Shown: positions 1-64,000 of the stretch, piece after piece
Position numbering within the stretch: the first letter of the stretch is position 1
Layout: the number at the start of each line of letters is the position of its first letter
Source of the DNA: Balneolaceae bacterium
GTDB taxonomy: Bacteria > Bacteroidota > Rhodothermia > Balneolales > Balneolaceae
Assembly: GCA_017640605.1 (NCBI GenBank)
Contig: JAEPQH010000011.1
Span: 1 to 64,000 of the forward strand
Direction: 5' to 3'
DNA: 64,000 nucleotides
The notes under the pieces: generated by a model
What the model was told of the DNA's origin: nothing
Databases searched by the model: none
The model's input: only the letters and a program-made list of their open reading frames with translations
Position numbers and translations under genes: made by a program

Positions 1-178
1 AATGTGCTTTACCATACTTCTTCTTCCACCCATGAATGCTTGATGGACTACACCCGTAAAGTTTCGCAATTTCATAGGCAGTATAACGCCCTCGCTCTAT
101 TTGTTCAATCACTTGAAGTTTAAATGCTTCACTGTATCGATAGGTAATTCGTCGTGGTTTACTGTTCATTGCTATCAT
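1..178 (-). CDS. IS3-family transposase OrfA, N-terminal part
   Basis: Partial gene too short for standard ORF lists; it continues past the left edge. From the ATG at 178 (alternative in-frame ATG at 169) the translation runs MNSKPRRITYRYSEAFKLQ, then VIEQIERGRYTAYEIAKLYG and CSPSSIHGWKKKYGKAH. This is the HTH_Tnp_1 helix-turn-helix of OrfA transposase subunits: an N-terminal RRxYSxxFKLxV segment, a recognition helix around EIAKLYGCS, and the W-KKYG motif. OrfA binds the element's terminal repeats and is normally fused to OrfB by a -1 frameshift. Whether the element is complete cannot be judged. Confidence 0.75.
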   Translation of the reverse strand, partial: MIAMNSKPRRITYRYSEAFKLQVIEQIERGRYTAYEIAKLYGCSPSSIHGWKKKYGKAH

Positions 179-211
179 GTTTTGTGTAAACCTATTTCAG
201 GATGTGACCCA
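1..211 (-). mobile_element. End of an IS3-family-like insertion sequence (runs off left edge)
   Basis: The minus strand encodes the start of an IS3/IS911-type OrfA. The element probably ends near position 211, where the minus strand begins TGGGTCACATCC, which fits the TG...CA termini usual in this family. Only the orfA-proximal end is in the window, so the partner inverted repeat, orfB and target duplication cannot be seen. The end lies about 26 bp beyond the mutS stop codon, so mutS itself is intact. The exact boundary is inferred. Confidence 0.55.
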
Positions 212-236
212 TCAATCATTATTCGTATTTCGTAAT

Positions 237-2912
237 TCATCCGTTTTCTCCAACTACCTTCTTCAACTCAGTTACCAACATAAGCGCTTCGATAGGCGTA
301 ATTCGATTCGGATCGACGGCGTCGAGTTTGTTCATCAGCGTTTCGAATTTGGGATCCATATGATTGGCAAATAAACTCATTTGGGCGATTTCGGCTTGCT
401 TGTCGATAGAATCAGTCATTTGCTTCGCCGCCGCTTTTTGATTGGATGCACGATTTTGAATTTCCCCATTGGTATTGGTGATATCCAAACTATGACTTTC
501 AAGATTCCCCAAAATCTCTTTTGCCCGATCAATAACAATCTGAGGCAAACCGGCCATATTCGCCACCTGAATTCCATAACTGTGATCGGCTCCACCCCGA
601 ATCAATTTCCGCAAGAAGATCACTTTTCCATCATGTTCTTTCACTTGAACGTTGAAATTCCGAATACGATCGTACATCCCCTCCAGTTCATTCAATTCAT
701 GATAATGCGTGGCAAACAAAGTTTTTGCAGCCACAGGAGCGTGATTATGCAGATATTCAGCCAAACTCCAGGCAATACTTAATCCATCGAAGGTGCTGGT
801 TCCACGCCCAACTTCATCCAATAAGATTAGCGATCTTGGTGTGGCATTATTCAGAATATTCGCGGCTTCGTTCATCTCTACTAAAAAGGTAGATTCACCG
901 GCGGCAAGGTTATCCGAAGCACCAACTCTGGTAAAAATCTTATCTACCAATCCGATATGCGCATATTCTGCCGGCACAAAGCTCCCTAATTGAGCCATCA
1001 ACACAATCAAGCCGGTCTGACGCAAAATGATACTCTTACCTGCCATATTCGGCCCGGTAATAATCATGATTTGCTGATCCGCATTATTTAGTTCAATATC
1101 GTTGGGAATAAACGGCTCACCTAGTGGCAACGACTGTTCCACTACAGGATGCCGCCCTTTTTTGATGCGAATTTCTTCAGAATCTCGTACTTCTGGTTTA
1201 GCATAACTGTTTTTAAAAGCCACCTCTGCAAAACTCTGCAACACATCAAGCTGAGCAATAGCTTGGGCAATTTGTTGAATGTCATCCGCATAATCAGCAA
1301 CGAACACTCTCACTTCCTCAAACAGCTGATATTCAAGCGTTTTACTTCGGTCTTCGGCAGAGAGCACTTTTTCTTCGACTTCTTTCAGCTCTGGAGTGAT
1401 ATACCGCTCGGCATTAACCAGTGTTTGCTTGCGGATGAAATGCTCCGGCACTTTGTCTTTATGGGCATTGGTTACTTCGATGTAATACCCGAAGACTTTA
1501 TTGTAGCCGATTTTCAACGATGGAATTCCGCTTTCCGTAGAAAGTTTGTCTTTAATTTGTGCAATGTAATTCTTGCCGTTTTTGGCGATGTCGTGCAGTT
1601 CATCCAATTCTGCGTTTACCCCGTCTTGGATCATTCCACCATCACGAATGCTTGCAGGAGGTTCTTCAGCAATTGTATCATGTATCTTATGCTGCACTTC
1701 CATCAACAATTTCAAACGCTGATTGATGTCTTGCAGTAAAGGCTGTTCCCAGCTCGAGAATAGACTTTTTAATCTCGGAACCTGGGCTAACGATCGTTCG
1801 ATTTGTTTGAGATCGCGGGCATTTGTTCTTCCTACACAAATCCGGGAAATCAAACGCTCTAAATCTCCAATTTCTTCCATCTCGTCTCGAAGTGAGGATC
1901 GAATGGAGTGATTTTCATAGAGCGCTTCGACTGCGTCAAGGCGATGTTGGATGGGTGTTAGTTTTTTTAGCGGACGCATAATCCAGCGGCGCAGTAACCG
2001 TCCACCCATGGCAGTAGTGGTTTCATCCATAATAGAGATCAGAGTCCCTTCGGTACCGCCTTCCTGAATGCTGCTTGTTAATTCAAGATTGCGTTTTGTA
2101 GCCGGATCCAGCGACATAAAATCGTTGCTTTCGTAGGCATACAATCTTCTCAAATGCATCAGATACGCCTTTTGCGTCTCTTTCATATAATGCAGAAGCG
2201 CGCCGGCGGCAACTTGTGCTACGCTAAGTTCTTCAACACCAAATCCTTTTAAAGAGTGTGTTTTAAAATGATCGGTAAGGGTTTTATATCCATAATCACC
2301 TTCAAACACCCAATCATCAATAAAGGTTATGTTAAACGGATCAAAGTATGCATCTAACTTTCTTTTTCGTTTAGCTTGCATCAGAATCTCTGAAGGTTGA
2401 ACGGCCGCGATCAAGCTTTTTAACTGCGCTTCATTCACTTCGCTAAGCGCAAATTCACCCGTAGATATATCAGAAAAAGCCACTCCATATAAAGGTCCTG
2501 CTGCAAAAATCGAAAGAATGTAATTATTACGCTTGTGCTCTAGCAGTTTGTCGGACAGGGTAACTCCGGGAGTGGTAATTTCGGTAACATCACGTTCCAC
2601 AATTTTGCGCCCCGATTTCTTCGCTTCTTCCGGGCTTTCAGTCTGCTCACAAACAGCAACTTTATATCCCTTTTTGACCAATTTCGGCAAATAGGTATCC
2701 AACGCATGAAAAGGAAATCCGGCAAGCGGAGTTTGGTCGCCACCATTATTTCGTTTAGTGAGGGTAATTCCTAGCTCTTTGCTTACCAGTACGGCGTCGT
2801 CGGAGAAGGTCTCATAAAAATCCCCCACCCGAAAAAGTAAAATGGTTCCGGGATATTGTGCTTTGATATCCTCGTATTGGCGCATTAATGGTGTTTGCTT
2901 GCGAGCCGCCAT
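237..2912 (-). CDS. mutS: DNA mismatch repair protein MutS
   Basis: Recognises base mismatches and small loops and starts methyl-independent or strand-directed repair. At 891 aa it is slightly longer than E. coli MutS (853). The mismatch-wedge motif F-Y-E is at residues 32-34 (VGDFYETF), followed by connector, core and clamp regions. The C-terminal ABC-type ATPase has Walker A GPNMAGKS near residue 617, Walker B LILLDEVGRGTST and the ATHYHEL switch. The C-terminal tail ends in a short helical segment of the tetramerisation type. It is transcribed alone, divergent from the YihY gene. The start ATG at 2912 gives the canonical MAARKQTPLMRQYEDIKA N-terminus. No frame damage is seen despite the IS element just downstream. 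Confidence 0.98.
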   Translation of the reverse strand: MAARKQTPLMRQYEDIKAQYPGTILLFRVGDFYETFSDDAVLVSKELGITLTKRNNGGDQTPLAGFPFHALDTYLPKLVKKGYKVAVCEQTESPEEAKKSGRKIVERDVTEITTPGVTLSDKLLEHKRNNYILSIFAAGPLYGVAFSDISTGEFALSEVNEAQLKSLIAAVQPSEILMQAKRKRKLDAYFDPFNITFIDDWVFEGDYGYKTLTDHFKTHSLKGFGVEELSVAQVAAGALLHYMKETQKAYLMHLRRLYAYESNDFMSLDPATKRNLELTSSIQEGGTEGTLISIMDETTTAMGGRLLRRWIMRPLKKLTPIQHRLDAVEALYENHSIRSSLRDEMEEIGDLERLISRICVGRTNARDLKQIERSLAQVPRLKSLFSSWEQPLLQDINQRLKLLMEVQHKIHDTIAEEPPASIRDGGMIQDGVNAELDELHDIAKNGKNYIAQIKDKLSTESGIPSLKIGYNKVFGYYIEVTNAHKDKVPEHFIRKQTLVNAERYITPELKEVEEKVLSAEDRSKTLEYQLFEEVRVFVADYADDIQQIAQAIAQLDVLQSFAEVAFKNSYAKPEVRDSEEIRIKKGRHPVVEQSLPLGEPFIPNDIELNNADQQIMIITGPNMAGKSIILRQTGLIVLMAQLGSFVPAEYAHIGLVDKIFTRVGASDNLAAGESTFLVEMNEAANILNNATPRSLILLDEVGRGTSTFDGLSIAWSLAEYLHNHAPVAAKTLFATHYHELNELEGMYDRIRNFNVQVKEHDGKVIFLRKLIRGGADHSYGIQVANMAGLPQIVIDRAKEILGNLESHSLDITNTNGEIQNRASNQKAAAKQMTDSIDKQAEIAQMSLFANHMDPKFETLMNKLDAVDPNRITPIEALMLVTELKKVVGENG

Positions 2913-3052
2913 GTTATGATTCTTTGTGTGCTAACAATATTAAGTGTTCTCTGAATGCTGAACTTACCAATGAATTGGCTTAAAAACTAAGCGATGGATT
3001 TTGAAATAACGAGAGTATGCCTTTATTTTGATTTAAATAAAGAATCATCTTT

Positions 3053-3961
3053 GTGCAGAAATTTAAGGCTTACTGGAAGCGGGCGTTGGCACTAGCCAGC
3101 GAAAAAGACATTTTCTTCAATGCCTCGGCAATTACATTTAATCTGTTTATTTGCGCCATTCCGTTCATCCTGATTCTTATTTCTATCATTGGCTACATCT
3201 TATCCTTCGATCAGGCTTTTGAAGAGATTGTACGCTATGGTTCGGAATTGATTCCTGTTTTCGATTACGAAGCCTCGGAAGAAGATGTGGTTCAGGGAGC
3301 ACAGACTTTAGAAGGTATTTTACAGCCACTAGTTGGAGCACGAACCGTTTTTGGGGTTACCGGTTTAATCATACTTGCACTATTTACCCAAGGATTACTA
3401 CACAGTTTTAAACATGTTATTTTTGATGTTTTTGATGTGGAAGAACGAGCCCACCCCGTGAAAGATGCCTTGTACAATTTCCTCGGATTTGGCGTGATTG
3501 GAAGTGTTTTCATCTTTTTTAGTCTGGCAATTTCTTTTATCTCGCTTTTTGATTTCAGCATAATTAGAGTCCCCTATACCGATATTGAAATCAGACTTCC
3601 GTGGGTATATGATGTATTAGATTTTGTTCTGCCAATCGTTTTTACTTTTTTTCTGATTTTTGTGATTTACCGGTTTGTGAGTGAGCGTAAGGTATCATAC
3701 CGAACTGCTTTAATAGGTGCCGGGATCTATACTTTTTTGTTCGAAATCGCAAAATGGGTGGTTAGTATTTATTTAGGCTACGCATTTTCGACCTATCAAT
3801 ATTTCTACCAAGGCTATGCGGTGCTTATTATTATCGGGATTTGGGCTTTTTACACCTCGCTTCTTTTTGTGATTTCTGTGATCCTCACACGTGCCTATAA
3901 AGAAACTTACGAGCAATCTACCACCCCTTCCGATACCAATCCCTATGCCGGACTTGATTGA
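3053..3961 (+). CDS. YihY/BrkB family inner-membrane protein
   Basis: A 302-aa polytopic membrane protein with about six hydrophobic segments and the YihY-family start, where an amphipathic stretch (KDIFFNASAITFNLF) precedes TM1. The family was once called 'ribonuclease BN' in error; its function is unknown (proposed transporter or envelope role). The start is GTG at 3053, the first in-frame start; no ATG precedes the conserved region. It overlaps the next gene through TGATG (stop 3959-3961, ATG 3961), so the two are probably translationally coupled. The linkage to a DNA glycosylase is probably only operon sharing. Confidence 0.85.
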   Translation: MQKFKAYWKRALALASEKDIFFNASAITFNLFICAIPFILILISIIGYILSFDQAFEEIVRYGSELIPVFDYEASEEDVVQGAQTLEGILQPLVGARTVFGVTGLIILALFTQGLLHSFKHVIFDVFDVEERAHPVKDALYNFLGFGVIGSVFIFFSLAISFISLFDFSIIRVPYTDIEIRLPWVYDVLDFVLPIVFTFFLIFVIYRFVSERKVSYRTALIGAGIYTFLFEIAKWVVSIYLGYAFSTYQYFYQGYAVLIIIGIWAFYTSLLFVISVILTRAYKETYEQSTTPSDTNPYAGLD

Positions 3962-4566
3962 TGGCTAAAAAACTATCCATCAGTTTTTACGAACGTGATG
4001 ACGTTGTAACCATCGCTAAAGAGCTGCTCGGTAAAGTGCTTTGTACTAGAATAGATGGTGTTCTTTGTAGAGGAATGATCGTTGAAACGGAAGCCTACAA
4101 CGGCAGAACTGATAAAGCCTGTCATGCTCATTTTGCCGGCAAAACCAAGCGCACTAAAATTATGTACGATCGTGGAGGTTTGGCGTATGTGTATTTGTGC
4201 TATGGTATTCATCACTTGTTCAATATTGTTACTAATAAAAAAGGGCTGGCAGACGCCGTATTAATTCGCGGCATTGAACCGATCGAAGGCATAGATCATA
4301 TCCTGAGAAGAAGAAATAAAACAAAGTTAGAACGCTCGGTTGGTGGTGGCCCGGGTATTGTATCTCAAGCACTGGGAATTTCAACCAATCATTATGGCAC
4401 CGATCTTACCGGCAACCTAATCTGGATTGAAGACCATCAGCGAACTATACCAGAACAAGAAATCATTGCCTCGCCTCGAGTTGGTGTAGATTATGCTGAA
4501 GAGGATGCCTTACTACCTTGGCGATTTCGCATTAAAGACAATCCTTTTACGAGTCCTGCTAAGTAA
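3961..4566 (+). CDS. DNA-3-methyladenine glycosylase, AAG/MPG family
   Basis: Base-excision repair glycosylase removing alkylated and deaminated purines (201 aa, usual family size). Family hallmarks are the GMIVETEAYNG segment with the catalytic Glu, H-A-H then a KRTKIMYDRGG turn, the Tyr intercalation loop YVYLCYGIHHLFNIV, and the closing SPRVGVDYA. I use the ATG at 3961 rather than an in-frame TTG one codon earlier, because the ATG overlaps the upstream stop. The gene follows the YihY gene in one transcription unit. Confidence 0.93.
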   Translation: MAKKLSISFYERDDVVTIAKELLGKVLCTRIDGVLCRGMIVETEAYNGRTDKACHAHFAGKTKRTKIMYDRGGLAYVYLCYGIHHLFNIVTNKKGLADAVLIRGIEPIEGIDHILRRRNKTKLERSVGGGPGIVSQALGISTNHYGTDLTGNLIWIEDHQRTIPEQEIIASPRVGVDYAEEDALLPWRFRIKDNPFTSPAK

Positions 4567-4658
4567 AAAATTATTTAGCACGGAACTTCTAAGCCGTCTA
4601 AATCATTCTGGCACACAGACTATCATCACGATAAACAAAACTGATTGTACCTAGAACG

Positions 4659-4692
4659 TTAATTAGTTTAATATTGAACTAATTAATTTTTT
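4659..4692 (+). terminator. AT-rich palindrome with T-run: terminator of mpg or operator for yceI
   Basis: Perfect 10-bp inverted repeat TTAATTAGTT (4659-4668) and AACTAATTAA (4677-4686), 8-nt loop, followed directly by six T. It could end the yihY-mpg transcript, but the stem holds only two G/C pairs. It also has the look of a dimeric-repressor operator (MarR-like symmetry) 30 bp before the yceI start. The sequence cannot separate these roles. Confidence 0.5.
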
Positions 4693-4722
4693 AAAATCTC
4701 TATCAATAAAACACACAAAACA

Positions 4723-5340
4723 ATGAAAGCTACTATTAAATCACTCACACTATTTGTTGCATTAATTATTGCAGCAGCGCCGGTAATGGCACAAGAAGCA
4801 ACCCAATGGACGGTTGACAAATCACACAGCTCTATCAAATTCGAAATTCGTCACTTTTTCTCAAATGTACCCGGCGCGTTTCACGAGTATGATGCTGATG
4901 TATATTTCGATCCAAATAACCTAGACGAAAGCATGCTCGATGTAACCATTCAGGTTGCAAGTGTAGATACAGAAAATGAGCGTCGCGATGGACACTTACG
5001 CACGCCAGATTTTTTTAATGCTGAAGAATGGCCAACTATGACTTTCACCAGTAATAGCATCGAACAAGTTGGAGACAACCAGTATGTTGCAAAAGGTGAA
5101 TTAACCATCAAAGATGTTACCAAAGATTTTGAACTACCATTTACTTTACTAGGTGTAATGGATCACCCTCGTAGAGACGGTGTAAAAATTGCCGGCTTTA
5201 CTTCCGAGTTTATGCTGAAAAGAAATGATTATGGTGTAGGAACCGGTGATTATATTTCTGATGCAGTGATCGGGAATGAAGTAAACATCACACTAAATAT
5301 GGAAGTGAATTCTGTACCGGAATCAGGAGCTTCTAACTAA
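4723..5340 (+). CDS. YceI family periplasmic lipocalin-like protein
   Basis: A 205-aa exported protein with a Sec signal peptide (MKATIKSLTLFVALIIAAAPVMAQ, cut after A-Q) and the YceI fold: WTVDKSHSSIKFEIRH at the mature start, then VDTENERRDGHLRTPDFFNAEEWP, the DVTKDF strand and NDYGVG near the end. Members bind polyisoprenoid or amphiphilic ligands in a lipocalin-like barrel; the physiological ligand is usually unknown. It is monocistronic, flanked by the 4659 palindrome and a strong terminator at 5364. Confidence 0.92.
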   Translation: MKATIKSLTLFVALIIAAAPVMAQEATQWTVDKSHSSIKFEIRHFFSNVPGAFHEYDADVYFDPNNLDESMLDVTIQVASVDTENERRDGHLRTPDFFNAEEWPTMTFTSNSIEQVGDNQYVAKGELTIKDVTKDFELPFTLLGVMDHPRRDGVKIAGFTSEFMLKRNDYGVGTGDYISDAVIGNEVNITLNMEVNSVPESGASN

Positions 5341-5363
5341 TTCAGTCTTTTTCCAAGAATTGA

Positions 5364-5397
5364 AAAGCATCGTTTCATTGAGGCGATGCTTTTTTTA
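5364..5397 (+). terminator. Rho-independent terminator after yceI
   Basis: Stem AAAGCATCG (5364-5372) and CGATGCTTT (5384-5392), nine pairs with an 11-nt loop, running into a T-tract (5390-5396). Confidence 0.9.
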
Positions 5398-5424
5398 TTT
5401 TATGGAAACTTCAAAATCCGAACT

Positions 5425-5973
5425 ATGAATAAGCGTACACTAATTATTGGCGGCATTATTTTAGCAGCCGCTCTCAGCCGATTAATTCCTCACCCATTAA
5501 ACTTTGCGCCCCTTGGTGCTATGTCATTGTTTGGTGCAGCTTATTTGTCGGACAAGAGGTTCGCGTTTCTGTTTCCACTTGTTGCATACTTCCTCACCGA
5601 TTTGTTCATCAATAATGTGGTATACGGCGCTTATTACGGCAGTTTTACTTTGTTCACACCAGGCTTTGGATGGATTTACGGATCTATCGCTGCCATTGTA
5701 CTCATTGGCTTTTTTATGCTGAAAAAAGTAACCCTTCCAAGAGTATTTGGAGCAAGTTTACTCTCATCGGTGACGTTTTTCATCATCTCAAACTTTGGCG
5801 TTTGGTTATCCGATCCGGATTATCCGATTAACGCTGCTGGTCTGATACTTTGCTACGAAATGGCACTTCCATTTTTTAAGAATACCATTCTGGGTGATTT
5901 TGCATACTCTGCCATTCTTTTTGGTGGATTTGAATTTGCATTAAACCGTACCCCGGAATTGCAAAAAGCTTAA
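5425..5973 (+). CDS. DUF6580-type membrane protein (ECF S-component-like)
   Basis: A 182-aa, very hydrophobic protein with five to six membrane segments, starting MNKRTLIIGGIILAAALSRL. The PHPLNFAPLGAMSLFGAAYL segment and the later acidic YFLTDLFINN turn match the DUF6580 'putative transport protein' group, which resembles substrate-binding S components of ECF vitamin transporters. The ATG at 5425 is preferred over an in-frame ATG 13 codons upstream that lies inside the preceding terminator. No ATPase or T component is nearby, so the transport role is inference. Confidence 0.7.
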   Translation: MNKRTLIIGGIILAAALSRLIPHPLNFAPLGAMSLFGAAYLSDKRFAFLFPLVAYFLTDLFINNVVYGAYYGSFTLFTPGFGWIYGSIAAIVLIGFFMLKKVTLPRVFGASLLSSVTFFIISNFGVWLSDPDYPINAAGLILCYEMALPFFKNTILGDFAYSAILFGGFEFALNRTPELQKA

Positions 5974-6010
5974 GGGTAACACATTTACCTTACGTCAAAA
6001 GAATAGTATA

Positions 6011-6052
6011 CTCACAGGGTAAAGAATCAGCACCTTGTGAGAATCTATTTTT
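6011..6052 (+). terminator. Hairpin plus T-run between DUF6580 and DUF4956 genes
   Basis: CTCACAGG (6011-6018) pairs with CCTTGTGAG (6033-6041) with one bulged T, followed by AATCTATTTTT. It probably terminates the upstream gene. Its end is only a few bases before the ATG at 6058, so it could also act in the leader of the next operon. Confidence 0.55.
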
Positions 6053-6057
6053 AAAAA

Positions 6058-6735
6058 ATGTTTGAGCTTTTTCCGGATCAACCGGTATACGAATACCCCA
6101 CTTTAGTTAACGTTTTATACTCCCTAGTCTGGGCTTTCGTTTTATCTTCTATTATTGCCATCACTCACCGAATCACCTACACCGGTGGGCAATATCCTCG
6201 AAATTTCTTTCAAGCTATTGCATTAGGGTCTATCGTTGCCGCTATGGTAATGATGGCTATTGGGGATAGTTTGGCTCGTGGCTTAGGTGCATTTGGGGCA
6301 TTAGCTATTATTCGGTTTCGTACCAGAATTCAAGACGCCAGAAATATCATATTCATATTTGCAGCGCTCAGTGTGGGTTTAGCTATCGGTGTGTTTGGCT
6401 ACACTATTTCCTTTGTTGGCACGATCCTGTTTTGTAGTGGCGCGCTATTACTTCATTACTCCCCTTTCAGTGGAAGAACGGGGGAGCGTGGCCGACTAAT
6501 TGCCCGCATTTCTAATATTGAAGAAATTTCGTTGGTAGAACAAACTATAGAAGAATTCTGCCACGAATATGAAGAAGTTCAGATCACGCATAGGAATTCC
6601 GGAAATGTTGATATCGAATTCGAAATTGAATTAAATCCCGGTGTAAGTAAACCTGAACTTACTCAGCAGCTACAACAACTGGAACAGGTTAGCAGAGTTC
6701 GCATTACTGTGAAAGGAATTTTGGAGGAGAATTAA
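6058..6735 (+). CDS. DUF4956 domain membrane protein
   Basis: A 225-aa protein with four to five N-terminal membrane helices (residues about 20-145) and a soluble C-terminal alpha/beta domain. The conserved DUF4956 core ARGLGAFGALAIIRFRTRIQD lies in the TM3 region, with the invariant arginines of the IRFRT motif. The function is unknown; family members in other bacteria often sit beside polyphosphate-polymerase (VTC) and CotH genes, which are absent here. Here it is the first gene of a tight unit with HlyD-like, TolC-like and SDR genes (gap of 0 nt to the next start). It may be the inner-membrane partner of that assembly (inference). Confidence 0.88.
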   Translation: MFELFPDQPVYEYPTLVNVLYSLVWAFVLSSIIAITHRITYTGGQYPRNFFQAIALGSIVAAMVMMAIGDSLARGLGAFGALAIIRFRTRIQDARNIIFIFAALSVGLAIGVFGYTISFVGTILFCSGALLLHYSPFSGRTGERGRLIARISNIEEISLVEQTIEEFCHEYEEVQITHRNSGNVDIEFEIELNPGVSKPELTQQLQQLEQVSRVRITVKGILEEN

Positions 6736-7722
6736 ATGGGTAAAATTAATTCTTTCTATCTGGTAATTGGTATCACATTCGTAACCTTACTTACTGTAAA
6801 TACTCGATATTTTAAAGGAAGTAATGCCTTTTTAGGAGTTACTTATGCCAAAAAATATCAGATAAATTCCGAAAAACCGGCAACGGTAATTGAAACCTAT
6901 ATTGTACCTGGTCAAACGGTAAATATTGGCGATTTACTAGTTGAACTTGAAAGCCCGGAATTAGAACTCGAAATCAAAAAACTGGAAAAGGAAATCCTAA
7001 ATCTGCAATCAGAGAAAGTAGAAAAGCAGAAACTGCTCGAATCCAAAATTGAACTTCTGAAAAGTGAAATAAACCTGATCCGCAACGAAGTAAAAAACGA
7101 AATAGAGAGAATCGACGCCCGTATCCAGTTAAACGAATCACTCACAGAAGGCATTTCAAATAATCGTTCTACAACTTCCGATTCACTTAGTGAGTTACAA
7201 CTTCAGAAGAAATCGATACAGGAAAAAGGAACACTCGAAATTGAAAGTATCAATATTCGAATGAATGATGTGCTGCAAGACCACGAATTCGATCAGTCTC
7301 AAGTTCAGGCAACCATTGAATTACGCCAGCAAGAGTTAAACTGGAGGCTCCAAGAGCAGGAAAAGCTTAATAAGTATGCAGTGTTTGATGGCGTGATCGA
7401 CAACGTGAACGTAAAACCCGGTGAACAAGTAGAAGCTTATTCTTCACTTTTATCCATAAATCCGGTTCAACCAACCACAGTGATTGGGTATTTGGTGGGC
7501 AGCAAAGATCGAAGCCGTTCACTCGGTGATGTTGTTACTATCCAATCGATGGAACAGAGCAATTTATCTACACAAGGTACTATTATTGGTTTTGGTTCGG
7601 TTACAATGCTCCCGCAAATCTTACAAAAATCGACGGCAGTAAATGCCTTCGGACTTGAAGTATTTATCGAAGTAGATGCCGAAAATCCTTTACCGGTTGG
7701 CGAAAAAGTGATGATCAAGTGA
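6736..7722 (+). CDS. HlyD-like periplasmic adaptor (membrane fusion protein)
   Basis: A 328-aa protein with one N-terminal membrane anchor (residues 6-22), a first half-lipoyl segment (ETYIVPGQTVNIGDLLVELES), a long alpha-helical coiled-coil hairpin (about 65-205, rich in E/K/L heptads), the second half-lipoyl segment (AVFDGVIDNVNVKPGEQV) and a C-terminal beta-barrel. Such adaptors bridge an inner-membrane pump to a TolC channel. A clear GGAGG Shine-Dalgarno (6722-6728) precedes the ATG. No ABC, RND or MFS pump is linked: the only inner-membrane partner in the unit is the DUF4956 protein. Confidence 0.85.
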   Translation: MGKINSFYLVIGITFVTLLTVNTRYFKGSNAFLGVTYAKKYQINSEKPATVIETYIVPGQTVNIGDLLVELESPELELEIKKLEKEILNLQSEKVEKQKLLESKIELLKSEINLIRNEVKNEIERIDARIQLNESLTEGISNNRSTTSDSLSELQLQKKSIQEKGTLEIESINIRMNDVLQDHEFDQSQVQATIELRQQELNWRLQEQEKLNKYAVFDGVIDNVNVKPGEQVEAYSSLLSINPVQPTTVIGYLVGSKDRSRSLGDVVTIQSMEQSNLSTQGTIIGFGSVTMLPQILQKSTAVNAFGLEVFIEVDAENPLPVGEKVMIK

Positions 7723-8957
7723 GTTTTAGTAGGATTTCTGTACTTGGAATTATTTTCGGATTCATCATTAATGCCAACATAAGTGCACAACAAAGTCCCT
7801 CCGATTATTTACTCACTGCCTTCGAAGCAGGAAACACGCAGGCACTTGAAGCACAACTTGAGTTCTTATCGCGGAATCCTTACCGACTCCCACTCGCTGA
7901 AGAGATTGAACTGCGTTATTCGAATAATGAAAATACGTTAGAAGACGCCAGATATCGATTGCGGTTACGACCTAACAATCCATGGAAAATTAGAAGAAAC
8001 AATGCACTTTTTAATGCCTTAGAAAAAGAGCTCTCCATAGAACAGCAGCTGATTTTTAAAGAGAATTTGTATGACCGATATCACACTCTACTCGAGTACA
8101 TTTTTGCCTCCAAAAAAACTGCTTTACTTGAACAACGTTATCAGTTAGCCTCCAAAAAACTGGCATTATTTCGAGAAAACCCACAAGCGGAATTATTTGA
8201 TGCTCGAGACTTTGTAGATGCCAAACTTGAAACCGTAGAACGACTCGAAGAGTGGGAAGAAGCGAATATCGAGTTAATGAACATACAACTAGAAATACAG
8301 CTCACATTAAATTCAACAGATCTTAAGTGGCAGGAGTTTGAGTTAATCTCAACAGATCAAATAGTTGAACTGTCAAAACGATTACTGGCTGAAAGCCTGC
8401 CATCAACAGAATTGCAGTTATTACAACAGCGAATAGAAGTAGCCAAAATAGAAACATCTAAAGAACGAGCAGATTTTGATATTGGATTTGTGGAGGCGCG
8501 CTTAGCTCCGAACTTGCAAAATGATGACAATCAACTTGGATTCGCTTTTGGGATTACCATCCCTATTTTCCGAGATAATAAAGATCAAATAGCGGAAAGG
8601 ATACTGGACGAAATCGAGTTGCGTGAGGAATACTCCGACGAAGCATCAAAAGATTCTGTGATGAAAGTGCTGGAATTTCAATTTTTACAGGATCAATTAT
8701 CGCAGCATCAAAAACTTAAAGAAAGTGTTCGTAAGACGAATGTAGATGTCTTGGGTGACAATCTTGCTCGATCTGAGGCATATAATCCCATCGCACTTTT
8801 AGAATTGGAAGAAGGAAAGCTTAAATTAGAGCAGCTGTTAATGCGCTCGCAAGAAAGAGTATTGGAACAATTCGTTGAGGTATTGTTCATTTACGATGCG
8901 ATGCTATCCAAACCACTTATAAACTATCTACACAAGGATTTAGAGATTATAGAATGA
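7719..8957 (+). CDS. TolC-like outer-membrane efflux protein
   Basis: A 412-aa exported protein: signal peptide to about residue 23 (FIINANISAQQ), then long helical repeats and LGFAFGITIPIFRDN, the strand signature found in TolC-family outer-membrane factors. It is shorter and more helical than standard TolC and its two halves are poorly alike, so it is a divergent member. The GTG start at 7719 overlaps the HlyD stop (GTGA), and its own stop overlaps the SDR start (ATGA), pointing to coupled translation of the set. Confidence 0.72.
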   Translation: MSFSRISVLGIIFGFIINANISAQQSPSDYLLTAFEAGNTQALEAQLEFLSRNPYRLPLAEEIELRYSNNENTLEDARYRLRLRPNNPWKIRRNNALFNALEKELSIEQQLIFKENLYDRYHTLLEYIFASKKTALLEQRYQLASKKLALFRENPQAELFDARDFVDAKLETVERLEEWEEANIELMNIQLEIQLTLNSTDLKWQEFELISTDQIVELSKRLLAESLPSTELQLLQQRIEVAKIETSKERADFDIGFVEARLAPNLQNDDNQLGFAFGITIPIFRDNKDQIAERILDEIELREEYSDEASKDSVMKVLEFQFLQDQLSQHQKLKESVRKTNVDVLGDNLARSEAYNPIALLELEEGKLKLEQLLMRSQERVLEQFVEVLFIYDAMLSKPLINYLHKDLEIIE

Positions 8958-9679
8958 GTAATATTGTTATTACAGGAGCAACATCCGGTATAGGGAGAGA
9001 ATTAGCCATTCAATTAGCGAAAAAAGGCCATAATGTTGGCTTAATAGGAAGGAGAACTGAACGACTCGAAGAAATTGCGGAAGAGATTGGAGAACGAGCT
9101 TTTTATCGTGGACTTGATGTTACCGAGTTCGATACCGCAAACGTAGTGTATCAGGGCCTTGCTGATGAAATGGGCGGAATGGATATCATGATTCTAAATG
9201 CCGGAGTTGGTCGGGATAGTTTACTCCCCAAATGGAACTCAGATAAACAAACCATAGATGTAAACGTTACTGCGTTTGTTCATGGTGCTCACTTTGCATT
9301 CAAATATTTTAGAGCACAGAAAAAAGGACATATTGTAGGGATGTCTTCTATAGCCTCTCATCTTTCTTCTGGCAGGGCCGCTGCATATACTGCATCTAAG
9401 CATTTTATTAGCAATTACATGACAGGATTGCGCCAAAAAGCCAACAAATTGGAACTGGATTTAGTGGTAACAGATATTCGTCCGGGATATGTAGAATCTG
9501 AAATGACCGAGAACAATCCCAATATGTTTTGGGTGGCAACTACCGAAAAGGCTGTTTCACAAATGGTAACTGCCATCGAAAAGAAGAAAAAGCGGGCTTA
9601 CATTACCAAACGTTGGTGGCTGATTGCAACCGTTGCCCGATTGACTCCCCAATTTGTTTGGGATCGCCTAAAGTTTTGA
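8954..9679 (+). CDS. Short-chain dehydrogenase/reductase (SDR)
   Basis: A classical SDR of 241 aa: NAD(P)-binding [10 protein letters not shown] near residue 7, DV after beta-4, the NAG motif (MILNAGVG), catalytic Ser in MSSIASHLS and Y-T-A-S-K (active-site Tyr and Lys), then RPGYVESEM. The substrate cannot be predicted; similar proteins are annotated as fatty-acyl or sulfoacetaldehyde-type reductases. It is the last gene of the DUF4956 unit (4-nt ATGA overlap), and its 3' end overlaps the converging DUF2256 gene by 12 bp. Confidence 0.92.
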
Positions 9680-9814
9680 ATTCCTTCGGCAACGTTCGCT
9701 GCAGTATTTAACCTGATCCCAGTTTTTCTCCCATTTTTTGCGCCAAGTGAACGGAAGTCCACACACCGGACAGGTTTTTGTTGGTAAATCAGATTTCTTT
9801 TTCATTTTTGGCAT
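9668..9814 (-). CDS. DUF2256 small zinc-ribbon-like protein
   Basis: A 48-aa protein beginning [20 protein letters not shown]. It carries a [19 protein letters not shown] segment and a C-terminal YCSERCRR: two Cys pairs as in a zinc ribbon, the DUF2256 signature. The family is known to sit next to photolyase/cryptochrome genes, as here; its function is not established. The start ATG (9814-9812) overlaps the photolyase stop as TAATG, so it is translated right after it. An alternative start is the in-frame ATG at 9805. Its end crosses the SDR stop codon on the other strand. Confidence 0.88.
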
Positions 9815-11286
9815 TATGCGAACCTTCTACCCGGTTTAATATGAATGTTTTTGATTCGCTGGGCCTCTTGTTTAACCATTGGATCACTTTTTTTAGCCCA
9901 AAGTTGTGAACTAGCCCATTTATAGGTTTTACTTACATCCACAATAGGAAATGGATAATCGGTTCCTAATTCACATTGATACATTTGTTGCTCCATGGGC
10001 GACATTTTCCAAGGTTCATGGATTAATTCTGCGGGTACATTTTGTAGTTCAGGAACAAACTCACGGATAAATTCTCCTTCAGGTTCATGTTCTTTTGATT
10101 GTTTGATGGGATTGTAAATTCGAATCGTGTTAGTACCGGTAGTTCCTGCCTGCATCTGAAATTGCGGAAAATGAATACCCGGTTCGAAATCTAAAAACTG
10201 AGCGGCTAAATGTGTTGAGCCTGCTTGCCATGGTTGCCATAAATGATGAGTTAAAAACGAAACCAGCATCGATCGCATTCTGAAATTCAAATATCCCGTT
10301 TGAGTTACCGCTCGCATACAGGCATCTACCAATGGATATCCGGTTTTTCCAGTCTTCCAAGCTTCAACATGTTCAGGAATCAGATCCGTCCGAATATCAT
10401 CGTAGCCTCTGTTGATATTCTCAAACTCCATTCGGCATTCACTTTCAAACTTTTGAATAAAATGACAATGCCAGTGCAATCTGCTTTCGAATGACTTTAA
10501 CCCGCGCTTGAAGGTACTTTCGGGATATTCTGCCCGATATTTCTTGTGCAACTGCTTTATGCTGATGTTACCCCAAGTTATATATGGTGACATCCTGCTA
10601 CACCAAAATCGACTCTCATCAGGTTTAGAAATTGCTGCATTATAGTTGGCAGCCCGCTCATCAATGAATGTCTGCAACACATTCCAGGCTTCCAGTTCTC
10701 CACCCTTTTGAAATAAATGATCCGGCGTTTTCCAGGAGAGAGGTATCTCTTTCTGATTTAGAATTTGCTCGAATTCTTTATTCAACTCAACAGTTTCCAA
10801 AGCTTCTAAATCAGGATCCTGAATTTCTGAAAAAATGCGACTTCTCCACTGTTCTCTCCAATTTGTGCGTGTAAAGAGCCCACGATGAACGGCATTGGTA
10901 GGCGTTTCAACCCAATTGATTTGATGCTTAGCACACCATTGTTTTATTCTTTTATCGCGTTGAAAGGTAGTATCAGTTCCTGTTTCCTCATGGCTGAAAA
11001 TATGCCGGATGGAATATTCTTTTGCTAAGAGCTCGAATACACGCTCAACCTCAGAATTAACGATGTATATTTTTTGATGGGAAGCCATCTGAGCGTTCAT
11101 TTCTTCTAAACTTTCCCATATAAATCTCCAATGGCGTATATCATAATGAGGATCATCAATAAGAGAAGGTTCGTAACAAAAAATGAGTAGCGCTGGAAGA
11201 GATGAATGTGCCGCCATTTTTAACGGCGCGTGGTCCGAAAGTCTTAAATCGCGTTTGAACCAGACCAGGTTTATGGTTGGCTTCAT
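9814..11286 (-). CDS. Cryptochrome/deoxyribodipyrimidine photolyase family protein
   Basis: A 490-aa flavoprotein of the photolyase superfamily: N-terminal antenna domain ([16 protein letters not shown]), then the FAD-binding domain with W[14 protein letters not shown], [32 protein letters not shown] and the closing [23 protein letters not shown]. It has the features of a light-driven repair enzyme, but whether it repairs CPD or (6-4) photoproducts, or only signals, cannot be told by eye. It is linked to a second photolyase and DUF2256, consistent with UV exposure. The N-terminus MKPTINLVW is canonical. Confidence 0.92.
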
Positions 11287-11294
11287 GTAATTAA

Positions 11295-11534
11295 TTAGTG
11301 TACAATTCGTAGAACAGACTGTTCATTTTTCTTGGAAGGCAAAGGTTTAATCGCCTTTTTGGCACTATGTTCGAGTTTTACGGACGCTGTATAAACTTGA
11401 TCTACGTAGGAATTCCATGTTTCGGTAAATAAGGAGCGAGTAACAGCGGTAACTTCATCATGATCAACCTCAAATTCCCTCTGTTTTTTAAGCGGTAAAA
11501 TACGTGCTTTATTCCCTTGCTTTGATTTCTTCAT
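11295..11534 (-). CDS. Hypothetical basic protein between the two photolyase genes
   Basis: A 79-aa, Lys-rich protein (starts [18 protein letters not shown]), with no signal peptide, membrane segment or Cys. I do not recognise the family. Support for it being real: it is the only open frame in a gap of about 220 bp between two co-directional genes, starts 26 bp inside the end of the cryptochrome DASH gene and stops 9 bp before the next start. A middle segment ([22 protein letters not shown]) looks helical. It may be a photolyase accessory protein, judged only from position. Confidence 0.6.
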
Positions 11535-12933
11535 AACTCTTCTCCAAGTCTATCATTGGTGATGGATACTCTATATCATCTTCTGATTTAAAAAAATCTT
11601 TTTGATTAACGTTCATTGTGTATGGTTCGTGTATGTATTCTTTGGGTACCGATATTAATTCCGGAATCCAATGTTTTACAAACTCACCCTTGGCATCATA
11701 CCTCTTTGCCTGCCCAATAATGTTAAAAAACCGATTACGAGGGTCATGCCCAACAGTTGCATTATACGCCCAATTCCCATAATTCGAGCATACATCATAA
11801 TCAATTAACAAACTTTCAAAATACTCTGCACCCATTCGCCAATCGATATTCAGATTCTGAGCCAAAAAACTAGCCACATTTTGCCTTCCACGATTGCTCA
11901 TAAACCCGGTGTGATTTAATTCACGCATGTTGGCATCAATAAATGGGATTCCCGTCTCTGCATTAGCCCATTTATCAAAATTCTTACGATTTGTTTCCCA
12001 ATTTCTGTTTTTATCCTGGATTCCACCGGCCTTGAAAATTTTGTCTCCAAATCTCCAGGCAGAAAAGCGAAAATAATCCCTCCAGATTAATTCAAAGATG
12101 AGCCAATAGGTTGAATTGTTCTTTTTACGTTGCTCTTCGTAACTCTTTACTTCATGATAAATCTTGCGTGGCGAAAGCGTTCCATTTGCAAGCCACGGCG
12201 AAAACTTCGAGGAATAGTCTGCTCCCAATAATCCATTTCGAGTTTCTTTATATGTTGCCAGAAGATCTGTTTTCCACAAGTAATGCTTCAATCGATCAAA
12301 GGCTTCATGTTCTCCTCCTTTGAACTGCAACACTGCGCGCTCATCAATTTGAACTTCAGACAATCCAAGATCTTTTAGCGACGGCACTTCAGTGTTTTCG
12401 ATGTCATCCACAAAAGAAAGACTTTCCGGAAGCTCTACCAAAGCCTCAACATTACTATACTTCTCAACCTTTTTGCGAAATTGAGTAAACACTATTGGAA
12501 CGTTGTGTTGCTCAAAAGGAAGTTCATAAGGATGAAAAAGTGTACTGCCCCAGAACGAATGTATGGGTATCGAAAGCGTATCTTCAAGATCATTTTCAAC
12601 TTCAATTTCCTCGCTCGTTACCTCTTCATGATAAAACAATTGATTGATGGAATGTTGCTTTACGAGAGCCGGAATCAGTTTTTCGGGATGTCCTACATCA
12701 ACGTATAAATCACCTCCAAGCCGTTGCAAAGACTCTTTCAAATCAAGTACCGATTCTCTCAGAAATTGTGCTCTGAATGCACCTGTTTTTTTAAATCCGA
12801 AGGAAGTCTCCCCAAATTGGCGTTCATCAAAAATATAAACGGGCAGCACTTTTCCCTCCTCAAATGCTTCAGCAAGTGCTTCGTTATCGTGGATACGCAA
12901 ATCATTTCTAAACCAAACCAGTGTACGCTTCAT
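11509..12933 (-). CDS. Cryptochrome DASH
   Basis: A 474-aa member of the photolyase superfamily in the DASH subclass. Evidence: MKRTLVWFRNDLRIHDNEAL start, LIWRDYFRFSAWRFG, the DANMRELNHTGFMSNRGRQNVASFLAQNL motif typical of DASH proteins, then IDWRMGAEYFESLLIDYDVCSNYGNW and PRNRFFNIIGQAKRYD. DASH proteins bind FAD and MTHF and repair CPDs in single-stranded DNA; some act as light sensors. It heads a minus-strand unit followed by the 79-aa gene, a second photolyase and DUF2256. Confidence 0.95.
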   Translation of the reverse strand: MKRTLVWFRNDLRIHDNEALAEAFEEGKVLPVYIFDERQFGETSFGFKKTGAFRAQFLRESVLDLKESLQRLGGDLYVDVGHPEKLIPALVKQHSINQLFYHEEVTSEEIEVENDLEDTLSIPIHSFWGSTLFHPYELPFEQHNVPIVFTQFRKKVEKYSNVEALVELPESLSFVDDIENTEVPSLKDLGLSEVQIDERAVLQFKGGEHEAFDRLKHYLWKTDLLATYKETRNGLLGADYSSKFSPWLANGTLSPRKIYHEVKSYEEQRKKNNSTYWLIFELIWRDYFRFSAWRFGDKIFKAGGIQDKNRNWETNRKNFDKWANAETGIPFIDANMRELNHTGFMSNRGRQNVASFLAQNLNIDWRMGAEYFESLLIDYDVCSNYGNWAYNATVGHDPRNRFFNIIGQAKRYDAKGEFVKHWIPELISVPKEYIHEPYTMNVNQKDFFKSEDDIEYPSPMIDLEKSYEEIKARE

Positions 12934-13013
12934 GCAAACCTATTTCATTATTTAGGTGCATACACAAGCATTTTTGAAGAATAATTCCTGCCTTTCATGA
13001 GATTCAAATGTAT

Positions 13014-13026
13014 TTACACTCTGTAA
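13014..13026. promoter_or_regulatory. Small palindrome in the cry-DASH / dehydrogenase divergent promoter region
   Basis: TTACA-CTC-TGTAA, a perfect 5-3-5 inverted repeat in the 149-bp divergent region (12934-13082). TGTA half-sites are typical of MerR-type light regulators (CarH/LitR) that control photolyases in other bacteria, but no such regulator gene is in the window. Weak evidence. Confidence 0.25.
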
Positions 13027-13082
13027 GAGCATCCCACAAAAAATGAGCGTAATTTTAGAAGAACTAACTAAACAAAGTATAA

Positions 13083-14234
13083 ATGCGCCATTTATCAGTA
13101 TTAATTCTATGTGGATTGGTAACAGCTTGCTCAAGCAACACCAATCAAACTAATGTTCTGGATAATTCAACATCAACGCTTGGTTATCTGGAAGTACCCG
13201 CCGGTTTTTCGGTAGAAGTGTTTGCGGAAGGAGTTGAAGGAGCGCGACAAATGGCGCTTGGCGAAAACGGAATCATCTACATTGGAACACGAAGAACCGG
13301 AGAAAATGGGAAACTATATGCCGTAATTGACTCCGATAATGATTACAAAGCTGATGAAGTAACGGTAATTGCGTCAGGACTACGAATGCCGAATGGAGTG
13401 GCTTATAAAGATGGCGATTTATATGTATCAGAAGTAAGTAATATCTGGCGCTATGACGACATCGATCAGACCTATGATCAGAACCCGGAACCTGTTTTAT
13501 TACGTGATGATTATCCGACAGAATCTAGTCATGGTTGGAAATACATTGCATTTGGTCCTGATGATAAACTATACGTTCCGGTTGGCGCACCTTGTAACGT
13601 ATGCAATCATGAAGATGAAAATCCGATCTATGCTTCAATTACCAGAATGAATGCCGATGGTAGTGATCGTGAAATTATCGCCAAAGGCGTACGCAATACC
13701 GTAGGTTTCACTTGGCATCCGGAAACCCAAAATCTTTGGTTTACCGATAACGGCAGAGATTGGATGGGCGATGATATTCCCCCATGTGAGTTGAATGAGC
13801 TCACTGATGAGGGTGCTCATTTCGGTTTCCCTTACTTGCACGGAAATGATATCTGGGATCCTGAATTTGGCAATACGGACGAAATAAAAACCAAAGATTT
13901 TGAAAGACCAGTTCAGGAATTGGGTCCACATGTAGCCCCACTTGGCTTGTTATTTTATACCGGTGATATGTTTCCGGATTTCTATAAAAACCAAGCATTA
14001 ATTGCGGAACATGGAAGCTGGAACAGATCAGAAAAAATTGGCTATCGTATCACTTTAGTAACCTTCGATGAAAATGGCACAGCTACTAGTTATCAACCAT
14101 TTATACAGGGTTGGTTGCAAGGCGAAGAAGAAATAAAAGGTCGACCGGTTGCATTTCTTCAAATGCCCGATGGCTCAGTACTCATTTCCGACGATCATAC
14201 CGGAACGATTTACCGGGTTACTTACTCGGGTTAA
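13083..14234 (+). CDS. Sorbosone/glucose dehydrogenase-like beta-propeller lipoprotein
   Basis: A 383-aa lipoprotein (lipobox LVTAC, Cys at 16) with the six-bladed GSDH/PQQ-dependent sugar dehydrogenase propeller: LEVPAGFSVEVFAEGVEGARQM, ASGLRMPNGVAYKDGDLYVSE, the CNVCNHEDENP loop, KGVRNTVGFTWHPET, WFTDNGRDWMGDDIPPCELN, AEHGSWNRSEKIGYRI and the C-terminal LISDDHTGTIYRV. These conserved loops form the PQQ/Ca site in the family. The substrate is unknown, and many such proteins have no demonstrated dehydrogenase activity. It stands alone, divergent from the photolyase unit. Confidence 0.88.
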   Translation: MRHLSVLILCGLVTACSSNTNQTNVLDNSTSTLGYLEVPAGFSVEVFAEGVEGARQMALGENGIIYIGTRRTGENGKLYAVIDSDNDYKADEVTVIASGLRMPNGVAYKDGDLYVSEVSNIWRYDDIDQTYDQNPEPVLLRDDYPTESSHGWKYIAFGPDDKLYVPVGAPCNVCNHEDENPIYASITRMNADGSDREIIAKGVRNTVGFTWHPETQNLWFTDNGRDWMGDDIPPCELNELTDEGAHFGFPYLHGNDIWDPEFGNTDEIKTKDFERPVQELGPHVAPLGLLFYTGDMFPDFYKNQALIAEHGSWNRSEKIGYRITLVTFDENGTATSYQPFIQGWLQGEEEIKGRPVAFLQMPDGSVLISDDHTGTIYRVTYSG

Positions 14235-14309
14235 GCCAATTGGTTTAATTCCGATAAAATACGAGTAGCCATATTGTTATATTGGAAGAAATAATCACGA
14301 AAAAATTTT

Positions 14310-15317
14310 ATGAAGAAAGTTGTACTAATTGCCGGTGATGGAATCGGTACCGAAATCACGGCCTCTGTAATTACCATCCTAGAAAAGGCGAATGCGCAAG
14401 TTGAATGGGTTGAGAAAAAAGCTGGACTTGCCGCCTACAAAGAAACCGGAAATCCGCTTCCTGAGGATACTGTTGAAGCCATCAATGAACACAGAATTGC
14501 ACTAAAAGGACCGTTAACAACTCCGGTAGGAACTGGTTTCAGATCAGTTAATGTGGCACTACGTCAACAATTTAACTTGTACAGCAACATTCGCCCGGCC
14601 AGAACTTTACCTAACATCGATAGCCCGTTTAAAAACGTGGATATGGTAATCTTCAGGGAGAATACTCAAGGCTTATACATTGGCCGTGAACATTGGATTG
14701 ATGAAGGCACCAAAGATCATGCAGAAAGTATTGCCGTTGTTACCGAAGCGGCCAGTAGAAAAATCATCAAAGCTGCTTTTGAGTATGCACGTGCAAATGG
14801 TCGCAAAAAGGTGACATTGGTTCACAAAGCAAATATTCTAAAATTCACTACCGGGCTTTTCTTAGAAGTTGGCCGTAGTGTTGCCGATGATTACAGTGAT
14901 ATCGAATTTGAAGATTTGATTGTAGACAATATGGCCATGCAAATGGTAATGCGCCCACAACGCTTTGATGTGGTTGTTACCACCAACTTATTTGGTGATA
15001 TACTTTCTGATCTTGCAAGTGGACTTGTTGGTGGTTTAGGTGTTACCGGTGCTGCCAATATTGGTGATGATGCAGCCATGTTCGAAGCCGTTCATGGATC
15101 TGCTCCCGATATTGCCGGACAGAATAAAGCTAACCCATTAGCACTACTTTTTTCTTCTCTAATGATGCTGGAACATATCGGCCAAAAACAAACGGCTGAG
15201 GAGATCAGAAAAGCAATTTACAAAACATTAGTAGAACGAAAAGTGTACTGCACGCAGGATATTGGTGGGGAGGGAACAACCTCAACATTTACGCAGGCTG
15301 TTTGCGACAATATCTAA
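14310..15317 (+). CDS. NAD-type isocitrate dehydrogenase (IDH3-like beta-decarboxylating dehydrogenase)
   Basis: A 335-aa enzyme of the isocitrate/isopropylmalate dehydrogenase family: GDGIGTEIT at the N-terminus, TTPVGTGFRSVNVALRQQF then NLYSNIRPAR (the isocitrate-type substrate loop, as in mitochondrial IDH3), RENTQGLYIG, the KANILKFTTGLF segment with catalytic Lys, TTNLFGDILSD with metal-binding Asp, and EAVHGSAPDIAGQNKANP for NAD binding. It should convert isocitrate to 2-oxoglutarate in the TCA cycle; homoisocitrate dehydrogenase is a less likely alternative. Monocistronic, closed by a strong bidirectional terminator. Confidence 0.87.
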   Translation: MKKVVLIAGDGIGTEITASVITILEKANAQVEWVEKKAGLAAYKETGNPLPEDTVEAINEHRIALKGPLTTPVGTGFRSVNVALRQQFNLYSNIRPARTLPNIDSPFKNVDMVIFRENTQGLYIGREHWIDEGTKDHAESIAVVTEAASRKIIKAAFEYARANGRKKVTLVHKANILKFTTGLFLEVGRSVADDYSDIEFEDLIVDNMAMQMVMRPQRFDVVVTTNLFGDILSDLASGLVGGLGVTGAANIGDDAAMFEAVHGSAPDIAGQNKANPLALLFSSLMMLEHIGQKQTAEEIRKAIYKTLVERKVYCTQDIGGEGTTSTFTQAVCDNI

Positions 15318-15327
15318 TTCAGAAATT

Positions 15328-15354
15328 AAAAAGCCGTCACTTCGACGGCTTTTT
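15328..15354. terminator. Bidirectional terminator between convergent genes
   Basis: AAAAAGCCGTC (15328-15338) and GACGGCTTTTT (15344-15354), 11 pairs with a 5-nt loop. T-runs exist on both strands, so it can end the isocitrate dehydrogenase transcript (plus) and the holin-like gene (minus). Confidence 0.93.
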
Positions 15355-15358
15355 GTTT

Positions 15359-15688
15359 TTAGGTGAAAACACTCATCAGTATTGAACTGATAAAAGATAA
15401 TATGATGGTAAAAGCGAGCGCCCAACCGAAGCTTTTAATTTTAAATCCATCAATAAATTTATCTACCAGCATCACCAGAAAAGCATTGATTACGATGGCG
15501 AACAAGCCAAAGGTTAAAATGGTGATTGGTAAGGCCAATATTTGAAGTATTGGACCTAATAAAAAATTTACTACTGAAATTCCTGCAGCAACCCATACGG
15601 CCGACCAGAAATTTTTTACTTCAACGCCACTTAATACTTTCGCAGTAAGAAAAACTGAAACGCTATTTATTAACCAAGCCCAAAACAT
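15359..15688 (-). CDS. Phage-holin-4 family (DUF360-like) membrane protein
   Basis: A 109-aa protein made of four hydrophobic segments. The pattern FWAWLINSVSVFLTAKVLSGVEVKNFWSAV then VNFLLGPILQILALPITILTFGLFAIVINAFLV is that of the Phage_holin_4_2 family, widespread as a chromosomal gene of unknown function in Bacteroidota, not linked to prophages. No phage genes are nearby. Confidence 0.85.
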   Translation of the reverse strand: MFWAWLINSVSVFLTAKVLSGVEVKNFWSAVWVAAGISVVNFLLGPILQILALPITILTFGLFAIVINAFLVMLVDKFIDGFKIKSFGWALAFTIILSFISSILMSVFT

Positions 15689-15747
15689 AGTTCACCAAAT
15701 TTGTTAAAATTCGAATGTGAGTACGCAAAAAAAACTATTTTGTTTAG

Positions 15748-16206
15748 ATGAACAGCCAAGAATTTTTTCTCGATAAACCATTTTCTGAACTAACTCCCGA
15801 TGAGCTGGAGGCTATTTTTTACCTGCGGCAACAAGTTTTTATTATCGAACAAAACTGTTTCTATTCCGACATAGATGGTTCAGATACCCAAGCCCATCAC
15901 TTGCTTTATTATCACGGCAATGAGTTACAAGGGTACTTAAGAATTTTTGAGCCCGGTATTAAATTTGATGATGCAACCTCGATTGGAAGAATTGTTGTAG
16001 CTAAAGATTACAGAGGTGGAAATACTGGAAAAAACCTCATAAAAAAAGGAATAGAACTTGCTAAACAGCTTTTTGGATATTCTACTATTCGAATTGAAGC
16101 TCAAGCAGCGCTAGACTCTTACTATACTAAGTTTGGCTTTAAAGCTATCGGTGAAGTGTATATTGTGGATGACATTCCACATCAACTCATGGAGTTGATT
16201 CCTTAA
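15748..16206 (+). CDS. ElaA-like GNAT acetyltransferase
   Basis: A 152-aa acetyltransferase-fold protein. FYLRQQVFIIEQNCFYSDIDGSDTQAHH is the ElaA N-terminal signature, then IGRIVVAKDYRGGNTGKNLI supplies the acetyl-CoA pyrophosphate loop (R-x-x-G-x-G/K type), and YYTKFGFKAIGEVYIVDDIPH closes the fold. The substrate is unknown. Its stop overlaps the end of the converging Hpt gene by 4 bp. Confidence 0.88.
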   Translation: MNSQEFFLDKPFSELTPDELEAIFYLRQQVFIIEQNCFYSDIDGSDTQAHHLLYYHGNELQGYLRIFEPGIKFDDATSIGRIVVAKDYRGGNTGKNLIKKGIELAKQLFGYSTIRIEAQAALDSYYTKFGFKAIGEVYIVDDIPHQLMELIP

Positions 16207-16547
16207 GCTAGCTCATCTCTTTTAGCTTTAAGCGCAGGCACACTTACCTCAGCTTCAGCTTTTACACTATCAAGCAATTCACCAATTTTTGCACGATCAC
16301 CGCTGTTCTTTGCCAACGTTTCAATTTGTTTCAAATCTTCATGCATTTGAAATAGCCCAACATACTGTACAGTTGGCTTAAGCATGTGCGCCTCTTTTGC
16401 TAAATCTTCTAAGTTACCTTCCTTAAAAAATGCCATCATATTCCCTGTATGCTTTGGAATATCCTGAATAAATAAGTCAAGCATTTCTTGGATGACAGAA
16501 ATGTCGCCACCGGTAATATCTTCGAGATAAGAAAGATTAATGTTCAA
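16203..16547 (-). CDS. Hpt (histidine phosphotransfer) domain protein
   Basis: A stand-alone 114-aa four-helix phosphotransfer protein: LEDLAKEAHMLKPTVQYVG contains the phosphoacceptor His (AH-x-LK). It would shuttle phosphoryl groups between a hybrid histidine kinase and a response regulator. The nearest signalling genes (20-23 kb, also minus) lie beyond glmS and the GlmU-like gene, so partnership with them is only a possibility. Confidence 0.85.
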   Translation of the reverse strand: MNINLSYLEDITGGDISVIQEMLDLFIQDIPKHTGNMMAFFKEGNLEDLAKEAHMLKPTVQYVGLFQMHEDLKQIETLAKNSGDRAKIGELLDSVKAEAEVSVPALKAKRDELA

Positions 16548-16655
16548 TGTTACTCTGTTTTCGACCGTATTAAGATTGTTTTGCCCCTAACTTTAGCGTC
16601 GGCAAATATACCGAACTATTGTTCGATAAAACTATAAAATATTCTTATACAGGTA

Positions 16656-16730
16656 TTATCCTGTAAATATTACAATTCCGACCATTACAATTATGGCCAG
16701 TTTAAATATTAAACCTTTCCAGTTTTTCAT
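16656..16730 (-). CDS. Possible single-helix membrane micropeptide (24 aa)
   Basis: In the 338-bp gap between glmS and the Hpt gene, the minus strand has a complete small ORF, MKNWKGLIFKLAIIVMVGIV plus four more residues, TAA stop at 16656. It shows the positive-inside N-terminus (K2, K5, K10) followed by 13 hydrophobic residues typical of bacterial membrane micropeptides. The inverted repeat TACAGG/CCTGTA (16648-16665) straddles the stop. No clear ribosome-binding site, and random AT-rich DNA could produce this. The rest of the gap (16731-16885) holds nothing I can name. Confidence 0.35.
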   Translation of the reverse strand: MKNWKGLIFKLAIIVMVGIVIFTG

Positions 16731-16885
16731 TATTAATTTGCACAGAGATTAAAAAGATTGGGCCCTGATATAAACAATTATTGAAATAAATAACAAGTAA
16801 TAATATTCGTTTTTAAAATATTTACTCTCTGAGTTTTTAATTCAATATTTTCAATAATAATTACAGCAAAAGATCTAATTCATCA

Positions 16886-18727
16886 TTATTCAACGGTAAC
16901 ACTTTTGGCAAGATTTCGCGGTTGATCCACATCACAGCCACGGTTTACAGCAACATAATAAGAGAGTAGCTGAAGTGGAATAACACTTAATAAAGGTGAT
17001 AAAAAATCCTCGGTTTCCGGTACGCTAAAATTGAATTCGCTCAAAGTACTAACGTCGTTGTTTTCTTCTGAAGTGATTGAAATGATTCGTCCCTTTCGAG
17101 CTTTCACTTCCTCTATATTACTTACCATTTTGTCGTTGGTATGATCGGTGGTGGCAATTACTACAACAGGCATCATTTCGTCGATAAGTGCAATAGGGCC
17201 ATGTTTCATTTCGGCGGCGGGATAGCCTTCTGCATGAATGTAGGATATCTCTTTTAATTTAAGGGCGCCTTCTAATGCAACCGGAAAGCTATAAGTTCGA
17301 CCGAGATACAAGAAATTTGGAGCATAGGTAAATAGATCAGAAATACGCTTCATCTGTTCGCTCCGATCTAAAATATGTTGAATCTTTTCCGGAATTTCGC
17401 GTAACGCTTTTATGTATTTTTTAGACACTTCTTTTGTGATTGCTCCTTTCATTAAAGCAAGCTTTAACGCGATCAAAACCAACACAGTAACTTGGCCAGT
17501 AAATGCTTTTGTAGAAGCTACACCTATTTCGGGACCGGTATGTAAGTAAACCCCTGCATCAGTTTCGCGAGCGATGGTTGAGCCAACTACATTCACGATG
17601 CCAAAAACAGTAGCGCCACTGTCTTTCGCTTTTCTGAGTGCAGCTAAGGTATCTGCCGTTTCACCACTTTGAGAAATTACGATAAGAACATCGTTTTCAT
17701 CAATAATGGGGTCTTTGTATCTGAATTCAGAAGCATATTCTACTTCTACAGAAACGCGAGCAAGATGCTCAATCAAGTATTCACCAACTAAAGCCGAATG
17801 CCAGCTGGTTCCACATGCTGCAATAATGATTCGTTTAGCATCAACCAGTTTATCTAAAGCTTTTGTTAATCCCCCAAGTGTAATTTCACCTGTTTCTGTA
17901 TTGATGCGCCCTCGCATACAGTCGGCAATGGTTTTGGGCTGCTCAAAAATCTCTTTTAACATAAAATACGGGTAGCCTCCCTTTTCAATTTCTTCGAGGC
18001 TCATCACCAATTCATGTACTTCTTTTTCCAATTCAACGTCGTTGGCATCCAATACCTGAAACTTATCTTTGCTGATTACTGCTAGTTCACCTTCATCCAA
18101 ATAAACCACCTTATCAGTATATTCTGCCACAGCCGATGCATCCGAAGCAATCAGCATTTCACCTTCACCTACCCCAATTAATAGCGGTGATCCCTTTCTA
18201 GCCACCAATATTCTATCCGGATAATCGGAGTGAATCATGGCAAACCCATACGCTCCTGTTATTTGCGAAATCGCTAACTGTACGGCTTTTTCCATTGGTA
18301 AATCCGGTCGGCTTTCAATCACAAACTCAATTAGTTTTGCTGCGGCTTCGGTGTCGGTTTCTGAATAAAATTCAATTCCTTCGCTCTCAAGCTTTTTCTT
18401 TATAGAGGTATAGTTTTCGATAATACCGTTATGTACCAATGCAAGCTTACCAAGTTTCCCCACATGTGGGTGAGAATTTATATCATTAGGCTCGCCATGC
18501 GTAGCCCAACGAGTATGACCAATGCCAATTTGCGCACTCTCCTTTGAGTCTACTTTAACTAATTTCTTTAGTTCTCTAACTTTTCCTTTACACTTTATAA
18601 TGCTTAATCCACCATTCAGAGTAGCGATTCCCGCTGAATCGTAGCCGCGGTACTCCATTCTTTTGAGCCCTTTTAATACTATTTCTTCCGCTTTTTTTTG
18701 ACCTATATAGCCAATTATTCCGCACAT
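16886..18727 (-). CDS. glmS: Glutamine-fructose-6-phosphate aminotransferase (isomerizing)
   Basis: Makes glucosamine-6-phosphate from fructose-6-phosphate and glutamine, the first step to UDP-GlcNAc for peptidoglycan and LPS. At 613 aa it is full length: catalytic Cys2 in MCGIIGYIG, the glutaminase site RWATHGEPNDINSHPH, two SIS domains (IIAACGTSWHSALVGEY; SQSGETADTLAALRKAKD; FLYLGRTYSFPVALEGALKLKEISYIHAEG) and the C-terminal QPRNLAKSVTVE. Divergent from the GlmU-like gene. I see no glmS ribozyme upstream. Confidence 0.98.
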   Translation of the reverse strand: MCGIIGYIGQKKAEEIVLKGLKRMEYRGYDSAGIATLNGGLSIIKCKGKVRELKKLVKVDSKESAQIGIGHTRWATHGEPNDINSHPHVGKLGKLALVHNGIIENYTSIKKKLESEGIEFYSETDTEAAAKLIEFVIESRPDLPMEKAVQLAISQITGAYGFAMIHSDYPDRILVARKGSPLLIGVGEGEMLIASDASAVAEYTDKVVYLDEGELAVISKDKFQVLDANDVELEKEVHELVMSLEEIEKGGYPYFMLKEIFEQPKTIADCMRGRINTETGEITLGGLTKALDKLVDAKRIIIAACGTSWHSALVGEYLIEHLARVSVEVEYASEFRYKDPIIDENDVLIVISQSGETADTLAALRKAKDSGATVFGIVNVVGSTIARETDAGVYLHTGPEIGVASTKAFTGQVTVLVLIALKLALMKGAITKEVSKKYIKALREIPEKIQHILDRSEQMKRISDLFTYAPNFLYLGRTYSFPVALEGALKLKEISYIHAEGYPAAEMKHGPIALIDEMMPVVVIATTDHTNDKMVSNIEEVKARKGRIISITSEENNDVSTLSEFNFSVPETEDFLSPLLSVIPLQLLSYYVAVNRGCDVDQPRNLAKSVTVE

Positions 18728-18764
18728 ACTAAACCTGACATCTTATTATATTCATTATGACCCT

Positions 18765-18793
18765 TCAAATTAAGCTATTATCGGCTAATTTGA
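18765..18793. promoter_or_regulatory. Imperfect inverted repeat in the glmS / GlmU-like divergent promoter
   Basis: TCAAATTAAGC (18765-18775) and GCTAATTTGA (18784-18793), one base of bulge. It lies between the glmS start (18727) and the GlmU-like start (18829) and may be a shared operator. No regulator can be named. Confidence 0.3.
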
Positions 18794-18828
18794 GATTTTA
18801 AATTCTATTGAAAGCTAATATTTACCCA

Positions 18829-20031
18829 ATGCAATTTTGTTTCTTTGATGATGAAATCGCCAATAATTTTCTTCCTCTCACTTTAACACGTCCGACGGAT
18901 GACCTAAGAGTTGGAATTCTTACCATCAAAGAAAAGTGGTCGAAATGGTTGGTTAGTAAGCAAATCAGTAGAATAACGCACTCCTACTTGAAAGAAAATT
19001 TCCCATCATCCGGAATTAACGAAAATGAACTCTGTATTTGGTTGAACAGCAGATGTATACCAACAAAAAACGTTGTCGAAGCAATTTTAGATCTTAATCC
19101 TGGAGAAGCATTGTTCTACGATAAAGCTATAATTGCTATTAAAAGTGATGGAAAACAGTCTAATCGATCTTTTAAACAGAATGAGATACCTTCATTTACC
19201 AAACGAATAAACTTAGCACCCCCCCCTACAGTTATCACTTACTTTTGGGATTTATTGCACCTAAATGGCTATCAAATTTCTGAAGATTTAAAACTACTTG
19301 AACAACCAACTGCATCTTTTAACAGACTTCATCGATCAATAAGTATCACAAACCCTGATCAAGTATTTATTTCAGAATCGGCAACGTTAGAGCCCGGAGT
19401 TGCTTTGTTAACAGAAGATGGCCCCATTTATATTGGCCCCAACGCCAAAGTGGAGGCAGGAAGCGTGATAAAAGGTCCTGTCGCAATTTGTGAATATGCT
19501 CAGGTGAAAATGCAAGCTCGCATTTATAATTCAACAACTATCGGTCCGGTATGCAAAGCCGGTGGTGAAATCAATAATTGTATATTTCATTCCTATTCTA
19601 ATAAGAGCCATAACGGCTATGCCGGAAACTCAATTTTTGGACAATGGTGTAATTTGGCTGCCGGCACAATCACATCCAACTTAAAAACTAATTATGGTCC
19701 AATTAAAATCCCACATTGGGATTCTGGAGAGTTAAGCGAAGATTCAGTTCAATTTTTTGGTACTGTTTTTGGCGATTTTTCTAAAACAGCCATTCAGACT
19801 AAAATTAATGTAGGCACGATTTGTGGAGTGAGCTCAAACATTTTTGTATCAGTATTTACCCCTAAGAAAATTCCTTCCTTTACTTGGTTAGGTGACGATG
19901 GCCCAAAAGAGTATGATTTCCCAAAGGCAATCGAAGCCATGCGAGCTATGATGGCGCGACGTGATGTAGACTTGGACAACGATTATATCCAAATGATGAA
20001 GGCAATTTTTGCTAGTCGATCACCTACTTAA
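18829..20031 (+). CDS. GlmU-like putative sugar-nucleotidyltransferase/acyltransferase-fold protein
   Basis: A 400-aa protein of the group often annotated 'GlmU family' in Bacteroidota. The N-terminal part (CFFDDEIANNFLPLTLTRPTDDLRVGIL) is a divergent nucleotidyltransferase-like domain lacking the usual G-x-G-T-R-M loop. The C-terminal half (about residues 180-360) has left-handed beta-helix hexapeptides (IYIGPNAKVEAGSVIKGPVAI, then NLAAGTITSNLKTNYGPIKI). I chose the ATG at 18829 over an upstream in-frame TTG because it gives the family start MQFCFFDD. Divergence from glmS supports an amino-sugar-nucleotide role; the biochemical activity is unproven. Its 3' end overlaps the converging REC-kinase gene by 8 bp. 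Confidence 0.75.
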   Translation: MQFCFFDDEIANNFLPLTLTRPTDDLRVGILTIKEKWSKWLVSKQISRITHSYLKENFPSSGINENELCIWLNSRCIPTKNVVEAILDLNPGEALFYDKAIIAIKSDGKQSNRSFKQNEIPSFTKRINLAPPPTVITYFWDLLHLNGYQISEDLKLLEQPTASFNRLHRSISITNPDQVFISESATLEPGVALLTEDGPIYIGPNAKVEAGSVIKGPVAICEYAQVKMQARIYNSTTIGPVCKAGGEINNCIFHSYSNKSHNGYAGNSIFGQWCNLAAGTITSNLKTNYGPIKIPHWDSGELSEDSVQFFGTVFGDFSKTAIQTKINVGTICGVSSNIFVSVFTPKKIPSFTWLGDDGPKEYDFPKAIEAMRAMMARRDVDLDNDYIQMMKAIFASRSPT

Positions 20032-21073
20032 AGGATAAAATGGTAAACGACTGTTCCGGGTAGAAATTTATCTCTCCACCAAATTGCTCAAGTAAGGTTT
20101 TTAATACCATAATGCGCTCCTCTTTTTGGGAGAATATCGCTTTGGAGTTTTCGGTAAAAACCGGAGATATGATATGTATTTTTATGTGATTATCAACCTG
20201 ATCGAACTGTAATCGAATATTCAGGTTTTGAGAAACTCCTAATTTACTTAACTGGGTAAGGATTTCATTTATAAACAAACCTAGAGGTATAAGATTCGAA
20301 ATTCCTTCTGTGTATTCATGAACGATTGGGTCGCCTACAATCGAAATGTTTTCTCGCGCTACATGCAGCTCAAATACTTTAGTAATGGTTCGGGCAAGCG
20401 GAATTTTAACGTAATCCTCAAAATCATATACTAGCTCATGAACAATACCAATTGCCTTAACACGAAGAATATTAGTATCCAACGCTGATTTAACATTCGG
20501 ATCATCCTCAATCATCTTATCCAATTCCAAAAATGAAGAAAACAATGCCAAGTTATGCTTCACACGGTGGTGGATTTCTTTTACTAACACCTCCTTTTCC
20601 AGAAGTAAATCTACCAAACGTTGAGTTTTGTTAAGCAATTCCCGTGCATCTTGTCTTTGGCGGAGCACTCGTTTAACAGCAAATGGCAGTCGATCTAAGT
20701 GATCTTTTTGGATCACATCATCTGCACGATTTGCTAGCAGCTCAATTTCCATTTTCTTTGAAATGACTCCGGAAACCGAAATAAACGGGATATCAGGATA
20801 ATGTTGTTTGGTAAATTGCAATGCATCTTTGCCTGAGTATTTACCACTGATATTATGATCTGAGATTATTAAATCCGGCAACCAGTGTTTTACTGCTTGC
20901 TCAAATTCTTCCGCTTCATCGACATCTTTATACTCGAATTTTAAGCCCGCTTTTTTCAGCTTACGAGTAATGAATTCAACATCATATTCAGAATCTTCAA
21001 GAATCAGAATCTTATAGTTTCTCGAATCGTTGCCGCTTTCTCTATCACCGTTATCATTATTTTGATTCTTCAT
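20024..21073 (-). CDS. Response-regulator receiver fused to a degenerate HisKA_2-type histidine kinase
   Basis: A 349-aa protein: receiver domain (residues about 20-135; ILEDSEYD acidic pair, DLIISDHNISG with the phosphoacceptor Asp), then the HisKA_2/HWE-like dimerisation box EIHHRVKHNLALFSSFLELD, then a C-terminal ATPase-like region. The N-box is only partly kept (INEILTQLSKLG) and I see no DxGxG ATP-lid motif where the family has it; the end still reads LLEQFGGEINF. It may therefore be a non-catalytic or divergent kinase. It overlaps the upstream REC gene by 17 bp in the operon. Confidence 0.8.
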   Translation of the reverse strand: MKNQNNDNGDRESGNDSRNYKILILEDSEYDVEFITRKLKKAGLKFEYKDVDEAEEFEQAVKHWLPDLIISDHNISGKYSGKDALQFTKQHYPDIPFISVSGVISKKMEIELLANRADDVIQKDHLDRLPFAVKRVLRQRQDARELLNKTQRLVDLLLEKEVLVKEIHHRVKHNLALFSSFLELDKMIEDDPNVKSALDTNILRVKAIGIVHELVYDFEDYVKIPLARTITKVFELHVARENISIVGDPIVHEYTEGISNLIPLGLFINEILTQLSKLGVSQNLNIRLQFDQVDNHIKIHIISPVFTENSKAIFSQKEERIMVLKTLLEQFGGEINFYPEQSFTILSFK

Positions 21074-21476
21074 TTACGCTTAACCAGTATCTACCTATTG
21101 AACTAATGGTATCCGCGAATTCCTTAAAACTCACGGGTTTTACTACATAACTATTTATGCCCAGATTGTAGCTTTCTATTATATCTTTGTGTTCTCTCGA
21201 CGATGTTAACATCACAATGGGACAGTTTTTAACCCATTCGTATGACCTGATTTTCTTCAACACCTCAAGTCCATCAATTTTAGGCATTTTAAGATCCAAC
21301 AAAATCAACTTTGGTTTTTGTGCGAGATTTTGGTTGGTAGCAAAAAAATCTAACGCTTCTTCACCATCTTTTAACCGCATTACCTCTACATTTTTTATCG
21401 CTTTTTTTAGTGCGATAATAGCCAACTCGGCATCGTTATCGTCATCCTCTATCAAAACTATGTCTAAGCTTTTCAT
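21057..21476 (-). CDS. Single-domain response regulator (CheY/Rcp1-like)
   Basis: A 139-aa receiver domain with no output domain: acidic cluster LIEDDDNDAEL, phosphoacceptor in LILLDLKMPKIDGLEVL, the T/S switch in VMLTSSREHKDI and the K-P turn YVVKPVSFKEF. The ND-AEL and long alpha-4 match Rcp1-type regulators that partner phytochrome-like or PAS histidine kinases. Lies 14 bp after the membrane kinase gene and overlaps the REC-HisKA_2 gene by 17 bp, so the three probably form a phosphorelay. Confidence 0.93.
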   Translation of the reverse strand: MKSLDIVLIEDDDNDAELAIIALKKAIKNVEVMRLKDGEEALDFFATNQNLAQKPKLILLDLKMPKIDGLEVLKKIRSYEWVKNCPIVMLTSSREHKDIIESYNLGINSYVVKPVSFKEFADTISSIGRYWLSVNEESK

Positions 21477-21490
21477 TTATTTACATTAAC

Positions 21491-23044
21491 TTATAATTTA
21501 AAATAAAATGTACTGCCGATACCCTCTTCACTCTCTAGCCAAATTTTGCCCCCATGACGTTCGATTATTTTCCTAACAATTGCAAGCCCAACTCCTGTTC
21601 CCTCAAAGGTTTTAGAAGAATGTAGCCGTTGAAATACACCAAATATTTTGTCTTTATACTCCATATTGATTCCAATACCATTATCCTTAATAAAATAAAC
21701 GGACTCTCCCTCTTCTGCATTCGACCCAATAGTTATTTCAATTTTTTCCTCTTTAGATGAATATTTAAGTGCATTTTCAATCAAATTAAATAACGCCTGT
21801 TTAAGCATAGATTGATCACCCATAGCATTGGGTAAATCTTCGATGTTTATTTTAACATCCGCATTCCAATATGGCGACTGTGCGACTTCATCAACAACCT
21901 GATGAACTAGCTCAACCATCTCTACAGGTCGTTTGGTTAGCTCTTTTCTACCTAAGCGCGAAAATGCTAGAATATCATCGATTAACTCACCTAGTTTTAT
22001 AGCACTTGCATGAACGATGTTCAATAATCGATTTCCTTCATCATCCAGTTTATCAGCATACTCTTCCTTTAATATTTCGGCATATCCATTAATCGCTCGT
22101 AAAGGAGCTCTCATGTCGTGCGAAACCGAATAACTAAAAGACTCAAGCTCTGCATTCGATTTTTGAAGTTCTACCGTTTGCTCTTCCAGAGCGATTGCTG
22201 CTCTTTTTTGTTGATCAATGTCGATTATCAGCCCTTCAATTCCCACAACTTTTCCATCTTCGTAGGTAGGGTAGCCGGTGGTTCGAACCCAAATCTCATT
22301 CCCGTTGATATCAACCAGAACCCATTCTTCGTCCCAACTTTTTCCTTCCTCTTGTGCCTGCTTTACAACTTCGTTAACCCGTTCTCGGAAATCTTCCCGG
22401 TAAAAATTAATTCCTTCTCTTAAATAGGTAGGGCTACCCGGCTCCAATCCATGAATGCGATATACTTGGTTCGACCAATAGCTTTCTCCCGTTGCAAAAT
22501 CTACACTCCATGAACCAATTTTTGCCGCTTCCTGCGTAGAGTTCAACAGTTTAATGGTTTTTTGAAGCTTTTCACGTTGTTGTTCCAGCTCTGTTTGCAA
22601 TCGGGTTTTTTCTTCGATCTCGGCTTTCAACTGATCGTTAATAACTTGTAAATCGGAAGGACTCGGAATTTTTAACGCTTCCGGCATATTGATGTACATC
22701 AACACAACGGTGGCTAACGAAACGCCGGCCATGGTTAGCTTCATAAAACCAGACAGATTATAAAAAGGGATCCAAACGTTAACCGCCGAAATTGCATGAA
22801 CAGCTCCACAAGAAATGATGAAAATGGCGAACATCATAAATAGTCCCTTCATTTCTATTTTCTTTCGCTTAGAAACAAAATAGATTAAAAAAGCGGGAAT
22901 CATGAAATAACTGAATGCCGTAACTAAATCGCCTAAAACATTCGACCATAGCGTTACCGGTTGCCATTGATAGCACATGCCATGTGGCATAAATCGGTCG
23001 TTCGCCAGATTTTTAAAAAAATCTATCACCCAATACATATACAT
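21491..23044 (-). CDS. Membrane histidine kinase with ethylene-receptor-like (ETR1-type) sensor domain and PAS
   Basis: A 517-aa hybrid of three parts. Residues about 35-110 form three membrane helices like the plant ETR1 sensor: D39, Y46, I49, P50, I76, C79 and H83 match ETR1 D25, Y32, I35, P36, I62, C65 and H69 with identical spacing, including the copper ligands in the CGAVH motif. Next come a coiled coil, a PAS domain (about 170-280; GSWSVDFATGESYWSNQVYRI) and the kinase: SHDMRAPL with H309, N-box NLIENALKYSS, DNGIGI and GTGVGLAIV. The domain group is widespread in bacteria (family start MPHGxCYxW, here MPHGMCYQW); cyanobacterial members bind ethylene. The actual ligand here is unknown. 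First gene of a three-gene signalling operon. Confidence 0.9.
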   Translation of the reverse strand: MYMYWVIDFFKNLANDRFMPHGMCYQWQPVTLWSNVLGDLVTAFSYFMIPAFLIYFVSKRKKIEMKGLFMMFAIFIISCGAVHAISAVNVWIPFYNLSGFMKLTMAGVSLATVVLMYINMPEALKIPSPSDLQVINDQLKAEIEEKTRLQTELEQQREKLQKTIKLLNSTQEAAKIGSWSVDFATGESYWSNQVYRIHGLEPGSPTYLREGINFYREDFRERVNEVVKQAQEEGKSWDEEWVLVDINGNEIWVRTTGYPTYEDGKVVGIEGLIIDIDQQKRAAIALEEQTVELQKSNAELESFSYSVSHDMRAPLRAINGYAEILKEEYADKLDDEGNRLLNIVHASAIKLGELIDDILAFSRLGRKELTKRPVEMVELVHQVVDEVAQSPYWNADVKINIEDLPNAMGDQSMLKQALFNLIENALKYSSKEEKIEITIGSNAEEGESVYFIKDNGIGINMEYKDKIFGVFQRLHSSKTFEGTGVGLAIVRKIIERHGGKIWLESEEGIGSTFYFKL

Positions 23045-23140
23045 ACCTAAGAACCTCTAATCTTCTCTTTATTAAAGTGCTTTGCAGTGTACTCTCTAAG
23101 TTAGCCTAAAAACAGACTAGTGCAAGCTATAGGCGCAGTG

Positions 23141-23662
23141 TTATAAAATTCGCCGTGTGGTAAGATACGTACTTACCCAGTACTGATTTTGGATATTCGA
23201 AATAGTAACCCCCGATGATGTTGATGCATGTAAAAACTGCTCTCCATTGATCATAACCCCAACATGATAAGTGGTTCTTCCGGTTTTGAAAAACACCATA
23301 TCCCCAATTTTTAAATTTCTGCGTCTTACCGAGCTTCCAATTGTCATTTGCTCTCGTGTGGTACGCGGTAAGGTTACCCCTAAATAGTCTTTAAAAACTA
23401 CCTGCATAAAGGCAGAGCAATCGATTCCTCGCCTTGAAGTTCCTCCTAAAATATAGCGTGTGCCTTTCCAATCTTGTAATGCCTGATCTAGCTTTCCTCG
23501 AAGAGCTCTTTCTGATCTGGTAAAATTAACCGGAACCGTTGCTTTTGCACCATCAACAACGGTTGGATTTTCCCATGGAATAGTGCCTCGTTGTACCACA
23601 CCACAAGAGGTAAAAAACAATCCTGAAAGAAATAAAAGTGCTGTATGTTTAACCGTCGGCAT
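23141..23662 (-). CDS. NlpC/P60 (C40) peptidase lipoprotein
   Basis: A 173-aa outer-membrane-type lipoprotein (lipobox ending at Cys20, LFFTSC) with the NlpC/P60 cysteine-peptidase domain: YILGGTSRRGIDCSAF with catalytic Cys82, YHVGVMI with His133 and HAST with His145, all three present. Such enzymes (Spr/MepS-like) cut peptide stems of peptidoglycan. Monocistronic, divergent from pdxJ. Confidence 0.93.
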   Translation of the reverse strand: MPTVKHTALLFLSGLFFTSCGVVQRGTIPWENPTVVDGAKATVPVNFTRSERALRGKLDQALQDWKGTRYILGGTSRRGIDCSAFMQVVFKDYLGVTLPRTTREQMTIGSSVRRRNLKIGDMVFFKTGRTTYHVGVMINGEQFLHASTSSGVTISNIQNQYWVSTYLTTRRIL

Positions 23663-23745
23663 CCAAAAAATTTTGGAAAATAATATAGCTACTATTGTCT
23701 ATTTTCACATATAAACATCACTAAGAGATAGATCACACAGCATTC

Positions 23746-24480
23746 ATGAAATTATTAGTTAATATCGATCATGTTGCAACCTTAAGGAACGCAAGAGGCG
23801 AAGGATATCCCCGGCCTGTAGATGCAGCCAAAGTTTGCGAAGAAGCCGGCGCGAGCGGAATTGTTTTTCATTTGAGAGGCGACCGAAGGCACATAATGGA
23901 TCACGACGTAGCAGAATTAAAAACCGTAGTTAAAGGAACACTTGACTTCGAAATGGCCGCTACCGACGAAATGATTAAGATATTGCTCGAAACTAAGCCA
24001 CATCTTTGCACATTAGTACCCGAAGGACGAGAGGAATTAACTACAGAAGGCGGATTAAATTTAGAAGCTGTTTATGATGATTTTAGAGATCGTGTATTTC
24101 CTGCCATTAAGCCATCAGGCATCGAGATCAGCTTATTCTTAGATCCAAACCGAAAAGACATTGAGTTGGCTGAAAAACTTGGTGCCGACGCTATCGAATT
24201 ACACACCGGTAATTATGCCAATGCGGCAACTAAAGATGAACAAAAACAGGAATTATTACGACTTCGGGAAGCGGCAATTTTAGCCCATCAACTTGGTATG
24301 AAAGTAAATGCAGGGCATGGATTAAATCTTCAAAACTTGCCCACTTTAATAGAAGTGGTTCCTTATTTGAACGAAGTTAGCATTGGTCACGCATTAATTA
24401 GTCAGGCCGTTTTTTGGGGACTTCCTAAAACAGTAAAATCGTACATCGAAATATTAAGCTTACACGACGACCTGCAATGA
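23746..24480 (+). CDS. pdxJ: Pyridoxine 5'-phosphate synthase
   Basis: Condenses 1-deoxyxylulose-5-phosphate with 3-amino-2-oxopropyl phosphate to pyridoxine 5'-phosphate in the DXP-dependent vitamin B6 pathway. A 244-aa TIM barrel starting LLVNIDHVATLRNARG, with HLRGDRRHI, EMAATDEM, TLVPEGREELTTEGGL, ISLFLDP and VNAGHGLN; all are diagnostic. Its TGA overlaps the era ATG (ATGA), so the pair is co-translated. PLP made here is the cofactor for MetY nearby, but that link is general. Confidence 0.97.
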   Translation: MKLLVNIDHVATLRNARGEGYPRPVDAAKVCEEAGASGIVFHLRGDRRHIMDHDVAELKTVVKGTLDFEMAATDEMIKILLETKPHLCTLVPEGREELTTEGGLNLEAVYDDFRDRVFPAIKPSGIEISLFLDPNRKDIELAEKLGADAIELHTGNYANAATKDEQKQELLRLREAAILAHQLGMKVNAGHGLNLQNLPTLIEVVPYLNEVSIGHALISQAVFWGLPKTVKSYIEILSLHDDLQ

Positions 24481-25367
24481 GTGAATCCGTTGAACATAAA
24501 TCGGGATATGCAGCAATTGTAGGAAAGCCCAACGCAGGTAAATCTACGTTGATGAACCAGATTTTGGGCACCAAATTATCGATCGCCACACACAAAGCGC
24601 AAACAACGCGCCATCAAATTGTAGGCATTCACTCGGATGACCACTCTCAAATTGTATTTCTAGATACTCCCGGTATCATAAATCCTAAGTATGAGCTGCA
24701 AAAAGCAATGATGCGCTTTGTAGAAAAAGCTGAAAAAGATGCCGATGTAATTTTATTTATTGTAGATGTACAAGATCACAAAATCCCCGATTTCGCCTTT
24801 ACCGAACTAAAGCGGTTTCATAAACCGGTAATTCTAGTTGTAAATAAAATTGACACCGTTTCTCAGGATGAAGCCACCCAAAAGGCCGAACAACTTCAAT
24901 CGAAATACAAGTTTGCCGAAACCGTATTTACATCGGCATTACAAAACGAGGGCATAGAAGGATTACTCAACGCCATCTTTCAACATTTAAAGCCGGGACC
25001 TCCATTTTACCCAAAAGATGAATTGAGCGAACATCCGGTTCGTTTTTTTGCCTCTGAACTCATCCGCGAACAACTGTTTCTTCAATATCATGAAGAGATT
25101 CCATATTCAGCAACCGTTGAAGTAATCCAATACCAGGAGCGGGAAGATTTGGATTACATCAATGCTGAAGTGATTGTAAATCGAAACTCTCAAAAAGGGA
25201 TGATTATTGGCAAAGGTGGGAAAGCCATTAAGCAATTGGGGATGGAAGCCAGGAAATCCATCGAAGAGTTTATTGGCCGAAAAGTATTCTTAGATCTTCA
25301 TGTGAAAGTGCGCGAAAAGTGGCGCAACAACGAGCAAATGGTTCGCAATTTGGGATACCGGGCTTAA
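24477..25367 (+). CDS. era: GTPase Era
   Basis: Ribosome-biogenesis GTPase that binds the 3' end of 16S rRNA in the 30S subunit. A 296-aa protein with G1 GKPNAGKST, switch T in AQTTRH, G3 DTPG, G4 NKID and G5 TSAL, followed by the type-II KH domain (GMIIGKGGKAIKQLG, then ARKSIEEFIGRKVFLDLHVKV). Coupled to pdxJ by a 4-bp overlap. Confidence 0.98.
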   Translation: MSESVEHKSGYAAIVGKPNAGKSTLMNQILGTKLSIATHKAQTTRHQIVGIHSDDHSQIVFLDTPGIINPKYELQKAMMRFVEKAEKDADVILFIVDVQDHKIPDFAFTELKRFHKPVILVVNKIDTVSQDEATQKAEQLQSKYKFAETVFTSALQNEGIEGLLNAIFQHLKPGPPFYPKDELSEHPVRFFASELIREQLFLQYHEEIPYSATVEVIQYQEREDLDYINAEVIVNRNSQKGMIIGKGGKAIKQLGMEARKSIEEFIGRKVFLDLHVKVREKWRNNEQMVRNLGYRA

Positions 25368-25392
25368 AAGCGTTAATTCAACCAAAAATACC

Positions 25393-26013
25393 ATGATAGA
25401 AACGGTTGAAGAATTTTTGGAAGATGGATGTGGACGTTGCCAGTATTTCGCAACTCCGGATTGCAAAGTAAACTCATGGCGAGATGAACTGATCGCATTG
25501 CGTGAAATCTTGCTTAAAACAGAGCTTCAAGAAGAATTGAAATGGAGCAACCCCTGCTACACGTACGATGGTATAAACATTCTAATGCTCAGTGCTTTGA
25601 AAAATCAGGCGGTGGTTGGCTTTTTTAAAGGTGTGCTGCTTAACGATCCTCATAAGCTTTTGGTAAGCCCCGGAAAAAGCTCTCAATCTGATCGAAGACT
25701 CTATTATACCGATGTTGAAACCGTTCATGATCAGGAATCGATTGTCTTGGATTATGTGGCAGAAGCAATCGAAATTGAGAAAAAAGGATTGAAGGTAGAA
25801 TTCAAGAAAAACCCGGAGCCCGTCCCTGAAGAATTGGAAGCTGTATTTGAAACCGATCCCGCACTAAAGACGGCCTTTTTTGAACTCACTCCCGGCAGAC
25901 AACGAGGATACATTCTCCATTTCTCACAACCTAAACAGGCAAAAACCCGCTTCTCAAGAATTGAAAAGTGTATCCCAAAAATTATGGCGGGTAAAGGATT
26001 CCACGATAGATAA
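25393..26013 (+). CDS. DUF1801 + YdeI/OmdA domain protein
   Basis: A 206-aa cytoplasmic protein: the N-terminal DUF1801 fold (WRDELIALREILLKTELQEELKW, then KNQAVVGFFKG) and C-terminal bacteriocin-protection YdeI/OmpD-associated helix pair (FFELTPGRQRGYILHFSQPKQAKTR). The exact molecular function is unknown; members are linked to stress or envelope-peptide resistance. 25 bp after era, in the same unit, which ends at the terminator at 26017. An unusual feature is the Cys-rich N-terminus (CGRC, PDC). Confidence 0.88.
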   Translation: MIETVEEFLEDGCGRCQYFATPDCKVNSWRDELIALREILLKTELQEELKWSNPCYTYDGINILMLSALKNQAVVGFFKGVLLNDPHKLLVSPGKSSQSDRRLYYTDVETVHDQESIVLDYVAEAIEIEKKGLKVEFKKNPEPVPEELEAVFETDPALKTAFFELTPGRQRGYILHFSQPKQAKTRFSRIEKCIPKIMAGKGFHDR

Positions 26014-26016
26014 TCA

Positions 26017-26057
26017 AAAATTCTGTACTCTGCTCGCACAGAATTTTATTCTTCTTG
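26017..26057 (+). terminator. Terminator of the pdxJ-era-ydeI unit
   Basis: Perfect 10-bp stem AAAATTCTGT (26017-26026) and ACAGAATTTT (26038-26047) with an 11-nt loop, followed by ATTCTTCTT. Separates this unit from the met leader region. Confidence 0.75.
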
Positions 26058-26233
26058 GTTAATTTTTTCAGAATTAAAATAAAAATTACATCCCTATTCT
26101 AAGTTTTTATAGAATATTATTCTGTTTGTAATTTAAAAACTTAGCCTACCAAATTAAGTATTCGAATTGTATTGCCGAAAAAACCTATTCACTAAGGTTG
26201 TATATAAACAGTACAAGCCTTAAGCTTTGAGTA

Positions 26234-26308
26234 ATGAAATTTTCAATCCGACATACTATGTGTAAGCCTGTTTGCTGTAAATGCATGTGCATGATGATGC
26301 GCACTTAG
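26234..26308 (+). CDS. Cys/Met-rich leader peptide of the met operon
   Basis: A 24-codon ORF that starts MKFSIRHTM and continues CKPVCCKCMCMMMRT before TAG (26306). Ten of its last sixteen residues are Cys (5) or Met (5), counting the internal Met at codon 9, a composition not expected by chance; it is placed right before mutually exclusive hairpins. By analogy with trp or his leaders it should make the ribosome stall when charged Cys-tRNA (or Met-tRNA) is scarce. Codon 9 (26258) is an alternative start. No strong Shine-Dalgarno is seen, and the peptide matches nothing I know. Upstream bases 26058-26233 hold no gene. Confidence 0.72.
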   Translation: MKFSIRHTMCKPVCCKCMCMMMRT

Positions 26309-26370
26309 GGCTTCGTATAAATAGTTTCACAACAAAGCCCTTTTGAATGCAATAACAGAAGGGCTTTTTT
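26264..26370 (+). promoter_or_regulatory. Leader-peptide transcription attenuator (segments 1-2-3-4)
   Basis: Segment 1, AAGCCT (26264-26269, Lys-Pro codons), can pair with segment 2, GGGCTT (26308-26313, overlapping the stop codon). Segment 2, as AGGGCTT (26307-26313), can instead pair with segment 3, AAGCCCT (26335-26341): the antiterminator. Segment 3, as AAAGCCCTT (26334-26342), also pairs perfectly with segment 4, AAGGGCTTT (26359-26367), followed by T: the terminator. A ribosome stalled on the Cys codons (26261-26290) would cover segment 1 and free segment 2, allowing read-through. One completing translation would sit on segment 2 and allow termination. The Met codons lie very near segment 2, so Cys is the better-placed signal. 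Confidence 0.72.
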
Positions 26371-26413
26371 GTTGGATTTCAATTTTCAATCGTTCTTTAA
26401 AATCTATTGCATT

Positions 26414-26539
26414 CTCATTAAGAAAGGTGGAGGGATCAGGTCCTACGAAGCCTTGGCAACCGCCACGAATATCGAAAGCCGTTCGTGGAAAGGTGCTACA
26501 TCCTGCCTGATGAAATAATTTTCATCGGGAAAAAATGAG
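26414..26539 (+). promoter_or_regulatory. SAM-I (S-box) riboswitch aptamer
   Basis: All conserved SAM-I parts are present in order: P1 strands CTCATT (26414-26419) and AATGAG (26534-26539), AAGAAAGGTGGAGGGAT, the kink-turn and pseudoknot region CCTACGAAGCCTTGGCAACC, a P3 hairpin, AAGGTGCTACATCCTGCC and a P4 hairpin. S-adenosylmethionine binding stabilises P1. The gene order behind it (metY, osmC, metX) fits methionine control. Confidence 0.96.
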
Positions 26540-26597
26540 TTCGAAAGATGTTGGCGAAAAGCCTTGTTCGGACTCAACGAACAAGGCTTTATTTATT
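26537..26597 (+). terminator. Expression platform and terminator of the SAM-I riboswitch
   Basis: Terminator stem AAAGCCTTGTTCG (26558-26570) and CGAACAAGGCTTT (26578-26590), 13 perfect pairs, then ATTTATTT. A competing antiterminator is visible: GAGTTCG (26537-26543, overlapping the 3' strand of P1) pairs with CGGACTC (26569-26575). SAM would hold P1 and permit termination, so this is an OFF switch. Confidence 0.92.
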
Positions 26598-26604
26598 TAA
26601 TTAA

Positions 26605-27963
<1,359 letters not shown>

Positions 27964-27969
27964 AATTAT

Positions 27970-27999
27970 AAAAAGGCGAATACAGAATTCGCCTTTTTT
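27970..27999 (+). terminator. Intercistronic terminator after metY
   Basis: AAAAAGGCGAAT (27970-27981) and ATTCGCCTTTTT (27987-27998), 12 perfect pairs with a 5-nt loop and a T-run. It sits between metY and the OsmC gene, 41 bp before the latter's start. Confidence 0.92.
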
Positions 28000-28039
28000 C
28001 ACACACCCTCACTCAATTTCGAATTTCATCGTAACAACA

Positions 28040-28576
28040 ATGAGCATTTTAACACTTACCACCGACCCACTTGAAGAAAAACTGAACAAGACTATAAAGA
28101 ACGTTATCAATCACGTTCGTGAATACCCTAGCGAAAAGGATGTCACCTTTTCTGTGGATTCTAAGCTAGAACGCGGCTTTAGATCGGAGATTAAAGTCCG
28201 CGATTTTAACTTTATCGTAGATGAACCCAAAAACCTCGGTGGCGAAAACGAAGCGCCTAATCCTGTAGAATATGTATTGGGCGCCTTAGCATCCTGCCAA
28301 GAAATTGTAATTAAGGCTTATGCCGGGCAGTTGGGTATAAAGTTAAACTCCATTCGGGTTGAAGCCTCCGGGGATCTCGATCTTCAAGGTTTTTTCAATT
28401 TAAGTGATGAGCGACCGGGCTTTAATCAAGTTCGATACTCGACTGTAATTTCGACCGAAGAAGAAGACCCTGAAAAACTTCAATTACTAAAGGATTTTTC
28501 AACGAGCCGTTGCCCGGTTTTGGACATCATCTCAAATCCGGTTCCTGTAATTGGCGATGTAGTTTTTACTAATTAA
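28040..28576 (+). CDS. OsmC/Ohr family thiol peroxidase-like protein
   Basis: A 178-aa OsmC-fold protein with both active-site Cys: GALASCQEIVIKAYA and SRCPVLDII. Family members reduce organic hydroperoxides or polysulfides using these thiols. Position between metY and metX suggests a role tied to sulfide/persulfide handling rather than classical Ohr. The N-terminal extension is cytoplasmic with no signal peptide. Flanked on both sides by terminator hairpins. Confidence 0.88.
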   Translation: MSILTLTTDPLEEKLNKTIKNVINHVREYPSEKDVTFSVDSKLERGFRSEIKVRDFNFIVDEPKNLGGENEAPNPVEYVLGALASCQEIVIKAYAGQLGIKLNSIRVEASGDLDLQGFFNLSDERPGFNQVRYSTVISTEEEDPEKLQLLKDFSTSRCPVLDIISNPVPVIGDVVFTN

Positions 28577-28596
28577 CCCTCACCATCGAAAGCAAC

Positions 28597-28637
28597 AAAG
28601 AGTCGGGATTGTATCCTCGATTCCGACTCTTTCTTTT
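28597..28637 (+). terminator. Terminator hairpin directly upstream of metX
   Basis: AAAGAGTCGG (28597-28606) and CCGACTCTTT (28623-28632), 10 perfect pairs, 16-nt loop, then CTTTTT, ending only about 8 bp before the metX ATG (28645). It either ends the osmC transcript or limits read-through into metX. Confidence 0.85.
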
Positions 28638-28644
28638 TATTCCT

Positions 28645-29691
28645 ATGGTTGATTTTGAAACACAAACATTCTCTAAAAGCTTCATAACAGAATCTGGTGA
28701 TGAGCTACAAAACCCACATTTAGTGTATCACACATGGGGGAAACTAAACAATCAAAAGAATAATGTAATTCTGATTTGCCACGCTCTTACCGGAAATTCA
28801 GACGCGAGCGATTGGTTTAGTGGACTCTTCGAAACCGGTGGAATAATCGATCTCGATAAACACTTTGTAATTTGTATAAATCACCCCGGAAGTTGTTACG
28901 GCTCTATTGGACCTACTTCCATCGATCCAAATCTCGGAAACCCTTATCAGGCTAATTTTCCTGAATTAACCATTCGCGACATTGTTCGTTTAGAGCAGCA
29001 ATTGTTGGATGAACTTGGAATCCAAGAAATCGAACTCATCATCGGCGGCTCAATGGGCGGCATGATTGCTTTAGAATTTTGCGTGATGGATTCCCGAATT
29101 AAATCCGCCTGCCTGATCGCTATGGGTGCTTCCCATTCGGCGTGGGCAATTGGTATTAGTGAAGCTCAACGGATTGCTATCAAAGCTGATCGAAACTGGA
29201 ACGACGGTTTTTATACAAATGATTCACCTCCTGCTCAAGGTTTAGCCGCTGCACGTTCAATGGCAATGATCACGTATCGAAGTCCGCAAGATTACGAGCG
29301 AAAATTCGGCCGAAACTGGAACATCCAGAAAAAGCAGTTTGAAGTAGAATCCTATTTAGGCTACCAAGGTGAAAAACTAGTGCAGCGTTTTGATGCAAAT
29401 TCCTACATCACTTTAACCAAAGCCATGGATTCTCATGATATCGCCCGAGGACGTGGTACGGTTAAAACTGTGCTAGAACGACTCACTATCCCCATTCTCA
29501 TCATCGGTATCGATTCAGATTTGCTATATCCCATCCACGAACAAATTGAACTCGCCGAACACCTCCCAAACTCTACGTTTAGAGAAATTAAATCCAAATA
29601 CGGCCATGATGCTTTTTTGATTGAGTTCGAGCAGATGAACCGAGCATTGCGACAATTCCGGGAACAGCCCCACTCTTCTTTGATTGATTGA
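28645..29691 (+). CDS. metX: Homoserine O-acetyltransferase
   Basis: Activates homoserine with acetyl-CoA, supplying the substrate of MetY. A 348-aa alpha/beta-hydrolase-fold acyltransferase: HALTGNSDASDWF, HPGSCYGSIGPTSIDP, nucleophile Ser136 in GGSMGGM, the RSMAMITYRSP segment, the acid in GIDSDLLYP and the catalytic His in KYGHDAFLIE. I chose the ATG at 28645 (MVDFETQTF) because the in-frame TTG at 28609 lies inside the terminator stem-loop. O-acetylation (not O-succinylation) is inferred from the pairing with MetY. Confidence 0.95.
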   Translation: MVDFETQTFSKSFITESGDELQNPHLVYHTWGKLNNQKNNVILICHALTGNSDASDWFSGLFETGGIIDLDKHFVICINHPGSCYGSIGPTSIDPNLGNPYQANFPELTIRDIVRLEQQLLDELGIQEIELIIGGSMGGMIALEFCVMDSRIKSACLIAMGASHSAWAIGISEAQRIAIKADRNWNDGFYTNDSPPAQGLAAARSMAMITYRSPQDYERKFGRNWNIQKKQFEVESYLGYQGEKLVQRFDANSYITLTKAMDSHDIARGRGTVKTVLERLTIPILIIGIDSDLLYPIHEQIELAEHLPNSTFREIKSKYGHDAFLIEFEQMNRALRQFREQPHSSLID

Positions 29692-29727
29692 TTCGTTATT
29701 CGTTATTCGTTATTCGTTATTCGTTAT
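29691..29727. repeat. Heptanucleotide tandem repeat (ATTCGTT)n
   Basis: Five perfect copies of ATTCGTT plus a partial copy, starting at the last base of the metX stop codon. Noncoding; resembles the short tandem heptamers seen in intergenic DNA of several bacterial phyla. Copy number may vary between isolates. Confidence 0.92.
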
Positions 29728-29774
29728 GAGAATAGAGGTTAGTCTTATCTGCGGCGTACTTCAAGAAATCTGTT

Positions 29775-29839
29775 CTCACTCCTCACTCCTCACTCCTCAC
29801 TCCTCACTCCTCACTCCTCACTCCTCACTCCTCACTCCT
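29775..29839. repeat. Heptanucleotide tandem repeat (CTCACTC)n
   Basis: Slightly more than nine uninterrupted copies of a CTCACTC/CACTCCT heptamer (65 bp), strongly strand-biased (pyrimidine-rich on plus). Lies 42 bp before the TTGACA promoter element of the dcw cluster. Confidence 0.95.
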
Positions 29840-29880
29840 GAACCAAAAAAATTAATTATTACCCATGATGTGGATTTAAT

Positions 29881-29910
29881 TTGACAGATTATGGTAAAGA
29901 AGGGTACATT
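29881..29910 (+). promoter_or_regulatory. Probable sigma-70-type promoter of the dcw cluster
   Basis: TTGACA (29881-29886), 18-bp spacer, TACATT (29905-29910). It is immediately followed by the MraZ operator, as expected for mraZ autoregulation. Sequence match only. Confidence 0.6.
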
Positions 29911-29936
29911 GTGGAGTGATGTGGGAGAAAGTGGGG
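29911..29936 (+). promoter_or_regulatory. mraZ: MraZ operator (three direct repeats)
   Basis: GTGGAG (29911), GTGGGA (29921) and GTGGGG (29931), each 10 bp apart, i.e. one helical turn. This is the GTGG(G/A) direct-repeat pattern bound by MraZ upstream of dcw clusters. It starts right after the -10-like element, so MraZ binding should block initiation or clearance. Confidence 0.85.
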
Positions 29937-29988
29937 ACTTTTCTCTTGCAACGCATTTAGCAATCAAATCATCCATTCCGCGGGTATC

Positions 29989-30456
29989 GTGCATAGTTTT
30001 AAAGGCCAATACGAGCATAGTATCGACGATAAAGGACGTATTTCCTTCCCGGCGAAACTGCGCAAACTGGTAAATCCTGACGCACAGGATCGCTTTGTAG
30101 TGGTACGCGGAATCGAATCCTGCCTTTATTTATACCCCGAAAATGAGTGGCTGAACGTGGAAGCAGCGCTCAATCAGGCCAACAATTTTACCCGCGCCGG
30201 CCGAATTGCTAAACGTAATTTTCTGCGCTTTGCAGAAGACTTGTCCTTAGATAAACAGAATCGAATCGCAATCCCCAGCGACCATTGCACTTTTGCCGGA
30301 ATCAGTTCTAAAGCTGTTTTTATAGGTATGGGGCAATACATCGAAATCTGGTCCCCAGAAAATCTGCAAAAAGCGGATGAAAGCCTTGATGCAGATGCCT
30401 TTGAAGAAATATTTGAGCAAGTGATGGGAGGCGGAAACTCTTCCGATGCTGATTAA
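29989..30456 (+). CDS. mraZ: Transcriptional regulator MraZ
   Basis: DNA-binding regulator of the division/cell-wall cluster. A 155-aa protein with two SpoVT/AbrB-like halves: FKGQYEHSIDDKGRISFPAKLR and FAEDLSLDKQNRIAIPSDHC, each with the conserved D-x-x-x/G-R-I-x-(F/I)-P loop. The GTG start at 29989 gives the standard M-H-S-F-K-G-Q-Y. First gene of the dcw cluster, 53 bp after its operator. Confidence 0.95.
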   Translation: MHSFKGQYEHSIDDKGRISFPAKLRKLVNPDAQDRFVVVRGIESCLYLYPENEWLNVEAALNQANNFTRAGRIAKRNFLRFAEDLSLDKQNRIAIPSDHCTFAGISSKAVFIGMGQYIEIWSPENLQKADESLDADAFEEIFEQVMGGGNSSDAD

Positions 30457-30457
30457 T

Positions 30458-31384
30458 ATGAGTACATATCACCAGCATATCCCGGTAATGCTTGACGAAT
30501 GCCTAGAGGGTTTAATCACAAATCCTGATGGCGTTTATATAGACGGCACCCTTGGCGGTGGCGGCCATTCCAAAGCTATTCTTGATCACTTATCCCCGAA
30601 AGGAACTCTCTTTTCAATTGACCAGGATGATGAAGCCATTACTGCTGCGTCTACGTATATAGGTCAAGATGAACGTTTTAACATATTAAAAGGAAACTTC
30701 GGCTACCTGACTACACTTCTACCTCCCCAGTATCATGGTCAGGTAACCGGAATCCTTTTAGATTTAGGTGTTTCCACTCATCAAATAAAAGCCGGGGATC
30801 GCGGATTCAGTTTTCAGGAAAACGGCCCGTTGGATATGCGAATGGGAAACATGACCGGACTCACTGCTTACGAAGTAGTTAACAACTATGAATATGAGCA
30901 GCTTCGGGACATCATATTTCATTATGGCGAAGAAAAAGCGAGTCGTAAGATTGCGCAATCTATTATTGAACATCGCCCCATTGAAACTACCGGAGAGTTA
31001 AGAAAAGCCGTTTCTGAAGTAGTGAATCCAAAGTTTGAAGTAAAATCGCTAGCTAGAGTATTTCAGGCGATCCGGATTGAAGTAAATCAAGAGTTAGAAG
31101 TATTGAAAGATGTACTTACTCAATCGCTTGAAGTTTTGGAAGAAGGCGGACGATTAGTAGTGATGTCGTACCATTCGTTAGAGGATCGATTGGTTAAGAG
31201 ATTTTTAAAAGCAGGAAATTTTGAAGGAAAGGTTGAGAAAGATTTTTACGGCAATAATTTATCCCCATTTCGCCTGATCAATAAACAGGTGATAACCCCG
31301 CATGATCAAGAAGTTGCCAAAAACCCCGCAGCACGGAGCGCTAAACTCCGCATTGCTGAAAAAATAAACGGAGGTGGCTCATGA
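30458..31384 (+). CDS. rsmH: 16S rRNA (cytosine1402-N4)-methyltransferase
   Basis: Methylates C1402 of 16S rRNA with SAM. 308 aa from ATG 30458 (an in-frame ATG at 30446 overlaps mraZ and is less likely). Motifs: HIPVMLDECLEGL, DGTLGGGGHSKAIL (SAM loop), LLDLGVSTHQI, RGFSFQENGPLDMRM, VFQAIRIEVNQEL, VVMSYHSLEDR and NPAARSAKLR. Its stop overlaps the ftsL start (ATGA). Confidence 0.97.
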   Translation: MSTYHQHIPVMLDECLEGLITNPDGVYIDGTLGGGGHSKAILDHLSPKGTLFSIDQDDEAITAASTYIGQDERFNILKGNFGYLTTLLPPQYHGQVTGILLDLGVSTHQIKAGDRGFSFQENGPLDMRMGNMTGLTAYEVVNNYEYEQLRDIIFHYGEEKASRKIAQSIIEHRPIETTGELRKAVSEVVNPKFEVKSLARVFQAIRIEVNQELEVLKDVLTQSLEVLEEGGRLVVMSYHSLEDRLVKRFLKAGNFEGKVEKDFYGNNLSPFRLINKQVITPHDQEVAKNPAARSAKLRIAEKINGGGS

Positions 31385-31794
31385 TGGTGCAATCCCCACT
31401 TAAGCGTCGCGAAGTGCAGCCCAATCTCCGAAAAGTCCCTAAACCTGACATATCAAACACCACTGCCTCCGCCAAAAAACAATCGAACGCAAAAAAAGCC
31501 TCCGATTTTTCAACAAGCAGCATCCCAAAAATTAAACCGGGAACCGTAATACTCTGTTCGATCATTATCGGAGCATTAGGCTTTGCCTATCTCACACACG
31601 TTTTTGCTACCCAACGATTACTTGAAGAAGTTCAAGATTTGGAGAACGAATTTAACAAAGCACGACAAACTCACGATGAGTTAAAATTGCAATACGACCG
31701 CATGGTTGGTCCGGCAGAAATTTATGATAAAGCGCAGGCTGCAGGATTTATTAATGGCGGTCCGGCCGAATACGTTATTGAGGTGGAAGAATGA
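31381..31794 (+). CDS. ftsL: FtsL-like cell division protein
   Basis: A 137-aa bitopic protein: basic N-terminal cytoplasmic tail of about 55 residues, one membrane helix (GTVILCSIIIGALGFAYLTH), then a periplasmic heptad-rich coiled coil (EEVQDLENEFNKARQTHDEL). Its place between rsmH and ftsI is the invariant ftsL position; sequence conservation in FtsL is low, so the name rests mainly on architecture and synteny. Overlaps both neighbours by 4 bp. FtsL should bind FtsQ (41.8 kb) and regulate FtsWI. Confidence 0.85.
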   Translation: MMVQSPLKRREVQPNLRKVPKPDISNTTASAKKQSNAKKASDFSTSSIPKIKPGTVILCSIIIGALGFAYLTHVFATQRLLEEVQDLENEFNKARQTHDELKLQYDRMVGPAEIYDKAQAAGFINGGPAEYVIEVEE

Positions 31795-33953
31795 CGGAAC
31801 ATCGCACTTCCATATTAAGCAGAATGTTTATCGTGCTGGGATTTTTGTTTTTGATTCCCTGTGCGCTTGCATTCCAGCTTATCCGCATTAATTATGTAGA
31901 AGGTGACGGATTACGTACTCTTTGGACCAAACAAGCCATCGATGAAATCCCGATTCCTGCTCAGCGCGGTAATATTTACGATAAAAACGGAACACTGCTT
32001 GCCACCAATGTTGCTGATTATCAAATCGCACTGGATCCAAAAGTACCGGGTTTAACTCGTGATCAGATTAACACATTGCTTGCCAAATTGGGGCAGGTAA
32101 CACGGCAACCGGCTTCAATCTATCAACAAAAAGTTAGCGATGCGCCAAGCCGATCGCGATATGTTGTGCTTGCAAAGAATTTAACCGGTATCCAAAAAGA
32201 TGAAATCGCACAGCTTGGTATCAAGGGAGTAATCATTGAGGAGAATTTCCGACGAAAATATACTTTTGGCTCACTTGCTGCGCATTCTATCGGCTTTGTA
32301 AATCACTCTATGAATGGGCGAACCGGAATTGAAGCCTTTTACAATGATGAATTGAATGGCGAAGATGGTGTTCAGCAAGTTCGAAAAGATCCCTTCAATC
32401 GAGTGTTCGAGTATGTTGGTGCGCCTAAGAAATTGCCCATCGACGGTTATTCGCTCCACACTACCATTGATGCTTACATACAAGCCATTCTTGAAGACGA
32501 ATTAAAAGCTGGAGTTGAAAAGCATAATGCGAACTACGGAACGGGAATCATTATGGATCCAAAAACGGGAGCAATTTTGGCATTGGCCAATTACCCGACC
32601 TACGATCCAAATTACCCTGGAAGTAGCGAAGATGAAAACCGGCGTAATTTTGCCATTTCTGACATGGTAGAGCCCGGATCAACATTTAAGTTGGTTACTG
32701 CCATAGCAGCGGTTGAGCAAAATAAGGTGGATTTCGATGAGATTTTTGAAACGCCCGAAGATGGTGAGAAGGTAATCCATGGACTCACCCTCCGCGATCA
32801 CGATCCGTTGGGGAATATAGATTTTGAAGAGGTTATGCGGCAATCATCCAACATCGCAACGGCGGAATTGGCTATGCGTTTGGATAACGATCGTTTCTAT
32901 CAATATGCAAGAAATTTAGGATTTGGCACTCCTACTTACGTAGACATTGCCGGCGAAGAAAGTGGTAGAATGGCAAAACCTTACGAATGGAGTATGGTAA
33001 GTTTGCCGTGGATGTCGCACGGTTACGAATTACTGAGCACTCCCATACAGGTTGCTCAAGCGTATGCAGCTTTTGCCAACGAAGGGTTATTAATGCGTCC
33101 TTATATCATTGATCGCATTGAAGACAATAATGGAAATGTATTGTCTGAACATGAACCCGTTGAAATTCGCCGAGTTGCCAAGAAAAAAACGCTTCAGAAA
33201 TTACTTCCTGTTTTTGAAAGTGTAGTTAGTGATACCGGAACCGGAGAATTTGCACAAGTAGAAGGTTTACGAATTGCCGGTAAAACGGGCACTGCCAAGA
33301 AAGTTGTAGACGGCCGATACACCAGTAATTACAGAGGTTCTTTTGTTGGATTTTTTCCGGTTGAAAATCCAAAATATGTATGCCTGATTATGTTAGACGA
33401 GCCCAAACCAATTGGTTATGGCGGGTATACAGCAGCTCCAATTTTTCGTGAAGTCGCAAAACGTATTTCCGGCCTGGATGATGACTTAAGAAATCAAATG
33501 ATGACTGAACCTTTAGCATCTCAGTCAGAGTTTCAAATTACGCCAAACCTAGTAGGACTTTCATCCACAGAAGCTCAACAACTAACAGAAACCATGAAGG
33601 TTGAACTAAAGATGGTTGGAACTAACGGTTATGTGAGTCAGCAATTTCCTGCTGCAAATGACACGCTATGGGCCGGAAAAGAATTAAAAGTGACTATTTC
33701 GAACAGCCTTGCAGCTTCAGATACCACCAAGCTACGAGAAGGCTACATGCGGATACCTGATGTGAAAGGACTAAGCATGAGAAATGCTGTTGCGTTGCTA
33801 AAGGGCGCAGGCTTCGACATTGAAAAAATTGGCTCAGGAACGGTGTTCGCACAGTTCCCGAGAGAAGATCAAATAATGAGAATTGGTGGCAAAGTTACCA
33901 TTCGGGGTAAAGCAAGATCGCTGGAAACGGTAACCATCGCAAAACTGGACTAA
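31791..33953 (+). CDS. ftsI: Septal peptidoglycan transpeptidase FtsI/PBP3 with PASTA domains
   Basis: Division-specific class B penicillin-binding protein, 720 aa: N-terminal membrane anchor (residues 14-30), PBP dimerisation domain (IPAQRGNIYDKNGTLLATN), transpeptidase with catalytic Ser in EPGSTFKL, SSN motif and KTGTAKK. Two C-terminal PASTA repeats follow (starting ITPNLVGLSSTEAQQL and MRIPDVKGLSMRNAVALL), as in SpoVD-type PBPs of Bacteroidota. Pairs with FtsW (38.0 kb) in septal synthesis. Overlaps ftsL by 4 bp. Confidence 0.96.
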   Translation: MTEHRTSILSRMFIVLGFLFLIPCALAFQLIRINYVEGDGLRTLWTKQAIDEIPIPAQRGNIYDKNGTLLATNVADYQIALDPKVPGLTRDQINTLLAKLGQVTRQPASIYQQKVSDAPSRSRYVVLAKNLTGIQKDEIAQLGIKGVIIEENFRRKYTFGSLAAHSIGFVNHSMNGRTGIEAFYNDELNGEDGVQQVRKDPFNRVFEYVGAPKKLPIDGYSLHTTIDAYIQAILEDELKAGVEKHNANYGTGIIMDPKTGAILALANYPTYDPNYPGSSEDENRRNFAISDMVEPGSTFKLVTAIAAVEQNKVDFDEIFETPEDGEKVIHGLTLRDHDPLGNIDFEEVMRQSSNIATAELAMRLDNDRFYQYARNLGFGTPTYVDIAGEESGRMAKPYEWSMVSLPWMSHGYELLSTPIQVAQAYAAFANEGLLMRPYIIDRIEDNNGNVLSEHEPVEIRRVAKKKTLQKLLPVFESVVSDTGTGEFAQVEGLRIAGKTGTAKKVVDGRYTSNYRGSFVGFFPVENPKYVCLIMLDEPKPIGYGGYTAAPIFREVAKRISGLDDDLRNQMMTEPLASQSEFQITPNLVGLSSTEAQQLTETMKVELKMVGTNGYVSQQFPAANDTLWAGKELKVTISNSLAASDTTKLREGYMRIPDVKGLSMRNAVALLKGAGFDIEKIGSGTVFAQFPREDQIMRIGGKVTIRGKARSLETVTIAKLD

Positions 33954-33957
33954 ACGA

Positions 33958-35418
33958 TTGCACTTAACTGAACTGATAGCACTTATTAATCCCTTGGATG
34001 TTTCCAACAAAAAGCTTGATACAAAGCTAAATGGGGTACATCAGGATAGCCGAAAGGTGACTCCCGGATCTGTATTTATTGCAATCAGAGGTAATGAAGT
34101 AGACGGGCATATGTTTTTGGAAGATGCGATTGCCCGAGGCGCTAATGTGCTGATTTGCGAAGAATCGTTCTACACCGATGCAAAAGAAGTGTGTGTGATC
34201 GAAGTGGAAAGTACCAGAGAAATCTTAGGGACTATCGCTCAACGATTTGCCGGAAATCCTGCCGAAAAGTTGACCACTATCGGGATAACGGGAACCAACG
34301 GGAAAACAACTGTTGCTACTTTGGTGTATCAGGTGTTAACCAAACTTGGAAAAAAAGCTTCATTATTAGGCACCGTTTCTAAACGAATTTTAGAAGAAGA
34401 ACTCCATAGTTCACTTACAACAAGTGATCCAATTGAACTCGCTTCAGATATGAAAGCAATGACCGAAGCAGGTTCAGAGTTTTTAGTGATGGAAGTTTCA
34501 TCGCATGCGCTTTCTCAGTCACGGGTAAGCGGTTTCGATTTTAACGTGGCTGCGTTCACGAATCTCTCTCACGACCATCTTGATTACCACAGTACCGTTG
34601 AAGAGTATGCTAAAGCAAAAAAAATGCTCTTCGATCAGTTGCCTTCTTCATCTACAGCCATCGTAAATATTGATGACGTTCGCGGACATTTTATGGTTTC
34701 CGACACAAAGGCAAATGTAGAAGAATTCAGTTTTAAAACGCAGGACAATCACATTCTGCAAAATTCTGCCAGTGGGTTAACACTGATTGTTGATGAAGTG
34801 AATATTAAGTCGCCATTGGTGGGCGATTTCAATGCTTATAATGTGGCTGAAGCTTTTCTGATTTGCAAAGCCCTTGGGTTCGATGGAAATAACATCGCCA
34901 AAGCTTTACAAATTTGCAGCGGAGCAAGTGGCCGCATGGAGACCGTGGTGGTTGAGGGTGATCATTTACCTGTTGTAATTGTTGATTACGCCCACACCCC
35001 CGACGCTCTTGAAAATGTGTTATCCACACTTGCTAAGCTTAAAAAAGAAGATGGAAAATTGATTTGTGTATTTGGTGCCGGTGGGGATCGGGATCCAACT
35101 AAGCGCCCGGAAATGGCGCGAGCTGCCACTAAATATGCCGATCAACTCTTCGTTACCAGCGACAATCCAAGATTCGAAAATCCTGATGTTATTATCGATC
35201 AGATTCTAACCGGATTTGAACAAAAAGAGCATGTAATCACCCAATCAGATCGTAAAGAAGCCATTCAGGAAGCCATCAAATCAGCTAAAAGTAACGACAT
35301 CGTTTTGATTGCCGGCAAAGGGCACGAAGATTATCAGGACATCCGTGGAACTAAGCATCCCTTCAACGATTATGAAATCGCAGAAGCGGCATTGCAACAA
35401 AAAAAGGAGGACCACTGA
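33958..35418 (+). CDS. murE: UDP-MurNAc-L-Ala-D-Glu:meso-DAP ligase
   Basis: Adds meso-diaminopimelate to the peptidoglycan precursor. 486 aa: GITGTNGKTTVATLVYQ (ATP loop), SHALSQSRVSGFDFNVAAFTNLSHDHLDYH, ATP/Mg ligands, VIVDYAHTPDALEN and DNPR (TSDNPRFENP), the signature for meso-DAP rather than lysine. The TTG at 33958 is the start that best fits the N-terminus; no ATG is near. Its stop overlaps the mraY start (TGATG). Confidence 0.97.
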   Translation: MHLTELIALINPLDVSNKKLDTKLNGVHQDSRKVTPGSVFIAIRGNEVDGHMFLEDAIARGANVLICEESFYTDAKEVCVIEVESTREILGTIAQRFAGNPAEKLTTIGITGTNGKTTVATLVYQVLTKLGKKASLLGTVSKRILEEELHSSLTTSDPIELASDMKAMTEAGSEFLVMEVSSHALSQSRVSGFDFNVAAFTNLSHDHLDYHSTVEEYAKAKKMLFDQLPSSSTAIVNIDDVRGHFMVSDTKANVEEFSFKTQDNHILQNSASGLTLIVDEVNIKSPLVGDFNAYNVAEAFLICKALGFDGNNIAKALQICSGASGRMETVVVEGDHLPVVIVDYAHTPDALENVLSTLAKLKKEDGKLICVFGAGGDRDPTKRPEMARAATKYADQLFVTSDNPRFENPDVIIDQILTGFEQKEHVITQSDRKEAIQEAIKSAKSNDIVLIAGKGHEDYQDIRGTKHPFNDYEIAEAALQQKKEDH

Positions 35419-36554
35419 TGCTTTACGAATTATTTGACTGGCTGGAAAAAACTTATGAATTCCCCGGTGCCACGGCTATGGCATTTATCTCAACGCGAAC
35501 GGCACTAGCTGCTGTTTTTTCGCTGCTGATCAGTTTATTTATCGGGCGAAGAATCATCAAATGGCTCAGCAAAATGCAGCTTAAAGAAGTGATTCGTGAA
35601 GATGTTGGGCTTGACCATCATATCGAAAAAGTTGGCACGCCATCAATGGGTGGGGTAATCATCTTACTTGCCACATTAATACCAACCGTTCTTTTTGTTA
35701 GAATGGACAGCATTTACGGCTGGCTCATTTTCTTTGTGATGTTTTCATTGGGTATTGTTGGCTTTATTGATGATTACATCAAAGTGGTTAAAAAAGATAA
35801 AAGCGGTCTTGCCGGGCGATTTAAAATAGCCGGTCAAGTTCTTGTGGGTCTGGTTCTCGGAAGTGTATTGTACTTCCACCCCGACTTTGAGGCATTTAAT
35901 ACACTTTCTACGGTTCCATTTGCCGCCGATTTGAATATCGATTATGCATTTTTCGGTGAACAGTGGGGATGGGTAATTTATCTGCCACTCGCTGTATTTA
36001 TCATAACTGCGGTAAGTAATGCAACCAATCTTACTGATGGATTAGACGGTCTTGCTTCCGGTATTTCTGCGATTTGTGGTTTTGTATTTGCCATATTTGC
36101 TTATGTATCCGGTCGGGTTGATTTTTCTGGCTTCCTCGACATAATGTATCTGCCCGGTGCCGGCGAGCTAACCATTTTCTGTGCGGCTTTAGTAGGAGCA
36201 TGTATGGGTTTTCTGTGGTATAACACTAATCCTGCTTCCGTATTTATGGGCGATACCGGCTCACTTGCCTTAGGCGGTGCTTTTGGTGCGCTTGCATTGA
36301 TGTTACACAAAGAACTTCTGCTTCCATTTATTTGCGGCGTTTTCTTTTTCGAAACGCTATCGGTGATTATCCAAACAACCTATTTCAAATACACTAAGCG
36401 AAAGTATGGCGAGGGACGTCGTGTCTTTTTGATGGCACCCATTCATCACCATTTCGAGAAAAAAGGTTGGAGCGAACAAAAAATTGTGGTTCGATTCTGG
36501 ATTATAACGGTACTCCTTGGCCTGATAAGTTTACTAACACTGAAGATTCGATGA
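35418..36554 (+). CDS. mraY: Phospho-MurNAc-pentapeptide-transferase
   Basis: Integral-membrane enzyme forming lipid I from UDP-MurNAc-pentapeptide and undecaprenyl phosphate. 378 aa, about ten helices: GTPSMGGVIIL, the IDDYIKV motif, NATNLTDGLDGLA with catalytic Asp pair, FMGDTGSLALGG and APIHHHFEKKGWSE. A strong Shine-Dalgarno AAAGGAGG lies just before the start. Slightly longer than E. coli MraY because of a loop near residues 165-185. Confidence 0.98.
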   Translation: MLYELFDWLEKTYEFPGATAMAFISTRTALAAVFSLLISLFIGRRIIKWLSKMQLKEVIREDVGLDHHIEKVGTPSMGGVIILLATLIPTVLFVRMDSIYGWLIFFVMFSLGIVGFIDDYIKVVKKDKSGLAGRFKIAGQVLVGLVLGSVLYFHPDFEAFNTLSTVPFAADLNIDYAFFGEQWGWVIYLPLAVFIITAVSNATNLTDGLDGLASGISAICGFVFAIFAYVSGRVDFSGFLDIMYLPGAGELTIFCAALVGACMGFLWYNTNPASVFMGDTGSLALGGAFGALALMLHKELLLPFICGVFFFETLSVIIQTTYFKYTKRKYGEGRRVFLMAPIHHHFEKKGWSEQKIVVRFWIITVLLGLISLLTLKIR

Positions 36555-37906
36555 GAGAAGTAACTGGTAAACATATCGCCGTGATTGGAGCCGCCCGAAG
36601 TGGAGTTGCTGCTGCTTTATTACTAAAGCAGAAAGGCGCTGATGTATTCGTTTCTGATTTTGGAAAAATCTCGGAAGAAGCTCAGTACACTTTACAATCG
36701 AATGGAATTGATTATGAACAAGGTGGACATACCGAACGTGCGCACACCGCAGATTTTGTTGTGTTAAGTCCGGGCGTTCCTACCCTAGCTCCTATTGTTC
36801 AACATCATTTAAACAGTCAAACGCCGGTTTATTCTGAGATAGAAGTAGCTAGTTGGTTTACCGATCAAAAAATTGTGGCTACTACTGGAAGTAATGGTAA
36901 AACGACGGTAACAAGCTGGCTGGCACATATGTGGGAAACAGCAAAGGTCGATTACTCACTTGCGGGTAATATTGGCTATCCGTTTTCTAAGAAAGTGTTG
37001 TCGGCAACCGGTACTCATATTCTTGAAGTATCAAGTTTTCAGTTGGATCACATCGATACATTTACACCACATATCAGTGTGCTGCTGAACATTACGCCTG
37101 ATCACCTTGATAGGTATGCCAACGATATGAGATCGTATGCTGCCTCGAAATTCAGAATTACTGAAAATCAGAATAACGACCATTTTTTCATCTACAATTT
37201 CGACGACCCCCTCATTCAAGGGCATGTTGCTCGATTACAACAAGTAGAAAATCACCCAAAACTTTGGGGGTTTTCATCAAAAAACGAAGTGCCCGAAGGC
37301 GCTTTTGTTCACAACGATCATATCATCTTCAGATTTAATAACAACGAGGAATCGCTCATGCCTGTGCACGAACTAGGATTACCCGGTAATCACAACCTGC
37401 AAAACGGATTGGCCGCAGCATTAGCTGCCCGAGCCGGTGAAATTAAGAACGAAGCGATTCGTGAAAGCCTGAAAACATTTAGTGGTGTAGAGCATCGGCT
37501 GGAAATGGTGCGAAATGTAAATGGTGTGAAATACATCAATGACAGTAAGGCCACCAACGTAAATGCCGTTTGGTTTGCGCTGGATAGTTTCAATGTGCCC
37601 TTAACGCTGATTATGGGCGGACGTGATAAAGGCAACGACTATGAAGAAATCAAGTTTTTGATTCGAGATAAAGTACACACCATCATCGCTATTGGAGAAT
37701 CGAAAGATAAAATTGAAGCTGAGTTAGGAAAAACAGCTCCGAATTTTGAGAAAGCAGATTCTATGCGGGATGCCGTCCGTATTGCAAAGAAAGGAGCTAA
37801 ACGAGGCGAAGTTGTGCTGTTAAGTCCGGCCTGCTCTTCGTTTGACATGTTCGACGATTACGAGCACCGTGGCAAAGTTTTTAAAGAAGAAGTAGCAAAG
37901 CTCTAG
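36551..37906 (+). CDS. murD: UDP-MurNAc-L-alanine:D-glutamate ligase
   Basis: Adds D-Glu to UDP-MurNAc-L-Ala. 451 aa starting MREVTGKHIAVIGAARSGVA; ATP loop TTGSNGKTTVTSWLAH, NITPDHLDRY, VEHRLEMVRNVNGVKYINDSKATN and LLSPACSSFDMFDDYEHRG. The ATG at 36551 overlaps the mraY stop (ATGA); a longer upstream frame inside mraY is a shadow. After murD the cluster has its only sizeable gap (136 bp). Confidence 0.97.
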   Translation: MREVTGKHIAVIGAARSGVAAALLLKQKGADVFVSDFGKISEEAQYTLQSNGIDYEQGGHTERAHTADFVVLSPGVPTLAPIVQHHLNSQTPVYSEIEVASWFTDQKIVATTGSNGKTTVTSWLAHMWETAKVDYSLAGNIGYPFSKKVLSATGTHILEVSSFQLDHIDTFTPHISVLLNITPDHLDRYANDMRSYAASKFRITENQNNDHFFIYNFDDPLIQGHVARLQQVENHPKLWGFSSKNEVPEGAFVHNDHIIFRFNNNEESLMPVHELGLPGNHNLQNGLAAALAARAGEIKNEAIRESLKTFSGVEHRLEMVRNVNGVKYINDSKATNVNAVWFALDSFNVPLTLIMGGRDKGNDYEEIKFLIRDKVHTIIAIGESKDKIEAELGKTAPNFEKADSMRDAVRIAKKGAKRGEVVLLSPACSSFDMFDDYEHRGKVFKEEVAKL

Positions 37907-37950
37907 GGAGCCAATAATTAATTTTCAATTCACAAATGACAAACAATTAC

Positions 37951-38022
37951 GCAAATATCAAAAATCAAAACTATGTGGGTACTCTCTTGAAAAGCTCAGT
38001 TTCGTTGATTTTTGAAATTTGC
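37951..38022. repeat. Imperfect inverted repeat in the murD-ftsW gap
   Basis: GCAAATATCAAAAATCAAAAC (written here only to show the arm; 37951-37971) matches the reverse complement of 38004-38022 with one or two differences, about 32 nt apart. It can form a long AT-rich hairpin in the mRNA. It resembles dispersed intergenic palindromes rather than a terminator, since no T-run follows and ftsW starts 20 bp later. Confidence 0.7.
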
Positions 38023-38042
38023 TGATTGGAATTTAGAATGAA

Positions 38043-39230
38043 GTGATCCACACCAGTCCAAATAACAATTTAAACCACGTGCTGGGAACCAGCCCCGAAG
38101 ATATCGACTCCGGGAAGCAGGGCAGCGATCGTGTGTTATTAATGGCCATCATCATGCTCATGATGTTTGGCGTACTGGCGGTGTATTCTTCTATCGCGTT
38201 CTTCGCTGAATCGAATAATACCTCGGCATTTGCATTGGTAACACGTCATGTGGTTAAGCTTGCGATTGCATTTTTTGTGATGCTCTTTGTTTCTAAGATC
38301 AATTACCACTCGCTCGCCAAGTTTTCGAGAATCGGAATGATGATCAGTTTATTGCTTTTGGTAGCAGTTTTAGTGTTTGGGACCGAACAATTTGGAGCAA
38401 AGCGCTGGTTGAATGTCGGGGGCTTCAGTTTTCAACCTTCTACTCTTGCAACGGTTGCGCTATTATTACATGTGAGCGTTTTATTAAGCGAAAAACAAGA
38501 GTACGTCAAAGACTTCAAGAAATCGTTCATTCCCATCATGGTTTGGGTAACCATCACCTGTGCACTCATTGGACTTGAAGATTTTAGTTCGGCCGGCATT
38601 TTGATGGGAATCTGCTTAATAATGATGTTCATCGGCCGTATCAGCAGCATTCAAATGGGCTCGATGGTTGCCATTGCCTTATTGGGTGGCTTTTTACTGT
38701 TGAACCAGTCCACCAATCGACAAGATCGAATTGAACAATATGTTGAGCAGATCAAAAATATTGAAACCGATGAATTTTTAACCGGATCGGGTTATCAGGC
38801 TCAACAAGCACACATTGCAATTGCTAAAGGAGAATTATTTGGGGTAGGGATTGGAAAAAGCACCCAAAGAGATTTCTTACCCGCCCCATATAACGATTTC
38901 ATTTTTGCGATCATCGCCGAAGAATACGGCTTCTTTGGTGCTATGAGTTTAATAGTCATTTTCAGCCTCATTTTGATTCGAGGAATTGTATTTATCGCCC
39001 GGAAAGCTGAAGACACTTTGGGCGCTTTACTAGCCGTAGGATGCACCCTTACTATTGTACTTTTTGGTTTCGTTAACGCCAGTGTTGCCAGTGGCTTACT
39101 ACCGGTAACCGGTCTCCCCATGCCCTTTGTTAGTTATGGTGGAACAAACATGCTCTTTGCAGGCTTGATGGTGGGCATATTGCTCAACATCAGTAAACAC
39201 AGTAAAGAGAGGAGGCCTTTTTATGCGTAA
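38043..39230 (+). CDS. ftsW: Septal peptidoglycan glycosyltransferase FtsW (SEDS)
   Basis: SEDS-family lipid II polymerase working with FtsI. 395 aa with about ten helices: VYSSIAFFAE after TM1, FGAKRWLNVGGFSFQPS in the large loop, GLEDFSSAGILM, the extracellular loop TGSGYQAQQAHIAIAKGELFGVGIGKSTQRDFLP and GLPMPFVSYGGTNML. The GTG at 38043 is used, since the preceding ATG (38038) is out of frame. Cytoplasmic N-terminus of about 28 residues. Overlaps murG by 8 bp. Confidence 0.95.
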   Translation: MIHTSPNNNLNHVLGTSPEDIDSGKQGSDRVLLMAIIMLMMFGVLAVYSSIAFFAESNNTSAFALVTRHVVKLAIAFFVMLFVSKINYHSLAKFSRIGMMISLLLLVAVLVFGTEQFGAKRWLNVGGFSFQPSTLATVALLLHVSVLLSEKQEYVKDFKKSFIPIMVWVTITCALIGLEDFSSAGILMGICLIMMFIGRISSIQMGSMVAIALLGGFLLLNQSTNRQDRIEQYVEQIKNIETDEFLTGSGYQAQQAHIAIAKGELFGVGIGKSTQRDFLPAPYNDFIFAIIAEEYGFFGAMSLIVIFSLILIRGIVFIARKAEDTLGALLAVGCTLTIVLFGFVNASVASGLLPVTGLPMPFVSYGGTNMLFAGLMVGILLNISKHSKERRPFYA

Positions 39231-40332
39231 TCCCAGAATCTTAATCGCCGCAGGTGGCACCGGTGGGCATGTTTATCCGGCCATTGCCATTGCAGATGCT
39301 TTAAAATCTGAACATGCAGAAACCGAAATACGATTTGTCGGCACAAAAAATCACATGGAATGGCAAGCTGTTCCTAAAGCAGGCTATGATATCGAAAATG
39401 TATGGATTAGTGGTTTTCATCGTCGATTGACCACAAAAAACCTATTATTCCCAATCAAATTGATCACTGCTCTGGCACAAAGTTTCTCCATCCTATCGAG
39501 GTTCAAACCCGACGTGGTTGTTTCTTGCGGTGGATATGTTGCCGGTCCTGTTGGTTGGGTTGCCGGAAAGAGATCAATCCCGGTTGTAATTCAGGAACAG
39601 AATAGTTTTCCCGGTGTAACCAATCGATTATTAGCAAAATACGCGACTAAGATTTTCACTGCTTTTGAAGAAGCTGATCGATTTCTACCGGCTTCTAAAA
39701 CAATGATAACGGGCAATCCAACTCGCTCTACGTTAACACAGGTTGATAAGAAAACCGGACTAAACGCTTTTGGGTTTAATGATTCCCATCCTGTGCTTTT
39801 AGTGATGGGCGGAAGTGGTGGCGCAAAATCCATCAACGAGGCGATACTGGAAAATCTTGATGAGCTACACCATAAAGCGGGTCTTCAGATAATCTGGCAA
39901 TGTGGTTCTCGCTACTACGATGAGCTAACTACCAAAGTGGATGAGGCTAGTTATCCAAACCTACGACTCACCGCATTTATCGATTCCATGCCCGAAGCGT
40001 ATGCTGCTGCGGATTTGGTAATTAGCCGTGCCGGAGCAAGTTCGTGTAGCGAATTTATGATGATAGGAATGCCAAGTGTACTAATTCCATCCCCAAATGT
40101 AGCAGGTGATCATCAAACACAAAATGCCCAAGCAATGGCGGATGCAGGTGCTTCTGTGCTGGTTAAAGACCAGGAAGCAAAGTCCGCAATCAGCGAATTG
40201 ATTTCAAAACTGATCAATGATCAGCATCGCTTGAAGGAAATGAATAAAGCGGCATTGGCTCTTGCCAAACCGGATGCTGCAAAAACCATCGCACAAGAAA
40301 TTTTAAACCTCGCAAAATCCCGATTGAATTAA
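39223..40332 (+). CDS. murG: UDP-GlcNAc:lipid I N-acetylglucosaminyltransferase
   Basis: Peripheral GT28 enzyme converting lipid I to lipid II. 369 aa: AAGGTGGHVYPAIAIA (G loop 1), GGYVAGPVGW, QEQNSFPGVTNR, MGGSGGAKSINEA (G loop 3), FIDSMPEAYAAADLVISRAGASSCSE and GDHQTQNAQ. All active-site motifs intact. Overlaps ftsW, and its TAA overlaps the murC ATG (TAATG). Confidence 0.98.
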   Translation: MRNPRILIAAGGTGGHVYPAIAIADALKSEHAETEIRFVGTKNHMEWQAVPKAGYDIENVWISGFHRRLTTKNLLFPIKLITALAQSFSILSRFKPDVVVSCGGYVAGPVGWVAGKRSIPVVIQEQNSFPGVTNRLLAKYATKIFTAFEEADRFLPASKTMITGNPTRSTLTQVDKKTGLNAFGFNDSHPVLLVMGGSGGAKSINEAILENLDELHHKAGLQIIWQCGSRYYDELTTKVDEASYPNLRLTAFIDSMPEAYAAADLVISRAGASSCSEFMMIGMPSVLIPSPNVAGDHQTQNAQAMADAGASVLVKDQEAKSAISELISKLINDQHRLKEMNKAALALAKPDAAKTIAQEILNLAKSRLN

Positions 40333-41762
40333 TGAGCAAGCAATTTGAAACACAGCCTGTTTTTGGTAGAACCCGACATATCCACATGGTGGGGATTGGC
40401 GGGATTGGTATGAGCGGAATGGCTGAAATACTCATTCATCGCGGATATAAAGTGACCGGATCTGACGGCTCGTTGAGTGAAACTACTCGACGATTAGAAG
40501 AATTGGGGGCAACTATTTTTGAAGGTCATGCCGCCGAGAATATTGAAGGCGCCGATGTGGTGGTATTTACAAGTGCGGTAAAAGCCGATGAAAATGTAGA
40601 AACAAAAGCCGCGCTCGAGAAACGAATTCCTACGATCAAACGTGCGGAAATGCTCGCCGAGCTAATGAAAATGAAGTTTGGAATCGGAGTAGCGGGCACA
40701 CATGGTAAAACTACAACCACAACCATGATTGGCCTGGTTACACGAGAAGGAAATTACGACCCAACCATTATGGTGGGCGGAAAAGTGCATAGTTTTGATA
40801 AGACAAACGCTGTTGTTGGAAAAGGCGATGTGATCGTAGTTGAAGCCGACGAGTTCGACCGTACGTTCCTTCGCCTCACTCCTTCTATTGCCATTATCAC
40901 CAATATCGAGGCCGAACATCTCGATATCTATGATGATCTTGACGACGTAAAAGGTGCATTTATCGACTATGCCAATAAAGTTCCATTTTATGGAGCGGTA
41001 GTTGTGTGCCTGGATGATCCCAATGTTCGAAGCATTCTGCCACATCTTGAGCGAAGAATCATCAGCTATGGTTTAACTCCTCAGGCAAGAATACGTGCTA
41101 CCGATCTTCAAACTAATCAGTTTAACAGCACTTTTACGGTACTTCAGGATGGCGAGAAATTAGGTGTTATTACCTTGAAAGCGCCGGGCGAACACAATGT
41201 GAAAAATGCCTTAGCAGCTGTAGCAACCGGTTTAGAGCTCAATATCGACTTTAAGTTGATTAAACAAGGTCTAGAGAATTTCGAAGGTGTTTATCGCAGA
41301 TTTCAATTAAAGTACAACAATGGGGTGATGGTGATCGATGATTACGCCCATCATCCAACCGAGGTAAAAGCCACGCTTGAAGCGGCAAATTCCGGATGGC
41401 CCGATCGTCGCGTTGTTGCCGTATTTCAACCTCATTTGTATTCAAGAACTCAGGAATTATACAAAGAATTTGGCCTCTCCTTTTTCGACGCCGAAGTAAT
41501 GGTGGTTACGGATGTATATCCATCGCGTGAAAAACCCATTGAAGGAGTGACAGGAAAATTGATTGCAGACACTGCCTCAACATATGGTCATAGAAATGTG
41601 GTGTATGTAGAAGACAAAAACGAGGTGCACGAACGACTCAAAGAAATCATAAAGCCCGGTGATATCATCATCACAATGGGTGCCGGTGATATTTATAAAT
41701 CGGGAGATAAGTTTGTGGAAGAAATTGAATCCGGAACGTTTAAAATAGCTGAGCGCGATTGA
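40332..41762 (+). CDS. murC: UDP-MurNAc:L-alanine ligase
   Basis: First amino-acid-adding ligase of peptidoglycan synthesis. 476 aa: HMVGIGGIGMSGMAEIL (nucleotide fold), GVAGTHGKTTTTTMIG, EADEFDRTFLRL, ITNIEAEHLDIY, GVYRRFQLKYNNGVMVIDDYAHHPTE, VAVFQPHLYSRTQEL and GAGDIY. Stop overlaps the ftsQ start (TTGA). Confidence 0.98.
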   Translation: MSKQFETQPVFGRTRHIHMVGIGGIGMSGMAEILIHRGYKVTGSDGSLSETTRRLEELGATIFEGHAAENIEGADVVVFTSAVKADENVETKAALEKRIPTIKRAEMLAELMKMKFGIGVAGTHGKTTTTTMIGLVTREGNYDPTIMVGGKVHSFDKTNAVVGKGDVIVVEADEFDRTFLRLTPSIAIITNIEAEHLDIYDDLDDVKGAFIDYANKVPFYGAVVVCLDDPNVRSILPHLERRIISYGLTPQARIRATDLQTNQFNSTFTVLQDGEKLGVITLKAPGEHNVKNALAAVATGLELNIDFKLIKQGLENFEGVYRRFQLKYNNGVMVIDDYAHHPTEVKATLEAANSGWPDRRVVAVFQPHLYSRTQELYKEFGLSFFDAEVMVVTDVYPSREKPIEGVTGKLIADTASTYGHRNVVYVEDKNEVHERLKEIIKPGDIIITMGAGDIYKSGDKFVEEIESGTFKIAERD

Positions 41763-42505
41763 GTAAAACCAATCCACATATTGCTACAAAAAAACGGGTA
41801 TTGCCTTGGGCTGCACTTATTATTTGTGTACTTGGGATTTCTGTAATTGCTGCTTTATACTGGCAACAAAATTTGCGGGTTAAGTCTGTGACTGTGGTTG
41901 GAAATTACTACACGGAAAAGACAGAGATCGTTGAAACTGCTAATGTAGAAATCGGTATTCATCCGGATAGTCTGAATTTTGAGCAGATAAAATCAGATAT
42001 CGGCCAATTGCCTTATGTGCATTCAGTAACTCCGTATGTGGATGCACTCGGCACTCTTAAACTCACCGTACGCGAACGTTTTCCTCTTGCTCTGTTGATG
42101 TCCGGTTCTGATGAAATTTATGTGGATGCCTATGGCGTAAAGCTTCCGATTTTGGAAGGCAAAACCCGAAATCTCCCTATCGTATATGGCTTTAATGCAC
42201 GCATGAATAGTGATACACTTTCATCTGAGGCATTTGTTCAAATCCGGGATTTTTTGGTTAGTGCTTTAAACAATCCATTGGGCTGGACCACCATCAGTGA
42301 AATTGCCTTCGATCCTTATGATGGAGTAGTTGCACTGAGCCATGAAAATGGAGTGAAGTTGCTATTCGGAAGAAATGAATTCGATATCAAATTGAGAAAC
42401 TGGGAAGCATTCTATGCCGATATCATCAGTGTGAAAGGTATTAATAGCATGCAACAAGTGGATTTACGATTTACAAATCAAGTGGTAACGAGGGAGGACA
42501 GTTGA
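41759..42505 (+). CDS. ftsQ: Cell division protein FtsQ
   Basis: A 248-aa bitopic divisome protein: short cytoplasmic tail, one membrane helix (PWAALIICVLGISVIAALYW), a POTRA-like domain (LRVKSVTVVGNYYTEKTEIVE; IGQLPYVHSVTPYVDALGTLKLTVRERFPLALL), then the FtsQ beta domain. It starts with TTG at 41759 inside the murC stop. Position murC-ftsQ-ftsA-ftsZ is canonical. The following 77-bp gap to ftsA has no notable signal. Confidence 0.92.
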   Translation: MSKTNPHIATKKRVLPWAALIICVLGISVIAALYWQQNLRVKSVTVVGNYYTEKTEIVETANVEIGIHPDSLNFEQIKSDIGQLPYVHSVTPYVDALGTLKLTVRERFPLALLMSGSDEIYVDAYGVKLPILEGKTRNLPIVYGFNARMNSDTLSSEAFVQIRDFLVSALNNPLGWTTISEIAFDPYDGVVALSHENGVKLLFGRNEFDIKLRNWEAFYADIISVKGINSMQQVDLRFTNQVVTREDS

Positions 42506-42582
42506 ACAATGAACTCGGCACGCACAAAATGGAACTTTGAACAACAAATTATTAGCAATCATCAAAACAGCGGTAAACTCTA

Positions 42583-43842
42583 ATGTCTGAACAGGAAAAC
42601 ATTATGGTAGGTCTCGATATCGGGACCACAAAAATCTGCGCCATCGTCGCCTCTATCGACGACTCTAACCGAATTAACATTTTAGGTGTGGGTAAAGCCC
42701 CAAGCGACGGCTTAAATCGTGGCGTGGTGGTTAACATCGACAAAACCGTGAACGCCATCAAAGATGCAATAGCACAGGCCGAACTGGCTTCAGGCATTCA
42801 GGTAAACTCGGTAAATGTAGGTATTGCCGGTGATCACATTAGAAGCATGCGCAGTAAAGGCGTGATCACCATCAATAACCGCGACAATGAAATTACCGCA
42901 CAAGACGTAGAGCGCTTATTGGAAGATTGCCAGCGCATCATGCTTCCAACCGATCAGCAGATTCTCCATGTAATTCCTCAAGAATTTGTGGTTGATGGTC
43001 AGGACGGCATTAGCGACCCGGTGGGTATGAGCGGAATGCGGATGGAAGCGGAAGTGCACATAATTACAGGATTGGTTTCTGCCGCAAAAAATATCTATCG
43101 CTGTGTAGAACGTGCAGGTTATCAAGTGGCGGATATAATTCTAGAGCCATTGGCGTCATCCTATTCGGTTTTAGATTATGAAGAAAAAGAAGCCGGTGTG
43201 GTTTTGGTTGATATCGGGGGTGGAACCACAGATGTTGCCATTTTCCGCGATAATACCATTCGTCATACTGCGGTAATTGCCATTGCTGGGCAGAAAGTAA
43301 CCGACGACATCCGACTAGGATTGAGTGTGCTCGACGATCAGGCAGAAACGCTGAAACGCAAACACGGCGAATGCTATGCCGACATGATTGAAAACGACGA
43401 AGTAATCACTGTACCGGGCATTGCGGGTAGACCTCCCAAAGAAATTACAAAAAGCATCCTCGCAAAAATCATTCAAGCGCGGATGGAAGAAATCCTTGAG
43501 ATCGTAGGCATCGAAATTAAGCGTAGTGGCTATTCGGATGCACTAAGTGCCGGTGTGGTAATGACCGGTGGCGGATCTTTAATTAAGAATGTATGTCCAC
43601 TTGCCAACGAAATACTTGGCATGGACGCTAAAATCGGTATTCCTCTTGGAATAACCGGCGGTTTGGTAGAAGAAGTGAACAGCCCGATTTACGCTACCGG
43701 TGTAGGTCTAGTAGTTCACGCACTACAAACCGGAAATAATACCAGCAAAACTATGATCGCCGGATCAGGAAAGGCGACCAATGTGGAACAGGTGATGAAC
43801 AAAATTGCCGATCGCATGAAGAGCTGGTTCAAAGAACTGTAA
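42583..43842 (+). CDS. ftsA: Cell division protein FtsA
   Basis: Actin-like membrane tether for FtsZ. 419 aa: IMVGLDIGTTKICAIVA (phosphate 1), the 1C domain HVIPQEFVVDGQDGISDPVGMSG, EAEVHIITG, VLVDIGGGTTDVAIF (phosphate 2), AGVVMTGGGSLIKN (adenosine) and a C-terminal amphipathic membrane-targeting helix (ADRMKSWFKEL). The partner site on FtsZ is the C-terminal peptide, which here seems to be present twice. Confidence 0.98.
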   Translation: MSEQENIMVGLDIGTTKICAIVASIDDSNRINILGVGKAPSDGLNRGVVVNIDKTVNAIKDAIAQAELASGIQVNSVNVGIAGDHIRSMRSKGVITINNRDNEITAQDVERLLEDCQRIMLPTDQQILHVIPQEFVVDGQDGISDPVGMSGMRMEAEVHIITGLVSAAKNIYRCVERAGYQVADIILEPLASSYSVLDYEEKEAGVVLVDIGGGTTDVAIFRDNTIRHTAVIAIAGQKVTDDIRLGLSVLDDQAETLKRKHGECYADMIENDEVITVPGIAGRPPKEITKSILAKIIQARMEEILEIVGIEIKRSGYSDALSAGVVMTGGGSLIKNVCPLANEILGMDAKIGIPLGITGGLVEEVNSPIYATGVGLVVHALQTGNNTSKTMIAGSGKATNVEQVMNKIADRMKSWFKEL

Positions 43843-43890
43843 CAAGAATATCATCTATAAAAAATCCAGTAAACAATAACAGGAGTTATC

Positions 43891-45216
43891 ATGGCTAATC
43901 ACAACTCTCGATTCTTTTTCGACGAACAAAGCCAAGAAAATGCCAAAATTAAAGTCATTGGCGTTGGCGGCGGTGGCGGAAATGCTATCAATAATATGAT
44001 CAACATGGGCCTCGACAGCGTGGAATACATTGCGTTGAACACCGATGCACAGGCCTTAAAAGCGAGTCACGCAAATATTAAAATTCAGGTTGGCGCTGCT
44101 CTCACCAGCGGACTTGGTGCAGGTGCACGCCCTGAAATCGGACGCGAGGCGGTAGAGGAAAATCGACATGAGATCGAAGAATCTATCGAAAGCGCCGACA
44201 TGATTTTTGTAACGGCAGGAATGGGTGGCGGTACCGGAACCGGTGGCGCTCCCGTAGTGGCCGGCATGGCGAAACGACGCGGTATTTTAACCGTTGGGAT
44301 TGTAACCACACCATTCGAATGTGAAGGTAAAATCCGAAAAAAATATGCACTTGAAGGCATAAACGAGCTAAAAAAGAATTGCGATACCGTAATCGTAATT
44401 CCAAACGAGCGCTTACTCGATATCGCCGATGAAAACACATCGCTGATGGAAGCCTTTGCGCTTGCAAACGAAGTACTGTACAACGCAACCCGCGGTATCA
44501 GTGACTTAATTCTGATGCCCGGTCTTATCAACCTTGATTTTGCTGATGTGCGTACAACTATGACCGACGGTGGCGCAGCCATTATGGGTAGTTCTACCGC
44601 ATCCGGACCGGAGCGTGCTGAAATGGCGGCTCGAGAAGCCATCAATTCACCGCTATTGGATGGAGTAAGCATTAATGGCGCTCGAAATGTATTGGTGAAT
44701 ATATCGGCAGGTGCAAATTTGGGAATGCGCGAAACCACCACGGCTACTTCTATCATCCAGCAGGAAGCAGGTGATGAGGCAGAAATCATTTTGGGTACCG
44801 TACTCGACGAGAATTTTGGCGAAGAAATTCGCGTAACCGTAATTGCTACCGGCTTCGACTTAGCTGAAGACCGCAATAATGTACGTGTAGCACCGAATAA
44901 GCCGGCAGGAATTCCTGCTGAGCAGACAATGCGTGCTCCGGCGGCAGCTCCATCGGCTAAAAAGGAAATCCCAACACGATTTACCCGTACTAGTGGAGAT
45001 TACTACAAAGGCGAAAGTAATCTTAAGAAAATGGATACTCCTGCGTATTTACGCAAAGAAATTCATGTACGACGTGAGGAACCTCAGGCTCCGCAACAGG
45101 AAGAAGAAACACGTTCGGAGCAAAATTCGAATGTGGCTCCATTCCGACAGAGTACAGAACGTATCCGCAAAGATGATTCAGATCAACCTGCGTTTTTACG
45201 CAAGATCATGGATTAA
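43891..45216 (+). CDS. ftsZ: Cell division GTPase FtsZ
   Basis: Tubulin-like ring-forming GTPase, 441 aa: IKVIGVGGGGGNAINNMI, GTP signature GMGGGTGTGGAPVVA, NADxx-type segment NLDFADVRTTM, and a variable linker from about residue 330. The C-terminal peptide QPAFLRKIMD (432-441) is the FtsA/ZapA-type binding motif. A near-copy, DTPAYLRKEI, occurs at 382-391, and the two encoding stretches (45040-45056, 45187-45202) are almost identical in DNA. Shine-Dalgarno AGGAG precedes the ATG. Last gene of dcw, followed by a structured RNA and terminator. Confidence 0.98.
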   Translation: MANHNSRFFFDEQSQENAKIKVIGVGGGGGNAINNMINMGLDSVEYIALNTDAQALKASHANIKIQVGAALTSGLGAGARPEIGREAVEENRHEIEESIESADMIFVTAGMGGGTGTGGAPVVAGMAKRRGILTVGIVTTPFECEGKIRKKYALEGINELKKNCDTVIVIPNERLLDIADENTSLMEAFALANEVLYNATRGISDLILMPGLINLDFADVRTTMTDGGAAIMGSSTASGPERAEMAAREAINSPLLDGVSINGARNVLVNISAGANLGMRETTTATSIIQQEAGDEAEIILGTVLDENFGEEIRVTVIATGFDLAEDRNNVRVAPNKPAGIPAEQTMRAPAAAPSAKKEIPTRFTRTSGDYYKGESNLKKMDTPAYLRKEIHVRREEPQAPQQEEETRSEQNSNVAPFRQSTERIRKDDSDQPAFLRKIMD

Positions 45217-45230
45217 ATCTCCAATGAAAT

Positions 45231-45364
45231 CGGCTGTCCCCTGATGTAGCTTGGGAGAGCTACGTCTAAGCCGAACTCGTTTACTGGATTATAGCCCCAT
45301 TCCGTGGCGCTGTTATGAAACGGATATGCCAACTACAGACGGCAGGCTATAGATTGCTAACAAT
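45231..45364 (+). ncRNA. Unidentified structured RNA downstream of ftsZ
   Basis: Two separate folded domains are visible. Domain 1 (45231-45273): outer stem CGGCT/AGCCG and inner stem GATGTAGCT (45243-45251) with AGCTACGTC (45258-45266), 9 pairs with a 6-nt loop. Domain 2 (45290-45351): TATAGCC/GGCTATA closing a three-way junction with TCCGT/ACGGA and TGCC/GGCA arms. A terminator follows at 45365. Total length about 170 nt. It is not tRNA, tmRNA, SRP RNA or any riboswitch I recognise; 6S RNA is the right size but the fold is wrong. It may be a free small RNA or the ftsZ 3' UTR. Confidence 0.5.
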
Positions 45365-45399
45365 AAAGGAAGCTTCTTGAAAGGGAGCTTTCTTTTTTT
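45365..45399 (+). terminator. Strong terminator closing the ftsZ / structured RNA transcript
   Basis: AAAGGAAGCTTC (45365-45376) pairs with GGGAGCTTTCTTT (45384-45395 region), 12 pairs with two G-T wobbles, 7-nt loop, then TTTTTTT. Confidence 0.9.
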
Positions 45400-45452
45400 G
45401 CATGGGGGTTTTTGAATTAATATTCGTTATTTGAATAATTTGCCCTTGTTTC

Positions 45453-45525
45453 GAAGGACTGAAGTCCTTCTCTTGGGAAAAGTGGAAATTTTCAGCTTTA
45501 CCAAATGAAGGGATTGATCCCTTCA
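45453..45525. repeat. Pair of REP-like palindromes
   Basis: Palindrome A: GAAGGACT (45453-45460), 2-nt turn, AGTCCTTC (45463-45470). Palindrome B: TGAAGGGAT (45506-45514), 2-nt turn, ATCCCTTCA (45517-45525). They are 35 nt apart and share the GAAGG...CCTTC core. A third, less perfect copy is at 47290. The arrangement is like paired REP sequences (REPINs). No RAYT transposase is in the window. Confidence 0.75.
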
Positions 45526-45597
45526 GCAACTACAGCCAAAACCCGTTTGATTATCTCTATCAAATTATTTTATTTATTTCAAATAACTCATTTAAAA

Positions 45598-46068
45598 ATG
45601 CAGGAATTCAAATTACAGATCGATACAGATACTATTTACATTCGAGTTATCCGTTTTATTGGCTCATTTGGATTAGGCTTTTTTACTGCACTTATTCTTC
45701 TAGATTTTAAGCAGGGAAATGAAATCCAATGGATGCCGCTTATTGGTGGAATCGGTGGTTGTATTGCATTCGCTTTCTATCCAGGATTATTGGCAAAAAA
45801 GCAGGCTTTAGTGATCAATAAGCATGGCATACATACAGTTGGATATGCATATCATTTTCAGGAAAGAAATAAAATGAGTTGGGATAAAATCAGAAGTATT
45901 CAATTTGTCGAACCCAGCTTTTTAACAAGTGGGAAATTATCCATCATCAACTCCATTGGATCAGCAGAAAACATATCATTCCCACCGCATACAAAGAATC
46001 AACTGCACGAACTTAAAGAGCAACTAGCCACTTTTGCTTCTGAGAAAGAAATAGAGTTTAGATTATAG
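45598..46068 (+). CDS. Hypothetical two-helix membrane protein with PH-like C-terminus
   Basis: A 156-aa protein I do not recognise. Two membrane helices (FIGSFGLGFFTALILLDF; PLIGGIGGCIAFAFYPGLL) are followed by a soluble beta-rich part (KQALVINKHGIHTVGYAYHF ... MSWDKIRSIQFVEPSF) that reads like a bacterial PH/DUF-type domain (STM3941-like layout). I chose the ATG at 45598: an upstream in-frame ATG (45505) begins inside a REP-like palindrome. No operon partners. Confidence 0.65.
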   Translation: MQEFKLQIDTDTIYIRVIRFIGSFGLGFFTALILLDFKQGNEIQWMPLIGGIGGCIAFAFYPGLLAKKQALVINKHGIHTVGYAYHFQERNKMSWDKIRSIQFVEPSFLTSGKLSIINSIGSAENISFPPHTKNQLHELKEQLATFASEKEIEFRL

Positions 46069-46233
46069 GTAAATGACTATAATTTTATGACCTAGATTCG
46101 AAGGGATAAGGGTTAGTTAATCGTGATTCGTTAATTGTAAAGCTTTTGGGCAATCAGACAATGCCCCTGCTTTTCTAGTATTGGCGCAGCATGCTACACA
46201 TGTACTGAGAATTTGGATTTATTTTGAAGCTCA

Positions 46234-46261
46234 GTACGGACGTATCGTGATACGTCCGTAC
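46234..46261. repeat. Perfect 13-bp palindrome (REP-like hairpin)
   Basis: GTACGGACGTATC (46234-46246), 2-nt turn, GATACGTCCGTAC (46249-46261): 13 perfect pairs. No T-run follows, so it is not a terminator. It belongs in style to dispersed short palindromes found many times per genome. It lies in the gap before the beta-propeller gene. Confidence 0.85.
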
Positions 46262-46295
46262 AAGCGATTGGATGATCTGTTTTCTATATTCAAAA

Positions 46296-47279
46296 ATGTC
46301 ATTAAAACACACTCTTTTAGTTCTGGGCTCTCAAAATTCGAAAGTTGCCGACCAAGAACTTTCTCGTGATCAAATTAGGCCGGTTCAAATACTTCAAAAA
46401 GATGGTGCCATAAAGCCTGTTTCTTTTTTTAACCAATGGGGTAAAGTAGGAGTAAGCTCGATGGCTTGGCATCCTAAATTCGAACACACGTTGTATGTTT
46501 CGATTAATGATGAACTTCGTGTCATAAACACTCAATCAATGGCCGTTAAAAAGATTGATTTAGGAGTTATCGGCGATTTGCACGACATCGAATTTCTTGG
46601 TGATAAGCTTTGGATTTCAAATACTGAATATGACGAAGCGATTTGTTTTGATCCAACACAACAACAAGTAACCCAACGAATTTCACTGTCTGAATATCGC
46701 ACAGAGAAAGAACTCGTAGAAACTACCGATCAATCCAAAGACCGATTTCATTGCAATCAGGTTTTTCGGAATTACGAAGGTGACTTGTGCGTGCTTATCC
46801 ATCACATTACCGGTTGGCAATACTTTCGAACGGTGATGGAAACCCTTATTCGCAGACAAGGCGATGGTGGAATTATCAATTTGGATAAAAAGAAGATTTT
46901 AAAGCTAAAGTTGCAAAGTCCGCATTCGGTGCGATTAATTAATAACGAATACTGGGTGCAAGACAGCACCGATCAATCTACTAAGATTTACGACCGTGAA
47001 TGGAGGCTGATTCATACCATTCCAATTGGTGGCTTTGGTCGCGGAGTAGCTTTTTCTGAAGAAGACAATGTGGCTTACATTGCTATTTCCGCAACAAGAA
47101 AGCGCTATCTACGAGTGATTCCAACAGGAGGCAAACACGATAACCGAATTATGTTGGTGGACATTAAAACTCGTAAAGAGATCGAAACCATTTCCATCCC
47201 CAACATCGAACAGTTGGATAATATTTACATTCTTGATGGGCAATTAAAACAACTAATCGATCAGATAGAAGCAACTTAG
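46296..47279 (+). CDS. Beta-propeller protein of unknown function
   Basis: A 327-aa, apparently cytoplasmic protein with propeller-like repeats: SMAWHPKFEHTLYVSINDEL, HDIEFLGDKLWISNTEYDEAICFD, FHCNQVFRNYEGDLCVLIHHITGWQ, SPHSVRLINNEYWVQDSTDQSTKIYD and GRGVAFSEEDNVAYIAIS. The layout resembles DUF4915/TIGR03032-type propellers, but I am not sure of the family. Start ATG 46296 (MSLKHTLLVLGSQNS) is preferred to an in-frame ATG 8 codons upstream. Flanked by palindromic repeats, and not in an operon. Confidence 0.65.
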   Translation: MSLKHTLLVLGSQNSKVADQELSRDQIRPVQILQKDGAIKPVSFFNQWGKVGVSSMAWHPKFEHTLYVSINDELRVINTQSMAVKKIDLGVIGDLHDIEFLGDKLWISNTEYDEAICFDPTQQQVTQRISLSEYRTEKELVETTDQSKDRFHCNQVFRNYEGDLCVLIHHITGWQYFRTVMETLIRRQGDGGIINLDKKKILKLKLQSPHSVRLINNEYWVQDSTDQSTKIYDREWRLIHTIPIGGFGRGVAFSEEDNVAYIAISATRKRYLRVIPTGGKHDNRIMLVDIKTRKEIETISIPNIEQLDNIYILDGQLKQLIDQIEAT

Positions 47280-47289
47280 GTTTTTCGTT

Positions 47290-47309
47290 TGAAGGGATAA
47301 AGTCCTTCA
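47290..47309. repeat. Third copy of the GAAGG...CCTTC palindrome
   Basis: TGAAGGGAT (47290-47298), 2-nt turn, AGTCCTTCA (47301-47309), imperfect (one mismatch and one G-T). Related to the palindromes at 45453-45525, just after the beta-propeller gene stop. Confidence 0.6.
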
Positions 47310-47418
47310 ATTGCAAAAATTGAATGCTTTTCAATGCTTTTACATGCATAGTGCAGAACGAATGAGCTAAACTATTAGCTCACATTAAGTGATCGAACCT
47401 ACTACGAATTATTCATTC

Positions 47419-47790
47419 TTAATTAAACACCCCTTCTTCTTCCAAAAAATCTAGGGTTTCCACTGCATGGCGCATGTGTGGAATAACAATGCTTCCGCCA
47501 ACAATCAACGCTACATTTAATGCATCCACAATTTCATCTTTCGTAGATCCTGTTTTTGCACATTGTTCGAGGTGATAATCGATACAATCGTTGCAGCGTA
47601 GTACACTGGAAGCGACGAGGCCAAGCAATTCTTTGGTTTTTTTATCCAAAGCGCCATCTCGATAGGTGTTAGCGTCCATGTTAAAGAAGCGCTTTATACC
47701 AAGGTGACCTAGATCTAATACTTTTTCGTTTTGTTCGGTTCTTTTCTGGCGGAATTGTTCGAGGCGGTTTTTAAACTCTGAATCTGACAT
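47419..47790 (-). CDS. Carboxymuconolactone decarboxylase / AhpD-like protein
   Basis: A 123-aa CMD-family protein with the AhpD-type redox site: VASSVLRCNDCIDYHLEQC has C66-x-x-C69 and the downstream His, then GSTKDEIVDALNVALIVGGSIVIPHMRHA. Probably a small thiol peroxidase or disulfide reductase. Stands alone, divergent from the SGNH gene; no partner AhpC is nearby. Confidence 0.9.
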   Translation of the reverse strand: MSDSEFKNRLEQFRQKRTEQNEKVLDLGHLGIKRFFNMDANTYRDGALDKKTKELLGLVASSVLRCNDCIDYHLEQCAKTGSTKDEIVDALNVALIVGGSIVIPHMRHAVETLDFLEEEGVFN

Positions 47791-47885
47791 AGTATTCTTT
47801 ATTTTCCGATAAAGTACGCACCCTATATAACCCTCTCAATAGATAGTTAATATATTTTGTGTTTTAGTGATTTCGTGGCAAATTT

Positions 47886-49388
47886 ATGCCTATGATTTTC
47901 AAAAAAGAAGCGAAGCATAAACTGGTAGTTTTCGGGGATTCTCTGGCTCAGGGCTTTCAAAATGGAGGCATCTATCGTACTGATATCAACTTTCCATCTT
48001 TCATCGCGCGTTGCTTCGATCCCTATCCTGACTTCCAACAACCTGTATTTACAGCTCAAGCAGGTATACCTTTAAACCTAGAAGTATTACTAAGAGGCTT
48101 GGCCGACGAATTTGGTCCCAAAATTACTTACGATGAATATCCATCAGCATTAAAACACACATTCGGAACTCTAAAGCGCATCAAAAAATATTGGGAAGGT
48201 GGGTTTAAAGATCTAAGTATTCCCAAAACCCAACCCTATCACAATCAAGCAATTTGGGGGCTGGCAATCAACGATTCGTGGATCGTGAATGAAAAAAACA
48301 GCCGTGAATTTATTGAACAGCACAAAGAACGCTACTCCATTTTTGGGCTACTGCCTGAACATGCAAAGTTTACGACCGCACGATTGGTGTTAAACCCTAG
48401 TTTAAATCCCGACTTAGAACTTCGCACTCAAGTTGATAATGTTCAGGCTTTAGCGAATGATGGCGGGATCGAAAATCTGATTGTATGTCTTGGCCACAAT
48501 AATGCATTAGGTGCGGTTATCAATCTGAACTTAACCTGGTCGGAAGAAGAAGATCTCGATTCTTTTATGGCATTTCGGAAACATTCGATTTATCGCCCCG
48601 AACACTTTGAACTGGAATACCGCAAACTCGCAGAACGGGTTAAAAAAATTGGAGCTCGACGAGTGTTCGTCCCAACCATTCCTTATCCGACAATCCCACC
48701 GATTTTGCGGGGTGTAAACTCCCACTTCTCCGCTAATCATTTAGGCTATTTCGATTATTATACTCGCTTTTGGATTTGGGATGAAGATTTTGATCCTGCA
48801 AAACATCCGCATCTAACCAAAGATGAAGCCATTCAAATCGATTTCACCATCGACGAATACAACCATATTATCCGAAAAATAGCACGGGAATATGGTTGGC
48901 ATGTGGTTCCCATTGCTAAAAATGTTGCTAGTATGGCGAAACGACGATTAGGCGGTGAGCTACTGCGTGGTTATCCAGAGGATTTTAAAGCTGCCCTTAA
49001 GAAAAATGAGTTGACACGTCATTTCATCAACGAACAGGGCGAAGCTACACTCACAACTGATTTCATCCGCGCAGATAAAGAAACCGGGAAAGTGTATAAA
49101 GGTGGAATTTTTAGTTTGGATGGGTTACACCCAACAACTATCGGTTATGCACTAATGGCCAATAATTATCGAACGGTGATGCAACGCGCCGGTGTAGATT
49201 TCCAGAAGCCATTAGATTGGGATACTGCCATTAGTGAAGATACTTTGGTTACGTATCCACCTGCTCTTCTTGCCGAATTAAAAATGGCACTTCGTTTTTT
49301 ATCGCTAGGTGGTAATGATGCATTCTTACTAGCAGGGCGCAGTATATTTGGACAATTGATGAATCTATTCTCAGAAAAACGTAGCTAA
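47886..49388 (+). CDS. SGNH/GDSL hydrolase-like protein
   Basis: A 500-aa protein without signal peptide: block I GDSLAQG (Ser19), LIVCLGHNNALG (block III, N present), and DGLHPT near residue 420 (block V Asp and His). All catalytic residues are therefore in place, but the protein is about twice the usual size because of a long middle region. The ester or polysaccharide substrate is unknown. No operon partners. Confidence 0.82.
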   Translation: MPMIFKKEAKHKLVVFGDSLAQGFQNGGIYRTDINFPSFIARCFDPYPDFQQPVFTAQAGIPLNLEVLLRGLADEFGPKITYDEYPSALKHTFGTLKRIKKYWEGGFKDLSIPKTQPYHNQAIWGLAINDSWIVNEKNSREFIEQHKERYSIFGLLPEHAKFTTARLVLNPSLNPDLELRTQVDNVQALANDGGIENLIVCLGHNNALGAVINLNLTWSEEEDLDSFMAFRKHSIYRPEHFELEYRKLAERVKKIGARRVFVPTIPYPTIPPILRGVNSHFSANHLGYFDYYTRFWIWDEDFDPAKHPHLTKDEAIQIDFTIDEYNHIIRKIAREYGWHVVPIAKNVASMAKRRLGGELLRGYPEDFKAALKKNELTRHFINEQGEATLTTDFIRADKETGKVYKGGIFSLDGLHPTTIGYALMANNYRTVMQRAGVDFQKPLDWDTAISEDTLVTYPPALLAELKMALRFLSLGGNDAFLLAGRSIFGQLMNLFSEKRS

Positions 49389-49433
49389 ATTAATTTAGAT
49401 TAACTCTAGATAAGGGTGGTATTGATGTCTATT

Positions 49434-49451
49434 GTTTCTTAATTTAGAAAC
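49434..49451. promoter_or_regulatory. Inverted repeat upstream of the iron-uptake-type operon
   Basis: GTTTCT-TAATTT-AGAAAC, a perfect 6-6-6 repeat, 40 bp before the first gene. Possible operator; it is not a recognisable Fur box. A separate palindrome, CTAAATTAATTTAG (49385-49398), overlaps the stop of the preceding gene. Confidence 0.3.
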
Positions 49452-49490
49452 GATCCAAATAAAAAATCACTCAAATCATTCATCAATAAA

Positions 49491-50717
49491 TTGAAACGAC
49501 TACCACTTCTCGCCACACTAACGTTTGCTTTAATAATTTTTTCCAACTGCGATATTTCAGATTCAAGCAGTTCTATAGAGACCCCAGAAATTTATGAATT
49601 TACAAGAAATGGTGAATCTACCGTTTCTTTTTCAGGGCAAACTACACGATTAAAAATGGCTACCGAATTGGTACAATCCATCCATGATTTTGATAACTCT
49701 ACAAGTGAGTTACTTCTACAAATGTTTAGGAATGAAGGTTTAAATGGAGAAGATGTAGCTCCATTCAACAATGAGGAACTAAATACATCCTCTAAAAGCA
49801 TAAAAAGTAAAGTTGCTGCTTCACGGGATTACTTTTCAGCAAAAACTGCTGTAAGCGCAGAAATCAGATCAGATTTTGAAAGCTGGCTTACTCAAGTGGT
49901 TGAGGAAGTATATCCGAATAAAAACACATTAGCCGAACCTGGTGTTTCAGGACAAATTGCTGACGGTAATTCTGTTCGATATGTAAATGCTCAAGGCTTT
50001 GAATACGATCAATTGGTTACCAAAGGCTTAATTGGGGCTTTAATGGTTGATCAAATGCTGAACAATTATCTAAGCACATCGATATTAGATGAAGGTACTA
50101 ATCGTGAGGATAATGACAGCGAAGTTCTGGTGGAAGGCAAAAACTACACAACCATGGAGCATAAATGGGACGAAGCGTATGGGTATTTATTTGGAAACTC
50201 TGCCAATCCTGAATCACCTATGGCAACTTTAGGAAGCGATGATGTTTTCCTAAACAAATATTTTGGAAGACTTGACAACGATCCTGACTTTGAAGGCATA
50301 GCTCAAGAAGTGTTTGATGCTTTTGCTTTAGGTAGAGCTGCCATTGTTGCCGGCGATTATGAATTGCGCAACGAGCAAGCAGCAATTATTCGTAGTCATA
50401 TTTCTACTGTTATTGGCGTTCGGGCAGTGTACTACTTAAACGCAGGTAAAGAAGGACTCAGTAATTCCTCTCCTGACTACGGCGCAATTTTCCACGATCT
50501 ATCGGAAGGCTATGGCTTTATTTACAGCTTGATGTTTGTTCGTAATCCACGTAGTAACGAACAAGTATTTACCAAAGCTGAAATAGATAGTTTGCTTGCG
50601 AATTTAACTCAAGGTGATGGCTTATGGGAAGTTTCTCCTGCCACATTAGATGATATGATTTCGAATATTTCTGCGAAATTCGACTTCAACTTAGAACACG
50701 CAATCAACTCAAATTAA
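49491..50717 (+). CDS. DUF4856 lipoprotein
   Basis: A 408-aa lipoprotein (lipobox IIFSNC, Cys20) with the DUF4856 pattern: IYEFTRNGESTVSFSGQTTRLKM, GALMVDQMLNNYLS, KNYTTMEHKWDEAYGYLFG, NKYFGRLDNDPDFEGIAQEVFDAFALGRAAIVAGDYE. The family regularly precedes imelysin, HTTM and TonB-receptor genes, as here, and is thought to serve iron or heme uptake. The start is TTG at 49491. Confidence 0.88.
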   Translation: MKRLPLLATLTFALIIFSNCDISDSSSSIETPEIYEFTRNGESTVSFSGQTTRLKMATELVQSIHDFDNSTSELLLQMFRNEGLNGEDVAPFNNEELNTSSKSIKSKVAASRDYFSAKTAVSAEIRSDFESWLTQVVEEVYPNKNTLAEPGVSGQIADGNSVRYVNAQGFEYDQLVTKGLIGALMVDQMLNNYLSTSILDEGTNREDNDSEVLVEGKNYTTMEHKWDEAYGYLFGNSANPESPMATLGSDDVFLNKYFGRLDNDPDFEGIAQEVFDAFALGRAAIVAGDYELRNEQAAIIRSHISTVIGVRAVYYLNAGKEGLSNSSPDYGAIFHDLSEGYGFIYSLMFVRNPRSNEQVFTKAEIDSLLANLTQGDGLWEVSPATLDDMISNISAKFDFNLEHAINSN

Positions 50718-50734
50718 TTACTTTATCACAAGAG

Positions 50735-50764
50735 AAGCCGATAACGCTCACTCGTTATTGGCTT
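50735..50764 (+). other. Intercistronic hairpin between DUF4856 and imelysin genes
   Basis: AAGCCGATAACG (50735-50746) and CGTTATTGGCTT (50753-50764), 12 pairs with one G-T, 6-nt loop, without a T-run. It may stabilise or process the mRNA, giving unequal expression of the first gene. Confidence 0.6.
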
Positions 50765-50781
50765 TCGCTGTTTATTGAATC

Positions 50782-51897
50782 ATGAGAGTATCTGTTTTTC
50801 TATTTATTATTCTTTTAACCGCATTATTCGGTGGATGTACCGGAGATTCTACCCAAGGTCCTGATGTAGGTGATTTCGATCGCCAAGCAATTCTTACTAA
50901 TTGGGCTGATAATATCATTATTCCAGCCTTCACCGAGTTTGAACTCAAATCATCTAACTTAACGGAGGCTGCAATTGATTTCGATCAAAGTCCGAATGAA
51001 GCACGCTTAGACACTCTGCAAAGCGCTTGGAAAGATGCCTATTTAGCCTTCCAGCAAGTTTCAATGTTCGAAACCGGTCCGGCAATGACGTTAAGATATC
51101 GAACTCAATTAAATACCTATCCAACCGATACCACCGAAATCAAAGCCAATATTGAAAATGGTGATGTCAACCTTGCGCTTCCATCTTTGGTAAACAGTCA
51201 GGGTTTTCCGGCGTTAGATTTTCTACTCTTTGGCACAGGATCATCAAACAATGAAGTGCTGGCATTCTACACTACCAATGCCAATGCTCAAAAAAATCGA
51301 GCCTATTTGATTGCGCTTACCCAGCGAATTGAAGACCTCACAGAAGCTGTGCTTGGGCAATGGACCGACACCTACCGCGATGAATTTGTTGCTAATGATG
51401 GCAATGGCGCAAATGCTTCGATCGATTTAATGGTGAACGATTACATTTTCTATTTCGAAAAATATCTGCGAGCCGGAAAAATTGGAATTCCTGCAGGGGT
51501 ATTTTCGGGTTCTGCCTTACCTTCTCATGTAGAGGCAAAATATAACGGCGAAATTGCCCTCGAGCTTTTTAATGAAGCACTAGATGCCAGCCAGAATTTC
51601 TTTAATGGAACTCACTTTCAAAGCAATACCTCGGGCTTAAGCTTAGCAGATTATTTGGATTACTTGAACACTATGAAAGAGGGAACCGATTTGACAGCCT
51701 TAATCAATAATCAATTCGAAACAATCCGAGCTCAAGCTTCCACCCTTAATTCAGATTTTGCACAACAAATAGCGTCTAACAATACCGAGATGTTGCAGAC
51801 CTACGACGTTTTGCAACGCAATGTAGTGTTTCTAAAAGTTGATATGCTCCAAGCCTTAAATATCAATGTTGATTACGTTGATGCCGATGGCGATTAA
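50782..51897 (+). CDS. Imelysin-family lipoprotein
   Basis: A 371-aa lipoprotein (LFGGC, Cys19) of the imelysin/EfeO-like group: two helical-bundle halves, WADNIIIPAFTEFELKSS, LQSAWKDAYLAFQQVSMFETGPA and NSQGFPALDFLLFGTG. The last segment corresponds to the GxHxxE motif of classical imelysins, but has Pro and Asp in place of His and Glu, as in many Bacteroidota members, so metal binding must differ. It directly precedes the HTTM gene (adjacent stop and start). Confidence 0.88.
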   Translation: MRVSVFLFIILLTALFGGCTGDSTQGPDVGDFDRQAILTNWADNIIIPAFTEFELKSSNLTEAAIDFDQSPNEARLDTLQSAWKDAYLAFQQVSMFETGPAMTLRYRTQLNTYPTDTTEIKANIENGDVNLALPSLVNSQGFPALDFLLFGTGSSNNEVLAFYTTNANAQKNRAYLIALTQRIEDLTEAVLGQWTDTYRDEFVANDGNGANASIDLMVNDYIFYFEKYLRAGKIGIPAGVFSGSALPSHVEAKYNGEIALELFNEALDASQNFFNGTHFQSNTSGLSLADYLDYLNTMKEGTDLTALINNQFETIRAQASTLNSDFAQQIASNNTEMLQTYDVLQRNVVFLKVDMLQALNINVDYVDADGD

Positions 51898-53268
51898 ATG
51901 AAGCCTATTCGTGCCATTCGAGATTATATTCAAGAACCTGTCTCAGCCGCGCCACTAGCCGTTTTTAGAATTGCTTTTGGGCTGTTGATGCTTATTTCTA
52001 TCATTCGATTCGCGGCACATGGCTGGATTGATCAACTCTACATCCAGCCTTCCTTTCATTTTTCTTACATAGGATTTGAATGGGTTAAACCTCTCGGTGA
52101 ATGGACTTATCTAATCTTCTTTATCTGCGGATTATCTGCACTGTTCGTTGCAATTGGCTTTAGATATACGATTTCCATCGTGGTGTTTTTTCTCTCGTTC
52201 ACCTACATCGAGCTGATGGACAAAACCACGTATCTCAACCATTACTATTTTATAAGTATTCTCAGTTTTTTGATGATATGGCTTCCTGCCAATGCTACTT
52301 TTTCTTTTGATGCTGCCCTGTCATCAAATCAAGAAACGCACATACCACGTTGGTGTATCGATGCTGTGAAGTTACTAGTTGGGATCGTCTATTTTTATGC
52401 AGGATTGGCAAAGCTTAATTCGGATTGGCTTTTCCATGCCATGCCACTGCAAATTTGGTTACCTGCTAAATATTCGCTGCCGTTTTTAGGTGATTTACTT
52501 CAAAACGAATGGATGCATTATCTCTTCGCTTGGGGAGGAGCATTGTACGACCTAACCATTCCTTTTCTTTTGTTATATAAGCCAACACGAGTATTCGCGT
52601 TCATCCTTGTTATAATATTTCATGCTCTAACCAGAGTGTTTTTCCCAATCGGAATGTTTCCATTTATCATGATTGCCGCAGCACTCATATTTTTCGAGGC
52701 TGATTTTCACCAACGTATTCTTCAACGCTTAAGCAAATTGCGTTGGTTTAGGGATCAATCTCAATCAACAACAGAAGCAACATCCACCAAAAAACTGCGA
52801 TTCTCGAAAGTTCGGATGACTGTAGTTGGCGTATTTTTTGCACTTCAACTGCTCCTTCCATTTCGATATACACTTTACCCCGGCGAGCTATTTTGGACGG
52901 AGGAAGGATTTCGATTTTCCTGGCGAGTGATGCTCATCGAAAAGGCAGGAATTGCTACATTTTGGGTGCAAGATGACGACACCAACCGTCGATTTCAAGT
53001 TGATAACTCCCAACACCTAACTCGATTTCAAGAGAAACAAATGGCAACTCAGCCTGATTTTATCCTCGAATTCGCGCATTATCTTGATCAATATTATCAA
53101 CAACAAGGAATCGCTGACCCCAAAATTTATGTAGAAAGTTTTGTTGCGCTAAACGGACGGCAAAGCCAGCCTTTCATCGATCCTACGGTCGATCTAAGTA
53201 ATCAACCCATCAACCTAAAGCCAAAAACATGGATTCTTCCATTCAACGATGTCATTAAAGGTCTTTAG
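51898..53268 (+). CDS. HTTM domain (vitamin K-dependent gamma-carboxylase-like) membrane protein
   Basis: A 456-aa protein with eight or more membrane helices in the HTTM arrangement: EPVSAAPLAVFRIAFGLLMLISIIRF, LMDKTTYLNHYYFISILSFLMIWLPAN, VGIVYFYAGLAKLNSDWLFHAMPL and FHALTRVFFPIGMFPFIMI, then a soluble C-terminal domain (about residues 310-456). The K-x-Y-LNH region is the family hallmark. Its function in iron-uptake operons is not known. Its 3' end overlaps the TonB receptor gene by 20 bp. Confidence 0.9.
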   Translation: MKPIRAIRDYIQEPVSAAPLAVFRIAFGLLMLISIIRFAAHGWIDQLYIQPSFHFSYIGFEWVKPLGEWTYLIFFICGLSALFVAIGFRYTISIVVFFLSFTYIELMDKTTYLNHYYFISILSFLMIWLPANATFSFDAALSSNQETHIPRWCIDAVKLLVGIVYFYAGLAKLNSDWLFHAMPLQIWLPAKYSLPFLGDLLQNEWMHYLFAWGGALYDLTIPFLLLYKPTRVFAFILVIIFHALTRVFFPIGMFPFIMIAAALIFFEADFHQRILQRLSKLRWFRDQSQSTTEATSTKKLRFSKVRMTVVGVFFALQLLLPFRYTLYPGELFWTEEGFRFSWRVMLIEKAGIATFWVQDDDTNRRFQVDNSQHLTRFQEKQMATQPDFILEFAHYLDQYYQQQGIADPKIYVESFVALNGRQSQPFIDPTVDLSNQPINLKPKTWILPFNDVIKGL

Positions 53269-55720
53269 TTTTACAGTTATTTTTGGGTTGCTTCCGCTTT
53301 TAGGTGTGGCTCAATTCTCGATCAGCGGAAAAGTGATTGACACCGAAGGTAAAGCCATTGAATCGGTGGAGATTTTCGATAATGATGCCGGCACCGTTTA
53401 TTACACCGATCAAACCGGTACTTTTTTAATTCAAAATCTACCGGCCGGTACCTACCAGTTATTTTTCTTCAAACTTGGGCTAAAAACTCAACAATATGAC
53501 CTTACCATAGTAGATTCAGATCTTGAGTTGGATGTTAAGATGCAGCCCCTTTCTAATGAACTCACTGAGGTTGCCGTAATCGACCAACGCAGTGAACTCA
53601 CGCTGATTAAGCGACTTCGCGAAGTTCAGGGTACTTCAATTTTTGCGGGCAAAAAGAATGAGGTAATTGCCTTAGATCAAATGGTGGTAAATGTTGCTAC
53701 AAATAATGCCCGGCAGATTTACAGTCAGGTTTCAGGGCTAACCATTTTTGAGGGAAGTGATGCCGGATTACAACTTAATATTGGTGCACGAGGCTTAGAT
53801 CCTAATCGATCTTCTAATTTTAATCTTCGCCAGAACGGTTACGATATCAGCGCTGATGTACTTGGTTATCCCGAAAGCTATTATACCCCACCACCCGAGG
53901 CATTACGCGATATCCAAATAATCCGTGGTGCAGCGTCACTTCAATATGGCACTCAATTTGGCGGATTAGTGAATTTTAGGATGAAGAAGCCTAATCCCAA
54001 TAAAAACTTCGAATTAATTACTCGCCAATCGATAGGGTCCAATGCTCTTTTCTCATCACACAACAGTGTTTCGGGTACAAAAAATAAGACAAGCTATCTC
54101 GCTTATTACAACCTAAAAAAGGGCAATGGTTTTCGGCCAAATTCTGAGTTTGAATCGCACAATGCTTACGTTTATGGATCGTATCAACTATCGGAAAAAA
54201 CAGAATTATCTGCGGATTTCACCTTCCTAAGATACATTGCTCAACAACCGGGCGGACTTACAGACGCGCAATTTTATTCTGATGCCACTCAAAGTAATCG
54301 CACTCGAAACTGGTTTAATGTGCAGTGGAACTTAGCCTCTGTTACCCTAGAGCATGAGTTTAATTATCAAACTCGATTTAGTGTAAAAGCGTATGGACTT
54401 TCGGCCGTTAGAAAGTCAGTGGGTTTCAGAACTAACCGGGTTTCTCAACAAGATGATCTTGATGCACCTCGAGATCTAATTATAGGCGAGTTTAATAATT
54501 TCGGGTTGGAATCTCGATTTCTGCACCGGTATCAAATAGGTGAAAAAAACGCTGTATTTTTAGTTGGGAGCAAAGTATATCTCTCGAATAACACCTCGTT
54601 TCAAGGTCCGGGAAGTGCGTCAAGTAACGCTGATTTCGAAGCAGACACGATCAATTTTCCTAATTATCCGAACCAGTCTGATTTTGTATTTCCAAATCGG
54701 AATCTGGCTTTTTTCGGCGAGCATATTATCTACCTAAGGGATAATTTTTCGATTACTCCCGGTTTTCGATATGAGTTTATCAGCACCCAAAGTGATGGTA
54801 GTTACAAGCGTATCAACTTCGATTTGGCCGGAAATCCTATTCAAAATACTACATTCGAAGATAATCGATCGTTGACCCGAAATTTCCTTTTAACCGGATT
54901 AGGCTTGAGTTATTTACCCACCGAACGATTGGAATTCTTTGCTAATATCTCACAGAATTATCGATCTGTAACATTTAATGACATCAGAGTGGTTAATCCA
55001 TCTTTTCAAGTCGATCCTAACATCAATGATGAAAAAGGTTTTACTGCCGACATTGGGATGAGAGGTCGATTAAAAAATTGGCTTTTCTTTGATGCGGGTG
55101 TTTATGCATTAAGTTATAACAATCGTATTGGTGAAGTTTTAAAAGCAGAAACTCGCATAAACGCATTTGGCGAAAATGAAGAAACCGGTAGGGTTGTTCG
55201 TTTCCGTGGCAATATCGGTTCTGCCTTTGTTTATGGATTTGAGAGTATTACTGATATAAATATTGCATCACTATTTAACACAAGTAACTCTGTAAAGCTT
55301 AATTACTTCATCAATACAGCCGTAACTCAATCAACTTACATCAAATCTGAAATTCCGGGAGTAAAGAATAATCAGGTAGAGTTTGTACCCTTATTTAATG
55401 TTAAAACTGGCGTTCGGTTTGGTTATAAAAATTTACTAGGCTCCCTCCAGTACACCTATGTTTCTACTCAATTTACTGATGCTTCTAATGCGTCACAAAA
55501 TGTTCGTGATAATCAAAGTGGTATTCGAGGAGAGATTCCGGCTTATCAAGTTGTTGACCTTTCGTTATCGTACAATTATAAATTAATCACTTTCGAAACC
55601 GGTATAAACAACTTGATGAATGAAACATATTTCACTAGAAGAGCAACGGGCTACCCCGGCCCTGGAATTATTCCATCAGCACAGCGAACATGGTATTTAG
55701 GAGTAGAATTTAAGTTTTAG
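53249..55720 (+). CDS. TonB-dependent outer-membrane receptor (FecA-like)
   Basis: An 823-aa receptor: signal peptide (VFSFTVIFGLLPLLGVAQ), N-terminal carboxypeptidase-regulatory-like domain (ISGKVIDTEGKAIESVEIFD), plug (NNARQIYSQVSGLTIFEGSDAGLQLNIGARGLDPNRSSNFNLRQNG, DIQIIRGAASLQYGTQFGGLVNF) and a 22-strand barrel ending in Phe (WYLGVEFKF). With the upstream DUF4856, imelysin and HTTM genes it forms an operon typical for iron-chelate uptake in Bacteroidota; the ligand is not known. Confidence 0.93.
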   Translation: MSLKVFSFTVIFGLLPLLGVAQFSISGKVIDTEGKAIESVEIFDNDAGTVYYTDQTGTFLIQNLPAGTYQLFFFKLGLKTQQYDLTIVDSDLELDVKMQPLSNELTEVAVIDQRSELTLIKRLREVQGTSIFAGKKNEVIALDQMVVNVATNNARQIYSQVSGLTIFEGSDAGLQLNIGARGLDPNRSSNFNLRQNGYDISADVLGYPESYYTPPPEALRDIQIIRGAASLQYGTQFGGLVNFRMKKPNPNKNFELITRQSIGSNALFSSHNSVSGTKNKTSYLAYYNLKKGNGFRPNSEFESHNAYVYGSYQLSEKTELSADFTFLRYIAQQPGGLTDAQFYSDATQSNRTRNWFNVQWNLASVTLEHEFNYQTRFSVKAYGLSAVRKSVGFRTNRVSQQDDLDAPRDLIIGEFNNFGLESRFLHRYQIGEKNAVFLVGSKVYLSNNTSFQGPGSASSNADFEADTINFPNYPNQSDFVFPNRNLAFFGEHIIYLRDNFSITPGFRYEFISTQSDGSYKRINFDLAGNPIQNTTFEDNRSLTRNFLLTGLGLSYLPTERLEFFANISQNYRSVTFNDIRVVNPSFQVDPNINDEKGFTADIGMRGRLKNWLFFDAGVYALSYNNRIGEVLKAETRINAFGENEETGRVVRFRGNIGSAFVYGFESITDINIASLFNTSNSVKLNYFINTAVTQSTYIKSEIPGVKNNQVEFVPLFNVKTGVRFGYKNLLGSLQYTYVSTQFTDASNASQNVRDNQSGIRGEIPAYQVVDLSLSYNYKLITFETGINNLMNETYFTRRATGYPGPGIIPSAQRTWYLGVEFKF

Positions 55721-55801
55721 TGGAAGCTTACTTACAATCAGAAAACATGTGTTTATTAGTGTAAACTTTTCCAAACAATGGTGGTATTCGTTTATAAACC
55801 T

Positions 55802-56031
55802 CCTTACCTTTATGGATGCGTAAAAAAACAAACGCAAAGATAAGGAGACGAAGGACATAAACTTTGCAGTGTAACGTATTCGAGGTAGTGACTCACACGT
55901 TCAGCATTTATACACCACAATATTTTATTGATTCAAACGATGTTCTAACATACGTGGTGTAATCAACTCTTTTTATTGACCCAAAGAATATAACCCCTAA
56001 AGGAAGTCCTGTTCCACACCCTAGGAGCAGG
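55802..56031 (+). other. Structured intergenic stretch of unknown role
   Basis: The 442-bp gap 55721-56162 has no convincing gene but several hairpins: a compound stem CCTTA-CTTT / AAAG-TAAGG enclosing GCGT/ACGC (55802-55845); a long-range repeat TACACCAC (55911-55918) with GTGGTGTA (55954-55961); and CCTGTTCC (56008-56015) with GGAGCAGG (56024-56031). A terminator follows at 56047. This could be a small RNA or a long leader of the PD40 gene. I recognise no known RNA family. Confidence 0.4.
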
Positions 56032-56046
56032 GCTCATCCCCCCGAG

Positions 56047-56077
56047 AAAGCCTCACTGACACTGGGGCTTTTTCATT
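56047..56077 (+). terminator. Terminator upstream of the PD40 gene
   Basis: AAAGCCTC (56047-56054) and GGGGCTTT (56064-56071), 8 pairs with one G-T, then TTCATTTT. Ends the transcript of the structured stretch or of the TonB operon. Confidence 0.75.
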
Positions 56078-56162
56078 TTCACAAAATCTGCGACCAATTG
56101 AAGAATCTTCATATAATCTTCACAAAAGAATGAGTTCTTCGAGCTTTAAAAAAATCCACCCT

Positions 56163-57251
56163 ATGAGATACTTATCATTACTAATTATTTCTTTTTTATT
56201 ACTGAATTGTGCGCAAGAAACGCCTGATTCAACCTATAATCCGGAAAATGACACATTACGCTACGAAGGCGAAAAGCATTTTCGGAACATCCAGCAACTA
56301 ACTTTTGGCGCAAATAACGCCGAAGCTTATTGGGGATTCGATGACGAAGCACTCATCTTCCAATCTGATAACCCTGAATGGGATGTAAACTGCGATCAGA
56401 TTTTTTACATGAAAGCTAAAGCAAACGAACCCGGTTTTGAACCTAAAATGGTGAGTACCGGATTAGGACGAACCACGTGTGCCTTCTTCTTACCCGGCGA
56501 CACTACCTTTGTATATGGCTCAACACATCTTGCAGATGAAGCCTGCCCGGCTGTACCGGAACGCGGACCAAGCGGTGCCTACGTTTGGCCGATTTATGAA
56601 GGCTATGATATTTTCAAAGCAAACCTTGATGGTGAGATTATTGCAAATCTAACACCTAATTCTCCTGGGTATGATGCAGAAGCAACCCTTTCACCGGATG
56701 GTACTAAAATTGTATTCACATCGATGAGAACCGGCGATTTAGAGCTTTTCATCATGGATACCGACGGTTCAAATGTAGTTCAAATTACCGACGAATTAGG
56801 GTATGATGGAGGAGCATTCTTTTCTCCTGACGGACAAAAATTGGTATTTCGTTCATCTCGGCCAAAAACCGACGAAGAAATTGAAAAATACACTTCTCTA
56901 CTTGAGCAAGGTTTAGTAGAGCCAACCGATATGGAAATATATACGGTAAATATTGATGGCACCGATCTAAAACAGATCACAGATCTTGGAAATGCCAACT
57001 GGGCGCCATACTTCCATCCTTCGGGCGAGAAAATCGTATTTTCTTCCAACCATGCTTCCGAAAGAGGATTCCCGTTCAACATTTACATGATTAATGCGGA
57101 CGGCACTAATCTACAGCAGATTTCATTCGACGATACCTTCGATTCATTTCCAATGTTTTCGTACGACGGAACTAAAATCGTATTTGCCTCCAATCGCTTT
57201 AACGGTGGCGATCGATCTACTAACGTGTTCATCGCTGACTGGGTAGACTAG
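56163..57251 (+). CDS. PD40/TolB-like beta-propeller lipoprotein
   Basis: A 362-aa lipoprotein (FLLLNC lipobox, Cys17 from the ATG at 56163) with repeated WD40-like PD40 units: ATLSPDGTKIVFTSMRTGDLELFIMDTDGSN, AFFSPDGQKLVFRSSRP, PYFHPSGEKIVFSSNH and PMFSYDGTKIVFASNRFNGGDRSTNVFIADW. An in-frame ATG 11 codons upstream would misplace the signal peptide. Such propellers act as periplasmic or surface binding proteins; the partner here is unknown. The gene is monocistronic (terminator at 57277). Confidence 0.9.
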   Translation: MRYLSLLIISFLLLNCAQETPDSTYNPENDTLRYEGEKHFRNIQQLTFGANNAEAYWGFDDEALIFQSDNPEWDVNCDQIFYMKAKANEPGFEPKMVSTGLGRTTCAFFLPGDTTFVYGSTHLADEACPAVPERGPSGAYVWPIYEGYDIFKANLDGEIIANLTPNSPGYDAEATLSPDGTKIVFTSMRTGDLELFIMDTDGSNVVQITDELGYDGGAFFSPDGQKLVFRSSRPKTDEEIEKYTSLLEQGLVEPTDMEIYTVNIDGTDLKQITDLGNANWAPYFHPSGEKIVFSSNHASERGFPFNIYMINADGTNLQQISFDDTFDSFPMFSYDGTKIVFASNRFNGGDRSTNVFIADWVD

Positions 57252-57276
57252 GTTTATAAAGGCTTTTCACTTTACT

Positions 57277-57308
57277 AAGGCAGAATTAACTTTCTGCCTT
57301 TTTATTTT
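57277..57308 (+). terminator. Terminator after the PD40 gene
   Basis: AAGGCAGAA (57277-57285) and TTCTGCCTT (57292-57300), 9 perfect pairs, 6-nt loop, then TTTATTTTT. Confidence 0.9.
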
Positions 57309-57360
57309 TAGCTAATTGTTTTGTATCGTGTTAGTTACTCTTATCAATTAGGGCTAGCTA

Positions 57361-57945
57361 ATGCAATTCAAATTTCCAATAAATACAATAGCTATCTCAT
57401 TAACCGTAATACTATTGGTTAATGTTGAAATCTCCGCTCAAAAGTGGAATATTAATATTGGATATGCTAATACGGTTCCAGCTGTTGATCCAAAAGTTGA
57501 AAATTTTCATGGCTTGGACTTATCACTAGAAAGTGTCGTTTTTAGTAGAATTAAGGCCAAAATTAATTTTTCATCATTTGTTCCGAGTAAAAGGGAGCGC
57601 CAAAGTCTTAATCAATTTAGCTCTTCGAATCAAAACGTTATATCTACAGGCGTATTTGCATCTTTCGATATCGTAAAAATAAACATATTGGACTTTTATG
57701 TTCAGACAGGATATAGATATGTAAGGCATGCTTCAGAAGGGTATTTAAGAACTTTTATAGATTTCCCTACCGATGGCCCAAATCCTGTAACCAGGAACTT
57801 TGATATAATTAAAAAAAACTATGGCCATACATTAGGTTTGGGAGTGACCCTAAATTTTAAAGTTCCGATTTACTTTGAATCATCGGCTATGTGGGCTTAT
57901 CAGGGATATTTAGACCATAAAATTGGAATCAAACTACCTTTCTGA
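57361..57945 (+). CDS. Hypothetical outer-membrane beta-barrel protein
   Basis: A 194-aa exported protein: signal peptide (IAISLTVILLVNVEISAQ), then alternating amphipathic strands (WNINIGYANTVP, FYVQTGYRYVRH, GHTLGLGVTLNFKVPIYFE) ending in Phe, the layout of small outer-membrane barrels. Family not recognised. AT-rich codon use relative to neighbours. It precedes the thiol-redox genes but is separated by 63 bp, so operon membership is uncertain. Confidence 0.65.
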   Translation: MQFKFPINTIAISLTVILLVNVEISAQKWNINIGYANTVPAVDPKVENFHGLDLSLESVVFSRIKAKINFSSFVPSKRERQSLNQFSSSNQNVISTGVFASFDIVKINILDFYVQTGYRYVRHASEGYLRTFIDFPTDGPNPVTRNFDIIKKNYGHTLGLGVTLNFKVPIYFESSAMWAYQGYLDHKIGIKLPF

Positions 57946-58008
57946 ATCTAATTTTATGATTTTGTGATACTTCCTTTGCCGGATTTTTCTCACATTAGAG
58001 AAAAAATC

Positions 58009-58485
58009 ATGAAATCACTCCTCATTCTGCTCATATTTTCTTCGGGATTTATCACAAACCCGGAAATCCCCAACTTCAGGCTTAAAAATCTCGATAACAG
58101 AACCGTTGCTTTTAATAGCATTAAAGGGGAACAATTTACGGTTATAGATTTCTGGGCTACTTGGTGCAAGCCCTGTGTTAAATCGATTCCAAAATTGGTA
58201 GAAATCTCTGATGAGTTTAAAGATCAAGGAGTGCAGTTTATAGGAATTAGTATTGATGGTCCACGGAACCTAGCCAAAGTAAAACCCTTTGCACGATCGT
58301 TAGGAATGAACTACCCGGTGCTGTTGGATGTAAACAGCGAAGTGATGGCCAAGTTGAGTGTTCGCGCTGTTCCAACCTTATTGATAGTAAACTCCGATAA
58401 CGAGATTGTATACATCCATGAGGGATATAAAGCCGGCGAAGAAATTGAAATTCGGGATAAAATCCTCTCATTATTGGGTGAATAA
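58009..58485 (+). CDS. TlpA/ResA-like thioredoxin-family protein
   Basis: A 158-aa exported thioredoxin-fold protein: signal peptide (MKSLLILLIFSSGFIT), FRLKNLDNRTVAFNSIKGE, active site WATWCKPC (C53, C56), the ISIDGPRN insertion typical of TlpA/ResA, and cis-Pro in RAVPTLLI. Probably a periplasmic disulfide reductase. I use the ATG at 58009, since the longer frame (57964) has no signal peptide. Its TAA overlaps the ATG of the DUF6029 gene (TAATG), so the two are co-translated. Confidence 0.9.
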   Translation: MKSLLILLIFSSGFITNPEIPNFRLKNLDNRTVAFNSIKGEQFTVIDFWATWCKPCVKSIPKLVEISDEFKDQGVQFIGISIDGPRNLAKVKPFARSLGMNYPVLLDVNSEVMAKLSVRAVPTLLIVNSDNEIVYIHEGYKAGEEIEIRDKILSLLGE

Positions 58486-60014
58486 TGCTACGGATATGTT
58501 CACTTCTACTTCCCTTGCTACTTTTGAGTTCATCAGGAATCACGGCTCAGATATATGGTAGCAATACCTTTGAATTTCAGCTTGGCAACTTGCCGTTTGA
58601 AGATGATCGTGACTATTCTACAGGATACAATCAAACCAACCTGTACTATGACTCGGGAAATATCAGCCTTTTTGGGCGATTCGAGCAGTTTCTAAGTCCG
58701 ATCGAAGAGCGTAACTATACTAAGTTCACACAGAAAAGCATTCAGTTTCAGGATGATCAATTTCGAGTTAGAGCCGGAAACATTTATGAGACTTTAGGCC
58801 GAGGATTGCTACTTCGGAGCTACGACATTCCGGGATCGGTATTTGAAGAAGCCTTCGAACGCACACGCTACGCCTTTTTTCGGGATCTCGAAGGTTTCGC
58901 CGCTGATTTTACTTCTGATCTCTTCGAAATTAAGGTGCTGAGGGCACAACCCTTATTCAATCCTCTTCCACCTAATACGCTTCCGGATTCATTACGTCGT
59001 CCGGATCTTGCTGAGGCCATCCAAGCCAATGTTTATCTAAACAACGAACTGAGTGTGGGCGGCATCTTGATGCGAAATCAAACATTCGGTAGCGACTTCA
59101 CCAATTATGGAGCTTTAATGAGTGATTACTCCATTTCCGATTATGTTCAGATTTTCGGGGAATACGCTTTTGAGCTGGAAGATGCATTTGGCTTTAATTC
59201 AGAAAATGATGCTTACGGTATCTATCTCGGATCAAATTTTTACCGAGGGTCGTTTGGCGGTAGTTTTGAATATAAATCGTACAACAATTTCCGAATTGGA
59301 AGCGGATATAACGATCCTCCATCACTTATCAAAGAACATACCTATCCGGTGCTAAACAGAAGTACTCATGTATTGGATACGGGTGGAGAGCACGGTTTTC
59401 AGTTTGAAGTGTATTACAATTTTGATGACGGTCATGCACTTACCTTTAACATAAGCCGCGCAGTGAATAATGCTTTCCTTCGATTCGAATACATAGAGGT
59501 TTTTCTGGAAGGATTATACCAAGTTAATGAGCAGCTAAGCGTAAAGAGTTTTTTGGATTATGCGAACGATGAACTCAAAGGTGAAGAAAATCGAATCAGT
59601 TTAGGATTTATCACCGATTACCTGTTTTCAAATGGCTCTGGAGTTATTCTTGATCTGCAATATCAGCAGTTTGATCGGGAGGAATTTGATTTGGCTACCG
59701 GGGAGTTTCAACCGAACATCAGTTCAAATGTTTACTCTTCTATTGCTTACTCGTTTTCGTCTGATTTTATCCTTGCCGGAATTCTGGAAACGAGTACAGA
59801 TCCCCAACTCACCGACGACCCAACTACGTTTATCACGGTTGAAGATGAAACCCGATTCTGGCTCGGTACCAATATGTTGTATAGAGCAAATTCATCGAAT
59901 ACAATCGAGCTTTTTGCAGGAAAACGCCGGGGCGGTCCGGCATGCACCTCAGGAATCTGTTACGAAATTCTCGATTTCGAAGGGGTAGAATTACGATTAA
60001 CTACACGATTTTAA
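58485..60014 (+). CDS. DUF6029-type outer-membrane protein
   Basis: A 509-aa exported barrel (signal peptide SLLLPLLLLSSSGITAQ) with the DUF6029 pattern: YDSGNISLFGRFEQF, FRVRAGNIYETLGRGLLLRSYD, YAFFRDLEGFAADF and strand-rich repeats to the last RLTTRF. A Cys pair (C487, C492; GGPACTSGICYEI) lies just before the final strand and would suit reduction by the neighbouring thioredoxins. The function of DUF6029 proteins is unknown. Translationally coupled to the TlpA-like gene. Confidence 0.8.
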   Translation: MLRICSLLLPLLLLSSSGITAQIYGSNTFEFQLGNLPFEDDRDYSTGYNQTNLYYDSGNISLFGRFEQFLSPIEERNYTKFTQKSIQFQDDQFRVRAGNIYETLGRGLLLRSYDIPGSVFEEAFERTRYAFFRDLEGFAADFTSDLFEIKVLRAQPLFNPLPPNTLPDSLRRPDLAEAIQANVYLNNELSVGGILMRNQTFGSDFTNYGALMSDYSISDYVQIFGEYAFELEDAFGFNSENDAYGIYLGSNFYRGSFGGSFEYKSYNNFRIGSGYNDPPSLIKEHTYPVLNRSTHVLDTGGEHGFQFEVYYNFDDGHALTFNISRAVNNAFLRFEYIEVFLEGLYQVNEQLSVKSFLDYANDELKGEENRISLGFITDYLFSNGSGVILDLQYQQFDREEFDLATGEFQPNISSNVYSSIAYSFSSDFILAGILETSTDPQLTDDPTTFITVEDETRFWLGTNMLYRANSSNTIELFAGKRRGGPACTSGICYEILDFEGVELRLTTRF

Positions 60015-60017
60015 GTC

Positions 60018-60545
60018 ATGAAATTTACTTTATTTATCGCTGCACTTTTTTTAGGATTGGGATGTACTTCCTCTCCCACAAATAGTACTTCCGGTCGTAC
60101 TCCCAACATTCCAGCTCCCGATTTTACCCACACTTCATTGGGCGGAGAGGAATTCACTCTTTCTGATTTCCGCGGCAAAGTGGTCTATCTGTTTTTCTAT
60201 GGTGCAGGTTGTTCTCATTGCAGATCCAATGGTCCGGTTACGGAAACTTCCATCCATCAACGATTTGAATCAAACCCTGACTTTGTAGCTCTGGGTTTAG
60301 ATACCTGGAATCTATCGTCCTCCGATAACCAATCTTTCCGGAATGTAACCGGAATCACTTACCCGCTCTTGCTTCAAGCCCGGCAAACCTTAGTTAATTA
60401 TTACGGTTCATCAAGTGCTTATGACCGCTCGGTAGTTGTTAATCGAAATGGAACCATCGTTTATCAAGGAACGGGATTTGTAAATACAGATACGGATGCA
60501 GTTGTGTCTGCCATCGAACAAGCTTTATCAGAATTAGGAGAATAA
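60018..60545 (+). CDS. Redoxin (TlpA-like) lipoprotein
   Basis: A 175-aa lipoprotein (lipobox LGLGC, Cys16) with an AhpC/TSA-redoxin fold: PAPDFTHTSLGGEEFTLSDFRGKVVYLFFYGAGCSHC with CxxC at C65/C68, then GLDTWNLSSSDNQSFRNVTG and ITYPLLLQARQTL. It is a close paralog of the next gene (shared NGPVTE, DTWN, SFRNVTG, TYPLLL and YDRSVVV blocks). It starts 3 bp after the DUF6029 stop, in the same operon. Confidence 0.88.
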   Translation: MKFTLFIAALFLGLGCTSSPTNSTSGRTPNIPAPDFTHTSLGGEEFTLSDFRGKVVYLFFYGAGCSHCRSNGPVTETSIHQRFESNPDFVALGLDTWNLSSSDNQSFRNVTGITYPLLLQARQTLVNYYGSSSAYDRSVVVNRNGTIVYQGTGFVNTDTDAVVSAIEQALSELGE

Positions 60546-60549
60546 AATC

Positions 60550-61350
60550 ATGAAAAAAATAGTAGTTCTTGTTTTACTGAGCTGGATTAGCTCAACCGTA
60601 ACAGCTCAAACATCAGTAGGAGAAACTGCCCCTGATTTTACCCTACCAATTCTAAATAGCGAAGAATCAGCAATGTTAAGTGCTCACACTGATAAAGTGG
60701 TGTACATTTTCTTTTATGGCGCCAACTGTCCGCATTGCAAAACTAATGGACCGGTAACGGAGTCGGATATTTATCAAACCTACAAAGATGATCCCAATTT
60801 TTTGGCCTTTGGAATCGATACATGGAATATGAGTGCTTCTTCCAATAACTCGTTCAGGAATGTGACAGGACTAACGTATCCATTGTTGCTAAACGGAAGA
60901 AACACGCTCAACGCTTACTATGGTAATACCAGCTCATACGATCGATCGGTGGTGGTTGGGCTCGAAAACACCCTTGTGTACAAAGGCTCTGTTCAGGTTG
61001 ATAACGACGTTGACGAAGTAAAAGCAGCCATCGAAGCTGAGCTCGAAAAACTCGAGACTTCAAGTGAAACGGATAACTCTGTACCAAACACGGTTGTGCT
61101 TCATCAGAACTATCCCAATCCGTTTAATCCATCCACGAACATTCAATTCGAGCTTAATCACGCTGCAGAAATTGAATTGGCAGTATATGATGTGATTGGT
61201 AATAAACTTTCCATTGTAGCATCGGGAACCTATGCATCAGGTTCACATTCAGTTATCTGGGATGCATCAAATTATCCTTCGGGAGTGTATTTTTATCGAT
61301 TGGTTACACCAGCTCAATCACTTACAAACCGGATGTTGTTAGTAAAATAA
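60550..61350 (+). CDS. Secreted redoxin with type IX secretion sorting domain
   Basis: A 266-aa protein: signal peptide (SWISSTVTAQ), a redoxin domain with CPHC (C60, C63) paralogous to the preceding lipoprotein, and a C-terminal T9SS type A domain (residues about 187-266): HQNYPNPFNPSTNIQFEL, then AVYDVIGNKLS, SGSHSVIWDASNYPSGVYFYRL and RMLLVK. The domain marks it for export across the outer membrane and surface attachment or release. So a thiol-redox enzyme and its lipoprotein twin would act on different sides of the outer membrane (inference). Confidence 0.92.
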   Translation: MKKIVVLVLLSWISSTVTAQTSVGETAPDFTLPILNSEESAMLSAHTDKVVYIFFYGANCPHCKTNGPVTESDIYQTYKDDPNFLAFGIDTWNMSASSNNSFRNVTGLTYPLLLNGRNTLNAYYGNTSSYDRSVVVGLENTLVYKGSVQVDNDVDEVKAAIEAELEKLETSSETDNSVPNTVVLHQNYPNPFNPSTNIQFELNHAAEIELAVYDVIGNKLSIVASGTYASGSHSVIWDASNYPSGVYFYRLVTPAQSLTNRMLLVK

Positions 61351-61456
61351 GACCTAGATATTATTTGATTACTTTTGTTCGTTTGATTCATTGGGATATC
61401 GATGATACCATAATAATTGTTGATAGCATCTTTAATCCTTGAACTTGCCATGAACA

Positions 61457-61912
61457 ATGAAAATGTTGAATAAGCAAATAACTACAGTCCTTTTATTTTC
61501 ATGCTTTGCGGCGTTAAATTGCAATAAACTATGCACGGATCAACTAGTTAGAGGCACTATTCAGATTGTAGACGCTACAGGAGAAGGGGTAGAAATTGAA
61601 GATTTAAGCATTGTTAACAAACGTACAGGAACCCCTATTTGTGAAAGTATAGAAGATGAAGATCGAAAATCGGCATGTATTCGGGAGATTAAAAATACAG
61701 AACTTACACCCGAAAGCGGATACTACGTAATTGTTACTTCATTAAATATCGAAACCGATTTAGATGAAGGTGATCTCTCAAATGGTGATATCATTGAAGT
61801 TTCGGGAAGTTACAACGGGAAATCATTTAAAGAGAACTATAAGGTAATTGCTGACGACTGCAACCTGATCCGAATTGATGGGAATACAACTATTACTATC
61901 TCAGAAGATTAG
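61457..61912 (+). CDS. Hypothetical Cys-containing lipoprotein
   Basis: A 151-aa protein with a lipoprotein-type signal (FAALNC, Cys22) and four further Cys (Cys26, then one each in TPICE, KSACI and DDCNL). An Ig-like beta-strand pattern (RGTIQIVDATGEGVEIEDLSIVN; GSYNGKSFKENYKVI). Family not recognised. It lies between the redoxin pair and the converging thioredoxin gene. The Cys content suggests disulfides that the neighbouring redox proteins might handle, but that is only positional. Confidence 0.65.
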   Translation: MKMLNKQITTVLLFSCFAALNCNKLCTDQLVRGTIQIVDATGEGVEIEDLSIVNKRTGTPICESIEDEDRKSACIREIKNTELTPESGYYVIVTSLNIETDLDEGDLSNGDIIEVSGSYNGKSFKENYKVIADDCNLIRIDGNTTITISED

Positions 61913-61920
61913 TTATTTCG

Positions 61921-62400
61921 TTATTTACCAGAAATCATTAGCAGAGATTTAATCTGTTGCGAATACATATAACCGCCGTATTTGAACAAGCTATTATGCT
62001 TTGCATCCAAAATCACAAAAGTGGGTGTATTAAGCACGCCATCGATGGTTCCTAACTCTTCAGCTAGTTCGTGTACTCCGGTATTTAATCCTGTGGTTTT
62101 AAATCGAAACTCCTTCCCGTTAAATGTGATGGTCTCCTCAGTTTCGATATCGAAAATTACCAGATAGAACTCATTGTTTAACAAGTTCACAATCTCAGAA
62201 TCACGAAACGATGTCTGCTCTACGTTTTTGCAATACTTACACCATTCAGCAGTCAAATACACAAAAACGGGTCTTTCCTCTATTGTCTGAAAAGCCTCAA
62301 GCTCCTCAAAACTAACGGAATTCAGTTTCGGTTGTGCATCAGCATAGCCAAAATTCATTAAGCATAATAATAAAAGTAAATTCATTGATCTTTGGAACAT
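61921..62400 (-). CDS. Secreted thioredoxin-family protein
   Basis: A 160-aa exported thioredoxin-fold protein: signal peptide (MNLLLLLCLMNFGYADAQ), VFVYLTAEWCKYCKNVEQTSF with CxxC (C54, C57), a beta-strand insertion around ETEETITFNGKEFRF, and cis-Pro in LNTPTFVIL. The start at 62400 (or 62385) places the signal peptide correctly; the longer frame reaching into the receptor gene is a shadow. It begins 7 bp after the TonB receptor stop, so it is the second gene of that unit. Confidence 0.88.
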   Translation of the reverse strand: MFQRSMNLLLLLCLMNFGYADAQPKLNSVSFEELEAFQTIEERPVFVYLTAEWCKYCKNVEQTSFRDSEIVNLLNNEFYLVIFDIETEETITFNGKEFRFKTTGLNTGVHELAEELGTIDGVLNTPTFVILDAKHNSLFKYGGYMYSQQIKSLLMISGK

Positions 62401-62407
62401 ATCGACC

Positions 62408-64000
62408 TTAGCGAATGATATATCGAATTCCCAAAAAGCCGCGAATTCCCTGATTGGGTGCAAACACATAGCTCGGATCAAAAGTAAGTGCATGCGGATT
62501 ATTTGGCGTGGCCATGACATTCCCGTTGCCATCGAATTGTACTTGTTCATCAAATGGATCAAAAGACCTAGCAATGCTATTGGCCGGGGGTGTAAAATTC
62601 AGCAGGTTTTTAACTCCACCGTATACCTGCAATTGTGAGTTAGGCTGCTGCCATGTAAACTGTATGTTTTGCAAACTCCACCATCCGGATTCAGCAGGAC
62701 GTGGATCCATTTCATTCAAAACGGGCAATCTCATCGGGCCGTAGACATTTCCGGTATAATCAATTTTGAGTCCAGTATCACCAACAGGAACTCCAATTGC
62801 CCAGGTCCCTGTCCATCGCTCGGATAGTAAAGGTCGCGTTCGTACGTCATTCTCGCTGGTATAAACATCGATAAACGATCCCCCGGCCATCATTTTAATT
62901 CCGGTAGGAAGCTCCACATCTACGTTCAAAGAAACTCCCTGAGTTACTCCATGCCCATCTAAGTTCGCGTAAATAATTTGATTAGAATTGGTTTCATAAT
63001 CCGGTAAGATCTGATTATTAAACCAAGTATACCATACCGAAGCATCGAAGCCGATGTATCGACCTGCATCCCCAAAAATTTTATGCTCGTAGTTTAGATT
63101 TATATTGTAAGACTGCTCAGGCTCTAATTCTTCTTCAATAATCACTTCTCTGGCACCGGTTAATACGGCGTGATCTTCAGTAAATAAATTGACCACCCGA
63201 AATCCGGTTCCGGCGTTAAATCGAAAAATATTTTTCACATTGGGCGACCATTTGTAGGCTAACCTTGGAGTAAAAATATTGCCATGCCTAGAATTATGAT
63301 CGTATCTCATGCCCAACAACAACTGATTTTCTTCATTCAGCGTGATGTCGTTTTGTACAAAAATTCCTGGTAGCCAAACTTCGTCAGGTTGATTGATGTT
63401 AACATCTGATGAGGATGCCGTAGCCGGGGTATCATCATCGTAATAAGTATAGCGCAATGCCGAGCCAACCATAATGCTGTGGTTGTTAATCTGCGTATCC
63501 CAGGTGAGTTGAGCAAAACCAATGCGTTGATCTGCTAAATACCCCATATCTCCATAAAATGAGTCTTGCGTATGCTGATTGTAGGAAAGCGAGAGCAGCA
63601 ACTTTTCGGTTGTAGGAAGTTGGTAATTGCTTATGAGTTCCCATCGTCGGGTATATATACTTTCGCCATATATTTCTGTCCCACCACGGTATTGTCTGGT
63701 CCAATCCATTTCTCCTCCCCAGCGATCTTCGTACAAAAATCTTCCGGCGACAGTAAATAGCCTTCCTTCTTCTCGCTGAATCGACCATTTCTGAAACAAT
63801 GAAGCTCGTTCTTGAATGGTGATGTCGGTAAACCCATCGTTATTATGATCTACGGGATTAGTATAATTAAACACATTTACACCGGTAAGCACATCCACTT
63901 TTTTACCGATGGCAAATTTGCCTCCCAGATCCAAATTCAGATCCATCCAGTTAGATGTCATCCCATCTACCATAAAAGTTGGCGCAGAAGATGGTTTCTT
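62408..64000 (-). CDS. TonB-dependent receptor, C-terminal barrel (partial, off right edge)
   Basis: At least 530 residues of a TonB-receptor barrel; the frame stays open to the window edge (plug and N-terminus are outside). Barrel signatures: LLLGMRYDHNSRHGNIFTPRLAYKWSP, FRFNAGTGFRVVNLFTEDHAVL, SYNINLNYEHKI, SQLQVYGGVKNLLNF and the C-terminal FLGIRYIIR. The GFRVVNLFTEDHA segment is common in copper/cobalamin-type receptors. Substrate unknown. Followed in the same unit by a secreted thioredoxin. Confidence 0.9.
   Translation of the reverse strand, partial: KKPSSAPTFMVDGMTSNWMDLNLDLGGKFAIGKKVDVLTGVNVFNYTNPVDHNNDGFTDITIQERASLFQKWSIQREEGRLFTVAGRFLYEDRWGGEMDWTRQYRGGTEIYGESIYTRRWELISNYQLPTTEKLLLSLSYNQHTQDSFYGDMGYLADQRIGFAQLTWDTQINNHSIMVGSALRYTYYDDDTPATASSSDVNINQPDEVWLPGIFVQNDITLNEENQLLLGMRYDHNSRHGNIFTPRLAYKWSPNVKNIFRFNAGTGFRVVNLFTEDHAVLTGAREVIIEEELEPEQSYNINLNYEHKIFGDAGRYIGFDASVWYTWFNNQILPDYETNSNQIIYANLDGHGVTQGVSLNVDVELPTGIKMMAGGSFIDVYTSENDVRTRPLLSERWTGTWAIGVPVGDTGLKIDYTGNVYGPMRLPVLNEMDPRPAESGWWSLQNIQFTWQQPNSQLQVYGGVKNLLNFTPPANSIARSFDPFDEQVQFDGNGNVMATPNNPHALTFDPSYVFAPNQGIRGFLGIRYIIR

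Follow-up and report, generated by a model that had tools for sequence, protein, structure and literature searches.

The window, a stretch of 64,000 nucleotides from a Balneolaceae bacterium (contig JAEPQH010000011.1, positions 1 to 64,000), carries a metY-osmC-metX operon, which makes methionine precursors from sulfide and is preceded, in order, by a leader ORF, an intrinsic terminator (T1), a SAM-I riboswitch and a second terminator (T2) (Table 1). The nearest named MetY, at 95% identity, comes from a Balneolaceae MAG, and a cysK-type gene is located elsewhere in the source genome. An earlier note on this DNA had described a cysteine and methionine leader peptide followed by a riboswitch, and its anatomy is borne out by examination of the locus: the 24-codon leader ORF contains five Cys and five non-start Met codons, all after codon 8; the three pairing segments, both arms of T1 and its U-run lie exactly where they had been placed; and the SAM-I element 3′ of the leader does have an antiterminator and a terminator of its own. 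The aptamer matches the full RF00162 model (1-108) with 69 bits (gathering score 44.4; E = 5e-14), and the candidate riboswitch has an antiterminator/terminator platform upstream of metY. An extension of the SAM-I P1 stem by GCAUU/GAUGU, which appears in the MFE fold, did not look conserved on inspection by eye. The T1 region (26330-26375) has a folding energy of -19 kcal/mol versus -7.6 (sd 2.5) for shuffled sequences, corresponding to a z of -4.5, with 0 of 200 shuffles as good. A short tandem repeat, translated SSLLTPHSSLLTPHSSLLTP, is found 3′ of metX at 29684-29884 of the window. In G022, G025, G030, G091 and several genomes of genus g11, SAM-I and metY are separated by an extra gene of ~130 codons, whose product by eye resembles a CoA-binding-domain protein.

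The sequence immediately 5′ of the leader ORF suggests how its transcript might begin. A TTG at -36 and a TA at -13 from the ATG are present in 25 of 26 clade-A orthologues, and the rRNA promoters of relatives read TTGAC ... TATCTTTG. Because the ATG is situated 13 nt past the TA of the -7 box and 36 nt past the TTG, transcription probably begins at or beside the ATG itself, making the leader mRNA leaderless. This start is one of three features that the earlier reading missed, the others being a boxA-like element and a pairing between the T1 loop and the bases that precede P1 of SAM-I.

Table 1. Coordinates in the window of features at the metY locus
Feature	Position	Strand	Remarks
Promoter-like element	26198-26229	+	TTG 26198-26200; -7 box TAAGCTTTG 26221-26229
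Leader ORF MKFSIRHTMCKPVCCKCMCMMMRT*, 24 codons	26234-26308	+	Cys/Met control codons; from composition and orthologues
Segment 1, AAGCCU	26264-26269	+	Paired with GGGCUU in the MFE fold
Segment 2, AGGGCUU	26307-26313	+	Overlaps the leader stop codon
Terminator 1 (T1)	26334-26370	+	AAAGCCCUUUUG 26334-26345 / CAGAAGGGCUUU 26356-26367, U-run to 26370
Segment 3 (antiterminator part), AAGCCCU	26335-26341	+	Alternative partner is segment 2
T1 loop strand, GAAUGCAAUA	26345-26354	+	Complement of 26405-26414
BoxA-like element, GUUCUUUAAAA	26392-26402	+	Between T1 and SAM-I
Pre-P1 strand, UAUUGCAUUC	26405-26414	+	Pairs with T1 loop; abuts SAM-I P1
SAM-I riboswitch aptamer (RF00162)	26412-26541	+	Rfam match
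SAM-I antiterminator	26536-26576	+	UGAGUUCG 26536-26543 with CGGACUCA 26569-26576; 8 bp, read off the sequence
Terminator 2 (T2) of the SAM-I switch	26558-26590	+	Intrinsic terminator
metY, O-acetylhomoserine aminocarboxypropyltransferase/cysteine synthase	26632-27963	+	TIGR01326, 682 bits, cut-off 495
OsmC-like protein gene	28040-28576	+	NF041052, 82.7 bits, below cut-off 95
metX, homoserine O-acetyltransferase	28642-29691	+	NF001209, 387 bits, cut-off 331

Distribution and composition of the leader ORF

We gathered metY relatives and SAM-I sites from 92 Balneolaceae genomes, then from the class and then from the phylum. The readable Balneolaceae SAM-I sites number 102, of which 80 are metY-type and 22 are metH-type, the latter forming one distinct sequence group that is named after its source-genome member, L074. 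An equivalent Cys/Met ORF is found 5′ of SAM-I at 73 of the 80 metY-type sites and at 0 of the 22 metH-type sites, a type to which L074 was assigned by reading its ORFs and the remainder by their common sequence. L074 (G000:C26:230176-230290) is the second SAM-I of the source genome and lies 5′ of metH-like ORFs; all 22 sites of this type have neither leader nor boxA. This pattern is more than chance. Five of the 73 leaders start with GTG or TTG, and a verdict of no leader for five genomes was dropped because the leaders there begin with these codons. The small ORF on which the earlier note's reading depended is therefore present in related genomes, and equivalent leaders also occur in other Balneolales families (for example, MKQIATLISCCMCCMRESHTA and MSQQQNISIAKRSCMMLCN). 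Judged from such comparisons, the predicted two-switch design is conserved in the order Balneolales, and so is not a chance arrangement.

The seven metY-type sites that have no leader belong to G036, G060 and five genomes of genus g19, and in G093, G109 and G112 (L211-L213, family f2) a Cys/Met ORF is present with no recognised terminator; together these indicate that a leader is not required at every site. The start and end of the f2 ORF can pair (AUCUCACA.CAC with GUG.UGUGAGAU in G093) and boxA follows immediately, possibly reflecting a different mechanism. The leaderless g19 sites (G080, G082, G084, G086 and G088) have a small hairpin, CAAGCUCAUUAAGCUUG, immediately 5′ of boxA, and the AAGCU inside it complements an AGCUU 5′ of SAM-I. 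Outside Balneolales, no convincing leader was found in about 40 Rhodothermales sites or among the 64 loci sampled elsewhere in Bacteroidota; candidates in G191 and G215 from the phylum sample were inspected and not accepted. At L175, from Melioribacteraceae, a Met/Cys leader (MKIKNLNIIGNFSNMCMRMQHIY) and a terminator-like hairpin occupy the same place, about 120-195 nt 5′ of the SAM-I core at 2697, and this leader is either convergent or ancient. Within the source genome there are five copies of TGYATGTGYATG; of the four outside this locus, three (the fourth being C30:10170) proved on reading not to be leader ORFs.

The composition of the leaders is strongly biased. Across 81 leaders and 1738 residues, Cys accounts for 19.0% and non-start Met for 13.8%, or 32.8% combined, versus 5.9% for Cys and 0.6% for Met when the same DNA is read in its other two frames. 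Every leader contains Cys and 80 of 81 contain a non-start Met. Of the sensor for Cys and possibly Met that the earlier note had proposed, the Cys part stands and the Met part can be put more strongly, as the occurrence of Met in nearly all leaders suggests that both would be read. When leaders were aligned in pairs, Cys/Met positions were shared in 809 cases and present in one member in 278, whereas the other residues had changed in 727 cases and stayed the same in 926. Codon differences comprise 473 non-synonymous and 152 synonymous changes, with no sign that the peptide is under strict purifying selection, and the weakness of such selection outside Cys and Met speaks against a peptide with a function of its own. 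Genera differ in how their Cys and Met residues are ordered and spaced. Retention of these residues while the rest drift, in an order that is itself variable, fits control codons and not a peptide that acts through its sequence.

Alternative pairings around T1

The anatomy of segment 2 was determined in the 75 leaders that have T1. It consists of 5-10 bp, its first base falls at -14 to +5 nt relative to the stop codon's end, and its partner is the 5′ arm of T1, such that a 2:3 helix of this length near the stop codon is present in 75 of 75 leaders scored. Relative to dinucleotide shuffles the helix has a mean z of 2.4, with 58 of 75 at p <= 0.05, a count that takes related genomes as separate cases and that weighs less than the differences between clades. 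By the shuffle test alone some genera are not significant, including g2 and g12. Segment 2 matches its own segment 3 better (mean score 18.9) than it does the segment 3 of other clades (15.5). Compensatory changes sought in the 2:3 and 3:4 stems were found clade by clade, along with shifts in register, as the earlier note's pairings had led one to expect. The 2:3 pair is AGGGCUU/AAGCCCU in the source genome, AGGGCUUU/AAAGUCCU in Balneola, and in the Rhodohalobacter group CAGAGGG/CCCUCUG or CGGAGGG/CCCUCCG; Fodinibius has ACCGAAGG/CCUUCGGU or UCCGAAGG/CCUUCGGA, and there segment 2 falls within the last codons. In 72 of 75 folds segment 2 is taken up by a pairing within the leader, and in the source genome, where the MFE fold joins it to segment 1, that segment may cover it in the absence of a ribosome.

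The geometry of the control codons relative to segment 2 is also informative. Measured from its first nucleotide, the last Cys or Met codon lies mostly 10-23 nt from segment 2, and the last Met lies 13-23 nt away in most genera. A stalled ribosome covers about 12 nt from the A site. With this footprint and this spacing, stalling on nearly all of the control codons would free segment 2, and a ribosome at the stop codon would cover it. The earlier note had suspected that the Met codons are so close that stalling there may partly cover segment 2; this is borderline for the last two of the source genome, at 13 and 10 nt, but does not hold for Met18 and Met20, at 22 and 16 nt.

Predicted antiterminator and terminator energies have medians of -13.6 versus -16.8 kcal/mol and are comparable in most clades, being close in the Rhodohalobacter and Fodinibius groups. 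In the source genome the simple 2:3 hairpin is about -9 kcal/mol versus about -15 for T1, and across the source genome and genera g2, g4, g5 and g21 the corresponding ranges are -7 to -12 and about -12 to -17 kcal/mol. The 2:3 hairpin is clearly weaker than T1 in these lineages, and therefore antitermination there would have to be kinetic or aided by other contacts.

Elements between the two switches

Between T1 and SAM-I is the boxA-like element GUUCUUUAA (GUUCUUU), a motif similar to boxA. It is located ~10-25 nt 5′ of nearly every metY-type SAM-I and is kept at leaderless sites; at metY-type SAM-I, 78 copies occur in the last 60 nt versus 1 in the 30,880 nt farther upstream. The motif resembles GTTCTTTGAGAA in the rRNA leaders of relatives, the comparison having been made there because the source assembly has no 16S gene. 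Likewise, GTTCTTTAAAA is similar to AGTTCTTTGAGAA and AGTTCTTTGGAAA in the rRNA leaders of G040 and G001, and G003 has GTTCTCTGACA. In the Bacteroidota sample (L263-L326), GTTCTTT or GCTCTTT is found 10-25 nt 5′ of SAM-I at 37 of 64 loci, where it is independent of a leader peptide and wholly missing from families f30 and f22. A possible reading of this motif is that NusB-S10 antitermination is linked to the riboswitch. Alternatively, GUUCUUUAA, which hardly varies, could pair with the invariant AAGAAA of SAM-I.

The T1 loop can pair with a ten-base stretch ending at P1 of SAM-I in genera g1, g2, g4, g5, g7, g10 and g21. Compensated pairs are GAAUGCAAUA/UAUUGCAUUC, GAAUGCAACU/AGUUGCAUUC, GAGUGUAUGAU/AUCAUGCAUUC and GAAUGCAAA/UUUGCAUUC. 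Across 18 distinct sequences, pairing is seen in 91% of cells, a value reached by 0 of 2000 partner shuffles, compared with 31-47% in slid registers, and five standard pair types are seen at one pair. Most of the pairing is lost in G006 and G029. Sought in all clades, it was found in these seven genera only and is absent from Rhodohalobacter- and Fodinibius-type leaders. Such a helix could stabilize P1 by stacking or could tie the two switches together. A tentative and somewhat doubtful extension is that the attenuators are physically coupled, with the bases of the T1 loop, either in the hairpin or once freed by antitermination, docking on the strand 5′ of P1 and altering aptamer folding, while boxA loads NusB-S10 and presets the antitermination state of the polymerase before it arrives at the riboswitch.

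Proposed mechanism and comparison with known systems

The arrangement very probably represents ribosome-mediated attenuation at Cys and Met codons acting in series with SAM-I on the metY operon. Conservation, composition, pairing covariation and geometry form the direct basis of this model; transcription, translation, stalling, termination, SAM binding and the AND logic are what we infer from them. A ribosome would translate the probably leaderless ORF and, when charged tRNA-Cys or tRNA-Met is scarce, would stall on the Cys/Met run and cover segment 1. Segment 2, so freed, would pair with segment 3, T1 would not form and RNA polymerase would go on. With both charged tRNAs plentiful, the ribosome would reach the stop codon and cover segment 2, allowing T1 to form. 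Polymerase that passes T1 would then meet the SAM-I OFF switch, where high SAM would cause termination at T2. Two intrinsic terminators in series imply two checkpoints, and the output would approximate (low Cys-tRNA OR low Met-tRNA) AND low SAM. Given that the metH SAM-I has no leader, the extra Cys/Met checkpoint would fall on the sulfide-incorporating step of sulfur entry and not on metH. The name of TIGR01326 includes cysteine synthase and a cysK-type gene exists elsewhere, making a link between cysteine demand and the metY operon plausible.

The strongest competitor to this model, although an unlikely one, is that the leader senses tRNA-Cys only, with the Met codons as passengers and methionine supply read through SAM-I alone. 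No leader is without Cys, which is also the commoner of the two residues, the last two Met codons of the source genome are only 10 and 13 nt from segment 2, and SAM-I already reports methionine supply. However, a non-start Met in 80 of 81 leaders, far over the 0.6% of other frames, and a last Met 13-23 nt from segment 2 in most genera count against passenger codons. It is far less probable that the nascent peptide itself binds a ligand, such as copper, another metal or a thiol stressor, and that ligand-dependent stalling controls T1 in place of tRNA charging. CCMCMC-like runs do resemble metal-binding sequences and the control codons are near the C-terminus, but Cys and Met are ordered and spaced differently from one genus to another while other residues drift, and the regulated genes concern sulfur and methionine, not metal. 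Equally remote is the view that T1 is a constitutive partial terminator or a small-RNA source, with the ORF encoding a functional small peptide or being translated to no regulatory effect; the stability of T1 in isolation agrees with this, yet the 2:3 helix is kept despite changes in register and sequence, and outside Cys and Met the leader is under little purifying selection (152 synonymous versus 473 non-synonymous differences).

If series attenuation is correct, a classical-looking ribosome-mediated attenuator is wired in series with a metabolite riboswitch across Balneolales, and one operon would read the charge of two tRNAs as well as the end product SAM. The metH SAM-I provides a natural control within the same genomes, and the logic is directly testable. 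In addition, the helix between the T1 loop and the pre-P1 strand, together with the boxA-like element, raises the question of whether stacked RNA switches communicate or act as independent gates. A literature search, of incomplete coverage and with most subscription papers outside it, found no translated Cys/Met leader in series with SAM-I.

Like the attenuators of the trp, his and thr type, the metY leader combines a short ORF with late control codons, mutually exclusive 2:3 and 3:4 pairings, a putative competing 1:2 pairing and an intrinsic terminator; unlike them, it has mixed Cys and Met codons, a probably leaderless ORF and a riboswitch next instead of a gene, and it occurs in Balneolales. 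At metE, tandem SAM and AdoCbl riboswitches likewise put a met gene under two successive inputs, with both inputs being metabolite-binding RNAs, whereas here one is a translated ORF. Actinobacterial leader ORFs with Cys codons precede cys operons in Mycobacterium and Propionibacterium and cbs in Bifidobacterium (PMC1262725), and share with the metY leader runs of Cys codons near the stop and a location 5′ of sulfur genes; however, they lack both a riboswitch and conserved terminator hairpins, and Met codons are not described. The Salmonella mgtCBR leader contains tandem attenuators for ATP and proline, both ORF-based and additive (PMC3641672), and is therefore similar in that two attenuators, a proline-codon ORF among them, respond to different signals within a single leader mRNA, but the second attenuator at metY is a SAM aptamer. 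In Clostridium acetobutylicum, ubiG-mccBA is controlled by a Cys T-box and an S-box (described in PMC2940859), so that Cys-tRNA charge and SAM likewise govern one sulfur operon through premature termination. There, however, the T-box is a tRNA-binding RNA, and the S-box acts on an antisense RNA that starts at a downstream promoter, and the two do not follow one another on a single mRNA. The Xanthomonas met-operon SAM-I also binds uncharged initiator tRNA (PMC7270179), and one met leader thereby reads SAM and Met-tRNA status, but the expression platform binds the tRNA directly and control is translational. The modules at metY, namely trp/his attenuation, Cys-codon leaders and SAM-I, are thus each known, as are multi-input leaders.
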